Below, piece after piece: positions 1 through 32,953 of a DNA stretch of 32,953 nucleotides. Every line of letters starts with the position of its first letter. Within the stretch, counting starts at the first letter, position 1. This DNA comes from Methanofollis sp. (GTDB lineage Archaea > Halobacteriota > Methanomicrobia > Methanomicrobiales > Methanofollaceae). The stretch spans positions 1 to 32,953 of the forward strand of contig JASGMW010000008.1 in the NCBI GenBank assembly GCA_030156225.1, read 5' to 3'. The position numbers were made by a program, and so were the translations under genes. The notes beneath the pieces are model-generated. The model searched no databases. It saw nothing but the letters and a program-made list of their open reading frames with translations, and was not told where the DNA came from.

Positions 1-153
1 ATTCACTCCAATTTTGATGCCATTAACACGATGATTCTACGGCATAATTGGGAGATTTCGCGATCGGGGTGGGGGTAAAAAGCCAGCTGGAAAAGTCTCT
101 CTCCCAACGAAATTTCGAAGGATTGAGATCACGATATCGGATGATCTCAGTGG

Positions 154-476
154 GTGAGGGAAAACAAAGTGGCAAATTTAGGTTATAAGGAGTGCCCCTG
201 TGATCGGAGGTTAATCGAAATCCTCCTTAGTAAAAAAATATCCAGAGCCCCCCAATGTCTAAAGAAAGGATACAAGATCGCAATTGTCGCCCTTGCTAGA
301 AAACTCCTGACGATCATCCATCATCTGCTCACGCACCAGGAGTTCTTTGAGGAAGAGGGGAAGCCTACTGAACACGTCAGTCCCGGGTCAGCAGTATGAT
401 GTGCATCAGATGATAGAGATTCTGGTGAGTGCCGGATACGTCGTAGAGAAAACAGCAGGAACAGAATAGGGGGGAC
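154..476 (+). pseudogene. IS110-family transposase, C-terminal remnant
   Basis: Only the tail of a transposase of the IS110/IS116/IS902 type is visible. Near residues 38-63 of the frame opening at 154 is the family's typical C-terminal pattern, KKGYKIAIVALARKLL followed by a hydrophobic helix (IIHHLL). The first frame stops at 399. The likely continuation, reading YDVHQMIEILVSAGYV and ending near 476, lies in another frame, so there is a frameshift near 385-395. The N-terminal DEDD catalytic part is absent from the window. The remnant is not expected to be active. Family assignment rests on the short conserved tail and is moderately sure. Confidence 0.55.
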
Positions 477-542
477 AGTACCCAGGAGAAAACACCGACG
501 GGAGCGGATGCTCTGGACCACCAACTAAAATGTCCAGGGCTG

Positions 543-869
543 TTATTCATACCAGATCTGAAACACTACCTGGCTGGCGTTGAGCACCGTTTTGATTACG
601 GCGAACGGTCGTTCCACCAGTGATCTCACCCTGCTGATTGCTTTGTTCCTGCGTTTCTCCCTGACGGAAAGAGGATGGCCGCGGATCGCTCTGTGCATGG
701 TCCTGTCCATGGATGCCCGAGGCTTCACGCCGAAATATCCTTTGTCCCGATAGACGGTCTCCCCTTCGAGAAGTATGTTGTAGAGCCACCTACAGGCATC
801 GAGTGCGGCGTTCAGTTGCGTCTCTGTGCTTGCGTCTGGATATGCTCGATACTTGGAGGAAACGATCAT
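543..869 (-). pseudogene. Chimeric transposase frame: TnpB N-terminus joined to IS5-type DDE C-terminus
   Basis: This 108-codon frame is a fusion of two unrelated families. Residues 1-35 match the start of IS605 OrfB/TnpB (KYRAYPDASTETQL, then DACRWLYNILLE). From about residue 38 it becomes the C-terminal half of an IS5-family DDE transposase: YRDKGYFGVKPR contains the second catalytic Asp (D42), and R82-x3-E86-x6-K93 matches the R(3)E(6)K part of the DDE signature. The junction lies near 755-765. Both parents are truncated: TnpB lacks its RuvC and zinc domains, and the DDE enzyme lacks its first Asp. The start overlaps the tnpA stop as TGATG, the normal tnpA-tnpB arrangement. The protein is almost surely inactive. 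Confidence 0.7.
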
Positions 870-1278
870 TCACTTCTCCAGGTGAGAATCAACGTACTCT
901 TTCGGAGCGTCAAGACTTACCTGTCCCGATGTTGCAAGGAAATATGACGGAGACCAGAAAGAATCTCCACATAGCAAATTCTTTGTTGCAGGGAACTCCT
1001 GCCGTAGTCTTCGTGCTGATACTCCCTTGATCACGTTGACAGCATTGACGAGATTGGTTTTTGGGGTTGCTTTGAACAGAAGGTGATAGTGATCTTCCGC
1101 AGGTTCCTGAGCAACAACCTCTTATATCCAATTTGTCCGATAGGGTCCACACAATATCTTTCAATCGCTCCCGAATATCGTCGGAATATAACGCTTTCCG
1201 GCGATACTTCACCACTATCACCAGATGATAGTAGAGAGCAAAGACCGAATGCGCAGACCTATCGAGGTTATACTTCAT
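870..1278 (-). pseudogene. tnpA: IS200/IS605 TnpA (Y1 transposase), frameshifted
   Basis: This is a Y1 HUH transposase of IS200/IS605 type. From ATG 1278 the frame reads a typical TnpA N-terminus (YYHLVIVVKYRRKALY, then IRERLKDIV). After KLDIR the reading frame breaks. One extra base near 1118-1120 restores the expected continuation VVAQEPAEDHYHLLFKATP, then NVIKGVSARRLRQEF, SPSYFLATSG and finally KEYVDSHLEK before a TGA at 870-872. The HYH metal-binding pair and a candidate nucleophilic Tyr (KEY) are both present in the shifted frame. The span of 409 nt is 136 codons plus one base, which agrees with a single insertion. It is upstream of, and would have been coupled to, the tnpB start at 869. 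Confidence 0.8.
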
Positions 1279-1381
1279 GTTGGGTATGTCATATGATGAT
1301 ACCCAAGAAAATATATCTATCTGAAAACCCGGGACGTCCCGCTCCGCCCCCTTCACCCCCACAAGTTAAAGTACCATGCCC

Positions 1382-1405
1382 TCACCCGGAGGGATCTCCC
1401 GGTGA
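1382..1405 (-). repeat. Candidate IS605 left-end subterminal hairpin
   Basis: An imperfect palindrome, with arms TCACCCGGAG and CTCCCGGTGA around a 4-nt loop, pairs over 10 positions with one C-C mismatch. It lies about 104 nt upstream of the tnpA start, where IS200/IS605 elements carry the subterminal hairpin recognised by TnpA. A second perfect 12-nt palindrome (CGGGACGTCCCG) at 1330-1341 lies between it and tnpA. Their role as IS ends is inferred from position only. Confidence 0.4.
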
Positions 1406-1754
1406 TTCCGGATGCCGGTTCTGCTTGCCCGGTGCATAAAGGCTCCACAACATCCGGACCGCAGGGAAACAGTGCGCCACACCAACACATCTGTGGAAAA
1501 TCGCACATCTCATTCCTTCAGAACCTCTTTATCCATGAATGGAACAGAATGGTTCAATCCTTTTCCCGTAGTGTTTAATCAATATAGCGAAGGCATTATG
1601 GAAATATATATTCTCTCAGATCCATTTTTTGTCCGGGAATCTGAAACGGTATCTACAAACAAGCGGAGGGAAGCAGGACCGGCCGTACATCCAGATAGTT
1701 TGAATCGGGATTCCCCACAAAGACGTAAGATTATCAGAAAAAGAGGGATTCAAC
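1406..1754. other. Intergenic stretch without a recognisable gene
   Basis: I see no convincing coding frame here on either strand. The open frames present have no recognisable motifs. A TATA-like sequence (aaatatatat) lies at about 1601-1610 and could drive the small gene at 1755 and the PP2C gene with a leader of about 120 nt. Confidence 0.4.
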
Positions 1755-1958
1755 ATGCAAAACATGAAAGAAGAACTGAAACAGTCTCGAACTGCATTTT
1801 TCGAAGAGGTGCGCACTCTTCATGAAGCATATGTACTGTCACAACCGGCGTCCTCTTCGGGTGACGAGGAAGAGTCCGACGATGCGATCCTCTCTGCACT
1901 GGCGTCGGTCCTTGGATATGCACACCGGCCCTGCGAAAACACGTCATCATCCGCATAA
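1755..1958 (+). CDS. Small acidic hypothetical protein
   Basis: This is a 67-residue frame of unknown family. The N-terminal half is a charged, probably helical stretch (MKEELKQSRTAFFEEVR). The middle is Ser/Glu/Asp rich (SSSGDEEESDD), followed by a short hydrophobic segment (ILSALASVLGY). A purine-rich AGAGGG lies about 8 nt before the ATG and could serve as a ribosome binding site. It is directly upstream of the PP2C phosphatase on the same strand, so it may be co-transcribed, and its Ser-rich acidic patch could be a phosphorylation target, but that is conjecture. It may also not be translated. Confidence 0.4.
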   Translation: MQNMKEELKQSRTAFFEEVRTLHEAYVLSQPASSSGDEEESDDAILSALASVLGYAHRPCENTSSSA

Positions 1959-1971
1959 AGAAAATGGCGGG

Positions 1972-2685
1972 GTGAGATTGCCCGGTTATGATGTCTGCGG
2001 CATGACGCATGCCGGCCAGAAAGACAGAAACGAAGATGCATATGCCATGGTCGAGATCGCCGACGCATGCCTTCTCGCCGTCGCCGACGGCGTGGGTGGG
2101 GAAGCACATGGCGACCTGGCTGCGCAGATCGCGATCGAGAGTGTCATTGCCGCCTTCACCGGGACATACCGGAGGGGGATGAACAGCAAAGCAATCACAG
2201 AACTGCTGGCGGCCGCCTTTGCCGAAGCGGATCTGCGGATTAGAAAGGCTGCGGAGAGAAACGGGCGGATGGGAACGACTCTTGTTGCCGCCGTCATCAC
2301 GAACCACGAGGCGGTGATCGCGAACTGCGGTGACAGCAGGGCATTTATCATGGGGAACGGCACGGCATTCAGGACACGGGAGCACACGCTGGTAGAGGTG
2401 CTGGTCGAACTGGGATCGATCGACGCGTTAATGGCACAAAAACATCCCCTCAGGAGTGTGATCATCCATGCGCTCGGCATCAATGTCCGGGTCGACCGTT
2501 ACGAACAGGAACTTCGACCTGGAGACATCCTGGTCCTCTGCAGTGACGGCCTTTCAGACGAAGTGGCCGGGGAGATCCTCTCTTCAGGGACTGGCAGAGA
2601 CAGTGAAGAGATCGCCCGGAAACTGCTGCAGGGTGCCATCGCCCGGTCCGACGATGACGTGACCGTTGTCGTGTTGAAGGAATAG
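1972..2685 (+). CDS. PP2C-family serine/threonine protein phosphatase
   Basis: This is a soluble metal-dependent Ser/Thr phosphatase of the bacterial/archaeal PrpC/Stp type. All main PP2C motifs are present in order: a G-x-K-x-R-NEDA block (GQKDRNEDAY), DGVGGEAHG with a metal-binding Asp, GTTLVAAVI, NCGDSRAFI, CSDGLSDEV, and the terminal DDDVTVVVL with metal-binding Asp residues. The usual DHS motif appears as EHT. From GTG 1972 it has 237 residues, the usual size of the single catalytic domain. That start places the fold directly after the upstream stop codon. ATG 1918 (overlapping the upstream ORF by 41 nt) and ATG 1822 are in-frame alternatives. None has a strong ribosome binding site. No cognate kinase is visible in the window. 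Confidence 0.88.
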   Translation: MRLPGYDVCGMTHAGQKDRNEDAYAMVEIADACLLAVADGVGGEAHGDLAAQIAIESVIAAFTGTYRRGMNSKAITELLAAAFAEADLRIRKAAERNGRMGTTLVAAVITNHEAVIANCGDSRAFIMGNGTAFRTREHTLVEVLVELGSIDALMAQKHPLRSVIIHALGINVRVDRYEQELRPGDILVLCSDGLSDEVAGEILSSGTGRDSEEIARKLLQGAIARSDDDVTVVVLKE

Positions 2686-2692
2686 ACCTATT

Positions 2693-3484
2693 TTAGGGCA
2701 TCAGCGCCATCCAGGCGAGGAGCAGGGCGACGATCACCGGTTGATGGACGAGATAGATCAGGAGCGAGTTCCGGCCCATTGCACAGACGAACTCCGACCC
2801 GGCCGGATTTAGCGCAGGCAGGACAAAACGTCTTTTGCCGTCGGGGTAGAGCAGGAATCCGACACCCATCCCGATCAGCGCAACACCGAGCCAGGGGATC
2901 AACGGCACATAGTCGACACTGTAAAAGACGGCCGGGTGGATGCCGAGAGGCACGAGCCAGTACGGCCCGACAATCCGGTTGAGAGGGAGGGCTGCAAGTA
3001 CAATCCCCGCCCCCACGACGAGGTTCCATCTCCCGAACCGCAGGAATAGGGGAGCGAGTATGATCGCAGTCCCGAGGAGATGGAGGATCCCGAAAACGAT
3101 GAAACCGTCGCCGATGAAGATCCAGGTCGCAAGTGTGGCAAGCAGCCCAAAACCGAAGATTTTTCCGCCTCGTCGCGCATAATCCAGCCAGAGGGCCCGA
3201 CCGGTTTCCCGATCCTTTCGTCTGGCATAACTGATCGGCAGGGACAGACCGGCGAGGGCAATGAACATGGAGGCGGTGGCAAGGGCAAAAACGCGCCAGA
3301 ACCCCCCAGATACATCGATCGCTGCAACCCCGAAAAAGGTGAGATCGAAGAGAACGTGGTAGAGAATCATCATGACGATGGCGACGCCCCGCAGGAAGTC
3401 GATCTCCCGGAAACGCCGCGGGGAGGTATGGGTGGAGAAGAGGCCCTGCAACCGTGCCGAAAGGGCGAGAAGATCCCGGTTCAT
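2693..3484 (-). CDS. DUF1624 (HGSNAT-like) multi-pass membrane protein
   Basis: This is a 263-residue polytopic membrane protein of the DUF1624 / heparan-alpha-glucosaminide acetyltransferase-like family. The hallmark is at residues 25-47: RFREIDFLRGVAIVMMILYH, followed by VLFDLTF, with the conserved Arg-Gly and His. About seven or eight hydrophobic helices follow, separated by short charged loops (ARRKDRETGR). Members are thought to acylate sugars or related cell-surface compounds, but the substrate here cannot be read from sequence. The ATG overlaps the stop of the small upstream ORF as ATGA, so translation is probably coupled. The gene ends 7 nt from the convergent PP2C gene. Confidence 0.8.
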   Translation of the reverse strand: MNRDLLALSARLQGLFSTHTSPRRFREIDFLRGVAIVMMILYHVLFDLTFFGVAAIDVSGGFWRVFALATASMFIALAGLSLPISYARRKDRETGRALWLDYARRGGKIFGFGLLATLATWIFIGDGFIVFGILHLLGTAIILAPLFLRFGRWNLVVGAGIVLAALPLNRIVGPYWLVPLGIHPAVFYSVDYVPLIPWLGVALIGMGVGFLLYPDGKRRFVLPALNPAGSEFVCAMGRNSLLIYLVHQPVIVALLLAWMALMP

Positions 3485-3618
3485 CTGATCTCTTCCCCTT
3501 CATGTTCTTTCTGCTGTCCTGCCATCTTCAGCGTACCGTCCCGATCTTCTCTGGAGAGAAACGGCATTAACATATCTGCATCCGTATGGGGGGTCCAATC
3601 CTGCGAATGATCAACCAT
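3481..3618 (-). CDS. Small coupled ORF upstream of DUF1624 gene
   Basis: A 45-residue frame starts at ATG 3618 with GGTGAGG about 4 nt upstream, a good Shine-Dalgarno match. Its TGA overlaps the ATG of the DUF1624 gene (ATGA at 3484-3481). The protein is hydrophilic and charged (MVDHSQDWTPHTDADM at the N-terminus, KEHEGEEIR at the C-terminus), with no Cys and no membrane segment. I recognise no family. The ribosome binding site and the 4-nt overlap argue that it is translated, either as a small partner protein or as a leader that feeds ribosomes onto the membrane-protein start. No conservation evidence is available here. Confidence 0.45.
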   Translation of the reverse strand: MVDHSQDWTPHTDADMLMPFLSREDRDGTLKMAGQQKEHEGEEIR

Positions 3619-3680
3619 GCTTCCCTCACCATGGGTGTGCGTGACAACCTGAGGAGGAGCATGAGTCAGGTGCGCGGGAT

Positions 3681-4235
3681 TCAGGCAATCGGGAGGAGGG
3701 TGAGGGCGGCGGCGACGGCCAGAGGGATGACGAGATTGTCGTCTATCGGTGAAATGAGTTCGGAAACTGCGGCGACAGCAGAGGCCGCAAGGGCGGATGC
3801 CGGCTCCATGAATATCAGGAGTGTCGCGCACAGGACGGTAAACCCGGCGAACGAACCCTCCAGTGTCCTGCCGTTTACAATCCGATGCCTGCCAGAGCGG
3901 ATGCCTGCCGTGGTGGCGACAGCGTCCAGGACGGCAAGAGAGAGGACGGCGACAAAAGCCACGTCCGGTCTGAAAATAATCGAGCAGAAGAGTGCACTGG
4001 CGACAAAATAAAACGAACCTTTTCCAGGGAAGGCGTCGTCTCTCTCAAAGGTATCGACCAGCTCGGCGATGATCGGGACGTACCGGCCTTTCAGGTGCGC
4101 TTCAAGGCACATGAGGCCGCCGAGGAGACCGGCCGCATAGATCACCGACGCCATCCCGGGAGCGGGTATGAGGAGGACAGCCGCAAGGGCGGTGCCGAAG
4201 ATCAGGTGAATGGCCTGGCGTCCGTATTCGTGCAT
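3681..4235 (-). CDS. CTP-dependent polyprenol/dolichol/diacylglycerol kinase-like membrane protein
   Basis: This is an integral membrane protein of the dolichol kinase / CTP-dependent diacylglycerol kinase / phosphatidate cytidylyltransferase group. It begins with R-Q-A-I-H-L-I-F-G, the family's RK-x2-H-x4-G pattern, and has the diagnostic NGRTLEGSFAG block late in the protein. Between these are several hydrophobic segments and a cytosolic loop (ELVDTFERDDAFPGKGSFYF). ATG 4235 gives 184 residues. A TATA-like element at about 4254-4265 on this strand would place transcription start at or near this ATG, so it is probably leaderless. The enzyme would phosphorylate an isoprenoid alcohol or lipid, relevant to archaeal polar lipid or glycan-carrier recycling. 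The exact substrate is unknown. Confidence 0.78.
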   Translation of the reverse strand: MHEYGRQAIHLIFGTALAAVLLIPAPGMASVIYAAGLLGGLMCLEAHLKGRYVPIIAELVDTFERDDAFPGKGSFYFVASALFCSIIFRPDVAFVAVLSLAVLDAVATTAGIRSGRHRIVNGRTLEGSFAGFTVLCATLLIFMEPASALAASAVAAVSELISPIDDNLVIPLAVAAALTLLPIA

Positions 4236-4253
4236 ATGTGCCGGTAGTATGCG

Positions 4254-4265
4254 ATATGATATAGT
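4254..4265 (-). promoter_or_regulatory. TATA box of the polyprenol-kinase-like gene
   Basis: On the minus strand this reads as an A/T-rich TATA-like sequence (actatatcatat) centred about 25 nt before ATG 4235, the archaeal distance from TATA box to transcription start. This suggests a leaderless mRNA. Confidence 0.5.
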
Positions 4266-4320
4266 CCTGCGTTTCTCGCTCTTCGAAGGGTTCATACATT
4301 TGCTGACGAAAAAGAAAAAC

Positions 4321-4509
4321 ATGGACCGAGAAATCTATGAGGAGGCCGTCTGCAGGCATTGTGATGGCGCCGGATGCACATATTGCGATAAGAAAGGGCG
4401 GGTGTCGGTCAGAAAGCCTGCCCGTCTCTGCGACAGGTGCGGCGGTGTCGGGTGCATCTACTGCGGGTATACAGGATGGGCGGGCGTCAAAGGAAAATAT
4501 GAGAATTGA
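4321..4509 (+). CDS. 62-residue protein of two CxxCxGxGCxxC modules
   Basis: The protein is almost entirely two copies of a DnaJ-zinc-finger-like module: C11-x2-C14-x-G-x-G-C19-x2-C22 (CRHCDGAGCTYC) and C37-x2-C40-x-G-x-G-C45-x2-C48 (CDRCGGVGCIYC). Each supplies four cysteines, enough for one Zn or possibly an Fe-S site. No other domain is present, so it is not a DnaJ. The start at 4321 is chosen because the sequence before it is low-complexity Lys/Leu. A TATA-like stretch (catacattt) about 25 nt upstream suggests a leaderless or near-leaderless transcript. It is divergent from the polyprenol-kinase-like gene. Function is unknown; a small zinc or electron-carrier protein is possible. Confidence 0.72.
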   Translation: MDREIYEEAVCRHCDGAGCTYCDKKGRVSVRKPARLCDRCGGVGCIYCGYTGWAGVKGKYEN

Positions 4510-4512
4510 TCC

Positions 4513-5268
4513 TCATCTCTTTCTGAGGGCGAGGAGGACGAGGGCGCAAAACGCACCGGGGAGAAGGGGGGCCGCCGTCGGCGTGGTCGTCGGGATGGTG
4601 GACGGCGGCGTCTCCTCCGTCGTCGCCAGCGGTATGAGGACCGCGTCGATCTCTGTCTTCTCGTTGTTTTTCACCATCGCCGTGCCCGACCAGCGTTCAT
4701 AGCCGCTGGCGTTGACGCTGACCGTATATTCACCCGACCCGACCCCGCTCAGGTTCAGGGGGGTTTTGCCGACGTCTTCCCCGTTTATGACTACCTGAGC
4801 ATCGTCCACCGACGCCCTGATCACCAGTGTTCCACCGGTGTCGAGGGTGAGTCCGGGGCTGTGAAGACTGATCCCGACGGTACCGTACACGGCATTGCGT
4901 GCGTCGAGATCGCCCTTCGCCGCCGGTGTGTCAGAGGCATACAGCGTGTATACCCCGGGGTCGAGAGAGAGGCCGGCGGTGTTCCAGCGATAATGCCATT
5001 TGTTGTCTTTATCGGCGGAGACCACAGTAAAGGATGATGTTGACCCGGTCACGACCGGCGAGAGGCGGTCAAGGCCGACACCTCCGGAGGCAAGGTTCGG
5101 CCCGGTGAGGAAGAGATATACGTCCCCTCCTCCGGTCGACGTCCCGGAGAGCGGGACGTCGTCACCGAGCACGGCCCCGATCGTCGTTGCGGAAACTGCC
5201 GGAATGCCGAGGATCAGAAGGGCAAAACCCGCCCAGACCGAGCACCAGAACATAGGAGATCTGCTCAT
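4513..5268 (-). CDS. PEGA-domain secreted surface protein
   Basis: This is a secreted, cell-surface protein of about 251 residues. An N-terminal signal peptide (FWCSVWAGFALLILGIPAVS, then ATT) precedes an ectodomain. A C-terminal Thr/Pro-rich stalk (TTEETPPSTIPTTTPTA) leads to a short hydrophobic helix ending in LRKR, a typical archaeal surface anchor or PGF-like tail. Residues about 155-220 form a PEGA domain (VVINGEDVGKTPLNLSGV, then GEYTVSVNASGYE), common in methanogen S-layer and adhesin-like proteins. The region before it resembles the repeated extracellular domain of Methanomicrobiales surface proteins, but I cannot name it. ATG 5268 or ATG 5253 is the likely start; a longer frame to 5346 would put the signal peptide too far from the N-terminus. 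It is divergent from the rubredoxin gene. Confidence 0.72.
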   Translation of the reverse strand: MSRSPMFWCSVWAGFALLILGIPAVSATTIGAVLGDDVPLSGTSTGGGDVYLFLTGPNLASGGVGLDRLSPVVTGSTSSFTVVSADKDNKWHYRWNTAGLSLDPGVYTLYASDTPAAKGDLDARNAVYGTVGISLHSPGLTLDTGGTLVIRASVDDAQVVINGEDVGKTPLNLSGVGSGEYTVSVNASGYERWSGTAMVKNNEKTEIDAVLIPLATTEETPPSTIPTTTPTAAPLLPGAFCALVLLALRKR

Positions 5269-5489
5269 GTCTGGAGAGTATATCTCAATACCGTAAAAAA
5301 GGCCCGGTTTTTTCACGTTCATCGACGTTCCAACCCTGGACAACAACGCTATCGCTCCGGAGTTGCGATCTATCCATTAAGAGGATGGCACAATGACGCC
5401 CCCTGAAGGCGGCGATGAGGTGCGGGGAGATGAACTGGCGGTCGCCGTCCCACCGCGGTGCACCGGGAGCACGGGACACCAGGACAGCA

Positions 5490-5497
5490 TTATATAG
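5490..5497 (+). promoter_or_regulatory. TATA box and SD of the rubredoxin gene
   Basis: TTATATAG lies about 26 nt before a predicted transcription start near 5519. The following GGAG (5520-5523) is 8 nt before ATG 5532 and can serve as the ribosome binding site, so this leader would be very short. Confidence 0.6.
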
Positions 5498-5531
5498 TTC
5501 GCGGGATGTATCCTCTTCTGGAGACGGATCT

Positions 5532-5915
5532 ATGCAGAAAGTAAAGCGATACATCTGCAAGTACTGCGGGTATATCTACTCGCCCCTGCGTGGCGAGCCG
5601 CACCGCGGCATACCGGCCGGAACGGCGTTTGAGGATCTGCCAGACGATTATATCTGCCCGGTCTGCGGCGCCACAGGAAAGGGGCCGATCGGTACCTGGG
5701 GGTTCGAGGTATGGGAGCCGACACGGTATATCTGCAAGATCTGCAGCTACGTGTACGATGAAAAGCGGGGAGAGCCACATCGCGGCATAGCGCCCGGAAC
5801 AAAATTCGACGACCTGGCCGAGGACTACACCTGCCCGGTCTGCGGACTGGACCCGAAGATCACCGAACATTACGGGAAGGTGGGAAAGCACCAGTTCGAA
5901 CCGCTGGAGTACTGA
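5532..5915 (+). CDS. Tandem (two-domain) rubredoxin
   Basis: This is a cytosolic one-electron carrier with two Fe(SCys)4 sites. The 127-residue protein contains two complete rubredoxin domains: the first binds iron through C9-x2-C12 and C42-x2-C45, the second through C68-x2-C71 and C101-x2-C104. Both share the pattern YICK-x-C-x-Y-x-Y, RGEPHRGI and CPVCG, so they arose by duplication, although a linker (about residues 50-64) separates them. In methanogens and other anaerobes rubredoxins commonly serve oxidative-stress enzymes such as rubrerythrin or flavodiiron proteins, but no such partner is nearby. The gene appears monocistronic, with its own TATA box and SD. Confidence 0.93.
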
Positions 5916-6289
5916 TCTTCATCTGGGATTTGTGAAGACGGCACTGTCAAACCTCCGTGACCCGGCATCGCCCTGGCCCAGATCGCTATTTCACTCGATT
6001 CTGAGATAGACGGCACTGTCGGCAACCGGTTCCCAGAAATATTTTTTAAATCCTCGTATTTATTCAGATCCTCGACGATCTGCGCCGGCTGACGTCATAC
6101 TGGAGTCCCGATCTCTGCCTACTCCCGGGTCTCCGGCGGCCTGAAAGAGCACAGGATGAGATCAGATCCCGGAAAGGGCAGATCCTCAAATCCATCTCAA
6201 ATAACGTGCGATCGCGCATAGGCCTCACAAAGACGTAAAACACGATTTTTCCCTGATATCACGAGTATTTTAACAAAAAACATCGTTGA
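5916..6289. other. Long intergenic region with a 13-bp direct repeat
   Basis: I find no convincing gene in this stretch. It contains the direct repeat AGACGGCACTGTC at 5936-5948 and 6008-6020, offset by 72 nt, and A/T-rich tracts at about 6040-6062 and 6240-6289. It could hold an unrecognised RNA or regulatory sites for the small gene downstream. Confidence 0.4.
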
Positions 6290-6297
6290 TATATAAA
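6290..6297 (+). promoter_or_regulatory. TATA box upstream of small ORF 6346
   Basis: TATATAAA within an A-rich context is the best TATA-box match in this gene-poor region. It predicts a transcription start near 6318-6322, about 26 nt before the ATG at 6346. Confidence 0.55.
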
Positions 6298-6345
6298 AAA
6301 ATATCAGAAAGGATATAATCCCCGGGATCCAACCGGAAATTGGCA

Positions 6346-6498
6346 ATGAAGATAAAAATGATGATGTATCAGGATTCGATCAATGACTGGTACAACGGAG
6401 AGTTCAGGGAGTGTGTGCGCAATGTCAATCTGTACCGCGCCGTCGCACTGAAGCTGAACGCTGTCGAGGAAACCCACCTCGAGATCAGGGACCTCTGA
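6346..6498 (+). CDS. Small hypothetical protein (50 residues)
   Basis: A 50-residue frame begins MKIKMMMYQDSINDWYNG and ends THLEIRDL. It is amphipathic and charged, has one Cys, and lacks a signal or membrane segment. A good TATA box at 6290-6297 predicts a transcript starting about 26 nt upstream. The ribosome binding site is weak (CCGGA). I recognise no family. Its plausible residue composition and position behind a clear promoter are the only support. It could also be the intact start of a decayed longer gene, because the sequence to 6646 holds nothing else recognisable. Confidence 0.45.
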   Translation: MKIKMMMYQDSINDWYNGEFRECVRNVNLYRAVALKLNAVEETHLEIRDL

Positions 6499-6646
6499 GG
6501 GGTAGAGATCCATGCCATCGGTGTTCTTCTTTGCTGTCCTCCCGTGAGGGCACACCTGTATGTGTGGCACTCGATGACGAGCAGGCCTTGCAGCGACCGC
6601 ATCGCCCCTGTGCTGCAGACAGAAAAATACGAGGGCCGGATCCGAC
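6499..6646. other. Intergenic, nothing recognised
   Basis: This 148-nt gap lies between the convergent small ORF and the flavoprotein gene. Short open frames on both strands have no recognisable motifs. Confidence 0.35.
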
Positions 6647-7669
6647 CTAATGGACCGGCCCGTGGCCTGCCCGGTCCTTTGTGTAGCCGTGCTCCTGTGT
6701 GCGAGCGAGCACCCCGGCGAGCACCCGGGCGACCTCAGCGACCCCGATCCTGATCCCGAGCCGGGTCTGGTCTCTCATTCTGAGCAGTTGCCCGGACCCA
6801 GGTATCTTTCCGGCCTTCAGGGTGAGCAGAAGATCGCGCTCCGCCTCCATCTGAGGGAAGGCCGCCGGGACCGCCGCGGTGTAGGCTTCAGGGTCCTCCA
6901 GGTGATCGAGGAGAAGGCGCACACTCTCGAACGCCGGGACGATCCCGTCGCCGACGATGGGATACACACATCCGATCGCCTCGCCAATCCCCCATATCTT
7001 TCTGTCGGAGGAGACACAGGGCAGGGCGCCGGAGGGCGCCGTGACCCGCAGGAGGCTCCGGCACCCGCAGATGACCGGACCGGCGGCGTCCTCAAGGAAC
7101 CCGCACCCCTTCAAAAGGTCGGCCGGGTCGGTCAGGTGGCTCAGGCAGCCGACATGGCGGAGACCGCCCTCAAGAGGGAAAGACCAGGCGTAACCCCCGG
7201 TCACATACCTGACCGACGGGACAGGGGGCAGAGACGGCAAGACCGGCATGCGTACCTGCACGCACCGGCAGAGGTGGTCGTCCGCTATCGGCGGCAGGAA
7301 GGCCCGGGCCGTCCCGGTGGCATCGATGACACGGTCGTAGCGCGACAGATCGGGTGACCCGTCGAGCACCGCCATGCCGCGTCTGAGATCGCTGAGAAGA
7401 CGGGGTTTATCGATCGTCATCAGCACCGCCGGCAGATCGCAGTCCTCGAACCGTACCGTGGAGAAGGACCTGAGGACATAATCCTGATAATCGAGTCCGA
7501 CCCCGGCAAGGAGCGGTGCGATATCGGCGGTCGTCATCCACGCGCACGGGGCGATGCCGCAGACGTTTTTATGCGGCAGATCATAGAGATCGATATCGTA
7601 CCCCCCGGCAAGCAGGCGTCGGGCGCAATAACTCCCGGCCGCCCCTGCCCCGGCAATCGCTATCTTCAT
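6647..7669 (-). CDS. FAD-dependent oxidoreductase, geranylgeranyl-reductase-like
   Basis: This is a flavoprotein of the geranylgeranyl reductase / PHBH superfamily, about 340 residues. The N-terminal dinucleotide-binding motif is MKIAIAGAGAAGSYCARRL. A central motif includes YDRVIDATGTAR, and the second FAD-contact motif GIGEAIGCVYPIVGDGIVPA corresponds to the family's GDA-x7-P-x-x-G-x-GI block. Members reduce isoprenoid double bonds in archaeal lipids or related compounds; this copy is divergent and could act on another polyprenoid. ATG 7669 is chosen because it begins the Rossmann fold and follows GGGGGAACGGG, a plausible ribosome binding site. It lies downstream of tRNA-Leu on the same strand. 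Confidence 0.78.
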   Translation of the reverse strand: MKIAIAGAGAAGSYCARRLLAGGYDIDLYDLPHKNVCGIAPCAWMTTADIAPLLAGVGLDYQDYVLRSFSTVRFEDCDLPAVLMTIDKPRLLSDLRRGMAVLDGSPDLSRYDRVIDATGTARAFLPPIADDHLCRCVQVRMPVLPSLPPVPSVRYVTGGYAWSFPLEGGLRHVGCLSHLTDPADLLKGCGFLEDAAGPVICGCRSLLRVTAPSGALPCVSSDRKIWGIGEAIGCVYPIVGDGIVPAFESVRLLLDHLEDPEAYTAAVPAAFPQMEAERDLLLTLKAGKIPGSGQLLRMRDQTRLGIRIGVAEVARVLAGVLARTQEHGYTKDRAGHGPVH

Positions 7670-7733
7670 CCCGTTCCCCCGGCAAAATGCTGTCTGAGAA
7701 ATGATAGGCCATATGATGCGTCGGAAATCTGAG

Positions 7734-7818
7734 TGCGAGGGGAGTGATTCGAACACTCGAACACCTTCGTGACCAGGCCCTCAACCTGGCTCCTTTGACC
7801 TAGCTCGGAAACCCTCGC
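7734..7818 (-). tRNA. tRNA-Leu (anticodon GAG)
   Basis: On the minus strand the acceptor arms GCGAGGG (7818-7812) and CCCTCGC (7741-7735) pair perfectly and are followed by discriminator A. The anticodon stem CCAGG/CCTGG encloses loop TTGAGGG, giving anticodon GAG. A long variable arm (TCACGAAGGTGT region) marks it as class II. The T arm is GAGTG-TTCGAAT-CACTC. It is 85 nt with no intron, and CCA is not encoded. Confidence 0.95.
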
Positions 7819-7847
7819 CTGTTACCCTATATACAATGATATACGGG

Positions 7848-7855
7848 TTAAATAA
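7848..7855 (-). promoter_or_regulatory. TATA box of tRNA-Leu
   Basis: TTATTTAA on the minus strand lies about 30-37 nt upstream of the mature tRNA 5' end, consistent with an archaeal tRNA promoter plus a few nt of 5' leader. Confidence 0.5.
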
Positions 7856-8000
7856 TCTATCGTCAATCCGGGCTCCACTCGCCCCCCTACCCCCGGTCAG
7901 AGAGATTAAAACCCACGATACGAGCAGATTTCAGAGGCGTGAGCGCACAGGGGCATGACCCCAGTATTAATATGCACCACAGATGTACCTTCTGGTTGAC

Positions 8001-8501
8001 ATGTGGGCAACACTCATGCAGGAGTTCACCGATTCGCCTGCTCAGACCAGAGTCGTGCGTTTTCTCCTCGAAAACGGCTTCAGCGTTTCCCCCGAGGGCA
8101 AAATCACCTGCAACGGCATCGAAATACCGGCCACCCATATTGCCCGCGCCCTCGACATCGACCGCAGAGTGGTGGACGCCACGGCACGAAGAATCATTTC
8201 TATGGGGGATACGAGCGACATTTTTGCACGCATGCGGGCCACCCCCGACCTCTCTGAGGTGGCCGGGTACCTCAACCTCACCGTCATCACCATCGTCCCG
8301 AACGATGCCCAGCAGAAAGGGATCGTCGGAGCGGCGGTCAGGGTGCTCTCCAGGCACGATCTTGCCATCAGACAGATCTTCGTCACCGATCCCTACTTCG
8401 CGGAGGAACCCAGACTGGTGATCATCCTGGACGAGCCCCTCCCCGTCGGCGTGCTCGAAGAACTGCGGGCTCTTCCCCAGGTAAAACAGTTGATCATCTG
8501 A
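8001..8501 (+). CDS. ACT-domain regulator of amino acid metabolism (COG2061-like)
   Basis: This is a 166-residue protein with two parts. The N-terminal half (about residues 8-70) is helix-turn-helix-like (SPAQTRVVRFLLENGFSV, then IARALDIDRRVVDATARRI). The C-terminal half is an ACT-like ligand-binding domain (LTVITIVPNDAQQKGIVGAA, then RLVIILDEPL). This arrangement matches archaeal predicted regulators of amino acid metabolism. A TATA-like TTAATATG at about 7967-7974 puts the transcript start near ATG 8001, with no SD, so it is probably leaderless. ATG 7983 and ATG 8016 are in-frame alternatives. The 3' end overlaps the convergent HD-domain gene by 8 nt. The effector amino acid is unknown. Confidence 0.75.
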   Translation: MWATLMQEFTDSPAQTRVVRFLLENGFSVSPEGKITCNGIEIPATHIARALDIDRRVVDATARRIISMGDTSDIFARMRATPDLSEVAGYLNLTVITIVPNDAQQKGIVGAAVRVLSRHDLAIRQIFVTDPYFAEEPRLVIILDEPLPVGVLEELRALPQVKQLII

Positions 8502-8976
8502 GGTGGCGGAGAGGTTCGAGATCGAGACCGAGCCTGAACGCCCGCACCAGATATTTTTTTCCAAGAGCAATCGACCGGTCCCACCGCTCCTCTGCAGAAA
8601 TTTCTCTGGTTCCTTTTACGAGGTTGTCGGCGTGGGCGACAATCCGTTCTTCGAGGCATACAGGCATGGCGTCGCCGGGAAGAAGACCCAGAAGAGCGGA
8701 CTCTTCAAGGGTCAGGCCGGCGCCGAGGTGCCGGCCGACGATGCGGACCACCCCGTCGGGGCACCCCATCGCCGTTGCCAGTTCGGCCCCTGCCCCGGCA
8801 TGACCGGGTCCATGCGTTTTCGAGCGCCCGAGGTCATGGAGCATTGCCCCGACCTCGAGCAGCTGCCGGTCGACGACCGTTGAACGCGCATACTCCCGGG
8901 CCATCCCGGTCACGGCCCGGCAATGGGCGATCACCCCGGGATCGCAGCCTGCGTTTTCGAGGGCGCGTTCATACAT
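8494..8976 (-). CDS. HD-domain phosphohydrolase family protein (TIGR00295-like)
   Basis: This is a 160-residue HD-superfamily protein. The metal-binding His-Asp motif is in EVGAMLHDLGRSKTHGPGHA; an upstream His (IAHCRAVTGMA) and a downstream Asp (ERIVAHADNLVKG) complete the usual H...HD...D set. Proteins of this family hydrolyse phosphate esters of nucleotides, but the archaeal subfamily has no confirmed substrate that I know. It is the last gene of a five-gene operon containing tfe and trm56. Its ATG overlaps the tfe stop by 8 nt (ATGTATGA), so translation is probably coupled. The 3' end overlaps the convergent ACT-domain gene by 8 nt. Confidence 0.82.
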   Translation of the reverse strand: MYERALENAGCDPGVIAHCRAVTGMAREYARSTVVDRQLLEVGAMLHDLGRSKTHGPGHAGAGAELATAMGCPDGVVRIVGRHLGAGLTLEESALLGLLPGDAMPVCLEERIVAHADNLVKGTREISAEERWDRSIALGKKYLVRAFRLGLDLEPLRHLR

Positions 8977-9487
8977 GCCCGACCGACGTCTGTATCGCCT
9001 CGATCCTCCGCTTGAGTGCGCCGAGAAGCATCTCGTTATCGAAATGCTTCAGGGGCTTCCCGCACCGGGGGCAGGCGAAATCGGTGACGACCACGTCATT
9101 GAACGTGAAGATGCCGCACTCGTCGCAGATGAAGAAATCGTTCTCCTCCTCATATTTCTCCCTCTTCGAAAGGAGTTCGAGGACATGCTCGAGTTCCTCC
9201 TTCAGCACCGGATAGATCTGATCGGTCCTCAGCATCCAGAGATAGGTAAGCCACCCGGTGTCGGGATCTTTGATGCGGCGGTATTCGGCAAGCCTCCTCT
9301 CGTACAGGGTATACAATGTATGCCGGACAGAATTGAGGTTGATGCCGGTTTTTTCCGCAAGTTCCTCATCGGAAAACTCCCCCTCGGAAGGGAACCGTTC
9401 CAGGAGATCAATCCCTTCGTTCCCGATCAGACGGAGAAGATAGGCCCTGATCGCCGGGTCTGCCAGCATCTCGTCTTTGCCAACCAT
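8969..9487 (-). CDS. tfe: Transcription initiation factor TFE (alpha subunit)
   Basis: This is archaeal TFE, homologous to the alpha subunit of eukaryotic TFIIE, which stabilises the open complex of RNA polymerase with TBP and TFB. Residues about 10-90 form the extended winged helix (FSDEELAEKTGINLNSVRHT, then LYERRLAEYRRIKDPDTGWL). A coiled region (EELEHVLELLSKREKYEE) leads to the zinc ribbon CDECGIFTFNDV and CPRCGKPLKHFD with four Cys. At 172 residues it has the usual length. The ATG shares one base with the stop of the upstream ATP-grasp gene (TGATG). GTG 9490 is an alternative one codon upstream. Confidence 0.95.
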   Translation of the reverse strand: MVGKDEMLADPAIRAYLLRLIGNEGIDLLERFPSEGEFSDEELAEKTGINLNSVRHTLYTLYERRLAEYRRIKDPDTGWLTYLWMLRTDQIYPVLKEELEHVLELLSKREKYEEENDFFICDECGIFTFNDVVVTDFACPRCGKPLKHFDNEMLLGALKRRIEAIQTSVGHV

Positions 9488-10560
9488 CACGAAATATATG
9501 TACGGACGCGTGTTATATTTCTATCCAGCACGGCGCATGCGGCGGTGCGGTCCTGGCCCCGCCCATAGACACTGACCACGGCGTTTCCTTCTTCGATCTC
9601 GGTTCCGGGCCAGGGCATATCGGCGCAGATGTCCGAGAGCCCGGCAAGGTCTGCATGCACGGTGAGGTCGCGGTCGGCAAAGAGGATCGCCCGTGCGCAC
9701 ACCTGCCCGGCCCCCGGCCTGGAGGCAGGAAGCACCCCGTTGCAGGCGTCGACATGCAGGCCGAATATGTTCTGCCCGGTCGCAGCCTCCACCGTGTCGA
9801 GGGTGCCCTGAAAACGCGGGTTGATCTCGATCGCCCGCAGATCGTCGCCGACAACAAAGTCCACGCCGACCGAACCGACACAGCCGCTGAGGGCCACCGC
9901 ACGCTCGGCGATCCCGGCCATGCATGCCGCCATGGGATGTTCAAACGGTGTGATCGAGCCGGAAAAACCGTACGCCCGGTTTCCTTTCCCACCCCTGAGG
10001 ATCTGTTCGTTGACGGCGACGGCCACAGCCCGGTGCCCGTCTGCAATGCAGGAGACGCTTGCAGGCGTGCCGGCGACAAGTTCCTGCATGAGATAGGGGA
10101 CATCCGGCCATTCGTTCTCCCATTCCCGCAGATCGTCCTCCGAGTACGCCACCCGATTCCGCCAGCCGCCCGCGCCGTGACGCGGCTTGATCATTGCAGG
10201 ATATGCCCCGGCCCTGCATGCGGGCGCGGGGATCGCATGGTCTTCGAAGAACCGCTGGATCTCGAACTTATCCAGAAACCTGGCCGAGATCTCGGAGGAC
10301 GTTCCGGCTCTGCGGATAGGCACGGTCACGCCCTCGGCCCCGGACGTGGCGACAAACCAGTCAAAGCTGCGGCCGGCGCAGATCTCCGCGATGAGATCGG
10401 GAAGTTCGTCGAGTTCGTCGAAACGACGGTGTTCGCTTGCGTCCCGGCAGAGATCCCGGTCGCAGAAATGATCGACGGCATAAACTTCGTATCCGGCCTT
10501 TTTTGCCGAACCGACCACATGTCTCGTTGCAAAACCTGCGACCAGCACCCGGCCCTTCAC
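9487..10560 (-). CDS. ATP-grasp enzyme (COG2232-like, predicted carboligase)
   Basis: This is a 357-residue ATP-grasp protein. It begins with a Rossmann-like preATP-grasp fold ([20 protein letters not shown], then YEVYAVDHF). The ATP-grasp domain follows, with the nucleotide-binding Lys in [13 protein letters not shown], the adenine-contact region [12 protein letters not shown], and the metal-binding end [20 protein letters not shown] (Glu and Asn ligands). The family is described as predicted ATP-dependent carboligases related to biotin carboxylase; the acid and amine substrates are unknown. The GTG start overlaps the trm56 stop as GTGA, and its own TGA overlaps tfe, so it sits in the middle of an operon of RNA and transcription genes. 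Confidence 0.82.
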
Positions 10561-11084
10561 AGCTCGATCACCCGCTTCCCGACCCTGCAGGGCTCGACGC
10601 GGATCTTCGCATCAGGGAAATCCTGTCCGATCTCCCTGCCCATGAACAGGCGGTCGAGGAAGACGGCGAGGCTCGAGATCTCGGAGTGGGGCTGGTTTGT
10701 GACCGAAACATTGTAGTCGACCATGCCGTAAACGTCGCCCGGGACTTTTTCGGCGCCGACAATGATGAGCAGGTCTTCGGGGCGCTCCCGCACCCTGGCG
10801 ACGACCTCACCGACCTCAAGCCCGTACATGGTGAGGTGGGCGACGAGCCCGCCGCGCTCTTTCCATTCTCTGATGCACTTCTTCCATTTCACGTCGTTTT
10901 CAACAAAAAAATCTCCGCCCCAGCGTTCCACGACGTCGCCGATGGATGCGACGATGCCGGTGTCGTTCGCAGCCAGATACATGCCGTCCGCACCCAGGGC
11001 CCGCGCGGTGAGACCGACATGGGTGGTCACCCGCCGGTCGCGCTCTGGCCGGTGGCCGAGTCTGAGGATGCATACTTTCCTCAT
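10557..11084 (-). CDS. trm56: tRNA (cytidine(56)-2'-O)-methyltransferase
   Basis: This SPOUT-class methyltransferase uses S-adenosylmethionine to 2'-O-methylate C56 in the T loop of archaeal tRNAs. It opens with [20 protein letters not shown], typical of aTrm56. The knotted SAM site appears as [16 protein letters not shown] and [20 protein letters not shown]. At 175 residues it is the usual length of the single-domain form. The ATG overlaps the upstream winged-helix gene stop (ATGA) and is preceded by GGGAG. It shares the operon with tfe and an HD protein. Confidence 0.95.
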
Positions 11085-11374
11085 TTGTTCTCTCCCTTCC
11101 GCGCATAGTCAGGTATTTTTATAACGCCGTTTTCGATCTCCAGAGGAGTCCCGGAGCCGTGCCTGAACCGGCACCTGAGAATCGACTCCTCGATCGAGAG
11201 GGCGCGGAGTGCGTCCCCTCTCTGTTCGATGAGAAGATAGGAGGCGAGCCTTTGAACGGAAGCTTCGACTGCCGCCGCATCGCCGCCCATATCGTCGATC
11301 AGGGCGGGGAGGGTTGCGGCCCTGTTCAAGGCGATTGCGTGGTAGACCATCCAGTCGAATTCTTCGGTTTTCAC
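11081..11374 (-). CDS. Small winged-helix-like protein, first gene of the trm56-tfe operon
   Basis: This is a protein of about 97 residues. The middle ([20 protein letters not shown], then [20 protein letters not shown]) reads as a helix-turn-helix followed by a wing region ([20 protein letters not shown]), so a DNA- or RNA-binding winged helix is likely. I do not recognise a named family. The start is uncertain: GTG 11374 lies about 27 nt from a TATA-like AAAGTATATT (near 11397-11406) and would be leaderless; GTG 11398 is an upstream alternative. The TGA overlaps the trm56 ATG. The divergent gene at 11436 shares the short promoter region. Confidence 0.62.
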
Positions 11375-11395
11375 ACCCAGATGTGTGCCTGATGC

Positions 11396-11407
11396 CACAA
11401 TATACTT
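11396..11407. promoter_or_regulatory. Shared bidirectional TATA region
   Basis: The sequence ACAATATACTTT is A/T rich on both strands. On plus, AATATACT (11399-11406) is about 30 nt before ATG 11436. On minus, AAAGTATATTGT is about 25 nt before GTG 11374. The divergent genes probably use overlapping TATA boxes. Confidence 0.4.
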
Positions 11408-11435
11408 TTGTACCGGGAGAGAGCACCATTTCTCG

Positions 11436-11831
11436 ATGACCGAGTACGAGCAACTTGCGGCGATCGCGGACGATCTGCTTGAGAGGGCCGATGAAGACGA
11501 GGTGCGCCTCGCCCGCCTCCTTGACGGCCTCTCCCCGGAGGTGAGAGAGGATCTCCTCAGATCGGATCTTCTCAACGCCTATCAGGCCTACTATTATTAT
11601 TTCAGGGAAAATCCAGGAGAACTTCCGACAGAACGGCTCATGCTCGCGCCTGCGTCTGAAACCCTGCGGGGTGTGCTTTTGACCGAGGTCGATCTCTTCG
11701 ACCTCGTATTCCTCTGCGGGAAGGCGGGGGCCGAGATCGCCGTCACCGACGGGGAGCAGGAGTACAGACGGTTTTCCGGGAAAAATGCCAGAAAAACGGC
11801 GGAAACCTACGTCCTCGAAGAGCTGGCATGA
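11436..11831 (+). CDS. Hypothetical methanogen protein (131 residues)
   Basis: This is a soluble acidic protein of unknown family. The N-terminal half is rich in helix-forming charged residues (EQLAAIADDLLERADEDE, then VRLARLLDGLSPEVREDLL). The middle has a tyrosine-rich stretch (YQAYYYYFRENP). The C-terminal part contains VDLFDLVFLCGKAGAEIAVT and a basic segment (RRFSGKNARK). There is no signal peptide or membrane helix. ATG 11436 is preferred because a TATA-like element lies about 30 nt upstream; an in-frame ATG at 11385 would precede that TATA. It converges on the UPF0280 gene with no gap. The coding quality looks good but the function is unknown. Confidence 0.68.
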   Translation: MTEYEQLAAIADDLLERADEDEVRLARLLDGLSPEVREDLLRSDLLNAYQAYYYYFRENPGELPTERLMLAPASETLRGVLLTEVDLFDLVFLCGKAGAEIAVTDGEQEYRRFSGKNARKTAETYVLEELA

Positions 11832-12542
11832 TCAATACCCGCCGCGCGTGATGAGGGAGGAATCGATGGTCGCCCCGGCGATCTCAGGGAGGGCGCCCCA
11901 GGTCAGGAACGTCTCGCCGATGATCGCGAGCGCCCCGAGAACGCCGGTGCCCTCGAGGGCGGCGAAAGGCTCATCGTCGCCCGGCCGGATGGTGTTGCAG
12001 AGGGAGGTCGCCCATGCGTCGGCGAGCGCGACGTTGCGGGAGCAGACGCAGACCGCGTCCGCAACCCCGAACGAGATGGAGGGGCCGACCGTCGCCGACG
12101 AGGTGCAGATGCCCAGGATCTCTTCCTGCGGCGGGACGAGAAAGGCGAGCCTGTCCGAGAACGGAGAGGCGCCGGCATGGATGCCGACCCGCACTTCCCT
12201 GTCCGAAAAAAGGGCGATGTCCCCGCCGTTATCCACGATCCCGAACGTTGCGCCGGCATCCTGCATCGCCCCGGCTCCGGCCCATGCGATGGTCCCGGCA
12301 ACGGCGGCCATCGGCCCGACTCCGGCCAGACGGGACGCTGCCCCCATCCTCCGCACCGTACGGCTCTCCGCCGGCGGGTCGCAGGGATCGAACGTGACCC
12401 CGAAGTAGGGGTCTGAGAGGAGAAAGGCTTCGAGATCCCCGCGGGCGGCGAGCATGCCCGCCTTCGCCGCCTCGATATGGGCCTGATCGTCGGCAAGGAT
12501 CGTCGTGATCGTCTGTTTGTACTCGAAGTGTTCGCGGATCAT
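11832..12542 (-). CDS. UPF0280 family protein (ApbE-like fold)
   Basis: This 236-residue protein is of the UPF0280 family (COG2122), distantly related to the FMN transferase ApbE. Recognisable family segments are MIREHFEYKQTITTILADD, the glycine/alanine-rich GVGPMAAVAGTIAWAGAGAM, VDNGGDIALFSDREVRVGIH and GICTSSATVGPSISFGVADA. Here it is the third gene after the aspartate-semialdehyde sulfurtransferase and its ferredoxin, so a role linked to homocysteine formation or sulfur delivery is a reasonable inference. The ATG itself lacks an SD but overlaps (ATGA) the stop of a 13-residue ORF that has a strong SD. Confidence 0.88.
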   Translation of the reverse strand: MIREHFEYKQTITTILADDQAHIEAAKAGMLAARGDLEAFLLSDPYFGVTFDPCDPPAESRTVRRMGAASRLAGVGPMAAVAGTIAWAGAGAMQDAGATFGIVDNGGDIALFSDREVRVGIHAGASPFSDRLAFLVPPQEEILGICTSSATVGPSISFGVADAVCVCSRNVALADAWATSLCNTIRPGDDEPFAALEGTGVLGALAIIGETFLTWGALPEIAGATIDSSLITRGGY

Positions 12543-12580
12543 AACTGAGGAATGTGTTCTGAGACGACCGTCGTCACCAT
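12539..12580 (-). CDS. 13-residue leader ORF coupled to UPF0280 start
   Basis: ATG 12580 is preceded directly by GGGGGGAGGAGGT, the strongest SD-like sequence in this operon. The 13-codon frame (MVTTVVSEHIPQL) ends in TGA that overlaps the UPF0280 ATG as ATGA. The UPF0280 start has no SD of its own, so ribosomes probably load here and re-initiate at 12542. Whether the peptide has a function is unknown. Confidence 0.4.
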   Translation of the reverse strand: MVTTVVSEHIPQL

Positions 12581-12608
12581 ACCTCCTCCCCCCGGCGAAA
12601 AGAGAGGA

Positions 12609-12995
12609 TTATTTCTGGAGGGAGAGCGCCCCGTGCGGACAGGCCTGAATGCACCTGCCGCAGAGAACGCAGCGCGGCTGATCCAGGCTGAGTTTCCAGT
12701 CGCTGTCGAACGAGAAGGCTTCCTGCGGGCAGACCGAGATGCAGGCCCCGCAGTCCACGCACTCGTCCTCGTCGCGGATGATGGCGTCCCTGAGCACGCT
12801 GACCGTCGCCCCGAGTTCCCGCATCTTCATGCAGACGGTGCGTGCGCTCTCGTCAGGGACGTCGATCAGGACGTCCCCCTCGGTCGGTTCGATCCGCGCC
12901 CGCTCGACATTGATCAGCACCCCGGTGTCCATCACCGCCCGCGCGATGATCGGTTCGCTGACTTTTTTGCGCGAGAACGAGACCATCAGTTTCAT
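12609..12995 (-). CDS. NIL-domain ferredoxin, partner of L-aspartate-semialdehyde sulfurtransferase
   Basis: This 128-residue protein combines an N-terminal NIL domain (KLMVSFSRKKVSEPIIARAV, then VLIDVPDESARTVCMKMREL) with two [4Fe-4S] clusters, C79-x2-C82-x2-C85-x3-C89 and C109-x2-C112-x2-C115-x3-C119. In methanogens the homologue (MA1822 in Methanosarcina acetivorans) works with the DUF39 protein to convert aspartate semialdehyde to homocysteine, supplying electrons or assisting sulfur transfer. The ATG overlaps the upstream DUF39 stop as ATGA and is preceded by GGAGGTGGAAGGC, a good SD, which decides the start over ATG 13004. Confidence 0.92.
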   Translation of the reverse strand: MKLMVSFSRKKVSEPIIARAVMDTGVLINVERARIEPTEGDVLIDVPDESARTVCMKMRELGATVSVLRDAIIRDEDECVDCGACISVCPQEAFSFDSDWKLSLDQPRCVLCGRCIQACPHGALSLQK

Positions 12996-14500
12996 GCCTT
13001 CCACCTCCCGCCAAGGAGTTTGCCGAGATTGAGGGCCGTGAGCATCCCGATGACGCGGTTCTGCGGGTCGACCACCGGAAGGGCGCTGATATTGTTGCGG
13101 TCCAGTTTCTGGGCGGCGATATCCACCGCCTCCTCCGGAGTCGTCCGCACGACCTTCCTGGTCATGACATCGCGCACGGCGACCCGGTCGTCAGGCCGGG
13201 CCACCGCCTTGGTGACGTCGTAGGTGGTCACGATCCCGACCAGACGGTGGTCGCCGTTGAGCACCGGCAGGTGGTTTGTCTCGCCCCTGAGCAGTTTCAG
13301 GGCCGCTTCGGTGATCGGTTCGTCCTCGGTGATGCAGACGACCTTCGTCTCCATCACCTCCCGCACCCGCGGCACGAGGTTCGTCTCGCGCATCGGGTGC
13401 GTCCGCCTGGTCCGGTCCACGCGGCGGGTCGGCAGGGCGAGATCGATCGATCCCATTTCCACCCAGTTCTTCAGGGTTTCGGCGACCTCCCGCGCCTTCC
13501 GGTAACTCGAAAGCGAAGACGTCTTCACCTCCTCGCCGTCGAGTTCGATCCTGCCGCTTTTCAGTTCGGCATAACTGATCCGGCGGAGCGTTGGGCGGTC
13601 GCGGTAGGGCACGCCGTAGTCGACGATCCCGGTCGTCAGGTCCTCGTCGCGCACCGCCGTGCTCCGCACGACCGTAAGGTCGGTCACCGGCAGCGGAACG
13701 CCGAGGCCGACATACATCGTCACGCCGTACCCCTGGAAGGTCGCGGCCCTGATATAGTCCGGGCTCATGCGCGTGAGGTCACCGGTCGTCATCAGGGTGG
13801 CGAACCCGGTGGCTGGCGACGACTGCGTCCCTTCCCCGACGATCATGCCCTGGGCCCCGCCGAGGAAGATGGGAACGCCGCTTCCTATCACGCGGTAGGT
13901 CGGGTCGTTTGCGAGCGGAGATAAGACCCCGGCGCCCGAGTACGAGACGTTCCCGCAGTTCGGGAGGAGGGTGCCCATATAGGTGTGGAGGATGCGGTCG
14001 GTGGAATTGGTCGCCGCATTGTAGCACTGGTACGCATTTCTCGGGTTCAGCATCGTGGCGTCGTTGAAGTCTTCGAGCAGCAGATTCGTGGTGACCGTCC
14101 GCCGCGGGTAGCAGTCGGTGCCCCGCGAGATCGCCCTGAGTTCGATCGATCTGCCGGATATGAGGTCTTCGATCACGTGTGCGCCGCCGTAACGGTCGCC
14201 CTGCGTCGTCGACTGCTGGGTCGCGCCGATATAGGCGTCGACCGCCGCAATGCCGCCATAGGCCTCGACGTCGTTGAGCCAGACTCGTTCCATTCGGATC
14301 GGCGGATCTGCATGGCCGAAATTAAAAAACGCGCCTGAAGAGCACATAGCGCCGAAGGTTCCGGTGGTGACGACGTCCACTTCCCTCAGCGCCGCTTCCT
14401 CGCCCAGTTCGGCGACGATGTCGGGCATCTCCTCGGCCGTGACAACGCGTGCATTGCCATCATGTATTCGCGTATTGATCTCGTCTATGGATTTCTCCAT
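12992..14500 (-). CDS. L-aspartate semialdehyde sulfurtransferase (DUF39) with two CBS domains
   Basis: This is the DUF39 enzyme that makes L-homocysteine from aspartate semialdehyde and a sulfur donor in methanogens (homologue MA1821). The DUF39 domain fills roughly residues 1-365, with conserved cysteines C53 (TFGAMCSSGAF) and C130 (SRGTDCYPRR), which appear to match the functionally important Cys of the characterised homologue. A pair of CBS domains follows (about residues 375-500: REVMETKVVCITEDEPITEA and RDVMTRKVVRTTPEEAVDIA), probably sensing adenosyl ligands such as SAM or AMP. ATG 14500 is 25 nt from the TATA box at 14521-14529, so the mRNA is probably leaderless. ATG 14521 would lie inside the TATA box. 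It leads the ferredoxin and UPF0280 genes. Confidence 0.9.
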   Translation of the reverse strand: MEKSIDEINTRIHDGNARVVTAEEMPDIVAELGEEAALREVDVVTTGTFGAMCSSGAFFNFGHADPPIRMERVWLNDVEAYGGIAAVDAYIGATQQSTTQGDRYGGAHVIEDLISGRSIELRAISRGTDCYPRRTVTTNLLLEDFNDATMLNPRNAYQCYNAATNSTDRILHTYMGTLLPNCGNVSYSGAGVLSPLANDPTYRVIGSGVPIFLGGAQGMIVGEGTQSSPATGFATLMTTGDLTRMSPDYIRAATFQGYGVTMYVGLGVPLPVTDLTVVRSTAVRDEDLTTGIVDYGVPYRDRPTLRRISYAELKSGRIELDGEEVKTSSLSSYRKAREVAETLKNWVEMGSIDLALPTRRVDRTRRTHPMRETNLVPRVREVMETKVVCITEDEPITEAALKLLRGETNHLPVLNGDHRLVGIVTTYDVTKAVARPDDRVAVRDVMTRKVVRTTPEEAVDIAAQKLDRNNISALPVVDPQNRVIGMLTALNLGKLLGGRWKA

Positions 14501-14520
14501 GGTGGAGTATTTATCCCGCA

Positions 14521-14529
14521 TATTTATAG
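14521..14529 (-). promoter_or_regulatory. TATA box of the homocysteine operon
   Basis: The minus strand reads CTATAAATA centred 25 nt before ATG 14500, with no SD between, indicating a leaderless transcript for the DUF39-ferredoxin-UPF0280 operon. Confidence 0.65.
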
Positions 14530-14589
14530 CCCTTTCTTATTATCTGTAGTAATGCGTGCCTTCATTACCGGAGAAGAAGACCTGTTAAC

Positions 14590-15297
14590 ATGCATATCGC
14601 AGACCTGTTGGCTCATCTCGATGGGATCGCCCCGCCGGAACTCGCGGAAGAATACGACACCGGCCGGATCGGGCTCGTCGTCGAAGGCTGCGAAGAAGTC
14701 GAGACCGTCTGTTGCGCCCTCGACGCCACACCGGCCGTTGCCGGGGCCGCCGTACGCATGGGGGCAGGAATGCTCGTCGTCCACCACACCCCGCTGTGGG
14801 AGCCGCTGACCGGCATCGCCGGTCGCGCGGCGGCGGTCCTGCGCCCGCTCATCTCGGGAGGGGTCAACCTCTATGTGATGCATACGAACTTCGACCGCGC
14901 CCCGGGCGGGGTGAACGAGACCCTCGCCGAGATCCTCGGCCTTGTCGATCCGGTGCCCATGACGATGGGCGTCGTCGGCAGGTGCACCGCCGGACTCGAC
15001 GAGATGGTCGCGCGGATCGGCGGCAACGTGCGGATCTGGGGAGAGATCAACGACCCGGGCCATCTCGCCGTCGTCGGCGGGAGCGGTTTCGACCCCGAAC
15101 TGATCGCGGAAGCAGCCCGTCTCGGTGCCGACGCCTTCCTCTCGGCAGAACTCAAGCATCATGTGGCGCGGACGTCGCCGCTTCCCTGCATCGAGTCGAC
15201 GCACTACGCCCTCGAAGCCCCTGCGATGCAGGCGCTCGCCGAACGGTCGGGATGGGAGTATATCGAAGACCTGCCGGCGGTCCGCACGATCGCATGA
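14590..15297 (+). CDS. NIF3-like dinuclear metal-centre protein
   Basis: This 235-residue protein belongs to the NIF3 / YbgI family (also labelled GTP cyclohydrolase 1 type 2 homologue). Family metal-binding motifs are present: VVHHTPLWEPLTG (paired His), MHTNFDRAPGGVNETLA (His and Asp), and IESTHYALEAPAM (His and Glu). NIF3 proteins form toroidal hexamers, each subunit with a two-metal site. Their cellular function is still unsettled, with hydrolase and regulatory roles proposed. It starts the plus-strand run, and its TGA overlaps the ATG of the next gene (ATGA at 15294), so the two are coupled. Confidence 0.9.
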   Translation: MHIADLLAHLDGIAPPELAEEYDTGRIGLVVEGCEEVETVCCALDATPAVAGAAVRMGAGMLVVHHTPLWEPLTGIAGRAAAVLRPLISGGVNLYVMHTNFDRAPGGVNETLAEILGLVDPVPMTMGVVGRCTAGLDEMVARIGGNVRIWGEINDPGHLAVVGGSGFDPELIAEAARLGADAFLSAELKHHVARTSPLPCIESTHYALEAPAMQALAERSGWEYIEDLPAVRTIA

Positions 15298-15647
15298 AAG
15301 AACTCCTCGATCTGATCAAAACAGAGGGTCTGTCCCCGGCCCTCAGGGATGCGGTCGTCAGGTCGTATCGCGACCGGGGGAGAACAGCGCTCGCCGCGGT
15401 GGACGCCGGTCAGGTGAGGCGATATCTCGATTTTTTCGTGGTCACCGGACGGACTGACGAATATGTCGTCGAGGACGATTTCTGCACCTGCAAGGACTTC
15501 ACGTACCGGGGGCGGTGCTGCTGGCATATCCTCGCCGTCAGGATTGCGGTTGCAGCTGAGCGTTATGAACGCCGTGAAGAGTGGTATATCGATCGTCTGA
15601 AGGGAGCAGAGAACACGATAAACAATATAATGAACCATTCCGCATAA
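15294..15647 (+). CDS. SWIM zinc-finger domain protein
   Basis: This 117-residue protein has a clear SWIM zinc motif, C-x-C-x(n)-C-x-H: FCTCKDFTYRGRCCWHILA, at about residues 62-80. The N-terminal part (LLDLIKTEGLSPALRDAVVR, then VRRYLDFFVVTGRTDEY) resembles small archaeal SWIM proteins. SWIM domains mediate DNA or protein contacts; in archaea and eukaryotes some act with recombinases (Sws1-type), but that role is not shown here. The start is set by the ATGA overlap with the NIF3-like gene. It is followed 24 nt later by alaS. Confidence 0.85.
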   Translation: MKELLDLIKTEGLSPALRDAVVRSYRDRGRTALAAVDAGQVRRYLDFFVVTGRTDEYVVEDDFCTCKDFTYRGRCCWHILAVRIAVAAERYERREEWYIDRLKGAENTINNIMNHSA

Positions 15648-15671
15648 TAGATTAGTAAGACGTGGTTTTGA

Positions 15672-18416
15672 ATGCTCGAAGAAGAGTATCAACTTGAATA
15701 CTTTAAATCCCAGGGACTGGTGCGGAAGGTCTGCAGCAAATGCGGGGCGGCGTACTGGACACGCGACCCGTCCAGAGAGACCTGCGGGGACGCACCCTGC
15801 GAGCCGTACTCCTTTATTGCAAACCCGGTCTTCACACCACACTCCCTGGACGAGATGAGGGAGGCATATCTTTCGTTTTTCGAGCGGCACGGCCACACGC
15901 GGATCGAGCGCTACCCGGTCGTCGCACGCTGGCGTGACGATGTCTACCTGACCATCGCCTCGATCGCCGATTTTCAGCCTTTCGTAACGAACGGCCTCGT
16001 GCCCCCGCCGGCAAACCCCCTGACCATCTCGCAGCCGTGCATCAGGCTCAACGATCTCGACTCTGTGGGGCGGTCAGGGCGTCACCTGACCCTGTTCGAG
16101 ATGATGGCCCATCACGCCTTCAACTCGCCGAACGAAGAGATCTACTGGAAGGACCGGACGGTCGAACTCTGCGATGAGTTTCTCAGTTCTATCGGGGCGG
16201 ACCTCAAAAAAGTCACCTATAAAGAGCACCCCTGGATGGGCGGCGGCAACGCCGGTCCGTCCGTCGAGGTCCTGATCGGCGGCCTCGAGGTGGCGACTCT
16301 CGTGTTCATGAGTTACACCAGGGAGCAAAACGATCAGGAACCGGTCGAACTCGACGGCGTGCCCTATTATCCGATGAAGATGCGGATCGTCGATACCGGC
16401 TATGGGCTCGAACGGCTTACCTGGGCCTCGAAAGGATCTCCGACCATATACGACGCCGTATTTCCCGAGATGGTCAGCCATCTGATGCATGCGGCAGGTC
16501 TCGAACACCTCCTCGACAACAAGGAGTTCACGAAGATCATCGGGCTCAACGCCAGGTTTGCCGGGCTGATGGACATCAGCGGCATGAACCTCTTCCAGCT
16601 CCGCCGGAAGGTCGCCGCGGCGATCGACGTCCCGCAGGAGAAGCTCGACAGATTGATCGCCCCGATCGAGAAGATCTACGCCATCGCCGACCACACCCGC
16701 TGCCTCGCCTACATGCTCGGCGACTGCATCGTGCCCTCCAACGTCAGGGAAGGCTACCTCGCCCGCCTCGTTCTGCGTCGGACCCTGCGGATGATGGCCG
16801 ACCTCGACCTCAAGGACAACCTTGCCGACCTGGTGGAGATGCAGATACGGATCGTCGGCCCGGACTCTTTCGAGCAGAGCATCGCCGGCGTGCGCGAGAT
16901 CATCGACAGAGAGGTGGAGAAGTACGCGGCGACCCTTGCCCGCGGCGCACGGATCGTACAGAGGATCGCCCGCACCTACAAGAAAAAGAGCGAACGCATC
17001 CCCCTGCAGGAGGTCGTCACCCTCTACGATTCTCACGGCATCCCGCCAGAGATGGTGAAGGACATCGCCGCACAGGAAGGGGCGGTCGTCGAGATCCCGG
17101 ACAACTTTTATTCGCAGATCGCCGACCTGCACTCGGAGAACCTTCCGGAAAAGGCGGCCGAAGACCCGCTCGCAAGGTACCGCGAACGGATCGCCGGTCT
17201 TCCGGCGACGAAAAAAGCCTATTATGATCAGCCGGCCGAAGTCGAGTTCGAGGCGATGGTTATCGACTACTTCGACGGCTACGCGGTCCTCGACCAGACA
17301 CTCTTCTACCCCGAGGGGGGAGGGCAGCCCGCCGACACCGGCACGCTCGTCACCACCGAGATCATGGTCAGGGTCGAGGACACCATCAAACTCGGCGAAG
17401 TGATCCTCCACCGCATCAAAGGCGGCACCCTCAAGCGGGGCGACCGGGTCAAGGGGATCGTGGACGAAGAGCGGCGCTGGTCCCTGATGCGCCATCACAC
17501 GGCGACGCACCTGATCCTCCACGCGGCGAAGGAGGTGCTCGGCGCCCATATCCACCAGGCCGGCGCCCAGAAGGGGAGCGAGAGTTCGCGTGTCGATCTC
17601 AGGCACTTCAAGCACATCACGCCGGAGGAGATGAAGAGAATCGAGATCAGGGCGAACCAGATGGTGATGGAGAACAACCCGGTCTATGTCACCTGGGAAA
17701 ACCGTACCAGGGCCGAGCAGAAGTACGGGTTCGGGCTCTATCAGGGAGGCGTGCCGCCGGGCACGCAGATCAGGGTCGTGCAGGTTGCAGGCGACATCGA
17801 GGCCTGCGCCGGCACCCATTGCCGCTCCACCGGCGAGGTCGGCCCGATCGTCCTGCTCAGAGTCGAGCATATCCAGGACGGAATCGAACGGCTCGAATTT
17901 TCGGCGGGGATCGCGGCGATCTCGGCGATGCAGCACCTCAAGGATCTCATCGCCGCATCGGCCGAGACGCTCTCGGTCCAGCAGGAAAACCTCCCTTCGA
18001 GCGTGAACCGGTTCTTTACCGAGTGGAAGGAGCAGCGCAAGGAGATCGAGCGCCTCCAGCAGAAGGTCGTCGATCTCGAGGTCCAGCAGCTGGTGGCCGA
18101 GGAGATCGGCGGCTACCGGGCCGTGATCAGGGAGGTCGACCTCCCGCCGCAGGAACTCGTTGCCCTTGCCTCGCGCATATCAGAAAACGGCGACATCGCA
18201 CTGCTCGCAGGCGGCCGGGAGCGCGTCCACGCGGTGATGGCCTCGCCGATCGACACCCTGAATGCCGTCGACGTGATCAGAGAAGTCTGTGAGATCCTTG
18301 GTGGAGCCGGCGGCGGAAAACCACAGATCGCACAGGGCGGTGGCCCGGAAGTCGGGCGGATCGGCGACGCCCTCGCCCGCGGCCGCGCCCTCATCGAGTC
18401 GAACCTGAATGACTGA
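15672..18416 (+). CDS. alaS: Alanine--tRNA ligase, archaeal type
   Basis: This 914-residue cytosolic enzyme charges tRNA-Ala with alanine. It has the archaeal AlaS N-terminus, with a Cys-rich segment (VRKVCSKCGAAYWTRDP, then ETCGDAPCEPY), then the class II catalytic core (FFERHGHTRIERYPVVARW, SQPCIRLNDLDSVGRSGRH, GNAGPSVEVLIGGLEVATL). The tRNA-recognition region follows, then the editing domain with RHHTATHLILHAA (HxxxH) and ACAGTHCRSTGEV zinc ligands, and a C-terminal Ala/coiled-coil section ending GGAGGGKPQIAQGGG. The length is full for the archaeal form. It overlaps the downstream regulator gene by 8 nt. Confidence 0.97.
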   Translation: MLEEEYQLEYFKSQGLVRKVCSKCGAAYWTRDPSRETCGDAPCEPYSFIANPVFTPHSLDEMREAYLSFFERHGHTRIERYPVVARWRDDVYLTIASIADFQPFVTNGLVPPPANPLTISQPCIRLNDLDSVGRSGRHLTLFEMMAHHAFNSPNEEIYWKDRTVELCDEFLSSIGADLKKVTYKEHPWMGGGNAGPSVEVLIGGLEVATLVFMSYTREQNDQEPVELDGVPYYPMKMRIVDTGYGLERLTWASKGSPTIYDAVFPEMVSHLMHAAGLEHLLDNKEFTKIIGLNARFAGLMDISGMNLFQLRRKVAAAIDVPQEKLDRLIAPIEKIYAIADHTRCLAYMLGDCIVPSNVREGYLARLVLRRTLRMMADLDLKDNLADLVEMQIRIVGPDSFEQSIAGVREIIDREVEKYAATLARGARIVQRIARTYKKKSERIPLQEVVTLYDSHGIPPEMVKDIAAQEGAVVEIPDNFYSQIADLHSENLPEKAAEDPLARYRERIAGLPATKKAYYDQPAEVEFEAMVIDYFDGYAVLDQTLFYPEGGGQPADTGTLVTTEIMVRVEDTIKLGEVILHRIKGGTLKRGDRVKGIVDEERRWSLMRHHTATHLILHAAKEVLGAHIHQAGAQKGSESSRVDLRHFKHITPEEMKRIEIRANQMVMENNPVYVTWENRTRAEQKYGFGLYQGGVPPGTQIRVVQVAGDIEACAGTHCRSTGEVGPIVLLRVEHIQDGIERLEFSAGIAAISAMQHLKDLIAASAETLSVQQENLPSSVNRFFTEWKEQRKEIERLQQKVVDLEVQQLVAEEIGGYRAVIREVDLPPQELVALASRISENGDIALLAGGRERVHAVMASPIDTLNAVDVIREVCEILGGAGGGKPQIAQGGGPEVGRIGDALARGRALIESNLND

Positions 18417-18996
18417 AGAGATCGTGGTGATGGAGCCCGGCGACGAGCGGGCGCAGCGGATTGCAAGGGCGATGGCGAGCCAGACGGCAGGCGACATCCT
18501 TGCGGCCCTCAGAGACAATCCCATGACCGCGGCCGAGATCGCCGACCGCCTCTCCATCCCCCTCACCACCCTCAAATATCATGTCGAAAACCTCGCGGAC
18601 GCCGGTCTGATCGAGGTGGTCAGGACGCGGTGGAGTTCGAAAGGGCGGGAAATGAAGGAGTACGGCCTCACGTCCAGACTCCTCATCATCGCACCGCCGG
18701 TCAAGGATATCAGGTCGATCCTGCTCAAATACGCTTCGCTGTTCGTGGTCGTCGCCTTTGCGAGCATCGTGATCGCAATGCTCATGCCCCTTTTCGGGGG
18801 CGGCGCGGCGGTGAATGAACAGAAGATCATGACCTCTATGGCCGGTGCCGGATCTTCCGCCGACACCGTTTCCTCCGGGATCAACGGCCTCGTCCTTGCC
18901 TTCTTCCTCGGCGGGAGTCTCGTGATCCTCCTGCTGATGATCTACGAGGTGTATCTCTATTTCTCCTATTACCGGCGGAGAAAAACGAAAGTCTGA
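18409..18996 (+). CDS. Membrane-anchored winged-helix transcriptional regulator
   Basis: This 195-residue protein has an N-terminal ArsR-type winged helix (ILAALRDNPMTAAEIADRLS, then TLKYHVENLADAGLIEVVRT, residues about 25-80) and two C-terminal membrane helices: about 105-128 (YASLFVVVAFASIVIAMLM) and about 162-187 (LVLAFFLGGSLVILLLMIYE). The DNA-binding part would therefore be tethered at the inner face of the membrane, with the intervening Ala/Ser/Met loop outside or in the membrane interface. Such tethered HTH proteins occur in methanogens, but targets and signals are generally unknown. The start overlaps the end of alaS by 8 nt, so it is co-transcribed. The 3' end is 5 nt from the convergent hisH. 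Confidence 0.82.
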   Translation: MTEEIVVMEPGDERAQRIARAMASQTAGDILAALRDNPMTAAEIADRLSIPLTTLKYHVENLADAGLIEVVRTRWSSKGREMKEYGLTSRLLIIAPPVKDIRSILLKYASLFVVVAFASIVIAMLMPLFGGGAAVNEQKIMTSMAGAGSSADTVSSGINGLVLAFFLGGSLVILLLMIYEVYLYFSYYRRRKTKV

Positions 18997-19001
18997 CTGG
19001 A

Positions 19002-19604
19002 TCAGATCAGGCCGATATAATTTTTGAGCAGGCGCAGTCCCGCAGCCCCGCTCTTTTCCGGGTGGAACTGGACGCCGAATACCTCTCCGTTCCGTACCGA
19101 CGAGGCGAAGGGGCAGATGTACCCGGTCGTCGTCATCGTATATTCGGGCGCAGCCTCGGCATAGTAGGAGTGGACGAAGTACACGTAGGTCCCGTCTGAG
19201 ATTCCGTCGAAGAGCGGTTCGCCCTCTCTGATCGAGAGCGTGTTCCATCCCATGTGCGGAACCTTCATGCCGGGCACCCGCGGAAAGCGCCGCACGTTTC
19301 CGGGCACAAGACCGAGGCCGGCCTGAAGCCCGCCCTCGTCCGAACTCTCCATGAGCATCTGCATGCCGAGGCAGATCCCGAGGATCGGAACCTCGCGCGC
19401 AGCCGTCCGCACCGTCTCTTCGAGGGGGCCGAGCATTCCCATGCCGTCGCGAAAGGCGCCCACGCCCGGAAGGACCAGGCCGTCCGCCGCGGCGATCTCG
19501 GACCGGTCTGCGGAGACGACCGCACGGGCGCCGGCTTTTTCAAGCCCGCGCAGCACGCTGCGGAGGTTTCCAAGTCCGTAATCAATTATAACTATCGTCT
19601 TCAT
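19002..19604 (-). CDS. hisH: Imidazole glycerol phosphate synthase, glutaminase subunit
   Basis: HisH is the class I glutamine amidotransferase subunit that supplies ammonia to HisF in histidine synthesis. The catalytic triad is intact: Cys78 in ILGICLGMQMLM, and His181 and Glu183 in VQFHPEKSG. The N-terminus MKTIVIIDYGLGNLRSV and oxyanion region LPGVGAFRDGM are typical. The length of 200 residues is normal. ATG 19604 lies inside the 3' end of the PAPS-reductase-family gene (23-nt overlap), so it is probably translated from the same transcript. hisF and the other his genes are not in the window. Confidence 0.96.
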   Translation of the reverse strand: MKTIVIIDYGLGNLRSVLRGLEKAGARAVVSADRSEIAAADGLVLPGVGAFRDGMGMLGPLEETVRTAAREVPILGICLGMQMLMESSDEGGLQAGLGLVPGNVRRFPRVPGMKVPHMGWNTLSIREGEPLFDGISDGTYVYFVHSYYAEAAPEYTMTTTGYICPFASSVRNGEVFGVQFHPEKSGAAGLRLLKNYIGLI

Positions 19605-20991
19605 CTGATCCCGATCCTCTTCTTCTCCAGCCGTCGTCCCTGACCCACGCCTCAGGAAGACCGTGCTCCTGCTGCCAGGACCGCAGCCTGCCCTCCCATT
19701 CCTCCCACAGGTCTGGGTATGCCGTCTTGATCCGCTCCAGCACCGCGCGGTCGCTGGACGGACACATAAAGCATCCGATCCTGTCCAGTCCTCTTGTGTA
19801 CAGGACATTGTAGGGCGCGCGCTCCCTGAAGATGTAGAGCCACACGTGCAGGGCGGTCCAGTGCTGGATCGGAGCGGCCGAGATCTGGTTCCCGACGACG
19901 CGGTTCCGCCAGACTCTCGGACTGTTTTTCCGGGAGAGGGACTCGTACTTTCGCTGGCCGATGAACGAAAGGGCTTCGCCCCACCGCCCGGCGATGATCT
20001 GCCCGACCGGCAAGAGTTTTGCGACGCTGCAGCACCAGCGGGCGTCCACCGCCGGGGGTCCGGCTTTCTTGAAATGCTCCCAGAATGCGTCTCCGGTCTC
20101 GGCCCGCACGACGTCGAGGCCGTAGCGCGCCGCCACATCCCTCACATTCGCCCCGGTCTCGGGAAACTCAAGGCCGGTATCGGCGTAGAGGATCGGGACC
20201 GGCCCGATCTCCTTGAGCACCAGGAGGAGCGTCGCCAGACTGTCCTTGCCCCCGGAGTACGAGACGTTCATCGGGAAACGGGCGTGGCTCGCGCAGACGT
20301 TCCTGATGAACTCGCGCGCAGCGCCCTCGTACGTGTCCAGGATCTGTTTGTTGGCAGCGACGGCATCGTCCCATGATGCAGGGCCGAAAACGACCTCTGC
20401 GGGTGCGGACCTGCGCGTCCTGACGATGGCCCCGCGCGCCATTGTCCTCGCCTCCGCGGCGTCCACCTTCGCCCTGCCGACGCCGATGCATTCTCCCTGC
20501 TTCGAGAGGATGAACACCTCGTCGCCGGCCTCAACGGCGTCTTCGATCTCGACAAGACCGGGCGCGAGGAGGCTCGAACCTTCCCGGACAGACGCCACGG
20601 CGCCGTCGTCGGCGACGACATACCGCAGTGCCGGCGTGAGATAACGAGCGGCGGCCGGCCTCGGCAGGGGTTCCCACGCACCTTTTTCAGGCAGATACCG
20701 GATCGCTGCCACGATGGCGCCGCCAAGAACGATCTCTTCCATCCTGTCGATCTCAGGCACCTTGTTCAGAACGGCAAGATGCCCTTCGGGGATGAGGGGG
20801 GCGCCGAAGTGCCGGGTGAAGATCTCGTTGACGAGATCGATGTCCGCCTCGAATGCCGGGCGTGCGTCGCCCGGCGGCGTGATCGCAACCGGACGGGTCT
20901 TCGCCCCGCAGGCGCACGCCGCACCGAGAACCGGGGTGCGGCAGGTGTCGCACCAGTTCAGCTGTATTTTTCCCAGATATGACGGACGCAT
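19582..20991 (-). CDS. PAPS-reductase-family protein with N-terminal zinc ribbon and PUA domain
   Basis: This 469-residue multidomain protein starts with a small zinc ribbon (WCDTCRTPVLGAACACG; four Cys). It continues through an archaeal-specific region, a PUA-like RNA-binding domain (about residues 130-205: VEAGDEVFILSKQGECIGVG), then the adenine-nucleotide alpha hydrolase domain of phosphoadenosine phosphosulfate reductases: MNVSYSGGKDSLATLLLVLK (SGGKDS P-loop), YADTGLEFPET, RWCCSVAKLLPVGQI, and a late GCFMCPSSDRAV Cys pair. Sulfate reduction is not expected in this organism. The PUA and SGGKDS combination fits a nucleotide-activating or RNA-related sulfur chemistry role better, but this is inference. 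ATG 20991 is the first Met before the zinc ribbon. It overlaps hisH. Confidence 0.85.
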   Translation of the reverse strand: MRPSYLGKIQLNWCDTCRTPVLGAACACGAKTRPVAITPPGDARPAFEADIDLVNEIFTRHFGAPLIPEGHLAVLNKVPEIDRMEEIVLGGAIVAAIRYLPEKGAWEPLPRPAAARYLTPALRYVVADDGAVASVREGSSLLAPGLVEIEDAVEAGDEVFILSKQGECIGVGRAKVDAAEARTMARGAIVRTRRSAPAEVVFGPASWDDAVAANKQILDTYEGAAREFIRNVCASHARFPMNVSYSGGKDSLATLLLVLKEIGPVPILYADTGLEFPETGANVRDVAARYGLDVVRAETGDAFWEHFKKAGPPAVDARWCCSVAKLLPVGQIIAGRWGEALSFIGQRKYESLSRKNSPRVWRNRVVGNQISAAPIQHWTALHVWLYIFRERAPYNVLYTRGLDRIGCFMCPSSDRAVLERIKTAYPDLWEEWEGRLRSWQQEHGLPEAWVRDDGWRRRGSGSDEDDSYN

Positions 20992-21298
20992 CGGCAGTAC
21001 TCTTGGACGGAGCAATGCAAAAAGATCAGGGTCTGCACGCAACGGCAGGGGTGCAGGATGGGGTGAAATTTTTCCGGTCCGGGAGTTCGGGGAGCAGTCA
21101 CGAAAAGGAGCGCGGGGATCCTCGCATGAAAACGGTTTTTCTCCGGCATCACCTGACCGGTGCCGGCGAGGGATCCGGCACCTGCAGGAACAGGATTCAA
21201 GAGATTTGTGAAAAAAATCCGTTCTGTCTGTCAGATTGGAATCCCGTTTCGCATGGTTAATAAACCCGGAACCACCATGGATATCATGAGGGATCCGG
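20992..21298. promoter_or_regulatory. Divergent control region of ech and the PAPS-reductase-family gene
   Basis: No gene is evident in these 307 nt. On the plus strand, the segment 21143-21153 (CCGGCATCACC) can pair with 21159-21166 (GGTGCCGG), which can instead pair perfectly with 21175-21182 (CCGGCACC): two mutually exclusive hairpins. A TATA-like TTAATAAA lies at 21257-21264. The inverted repeat ACCCGGA (21264-21270) / TCCGGGT (21294-21300) spans the region from the TATA edge to the GTG start of echA and includes its SD (GAGGG). These could form an operator or a translation-controlling hairpin. Confidence 0.4.
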
Positions 21299-23203
21299 GT
21301 GAATGAACTAATATTCCTGATTGTATTTCCGACGATAATTGCATTCATCCTGTTATTGTTGTCGAACAACCGGATGAGACATGCAATCGTTGCATGCTCC
21401 GCACTGGTCATCTCGGCAGCGTCCATCTACCTGCTCGCGACGTCATATGCACGGGGTGCGGTCTATTACACCGTTCCTTTCGAGCCGACGAGTCTGGTGA
21501 TGTTCGCCATCGAGATGGGAATCGCACTCCTGCTTCTCTGGCTCGGGATCAGGTTCAAACAATATATCGCCATCATACTGGTGCTCATCCAGTCGGCCCT
21601 GATGCTTTTCTATGAATTCACGATGGGGATGGGGATGGAACCGGTCAGAAATCTTTTTTTCGACCAGTTCTCCATCATCATGGCGATGATCATCGGCATC
21701 ATCGGCAGTCTCATCGCCGTCTATGCCGTCAGTTACATGCAGACCTATCATGATCACCACCCTGAGGTGCGGGACCGGCGGCGGTTCTTCTTCTTCGTGA
21801 CGTTCATCTTTCTTGCGGCGATGTTCGGCCTCGTGTTCTCGAACAACCTGGTGTGGGTCTTTTTCTTCTGGGAGATCACGACCCTGGCGTCGTTCCTCCT
21901 CATCGGCTACGCCGAAAGCGAAGAAGCGACGAAGAACGCCTTCCTCGCCCTGAAGATGAACCTTCTGGGAGGGATCGCCTTCGCCGCGGCGATCATCTAT
22001 CTTGCCTCGGCCGATCCCGCAGGCGGTCTGCTCGAACTCGACGCCCTCATCGCCTCGGGCCAGGCGGTGGCGCTCGTCCCTGCGGTGCTGATCAGTTTTG
22101 CCGGACTGACAAAAGCCGCGCAGATGCCCTTTTCCGGGTGGCTTGTCGGGGCGATGGTCGCCCCGACCCCGGTCTCGGCCCTCCTTCACTCGAGCACGAT
22201 GGTCAAGGCCGGCGTCTACATCATCGTCCGTTTCGCCCCCGTGCTTGCGGGCAGTCTCGCCGGGGCGTCCATCGGGTTTGTCGGCGCGGTCACGTTCCTG
22301 GTGGCGTCGGGGATCGCGATCTCCCAGAGCAACGCAAAGAAGGTGCTCGCATACTCGACCATCGCGAATCTCGGGCTGATCGTCGCCTGTGCGGGCGTCG
22401 GCACCTACAAACTCATCTGGGCCGCAATCTTCCTGATCATCTTCCACGCCATTGCAAAATCCCTCCTCTTTCTCTGCGTCGGGACGGTGGAGCACCGCAC
22501 CGGGAGCAGGGACATCGAGGACATGGACGGCCTGATCGTCCGCATGCCGCGGCTCGCCGTCATGATGTTCGTCGGCATCGCCGGCATGTTCCTCGCCCCC
22601 TTCGGCATGCTGATCTCGAAGTGGGCGGCGATCGAAGGGTTCATCGACGCACCTTTCGGCCTCCTCTTCATCACCATCCTCGCCTTCGGCAGTGCCATGA
22701 CGGTCTTCTTCTGGGCGAAGTGGATGGGCAAGATCATCGCGGTCACCCCGTACGGGGAGAACGTCGAGGGCACGGTCTCGCGCGAGAAATGGGCGGTTCT
22801 CTCGATCCTCACGGCGCTGACGGTGCTTGCCGCCCTGTTCTTCCCGCTCATCTCGTCCGGACTCGTTGAGCCCTATCTCCTCGGCGTATTCGGCGAGACG
22901 GCGCGGCTTGCGCAGGACAACGTCATCATCATGGTCCTGATGATCTCGCTCCTGCTGATCCTGCCCTTATCGTTCCCGTTCTATGCAAAGGAAGAGAAGA
23001 GGATGCCCGCATACATGGGGGGACGGCCTGTGACGGCCGACCTGAGGTTCGCGGGTTCCGCCGGCATCGAACGGACGATGACGACGCGGAACTACTATTT
23101 CACCGAATACTTCGGCGAGGGTAAACTCCTGCGGTACGCAAATCCGATCTGCATCCTGCTGATCCTGCTTGCAGGAGCGATCGCGGCGGGGGCGGTCCTG
23201 TGA
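21299..23203 (+). CDS. echA: Ech hydrogenase subunit EchA (NuoL/MrpA-like antiporter subunit)
   Basis: EchA is the large membrane subunit of the energy-converting [NiFe] hydrogenase, related to NuoL/N of complex I and the proposed ion-translocating channel. The 634-residue protein has about 14 or more hydrophobic helices. It contains the conserved Proton_antipo_M core: FFFWEITTLASFLLIGYAE (Glu in TM5), AGLTKAAQMPFSGWL (Lys), TPVSALLHSSTMVKAGVYI (His and Lys) and a later IFHAIAKSLLFLCVG. The start is GTG 21299 with GAGGG 7 nt upstream; a nearby ATG at 21303 is out of frame. It opens the echABCDEF operon and overlaps echB by 4 nt (GTGA). Confidence 0.93.
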   Translation: MNELIFLIVFPTIIAFILLLLSNNRMRHAIVACSALVISAASIYLLATSYARGAVYYTVPFEPTSLVMFAIEMGIALLLLWLGIRFKQYIAIILVLIQSALMLFYEFTMGMGMEPVRNLFFDQFSIIMAMIIGIIGSLIAVYAVSYMQTYHDHHPEVRDRRRFFFFVTFIFLAAMFGLVFSNNLVWVFFFWEITTLASFLLIGYAESEEATKNAFLALKMNLLGGIAFAAAIIYLASADPAGGLLELDALIASGQAVALVPAVLISFAGLTKAAQMPFSGWLVGAMVAPTPVSALLHSSTMVKAGVYIIVRFAPVLAGSLAGASIGFVGAVTFLVASGIAISQSNAKKVLAYSTIANLGLIVACAGVGTYKLIWAAIFLIIFHAIAKSLLFLCVGTVEHRTGSRDIEDMDGLIVRMPRLAVMMFVGIAGMFLAPFGMLISKWAAIEGFIDAPFGLLFITILAFGSAMTVFFWAKWMGKIIAVTPYGENVEGTVSREKWAVLSILTALTVLAALFFPLISSGLVEPYLLGVFGETARLAQDNVIIMVLMISLLLILPLSFPFYAKEEKRMPAYMGGRPVTADLRFAGSAGIERTMTTRNYYFTEYFGEGKLLRYANPICILLILLAGAIAAGAVL

Positions 23204-24060
23204 CCTCGATCATCGCGGCGATCGCGTATCTCGTCCTCGCGCCTCTCGTCGGCGGACTGATCTCAGGGATCGACCGGAAGATCACCGCCAGGATGCAGGG
23301 CAGGGTCGGCCCGCCGATCCTCCAGCCCTTCTATGACGTGGCGAAACTCTTCGAGAAGGAGGACGTCACCGTCACCCCCTCGCAGAACACCTTCATCCTC
23401 TCGTACCTGGTCTTCATGGCCCTGACCGGGGCCCTGTTCTTTGCCGGAGAGGACCTGCTGCTCGTGATCTTCGCCTTCACCCTGGCCCATGTCTTCATCG
23501 TGCTGGGGGCGTACGCCGCCTTCTCCCCGTACAGCTATATCGGGGCCGAGCGGGAACTGATCTCCCTGATGGCCTACGAGCCGATGATCATCCTCACCGC
23601 CGTAGGGTTCTATCTGGTGACCGGGAGTTTCTATGTGGGCGATATCGCCGCGTCGCAGGCGCCGGCGATCCTCTACCTGCCAGGCGTCTTCGTGGGTTTC
23701 CTGACGATCCTCACGATCAAACTGAGAAAGTCGCCGTTCGACATCTCGACCTCGCACCATGCCCATCAGGAGCTGGTGAAGGGGCTGACCACGGAGTTCT
23801 CCGGCGCGACCCTCGGGAAGATCGAGATCGCCCACTGGTACGAGACGGTGGTGCTCCTCGGCATTGTCTACCTCTTCTTCGGGTTCAACCCGCTGCTGGC
23901 ACTCGTCGCCATCGCCGTCACCTACGTCCTGGAGATCTTCATCGACAACACCTTCTCGCGGATGAAGTGGCAGACGACCCTGAAGAGCGGGTGGGGTGCT
24001 GCCGCAATACTCGGGTTCCTTAACCTCGTCGTCCTCTATTATTTCTATCTGGGGGTGTGA
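23200..24060 (+). CDS. echB: Ech hydrogenase subunit EchB (NuoH-like)
   Basis: EchB is the second membrane subunit, homologous to NuoH of complex I and HyfC/HycD, which connects the hydrophilic hydrogenase module to the ion channel. At 286 residues it has about eight hydrophobic helices. Characteristic segments are GGLISGIDRKITARMQGRVG with a following GPPILQPFYDVAKL, the acidic cytosolic loop GAERELISLMAYEPM, and SPFDISTSHHAHQELVKG. It starts at GTG 23200 overlapping the echA stop as GTGA and ends 4 nt before echC. Confidence 0.95.
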   Translation: MTSIIAAIAYLVLAPLVGGLISGIDRKITARMQGRVGPPILQPFYDVAKLFEKEDVTVTPSQNTFILSYLVFMALTGALFFAGEDLLLVIFAFTLAHVFIVLGAYAAFSPYSYIGAERELISLMAYEPMIILTAVGFYLVTGSFYVGDIAASQAPAILYLPGVFVGFLTILTIKLRKSPFDISTSHHAHQELVKGLTTEFSGATLGKIEIAHWYETVVLLGIVYLFFGFNPLLALVAIAVTYVLEIFIDNTFSRMKWQTTLKSGWGAAAILGFLNLVVLYYFYLGV

Positions 24061-24064
24061 AACG

Positions 24065-24508
24065 ATGGCATATCTGAAAAAATCGCCGTGGCTTCTCCAT
24101 TATGACGCCTCAAGCTGCAACGGCTGCGACATCGAGGTGCTCGCCTGTCTCACCCCGCTGTACGACGTGGAGCGGTTCGGGATCATCAACACCGGCAACC
24201 CGAAGCATGCCGACGTCTTCGTGATCACCGGCGGGATCAACGAGATGAACCGGCAGGTGGTCAAAAACATCTACGCACAGATCCCCGACCCCAAGGTCGT
24301 CGTCGCCGTCGGCGTCTGCGCCACGTCGGGCGGCGTCTTCAGAGAGTGCTACAACATCGCCGGGGGCGTCGACCAGGTGATCCCGGTGGATGTCTATGTG
24401 CCGGGCTGCGCCGCGCGCCCGGAGTCGATCATCGACGGGATCGTGACGGCGCTGGGCATTCTCGAAGAAAAACGAACGAAGATGAAGGAACAGGAGGGTT
24501 CGGCATGA
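24065..24508 (+). CDS. echC: Ech hydrogenase small subunit EchC (NuoB-like)
   Basis: EchC is the small [NiFe]-hydrogenase subunit, homologous to NuoB. It holds the proximal [4Fe-4S] cluster that passes electrons between the NiFe site and the ferredoxin-like EchF. The four expected Cys are visible: C18 and C21 in SSCNGCDIEVLACL, then GVCATSGG and VPGCAARPESI. At 147 residues it is the short form typical of Ech, without a twin-arginine signal, consistent with a cytosolic-facing complex. The TGA overlaps the echD ATG (ATGA). Confidence 0.95.
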   Translation: MAYLKKSPWLLHYDASSCNGCDIEVLACLTPLYDVERFGIINTGNPKHADVFVITGGINEMNRQVVKNIYAQIPDPKVVVAVGVCATSGGVFRECYNIAGGVDQVIPVDVYVPGCAARPESIIDGIVTALGILEEKRTKMKEQEGSA

Positions 24509-24885
24509 AAGAAGAAGAAGAACCGATAACGACGATCGCCCCGGACGACCTCCTCGATAAAGTCAGGGCATATGACGACGCGGGGTTCCGTCTCGTCCAG
24601 ATCAGCTGCACGAAAATCGAAGAGACCTTCGAGATCACCTACTGTTTCGATCAGGACTATCGTCTCGACAGTCTGCGCCTGCACGTTCCGATCGGGACGA
24701 CGATCCCGAGCATCTCAGGGATATACTGGGGGGCGTTCATCTACGAGAACGAGATGCACGACTTCTTCGGGGTCGAGGTCGCCGGGATAAACGTCGATTA
24801 CAAAGGGAATCTGCTGAAGACGGCGAAGAAGTATCCGTTCAGCAACGTCACCTTCAGGGGGGAGGTCACATGTCGAAAGAAATAG
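24505..24885 (+). CDS. echD: Ech hydrogenase subunit EchD (NuoC-like)
   Basis: EchD is the small hydrophilic subunit homologous to NuoC (30-kDa subunit of complex I). The diagnostic C-terminal motif is present: YWGAFIYENEMHDFFGVEVA. It carries no cofactor motif and has a structural role in attaching the hydrogenase module. At 126 residues it has the short Ech length. The ATG is set by an ATGA overlap with echC. The last 16 nt overlap echE and include the echE ribosome binding site (GGGGGGAGG). Confidence 0.9.
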   Translation: MKEEEEPITTIAPDDLLDKVRAYDDAGFRLVQISCTKIEETFEITYCFDQDYRLDSLRLHVPIGTTIPSISGIYWGAFIYENEMHDFFGVEVAGINVDYKGNLLKTAKKYPFSNVTFRGEVTCRKK

Positions 24886-25949
24886 TCATACCCTTCGGTC
24901 CGCAGCATCCGGTCCTCCCCGAGCCGATCCACCTGGATCTGGTCATCGAGGACGAGAAGGTGAAGGAGGCCCTGCCCTCGATCGGATATGTCCACCGCGG
25001 GCTTGAGACCCTTGTCGAAAAGAGGGAGTTTCCGGAATATGTCTATATCGCCGAACGTATCTGCGGGATCTGCAGTTTCATCCACGGCGCCACCTACTGC
25101 CAGGCCGTCGAGACGTTGATGAACGTGGAGGTGCCTGAACGCGCCCTGTATCTGCGGACGATCTGGTCGGAGTATTCGAGGCTCCATTCCCACCTCCTCT
25201 GGCTGGGGCTTTTCGCCGACGGCATGGGCTTTGAAAACCTGTTCATGGACGCCTGGCGGCTGCGCGAACATGTCCTGGATGATCTCGAAGCGACCACCGG
25301 CGGCCGGGTGATCCAGGGGAGCTGCAAGGTGGGCGGGGTCAGGCGCGATATCGACGCTGCGAAACTCGACGAGATGTCGAACGGGCTCGACGGGTTCAGG
25401 GGCGAGCTCGCCGATCTGGTGGACGTCTTCCTGAACGACAGTTCGGTGCGGTCCAGACTGAAAAACGTCGGCGTTCTCTCGAAACACGACGCCTATGCCG
25501 ACGGCGCGGTCGGCCCGGTTCTCAGGGCGAGCGGGGTCGCTTCCGACGCCAGGATGCTCGGCTACGCCGCCTACGGCAATCTCCATTTCAAGCCGGTGGT
25601 GGAGGAGGGGTGCGACTGTTATGCCCGCTGCGCCGTCAGGGCGAAGGAGATGTACGCCTCGATCGATCTCATCAAAGAGGCGGTTCAAAAAATCCCGGAC
25701 GGGCCCATCGAGGTGAAGGTGACCGGAAAACCGGATGGCGAGTACTTCGCCAGGGCGGAGCAGCCCCGCGGCGAGGTGGTCCATTATGTGAAGGGGAACG
25801 GCACCCGCCACCTCGCCCGCCACCGGGTGCGGACGCCGACGATCACGAATGTTCCGCCGATGGTGAAGATGCTGGCCGGCTGCGAACTTGCCGACGTCCC
25901 GGTGATCGTGCTCTCGATCGATCCGTGCATCGGCTGCTGCGAGAGGTGA
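24870..25949 (+). CDS. echE: Ech hydrogenase large subunit EchE (NiFe site)
   Basis: EchE is the catalytic [NiFe]-hydrogenase large subunit, homologous to NuoD. The two cysteine pairs that hold the NiFe centre are intact: C65-x2-C68 in ERICGICSFIH and C353-x2-C356 in DPCIGCCER at the extreme C-terminus. The protein ends exactly at the Arg where maturation endopeptidases normally cut other [NiFe] enzymes, so it has no cleavable extension, as reported for some Ech/CooH-type enzymes. With the other subunits it couples reversible reduction of protons by ferredoxin to ion transport, probably supplying reduced ferredoxin for CO2 fixation or biosynthesis. It has a strong SD within echD. Confidence 0.96.
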   Translation: MSKEIVIPFGPQHPVLPEPIHLDLVIEDEKVKEALPSIGYVHRGLETLVEKREFPEYVYIAERICGICSFIHGATYCQAVETLMNVEVPERALYLRTIWSEYSRLHSHLLWLGLFADGMGFENLFMDAWRLREHVLDDLEATTGGRVIQGSCKVGGVRRDIDAAKLDEMSNGLDGFRGELADLVDVFLNDSSVRSRLKNVGVLSKHDAYADGAVGPVLRASGVASDARMLGYAAYGNLHFKPVVEEGCDCYARCAVRAKEMYASIDLIKEAVQKIPDGPIEVKVTGKPDGEYFARAEQPRGEVVHYVKGNGTRHLARHRVRTPTITNVPPMVKMLAGCELADVPVIVLSIDPCIGCCER

Positions 25950-25955
25950 TCTGAG

Positions 25956-26360
25956 ATGGCATACTTTGAGATGGCAAAAACGGTGTTGAAATCGGTCCTG
26001 CACGGCCCGTCCACCATCCGCTACCCGGCGCAGCCCGCAAAGATCACGCCGATCTCGCGGGGCCGCGTGGTCATCGACCCGTCGCAGTGCATCTCCTGCG
26101 GGATGTGCATGCGCAAGTGCCCGGCGGACGCGATCTGCGTCTCACGCGAGGAGAAGACCTGGGAGATCGACCGGCTCCGCTGTCATGTCTGCAACTGCTG
26201 CGTCGAGGTCTGCCCGGTGCACTGCCTCACGATGGAGACGCAGTACTCGCCGGCGGTCACGGTCCGCGAGGGGCGCGAACTGGTGAAGATCACCTACGTG
26301 AAGCCGGAACGACCCGCGAAACCCGATGCCGGGGAGAAGGAGCAGGCCGGTTCTTCCTGA
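25956..26360 (+). CDS. echF: Ech hydrogenase ferredoxin-like subunit EchF (NuoI-like)
   Basis: EchF is the two-[4Fe-4S] electron-transfer subunit, homologous to NuoI, that takes electrons from or to soluble ferredoxin. The two clusters are C45-x2-C48-x2-C51-x3-C55 (CISCGMCMRKCPADAI) and C76-x2-C79-x2-C82-x3-C86 (CHVCNCCVEVCPVHCL). The N-terminal segment (MAKTVLKSVLHGPSTIRYP) is a typical NuoI-like amphipathic anchor. The 134 residues end in a charged tail. It begins 6 nt after echE and is the last gene of the operon. Confidence 0.95.
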   Translation: MAYFEMAKTVLKSVLHGPSTIRYPAQPAKITPISRGRVVIDPSQCISCGMCMRKCPADAICVSREEKTWEIDRLRCHVCNCCVEVCPVHCLTMETQYSPAVTVREGRELVKITYVKPERPAKPDAGEKEQAGSS

Positions 26361-26373
26361 TCGAATCGTTCAT

Positions 26374-26391
26374 CTTTTTTATCGTTTTTTT
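26374..26391 (+). terminator. T-rich terminator of the ech operon
   Basis: Two T runs (CTTTTTT and GTTTTTTT, about 10 nt apart) follow the echF stop. Archaeal RNA polymerase terminates on such T-rich tracts without needing a hairpin. Confidence 0.7.
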
Positions 26392-26414
26392 CCCGGGCGC
26401 CGCAGATGATCAAC

Positions 26415-26422
26415 CATATATG
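26415..26422 (+). promoter_or_regulatory. TATA box of the glycan cassette
   Basis: CATATATG lies about 27 nt before GTG 26446, and no SD lies between. This is a leaderless promoter arrangement for the flavoprotein-GT4-GT2 genes. Confidence 0.6.
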
Positions 26423-26445
26423 AACCCACCGCACACCTATATGCT

Positions 26446-27759
26446 GTGAAAACGGCGATACTGGGCGGCGGGCTGACCGGGGTGACGCTTGCCCGGCTGC
26501 TCCGCGAGCAGGGGGAGGACGTGATCGTGCTCGAAGCGGAACCAGAGTACGGCGGGCTCTGCCGGTCGAAAACGAGCAGCGGCTTCACCTTCGACACCGG
26601 CGGCTCGCACATCATCTTCTCCAGGGACGCCGGGGCGCTCTCCTTCATGAAGGAGGTGCTCGGCGAGAACCGCACCGGGCGGAACCGCCTGACCAAAATA
26701 TTCTATAAAGGACGCTACGTCAAATACCCGTTTGAAAACGGGCTTTCCGACCTGCCGAAGGACGATCTCTTCTTCTGCATTAACGAGTTCGTCAAAAACC
26801 TGATCGCGGTCGAAAAAGGGGAGGTCGCCCCCCCGGAAAATTTCAGGGACTGGATCCTTGCCACCTTCGGCAGGGGGATCGCGGCGTGCTATATGATCCC
26901 GTACAACCGGAAGATCTGGAAGTGCCCGCCCGAGGAGATGTCGGCGCACTGGATGGAAGGGCGGGTGCCGCGGCCGCCGGTCGAGGACGTGATCAGGTCG
27001 GCGATCGGGATCGAGACCGAGGGCTACACCCACCAGTCGGTCTTTTCGTACCCGCAGACCGGCGGGATCGAGGCGCTGGTCAGGGCGATCGCCGCCCCGG
27101 TCGAGGACGCCGTCAGGACCGGGTTCGTTGTCCGCTCGGTCAGGCGGGAGGACGGGCGGTTCGCCGTCGGCGACGGCTGCGAGGAGATCGCCGCCGACCG
27201 GTGCGTCTCCACCATACCGCTCCAGGCGCTCCTCCCCTGCCTCGAAGGCGTGCCGCCGGACGTGGCCGCGGCCTGCGGAGCGCTGAAATACAATGCCGTG
27301 GCCTGCGTCTGCATCGGCGTCAGGGGTGCGACAAAGCCGTATTCGTGGGTGTATGTCCCGCAGGATGAGATCGGGCTCTTCAACCGCATCTCCTTTCCTT
27401 CGGGCTACAGCGACGGCAACGCCCCGCCGGGGTGCAGTTCGGTCCTCGCCGAGATCACCTACCGGGACGGCGACGAGGCATCGCGGATGACCGACGACGA
27501 TCTGGTCGGGCACACGGTCGAGGGGCTGGTACAGATGGGAGTGATCGCGTCCAGGGAACAGGTCGTCCATGCTGCGGTCGAGCGACAGAAATATGCCTAT
27601 GTCATCTACGACCTCGCCTACCTGGAGAACATCAGGGTCGTCAGGGAGTTCTGCGAAGGGCTCGGGATCGATCTCCTGGGCCGTTTCGCCGAGTTCGAGT
27701 ACCTGAACATGGACGGGTGCATCCGCCATGTTCTCGACTATGTCGGAGAGCGCCGATGA
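26446..27759 (+). CDS. UDP-galactopyranose-mutase-like / amine-oxidase-type flavoprotein
   Basis: This 437-residue FAD protein begins with the dinucleotide-binding fold MKTAILGGGLTGVTLARLLR and an acidic ribose-binding Glu (VIVLEAEPEYGGLCRS), continuing through FTFDTGGSHIIF. This is the pattern shared by UDP-galactopyranose mutases, protoporphyrinogen-oxidase-like enzymes and sugar-nucleotide flavoproteins. A KYPFENGLSDLP segment resembles the sugar-handling region of mutase-like proteins. The C-terminal part ends LGRFAEFEYLNMDGCIRHVL, typical of the family. Its place at the head of a coupled cassette with two glycosyltransferases supports a glycan role. The exact reaction is unknown. GTG 26446 is leaderless; its TGA overlaps the GT4 ATG. 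Confidence 0.8.
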   Translation: MKTAILGGGLTGVTLARLLREQGEDVIVLEAEPEYGGLCRSKTSSGFTFDTGGSHIIFSRDAGALSFMKEVLGENRTGRNRLTKIFYKGRYVKYPFENGLSDLPKDDLFFCINEFVKNLIAVEKGEVAPPENFRDWILATFGRGIAACYMIPYNRKIWKCPPEEMSAHWMEGRVPRPPVEDVIRSAIGIETEGYTHQSVFSYPQTGGIEALVRAIAAPVEDAVRTGFVVRSVRREDGRFAVGDGCEEIAADRCVSTIPLQALLPCLEGVPPDVAAACGALKYNAVACVCIGVRGATKPYSWVYVPQDEIGLFNRISFPSGYSDGNAPPGCSSVLAEITYRDGDEASRMTDDDLVGHTVEGLVQMGVIASREQVVHAAVERQKYAYVIYDLAYLENIRVVREFCEGLGIDLLGRFAEFEYLNMDGCIRHVLDYVGERR

Positions 27760-28730
27760 AGGTGAATTTTTTCGTCGAAGATATACTTTTTTTCAAGTAT
27801 ATCGGTTGTTCGACCCTTGCACGGATGCTCGCCGAAAAACTCGCCGAAGATCCGTCTCTCGAACTCAGCTGGAACTCCTTCAACTACGACTACGACATCG
27901 TCCACTACCACACCTTCGGCCCGCTCACGCTGATGAACAAGAAGTACAGCCGCGGCGTCAAGGTGCTCACCGCCCATTCCACGCCCCGCCTCAACAACGA
28001 TAATCTTTCCTTCTCCGGGACGGTCAATCATTTTTATCCGGGCATCTATCAGGGGTTCGACCACATCATCACGATCTCCGGCCCGAATGATCAGGAGGTG
28101 CACGAGATGGTGCCTGACGTGCCGACGACTCTCATCCCGAACGGCGTGGACCGGGACCGGTTCAGACCGGATCCGGAGAAACGCGCCGCATTCCGCAGAA
28201 AATACGGCATCGGCGAGGAGGAGCGGGTGGTGCTCACCGTCGCGCAGCAGACGCCGCGGAAGGGGATCTACGATTTCATCGCGCTGTCGAGGAAGCACCC
28301 GGACGTCAGGTTCGTCTGGGTCGGCGGGTTCCCGTACGGCACCTTTTCCAAGGATTATAAGCGGATCGAAGAGGAGAAGAGCAGATGCGGCAAAAACGTT
28401 CTGTTCACCGGTTTTGTCGGGGACATCACGGCGGCGTACTGCAGCGCCGACCTCTTCTTCATGCCGTCCTTTGCCGAGGGCCTCCCGATGGTCATCCTCG
28501 AAGCCATGGCGAGCGGTGTCCCGGTGCTCGCCCGCAGGATCCCGGAGTTCACCGAGAACTTCGACGGCGCCGCCCTCTTCTTCGGGTGCCTGGACGATGC
28601 CGATGCGGTCGTTGAGGACGAACCCCTCATCAGACGGCACGCTGCCGTATCCCGCCCGTTCACCGGGCGCTTCGACATCGGGAAGGTGGCCGACCTCCAT
28701 GTGAACCTCTACCGGGAATTGGTATCGTGA
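27756..28730 (+). CDS. Glycosyltransferase family 4 (GT-B fold)
   Basis: This 324-residue GT4 enzyme would transfer a sugar from a nucleotide-sugar donor to a lipid or protein-linked glycan. The N-terminal half holds the acceptor domain (YDIVHYHTFGPLTLMNKKYS, then KVLTAHSTPR). The donor domain includes TTLIPNGVDRDRFRPDPEKR, VVLTVAQQTPRKGIYDFIAL, and the retaining EX7E motif in FAEGLPMVILEAMASGVPVL. There is no signal peptide, so it acts on the cytosolic side. The ATG overlaps the flavoprotein stop (ATGA) and its own TGA overlaps the GT2 GTG (GTGA), so the three are translationally linked. Confidence 0.92.
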   Translation: MKVNFFVEDILFFKYIGCSTLARMLAEKLAEDPSLELSWNSFNYDYDIVHYHTFGPLTLMNKKYSRGVKVLTAHSTPRLNNDNLSFSGTVNHFYPGIYQGFDHIITISGPNDQEVHEMVPDVPTTLIPNGVDRDRFRPDPEKRAAFRRKYGIGEEERVVLTVAQQTPRKGIYDFIALSRKHPDVRFVWVGGFPYGTFSKDYKRIEEEKSRCGKNVLFTGFVGDITAAYCSADLFFMPSFAEGLPMVILEAMASGVPVLARRIPEFTENFDGAALFFGCLDDADAVVEDEPLIRRHAAVSRPFTGRFDIGKVADLHVNLYRELVS

Positions 28731-29428
28731 TCTCGGTCGTTGTCCCGACCTATAACGAGGAGGAGAACATCGCTGCCTGCCTCGAGTCCCTCTGCAGCCA
28801 GACCATACCCAGGGACGCCTACGAGATTATCGTCGTGGACGGGAACTCGAAGGACCGGACGCGCGAGGTCGCCGCGATATATGCCGATCAGGTCTTTGTC
28901 CAGACGAGCAAGAAGGTGGGCGGGGCAAGAAACGACGGCGCCATGGCGGCGAAGGGCGATATCGTCGCCACCACCGACGCCGACTGCTACCTTCCCCCTG
29001 ACTGGCTCGAACGGCTCGGGCGGGACTTTGCCGATCACCCGGACGCTGTCCTGATCTACGGCCTGGTCTTCCCGAAGGAGAAGGGGATCAAGAACACCGT
29101 TTCGATCTGTCTTGCAAACCTCTTCTCGCGCCTGGGCTACCTGACGCACTCGATCTATTACACGCTCGGCTGCAACACCGCGTTCAGGCGGGACGCCTTC
29201 ATGAAGATCGGGATGTACCACACCGTCGACGCGGGGGACGACCTGGAGATCGCACGAAGGGCGCGGCAGGCCGGGCGGGTGATCCTCGACACCAGGCTGA
29301 AGGTCGGGTTTTCCATGCGCCGCTACGAGCAGTTCGGCACCTTGAAATCGCTCTGGGAGTGGATCTACATCGTGGTGAAGGGCGGCGAGTCTGAGAAGTA
29401 CTCCTACTCCAAACGCGAGTACAGGTGA
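28727..29428 (+). CDS. Glycosyltransferase family 2 (GT-A fold)
   Basis: This 233-residue GT2 enzyme has the conserved start ISVVVPTYNEEENIAACLES, IIVVDGNSKDRTREVA, and the metal-binding DxD-type motif in IVATTDADCYLPPDWLE. The later block GCNTAFRRDAFMKIGMY and DAGDDLEIARRARQAGR carries the acceptor-site acidic residues. A weak hydrophobic C-terminal segment (LKSLWEWIYIVVKGG) could associate with the membrane, but there is no clear transmembrane anchor. It starts at GTG 28727 overlapping the GT4 stop. It completes a three-gene set likely to build or extend a surface glycan. Confidence 0.92.
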   Translation: MISVVVPTYNEEENIAACLESLCSQTIPRDAYEIIVVDGNSKDRTREVAAIYADQVFVQTSKKVGGARNDGAMAAKGDIVATTDADCYLPPDWLERLGRDFADHPDAVLIYGLVFPKEKGIKNTVSICLANLFSRLGYLTHSIYYTLGCNTAFRRDAFMKIGMYHTVDAGDDLEIARRARQAGRVILDTRLKVGFSMRRYEQFGTLKSLWEWIYIVVKGGESEKYSYSKREYR

Positions 29429-29489
29429 ATCGGCGGCGAGGAGAGAGGATTTTCGCGCCGAATCCTGGCGGGGCAAGGCCCATTCTCTC

Positions 29490-29509
29490 CCCTGTCCTGC
29501 TTTACAGGG
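29490..29509. terminator. Hairpin between convergent genes
   Basis: Perfect 6-bp arms CCCTGT and ACAGGG enclose an 8-nt loop, and GGTTTT follows at 29515-29520 on the plus strand. A further inverted repeat (GGAGAGA at 29440-29446 / TCTCTCC at 29484-29490) lies in the same gap between GT2 and the convergent radical SAM gene. It is likely to help termination. Confidence 0.4.
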
Positions 29510-29527
29510 CGCGTGGTTTTCTCTTCG

Positions 29528-30565
29528 TCAGAACGCGAACAGCGTCGTCTGCACGCCATCGTCCCCGAACCTGAGATATTCGGCCGCCCTGTGCGCCACG
29601 CCGCACCGCCGCAGGTCGGCGCCCGACCGCAGCGGCCTTTCCTGCCGGGCAGCCAGGATCCGGCGGGCGCCTTCCGGCCCGATCCCTGGCACCCGCAGGA
29701 GGTCGGGATATGGTGCGGCGTTGACGTCGACCGGCGGCAGTCCGCGGGCAAGGAGGATCTTCGGGTCGGCGTCTGCAAGAAATCCGTATTCATCCAGGAC
29801 ATCGGCCACGCGGTCGGCACGCCAGCCGTACGCCCGCACCAGGGCGTCGAGCTGGTACAGCCGGTGCTGGCGCCAGAGCGGTGCGGCGGCGCAGCGCTGC
29901 AGCGGGGTGCCGGGCAGCGGGGTGAACGCCGAATAATACACTCTCGCCGCTCCGACACGCCGGTACTGCCGCTCCATGCACCCCAGGATCTCGGCGTCGC
30001 TCTCTCCGGCCGCGCCGACGACGAGCTGGGTGGTGTGCCGTCCCGGCATCGCATCGGCCACCCACGCCTGCCTCTTCTCGATGTCCTGCCTGTAGTCCTT
30101 CACCCCGGCGATCTCGGAGAGCCGCGAGGCCGACGGTGCCTCCAGGTTGATCGAGATCCGGTCGGCCAGCCTGGCCGCCTCGACGATGTCGGCCCGCGCG
30201 GCCCCGGGGAGGACCTTCAGGTGGAGGTAGCCGGTAAAACCGTTTTTCCTCAGGATGTCACCGGTCTCCACGATCCCGGCCATCGCCTCGTCCACCTCTC
30301 CCGGAATGCCCGAGGAGAGGAACAGCCCGTCGGCCCGGCCCTCCCGGTGCATTTTCAGAAATATTCCGGCGAGATCCGCCGGGTCAAGCGTATACGCCTC
30401 TTTTTTTGTCCTGACCCCGCAGTAGGCGCAGTCGAACGAGCACCGGCCGCAGAGGAGGATCTTGAGCAGGCGCCCGCACCGGGCGCGGGGCGGACGTTCA
30501 GAACGCGGGCTCATGTCGAAGCCGGCCGCTTCGGTGAGCGCCGCAAGGGTGTCTCCGATGGGCAT
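29528..30565 (-). CDS. Radical SAM protein with helix-hairpin-helix domain (putative DNA modification/repair)
   Basis: This 345-residue radical SAM enzyme carries the cluster motif C42-x3-C46-x2-C49 (RCSFDCAYCGVRTKKEA) in a fold recognisable through SINLEAPSASRLSEIAGVKD and TTQLVVGAAGESDAEILGCM. Two extra Cys (C30 and C39) precede it. The C-terminus has a helix-hairpin-helix motif (PDLLRVPGIGPEGARRILAA), a DNA-binding element. It matches the family described as putative DNA modification/repair radical SAM proteins, which in bacteria are often linked to a uracil-DNA-glycosylase-like gene; no such partner is visible here. The substrate is unknown. It stands alone, convergent with the glycan cassette and divergent from the DUF2148 gene. 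Confidence 0.85.
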   Translation of the reverse strand: MPIGDTLAALTEAAGFDMSPRSERPPRARCGRLLKILLCGRCSFDCAYCGVRTKKEAYTLDPADLAGIFLKMHREGRADGLFLSSGIPGEVDEAMAGIVETGDILRKNGFTGYLHLKVLPGAARADIVEAARLADRISINLEAPSASRLSEIAGVKDYRQDIEKRQAWVADAMPGRHTTQLVVGAAGESDAEILGCMERQYRRVGAARVYYSAFTPLPGTPLQRCAAAPLWRQHRLYQLDALVRAYGWRADRVADVLDEYGFLADADPKILLARGLPPVDVNAAPYPDLLRVPGIGPEGARRILAARQERPLRSGADLRRCGVAHRAAEYLRFGDDGVQTTLFAF

Positions 30566-30623
30566 ATCGATCCCATGTGGCCCGGACGGTGATAAGCCAG
30601 AGCCGGGCGGCGTGAAAGTGAGA

Positions 30624-30632
30624 GGATATATG
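30624..30632 (+). promoter_or_regulatory. TATA box of the DUF2148 gene
   Basis: GGATATATG lies about 30 nt upstream of ATG 30658, with little leader between, consistent with a near-leaderless archaeal mRNA. Confidence 0.55.
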
Positions 30633-30657
30633 TGGCCGGAAGCGGTACACTACATTC

Positions 30658-31209
30658 ATGACTCCGGAATACGATGCGGTACAGACCGTCGCCTCTTTAA
30701 TGGCGCTCTCGGCGAGGACGGCGCCGAAGGGAAAGGGCGTCGACACCATCCGGGTGGAGGTGATCAGGGGAGCCGATCTGGAGCGGCTCGCCGGTGCGAT
30801 GCGCACCTACGGCGAGGCGCACAACCTCGGCTTCTTCATCAGGGACGCAAAGGGGGTCGAGCAATCTGACGCCTGCGTTCTGATCGGCTGCCGGGGCCAG
30901 GAAGTGGCCGGGATCAACTGCGGCGGCTGCGGATATCCGACCTGCGCCGGGATGACGGCTGCAGCGGAACGCGCCCGGGACGACGGCAATGTTCCCTTTA
31001 AAGGTCCGAACTGCGCGATCAGGATGACCGATCTCGGCATCGCCGTCGGTTCGGCGGCGAAGACCGCCGCCATCCACAACGTCGACAACCGGATCCTCTA
31101 CTCGGGCGGGGCCGGCGCCCTCTCCCTCGGCATGATGGAGGACTGCAGCGTGGTCTATGCGATCCCGCTCAACGCGTCCGGGAAAAATATCTTCTTTGAC
31201 CGCACATAG
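30658..31209 (+). CDS. DUF2148 Cys-rich protein (predicted iron-sulfur, COG4739-like)
   Basis: This 183-residue protein belongs to the DUF2148 family, described as ferredoxin-domain-containing. Cys-rich signatures are DACVLIGCRGQEVAGINCGG, CGYPTCAGM and GPNCAIRMTDLGIAVGSA, which could bind one Fe-S cluster. The remainder is alpha/beta with no signal peptide, so the protein is cytosolic. A near-leaderless ATG follows the TATA box at 30624. The next gene, a beta-RFAP-synthase-like protein, begins 9 nt after its stop, so they probably share a transcript. Its function is unknown. A redox role is inferred only from the Cys pattern. Confidence 0.85.
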   Translation: MTPEYDAVQTVASLMALSARTAPKGKGVDTIRVEVIRGADLERLAGAMRTYGEAHNLGFFIRDAKGVEQSDACVLIGCRGQEVAGINCGGCGYPTCAGMTAAAERARDDGNVPFKGPNCAIRMTDLGIAVGSAAKTAAIHNVDNRILYSGGAGALSLGMMEDCSVVYAIPLNASGKNIFFDRT

Positions 31210-31218
31210 GAACAGACC

Positions 31219-32313
31219 ATGCCAGCGATGATGATCAGGGGCGGGGACCTCGACCTCGTCGAGTACGAGTTCGAGCCGTTTGCTGCGGGCGAGCGGATCA
31301 GGCCTCTTGAGATCGGAAGGGAGGTGACGCTCAGGCCGCTGGACGGGACCGTTACGGTGCAGGCCCCGGCCAGGATCCATGCGACTGTCCTCGATATGAA
31401 CCGGTTCGCCCCGGGGCAGCCGGGCGGCGGCGGTTTCGGGTTTGCCGTGAAGGTGTACTGCACGGCGAACGTAACCTGCACGGACCGGGAGATCGAGATC
31501 GACTACGACCGCGTGCCGATCGTCAGGCATATCGTGGAGGCGTTCAGGGCGACGGTGGGCTATCCGGGCGGGTTTCGCATCGCCGCACAGGATCACCGGT
31601 ACAAGCATGTGGGCCTCGGCTCGACCGGGACGATCCTGCTGGCGGTCTGCCACGCGATGAACGCCGCCGTCGGTTCCCCTCTGACGTCCGAAGAACTCCG
31701 CATTCTCGTCGGCAGGAATTTCGTGGAGGAGACGGCCGACGATCGGGTCGCCTTCGGGTTTGAGACCGGCGTCGGCCCGGCCGCAAGCACCTACGGCGGT
31801 TTTGTCGTGCTGGGCGACGACCTCAGCCTCGCCTATCGCCACCCCTTCGCAGAGGGCAGGAACGTTTTCATCATCATCCCGTCCAGCGCGATCTCGTCGG
31901 CCGGGGTGTCGGAGTTCAACGTGCTGATGAACCGGGCGCGCGATCTCGATTATCGCGACCGCCCCCTCAAGGCCTACATGGTCCTGATGGATCTGATCCC
32001 GGCGGTTGAGGTGGGCGACCTCAGAAAGGCCGGGGATGTGATGTGGGAGATCGAGTTCAGGGGCTCGAAGCGGGCCGAGATCGAGCACCACAGTTTTGCG
32101 ATCTATGCCATGATGAACGGCCTGCGGGCTGCCGGGATCGAGTTCGTGGGTATGAGTTCTGTCGGGCCGTCCATCGCAGTGATCACCGAAAAGACGGAGG
32201 AGGAGGTCGGAGCGATTGCGGAGAGTCTCGGGCTTTCGATCGCGCTCGCCACCGCCGTCGACAACGATGGGCTCAGGATCACGGGCCCGGGACGATCTCC
32301 GCAGCGGCGGTGA
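31219..32313 (+). CDS. Beta-ribofuranosylaminobenzene 5'-phosphate synthase-like protein (GHMP fold)
   Basis: This 364-residue protein is homologous to beta-RFAP synthase, the GHMP-superfamily enzyme that joins 4-hydroxybenzoate or p-aminobenzoate to PRPP in methanopterin synthesis. Corresponding blocks are APARIHATVLDMNRF (enzyme: S-R-I-H-x2-L-D), the glycine-rich GGGGFGFAV, KHVGLGSTGTILLAVCHAMN and VGMSSVGPSIAVI. It differs from known enzymes at places such as GLGSTGT instead of GLGSGTQ, so it may be the true synthase of this organism or a paralogue with another acceptor. It is 9 nt behind the DUF2148 gene and ends 4 nt from the convergent uspA-like gene. Confidence 0.78.
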   Translation: MPAMMIRGGDLDLVEYEFEPFAAGERIRPLEIGREVTLRPLDGTVTVQAPARIHATVLDMNRFAPGQPGGGGFGFAVKVYCTANVTCTDREIEIDYDRVPIVRHIVEAFRATVGYPGGFRIAAQDHRYKHVGLGSTGTILLAVCHAMNAAVGSPLTSEELRILVGRNFVEETADDRVAFGFETGVGPAASTYGGFVVLGDDLSLAYRHPFAEGRNVFIIIPSSAISSAGVSEFNVLMNRARDLDYRDRPLKAYMVLMDLIPAVEVGDLRKAGDVMWEIEFRGSKRAEIEHHSFAIYAMMNGLRAAGIEFVGMSSVGPSIAVITEKTEEEVGAIAESLGLSIALATAVDNDGLRITGPGRSPQRR

Positions 32314-32317
32314 AGAT

Positions 32318-32743
32318 TCACGTTACGATCATCACCGGACAGTGCGCGAGCTGCATCACTTTCTGGCCGACACTGCCGAGGAGCGCGCCCTTCACGCCGT
32401 TCAGGCCCCGGCTGCCGATCACGATCAGACCGGCCCCCTCTTTTTTCGCATGTGCAACGATCTCGGATGCAGGGTCGCCAAGACTGATCTCAAGCCGGTA
32501 GGATATCCCTTCCTGTTCGACCCTGTCGATCGTCGTCTGGATCGCCGGGCGTACGTTCTCGTCGATTCGGCCGCAGACATCAAAGACCGCCTTGGCGATC
32601 TCCTCTTCAGGGGTGACCGCCTGCATGACGTGGATGATGGTGACTGATGCGCATTTCAACTCTTTTACCAGTCCTATAGCGGATTCTGTGGCTTTTTGAG
32701 CGTTTTTAGAACCGTCGGTCGCAAGAATGATCCTCTCGTACAT
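32318..32743 (-). CDS. Universal stress protein (UspA family)
   Basis: This 141-residue UspA-domain protein is a small cytosolic nucleotide-binding protein. It has the typical start MYERIILATDGSKNAQKATE and the ATP-binding motif G-x2-G-x9-G-S near the end (IGSRGLNGVKGALLGSVGQK), followed by a hydrophobic strand (HCPVMIVT). This suggests an ATP-binding subtype. ATG 32743 follows GGTGACACC, which carries a GGTGA ribosome binding site; the longer frame from 32794 has a poor N-terminus. Its stress or energy signal is unknown. Confidence 0.93.
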   Translation of the reverse strand: MYERIILATDGSKNAQKATESAIGLVKELKCASVTIIHVMQAVTPEEEIAKAVFDVCGRIDENVRPAIQTTIDRVEQEGISYRLEISLGDPASEIVAHAKKEGAGLIVIGSRGLNGVKGALLGSVGQKVMQLAHCPVMIVT

Positions 32744-32864
32744 GGTGTCACCGGTCGTGTGTTGTTCTGGCTCTGCTGCACACATCACTTCCACCTGCCG
32801 ATGTGTATTTGTTGCGCATTGACGATCCGCCGGTCAGGCCTGTACCAGATCGAACCCAAACTCC

Positions 32865-32951
32865 TCAAATATTAGGGAATATCTTGAGTTCCAGCTTCTC
32901 CGCGATCTTCCGCACCTGCTTCGGCACCTCGGTGATCCGTCTCTCCTCCCC
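32865..32951 (-). CDS. 3' end of an unidentified gene (truncated by window edge)
   Basis: The minus strand is open from the window edge to a TGA at 32865-32867. The 28 visible residues (GEERRITEVPKQVRKIAEKL, then ELKIFPNI) look like a charged C-terminal helix of a real protein. The third codon position is G/C rich as in neighbouring genes. The family cannot be named from this fragment. Confidence 0.5.
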   Translation of the reverse strand, partial: GEERRITEVPKQVRKIAEKLELKIFPNI

Positions 32952-32953
32952 CG

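Follow-up and report, generated by a model that had tools for sequence, protein, structure and literature searches.

In anaerobes living on sulfide, the loading of sulfur for methionine is only half understood, with the enzyme known and the step of sulfur delivery not. The locus described here, in a window of 32,953 nucleotides from Methanofollis sp., raises the question of what a protein of the UPF0280 family (COG2122), with a predicted ApbE fold, does behind the genes of a homocysteine-forming enzyme. We lean, by a small measure, towards a DUF39 homocysteine operon in which UPF0280 loads sulfide-derived sulfur onto L-aspartate semialdehyde sulfurtransferase (L-ASST) via a persulfide relay at Cys146.

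Gene content and limits of the operon

The locus is a DUF39 homocysteine operon. Its first gene (HcyBio, DUF39/COG1900; 14521-12992, minus strand, 509 aa) encodes the sulfur-incorporating subunit of L-ASST, with matches to PF01837 (469.6 bits) and, in two C-terminal stretches, to the CBS domain (PF00571, 89.3 bits). The start at 14500 taken in the sequence-only reading is an in-frame second ATG, and the ORF begins at 14521. The second gene (12995-12609, minus strand) encodes the NIL-ferredoxin subunit with two 4Fe-4S motifs; its ATG overlaps the HcyBio stop (ATGA), and the ORF list starts it at a GTG (13004-12609). Fer4 is matched in two stretches (57.3 bits), as required for the L-ASST partner, and the NIL domain at 19.4 bits, below the Pfam cut-off of 24. 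Two CxxCxxCxxxC motifs are present in all 68 NIL-ferredoxin ORFs compared (63 distinct). UPF0280 (12542-11832, minus strand, 236 aa) is the last gene of the unit, recognised by NCBIfam model NF003324 (PRK04334; 319.4 bits, cut-off 275); it has no Pfam match at E≤0.001. The consecutive arrangement of the three genes on one strand, as originally read from the letters, is thus borne out by ORFs and family matches. The unit is limited to these three genes because the adjoining ORFs taken for genes lie on the plus strand, namely a DUF34/NIF3 gene upstream (14590-15297) and an ORF adjoining UPF0280 (11385-11831) for which profile searches gave no family match.

The HcyBio domain, CBS domains and two conserved cysteines required for L-ASST are all present in the window protein. 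Cys60 and Cys137 are kept in 42 of 42 aligned full-length ORFs (window included; about 40 distinct), and are probably the counterparts of Cys54 and Cys131 of MA1821, since the latter are described as two nearly universal cysteines (PMC12068725).

The 66-nt gap between NIL-ferredoxin and UPF0280 (12543-12608, minus strand) contains a 13-codon ORF, preceded by GGAGGAGGT, that begins with the ATG at 12580 and has a stop overlapping the ATG of UPF0280. Upstream sequences of UPF0280 from six genomes of the same genus were compared. In three of these (L107, L108, L111) NIL-ferredoxin stands directly before UPF0280, with a gap that differs from that of the window and holds no such ORF; a wider stretch separates the two genes in the others (L109, L110, L112). 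A leader of UPF0280 was therefore rejected, the ORF being a feature of the window only.

Co-occurrence and linkage within the phylum

Among 246 genomes of the phylum, 186 have both UPF0280 and HcyBio, 4 UPF0280 only, 2 HcyBio only and 54 neither. This contradicts, within the phylum, a distribution of UPF0280 mainly in unlinked, DUF39-less genomes, the finding that the sequence-only reading had named as fatal to its proposal; the neighbourhood and co-occurrence analysis it suggested for COG2122 and DUF39 instead upheld that proposal. The association (phi) of UPF0280 is 0.93 with HcyBio, compared to 0.83 with SepCysS and 0.59 with McrA. McrA was matched in 149 of the 246 genomes at E≤0.001, with 114 over the cut-off. 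The 97 genomes without an McrA match comprise 45 with both genes, none with UPF0280 only, one with HcyBio only and 51 with neither. An explanation of the association by methanogenesis alone was rejected, given the lower phi of McrA and the persistence of the link in these 97 genomes. The window genome itself has no McrA match, which we read as a consequence of its incomplete assembly (88%).

Placement was analysed among the matches listed, which cover UPF0280 in 159 genomes, HcyBio in 146 and both in 118. Among these matches, UPF0280 follows the HcyBio domain at 811-944 nt on the same strand in 69 of the 118 genomes, and such close linkage (<1.2 kb, same strand) is spread over 14 of 19 families. 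In 9 of the 118 the genes share a contig at a large distance, and in 37 they are on different contigs, a class that can stem from assembly breakage. NIL-ferredoxin stands between HcyBio and UPF0280 in 67 of 67 fetched loci with both, some of which repeat a genome. With 69 of 118 genomes linked across 14 of 19 families and NIL-ferredoxin in between throughout, the gene order of the unit is not due to chance.

The four genomes with UPF0280 only are of two kinds: G162 and G172 have UPF0280 without HcyBio, and in G196 and G204 HcyBio is absent and the UPF0280-like protein is divergent. The divergent form ends a gene cluster for aldehyde ferredoxin oxidoreductase and a MoaD-ferredoxin in one family (f29). 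Among 14 named controls outside the phylum, UPF0280 was matched in 2 and PF01837 in 3 at E≤0.001; relaxing the limit to E≤10 adds Caulobacter and Thermotoga for UPF0280, and Sulfolobus for PF01837. In one control, Synechococcus elongatus, PF01837 was matched and UPF0280 was not. A single-protein scan of genome contigs gave 10 loci, all titled Methanomicrobiales-type or Euryarchaeota. In the search among relatives, all within the order, 61 of 61 gave a match at E≤0.001 and 0 of 61 exceeded the cut-off of the search model.

These distributions also bear on a possibility that we rate well behind the preferred one, although it is the strongest of its competitors: UPF0280 may mobilise sulfide in general, serving cysteine (SepCysS) as well as homocysteine (DUF39), rather than being a dedicated DUF39 partner, its operon position reflecting the commonest client. 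SepCysS, called present at E below 1e-80 (a threshold set in the present analysis), does co-occur with UPF0280. Moreover, mutants of MA1715, the COG2122 protein of Methanosarcina acetivorans, have a low-sulfide phenotype and are rescued by cysteine, homocysteine or more sulfide, and involvement of COG2122 in SepCysS persulfidation has been proposed, both as told in PMC5764234. However, UPF0280 tracks HcyBio better than SepCysS, and Desulfovibrio vulgaris, described in the same source as having no SepCysS, nevertheless needs COG2122 for methionine. In eight genomes, all 85-95% complete drafts, UPF0280 and HcyBio are accompanied by no more than weak SepCysS matches, and five (G006, G173, G187, G220, G240) have a strong SepCysS match and neither of the two genes.

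Fold and pocket residues of UPF0280

The AlphaFold2 model of UPF0280 (pLDDT 89.4) has, as predicted, an ApbE fold, so that the earlier description of the protein as ApbE-like stands. Foldseek retrieved PDB 2o34 (E 1.3e-16; E 2e-23 for the window protein in sequence comparison), the best ApbE at E 2.5e-6, and, up to E 3.9e-4, 39 chains of ApbE type; structure comparison gave Z scores of 14.7-17.6 for ApbE-type proteins versus 7.6 for the next fold. This likeness is one argument for an explanation that we hold to be improbable, in which UPF0280 is a flavin protein that has kept FAD in its ApbE pocket, either to flavinylate HcyBio or NIL-ferredoxin or to oxidise sulfide, by means of the FAD, to the persulfide level. 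The highest Z score (17.6) is indeed with the Ftp structure 7mgt, bound to an ADP-like inhibitor. Furthermore, an ApbE Pfam match at E≤1 was obtained for 32 of 43 UPF0280 members (best 5.6e-6), and the motifs [AS]DAx[AS][TS] and NGGD occur in 68 and 86, respectively, of 88 distinct UPF0280 proteins, a set from which 14 loci were left out (the window itself, repeat genomes, a same-genus sibling and cut fragments). Against flavin transfer, the window protein scores 10.1 bits with Pfam ApbE (PF02424) and does not reach the gathering cut-off of 25.6, and the H-x-x-D-P-R-T-G motif of ApbE is present in none of the 88 proteins, compared to 13 of 13 true ApbE from relatives, reference ORFs picked for their position, irrespective of the motif. 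The His of this motif is catalytic. On the question of this residue, PDB entry 6nxj is titled as an H257G mutant. Residues 151-160 of the model have a mean pLDDT of 62, which makes the shape of this loop unreliable.

Cys146 (CTSS), in contrast to the other cysteines of the window protein, is invariant across the set. It is found in 88 of 88 distinct proteins, 4 of which have it as their sole cysteine, and in 114 of 116 matching ORFs when all loci are counted and none dropped (108 distinct), the two exceptions being fragments cut off ahead of this position. Its counterpart is kept in the bacterial 2o34, and in profile alignments it aligns with the residue preceding the TSG of ApbE. The residues invariant in 43 aligned UPF0280 sequences, window included, are P77, A82, N105, G107, D108, C146, S155, G159, D175, A178 and N183. 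Part of the DPRTG loop may survive as well, since D162, an Asp in 85 of 86 core proteins, is set against the Asp of DPRTG in the profile alignment. For an M. voltae protein, a C-terminal CX2CX6DX2(H/C)X2C motif is described in a passage of PMC9431491.

A candidate role in sulfur loading

The earlier proposal that UPF0280 takes part in the same sulfur pathway as DUF39 holds, and is already published. In D. vulgaris, COG2122 mutants are rescued by methionine (Price et al. 2018, PMC5764234). In strain Miyazaki the same is true of all three mutants, DvMF_0044 (COG2122), DvMF_1464 (DUF39) and DvMF_0262 (NIL/Fd); cysteine rescues them partly, and the fitness values of COG2122 and DUF39 correlate with r = 0.98 over 170 experiments (PMC5764234). 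The same source places a persulfide on a DUF39 cysteine and proposes a part for COG2122 in its formation. The pathway role of UPF0280 is therefore known, not new, and the present operon is an ordinary example, well supported, of a pathway already in the literature, COG2122 having been shown elsewhere to be needed for it. To call the function unknown is out of date for the pathway and still true for the chemistry. In the titles, abstract openings and passages covered, with the Rauch papers represented through PMC5764234 and PMC12068725, we found no published test of the conserved UPF0280 cysteine.

In our reading of the locus, HcyBio and NIL-ferredoxin together form L-ASST, in which sulfur borne by a cysteine of HcyBio, probably Cys60, would be added to aspartate semialdehyde, with electrons from the ferredoxin subunit yielding homocysteine. 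UPF0280 would be the third component, required for loading sulfide-derived sulfur onto the enzyme; as the orthologue it presumably shares the role shown in D. vulgaris. In the mechanism that we propose, it would represent an ApbE-fold protein that has lost flavin transfer and whose Cys146, at the old flavin pocket, takes up sulfide as a persulfide and passes it to HcyBio; both the relay and its direction are inferred. Such a role appears likelier than flavin transfer because H-x-x-D-P-R-T-G is missing and Cys146 and other pocket residues are invariant. Of the "flavin or sulfur accessory factor" first envisaged, the sulfur half is thus favoured and the flavin half disfavoured, and the missing motif and invariant Cys146 narrow the question to a form that can be checked at the bench.

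Several points count against the mechanism. An invariant cysteine can be structural or metal-binding. A simple persulfide carrier would have no use for a bound cofactor, yet the invariant N105, D108, D175 and N183 suggest a pocket that has kept one, and the possible survival of part of the DPRTG loop at D162 counts on the same side. The chemistry does not strictly depend on the COG2122 protein everywhere, since, in the account of PMC5764234, more sulfide rescues MA1715 mutants and cysteine partly rescues those of D. vulgaris. Deletion of L-ASST in M. acetivorans gave no methionine phenotype (PMC12068725), and G162, G172, G196, G204 and S. elongatus were likewise counted as adverse.

More speculatively, and with considerable doubt, UPF0280 could exemplify a new kind of sulfur transfer, in which an ApbE pocket, remodelled to activate sulfide, makes a protein persulfide from free sulfide on Cys146, next to pocket residues that were kept, and hands it to clients such as the DUF39 enzyme and possibly, for the divergent form in f29, another acceptor. 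That UPF0280 is a passenger, co-transcribed by historical chance and functionally unrelated to homocysteine synthesis, is very improbable: the unlinked placements and the four HcyBio-less genomes would fit, but co-occurrence holds even where the genes are unlinked, and the published shared mutant phenotype refutes it for D. vulgaris (PMC5764234).

Comparison with known systems

The ApbE/Ftp FMN transferases (PF02424) share the fold of UPF0280, and their GGD, TS and DAxAT-type positions align with it, whereas UPF0280 is without H-x-x-D-P-R-T-G and has a Cys before TSS. DVU1097 (PDB 2o34, a structural-genomics entry for "Pfam DUF375" whose title names no function) is a homologue for the greater part of its sequence (profile E 7.9e-45) and has the same fold (Z 25.0). 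It keeps the Cys and NGGD, with 33-35% identity and CGSSA where UPF0280 of the window has CTSSA. The coenzyme M synthase MMP16/ComF has the HcyBio domain in common with the HcyBio protein of the window, which differs in its CBS domains and separate NIL-ferredoxin. Assignment of this HcyBio protein to ComF was rejected (TIGR03287 157.8 bits, cut-off 363.95), and one ComF paralogue is encoded elsewhere in the same genome (C22:35053-36222; 523.1 bits).

The homocysteine pathway of D. vulgaris Miyazaki, a sulfate-reducing bacterium, relies on the same three families (PMC5764234), with genes that are scattered, as their locus tags suggest. The same families recur in M. acetivorans as the L-ASST MA1821-MA1822 and MA1715 (PMC5764234, PMC12068725), where HcyBio likewise has CBS domains and two conserved cysteines, the partner is a NIL-ferredoxin and the COG2122 protein is involved in sulfide use. 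Judging by gene number, MA1715 lies away from MA1821-22, whereas in the window all three genes are contiguous.

The HcyBio, NIL-ferredoxin and UPF0280 gene unit

The sequence-only reading, in which the DUF39, NIL-ferredoxin and UPF0280 genes are consecutive on one strand, was confirmed. Three minus-strand genes are present, encoding an HcyBio/DUF39 protein that carries a pair of CBS domains (14521-12992), a NIL-ferredoxin (start at ATG 12995 or GTG 13004, end at 12609) and UPF0280 (12542-11832), and the HcyBio stop overlaps the NIL-ferredoxin ATG as ATGA. The flanking ORFs taken as genes are on the plus strand, one (11385-11831) without a Pfam or NCBIfam match and the other (14590-15297) for DUF34/NIF3. 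A 13-codon ORF preceded by GGAGGAGGT was noted at 12543-12608 (minus strand), its end overlapping the UPF0280 start as ATGA; the gap before UPF0280 differs from this interval in three same-genus genomes with NIL-ferredoxin directly upstream. The closest named relative of the UPF0280 protein found is from a Methanofollis sp. MAG (77% identity).

Cys60 and Cys137 of HcyBio occur in 42 of 42 aligned full-length ORFs (about 40 distinct), and two 4Fe-4S motifs in all 68 NIL-ferredoxin ORFs (63 distinct). A second HcyBio protein of the window genome (G000:C22:35053-36222) is clearly methanogenesis marker 16 (MMP16/ComF; 523.1 bits, cut-off 363.95). An O-acetylhomoserine sulfhydrylase-type protein (G000:C2:16591-17850; TIGR01326, 647.4 bits, cut-off 495.1) is present in this genome as well, which may therefore have a second route to homocysteine.

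Association of UPF0280 with HcyBio

The proposal that UPF0280 (COG2122) acts in the DUF39 pathway is supported and already in print, since passages of two papers report such a role (PMC5764234, PMC12068725). As related in passages of Price et al. 2018 (PMC5764234), the COG2122 protein MA1715 of Methanosarcina acetivorans is important under low sulfide, a cysteine of DUF39 bears a persulfide in vivo, and COG2122 has been proposed to be involved in this persulfide; the three genes of Dehalococcoides DET0921:DET0919 are named there for the pathway. The same paper reports that methionine rescues COG2122 mutants of Desulfovibrio vulgaris. A passage of PMC12068725 terms MA1715 a sulfur-trafficking protein for L-aspartate semialdehyde sulfurtransferase (L-ASST).

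Genome neighbourhood and co-occurrence both agree with this assignment. Among the matches listed, 69 of the 118 genomes where both were placed have UPF0280 on the strand of the HcyBio domain and 811-944 nt behind it, the remainder having the two within 5 kb (3), far apart on the same contig (9) or on another contig (37); close cases cover 14 of 19 families among these matches. All 67 fetched loci with both genes, some genomes being repeated, have NIL-ferredoxin in the interval and on the same strand. Across the phylum, in 246 genomes with completeness of 85 or more (presence at E<=0.001), UPF0280 was found in 190 and HcyBio, perhaps slightly over-counted because PF01837 also hits MMP16, in 188. 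Both occur in 186 genomes, UPF0280 only in 4, HcyBio only in 2 and neither in 54 (phi 0.93, from non-independent genomes). As yardsticks, UPF0280 gave phi 0.59 with McrA and 0.83 with SepCysS, the latter scored as present at E<1e-80 (giving 189 genomes, against 182 with the curated cut-off) because every genome has some match at E<=0.001. Genomes lacking a McrA match (97) divide into 45 with both, 0 with UPF0280 only, 1 with HcyBio only and 51 with neither. By family (n=30, our reading of match rows), both genes occur in 19, divergent UPF0280 alone in 1 and neither in 10.

The HcyBio-only genomes are G092 (89% complete) and G117 (85%), and the UPF0280-only genomes G162, G172, G196 and G204. 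G172 and G162, both 95% complete, remained without an HcyBio match with the threshold relaxed to E 10; at their loci (L113 and L114, respectively) the UPF0280 neighbours resemble, by eye and from first residues only, isocitrate dehydrogenase and an FAD-type oxidoreductase. G204 and G196, of family f29, have a divergent UPF0280-like form (NF003322, 178.9 and 163.6 bits, below the cut-off of 290), and profile search gave no HcyBio match in either. This ORF, retaining the cysteine as GICTSG, ends a cluster (L116:3068-8001 in G204, L117:1394-5500 in G196) and overlaps the end of a MoaD/ThiS and 4Fe-4S fusion ORF (579 and 574 aa); the gene next to these in the L116 cluster is for an aldehyde ferredoxin oxidoreductase. 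The named control Synechococcus elongatus has a PF01837 match over cut-off and no UPF0280 match, possibly representing a UPF0280-independent HcyBio protein. These four genomes and this control count against the tie, which is thus strong within this phylum but is not claimed as universal.

Probable sulfur handling and the relation to ApbE

AlphaFold2 gave a good model of UPF0280 (pLDDT 89.4, pTM 0.88). Foldseek retrieved the bacterial homologue DVU1097 (2o34) at 1.3e-16, then ApbE-type proteins only (39 chains, down to E 3.9e-4), and in VIA the Z score was 25.0 against 2o34, 14.7-17.6 against entries of the ApbE type and 7.6 against the fold that came next. In a profile comparison, 13 ApbE proteins from relatives matched UPF0280 at E 3e-6 (probability 88), and ApbE is the Pfam family touched by most UPF0280 members (32/43 at E<=1, best 5.6e-6), the window protein itself falling far below its cut-off. 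No ApbE match at E<=0.001 was found in the window genome (1.79 Mb, 88% complete).

A flavin or sulfur accessory role had been suggested for UPF0280. The ApbE H-x-x-D-P-R-T-G motif is found in 0/88 UPF0280 proteins as against 13/13 ApbE proteins, which counts against flavin transfer, whereas Cys146 is present in 88/88 distinct proteins, which favours the sulfur alternative. This cysteine is kept in 2o34 and in every one of the 43 sequences of alignment A2, two divergent ones included, and is the sole cysteine of four proteins (L076, L085, L086, L089); across all fetched loci it occurs in 114 of 116 matching ORFs, the other two being fragments that end before it. N105, D108, D175 and N183 are also invariant in the 43 aligned members, so the pocket is likely still in use. 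On these sequence patterns, sulfur handling appears a likelier putative role than flavin transfer. The choice between the two is thus narrowed, with one residue to test.

In the profile alignment with ApbE, P-R-T-G falls in a gap and G159-D162 stands opposite H-x-x-D, so that the Asp may be retained and the His not. Nearby lies C-T-S-S, with Cys146 opposite the residue that precedes the TSG of ApbE.
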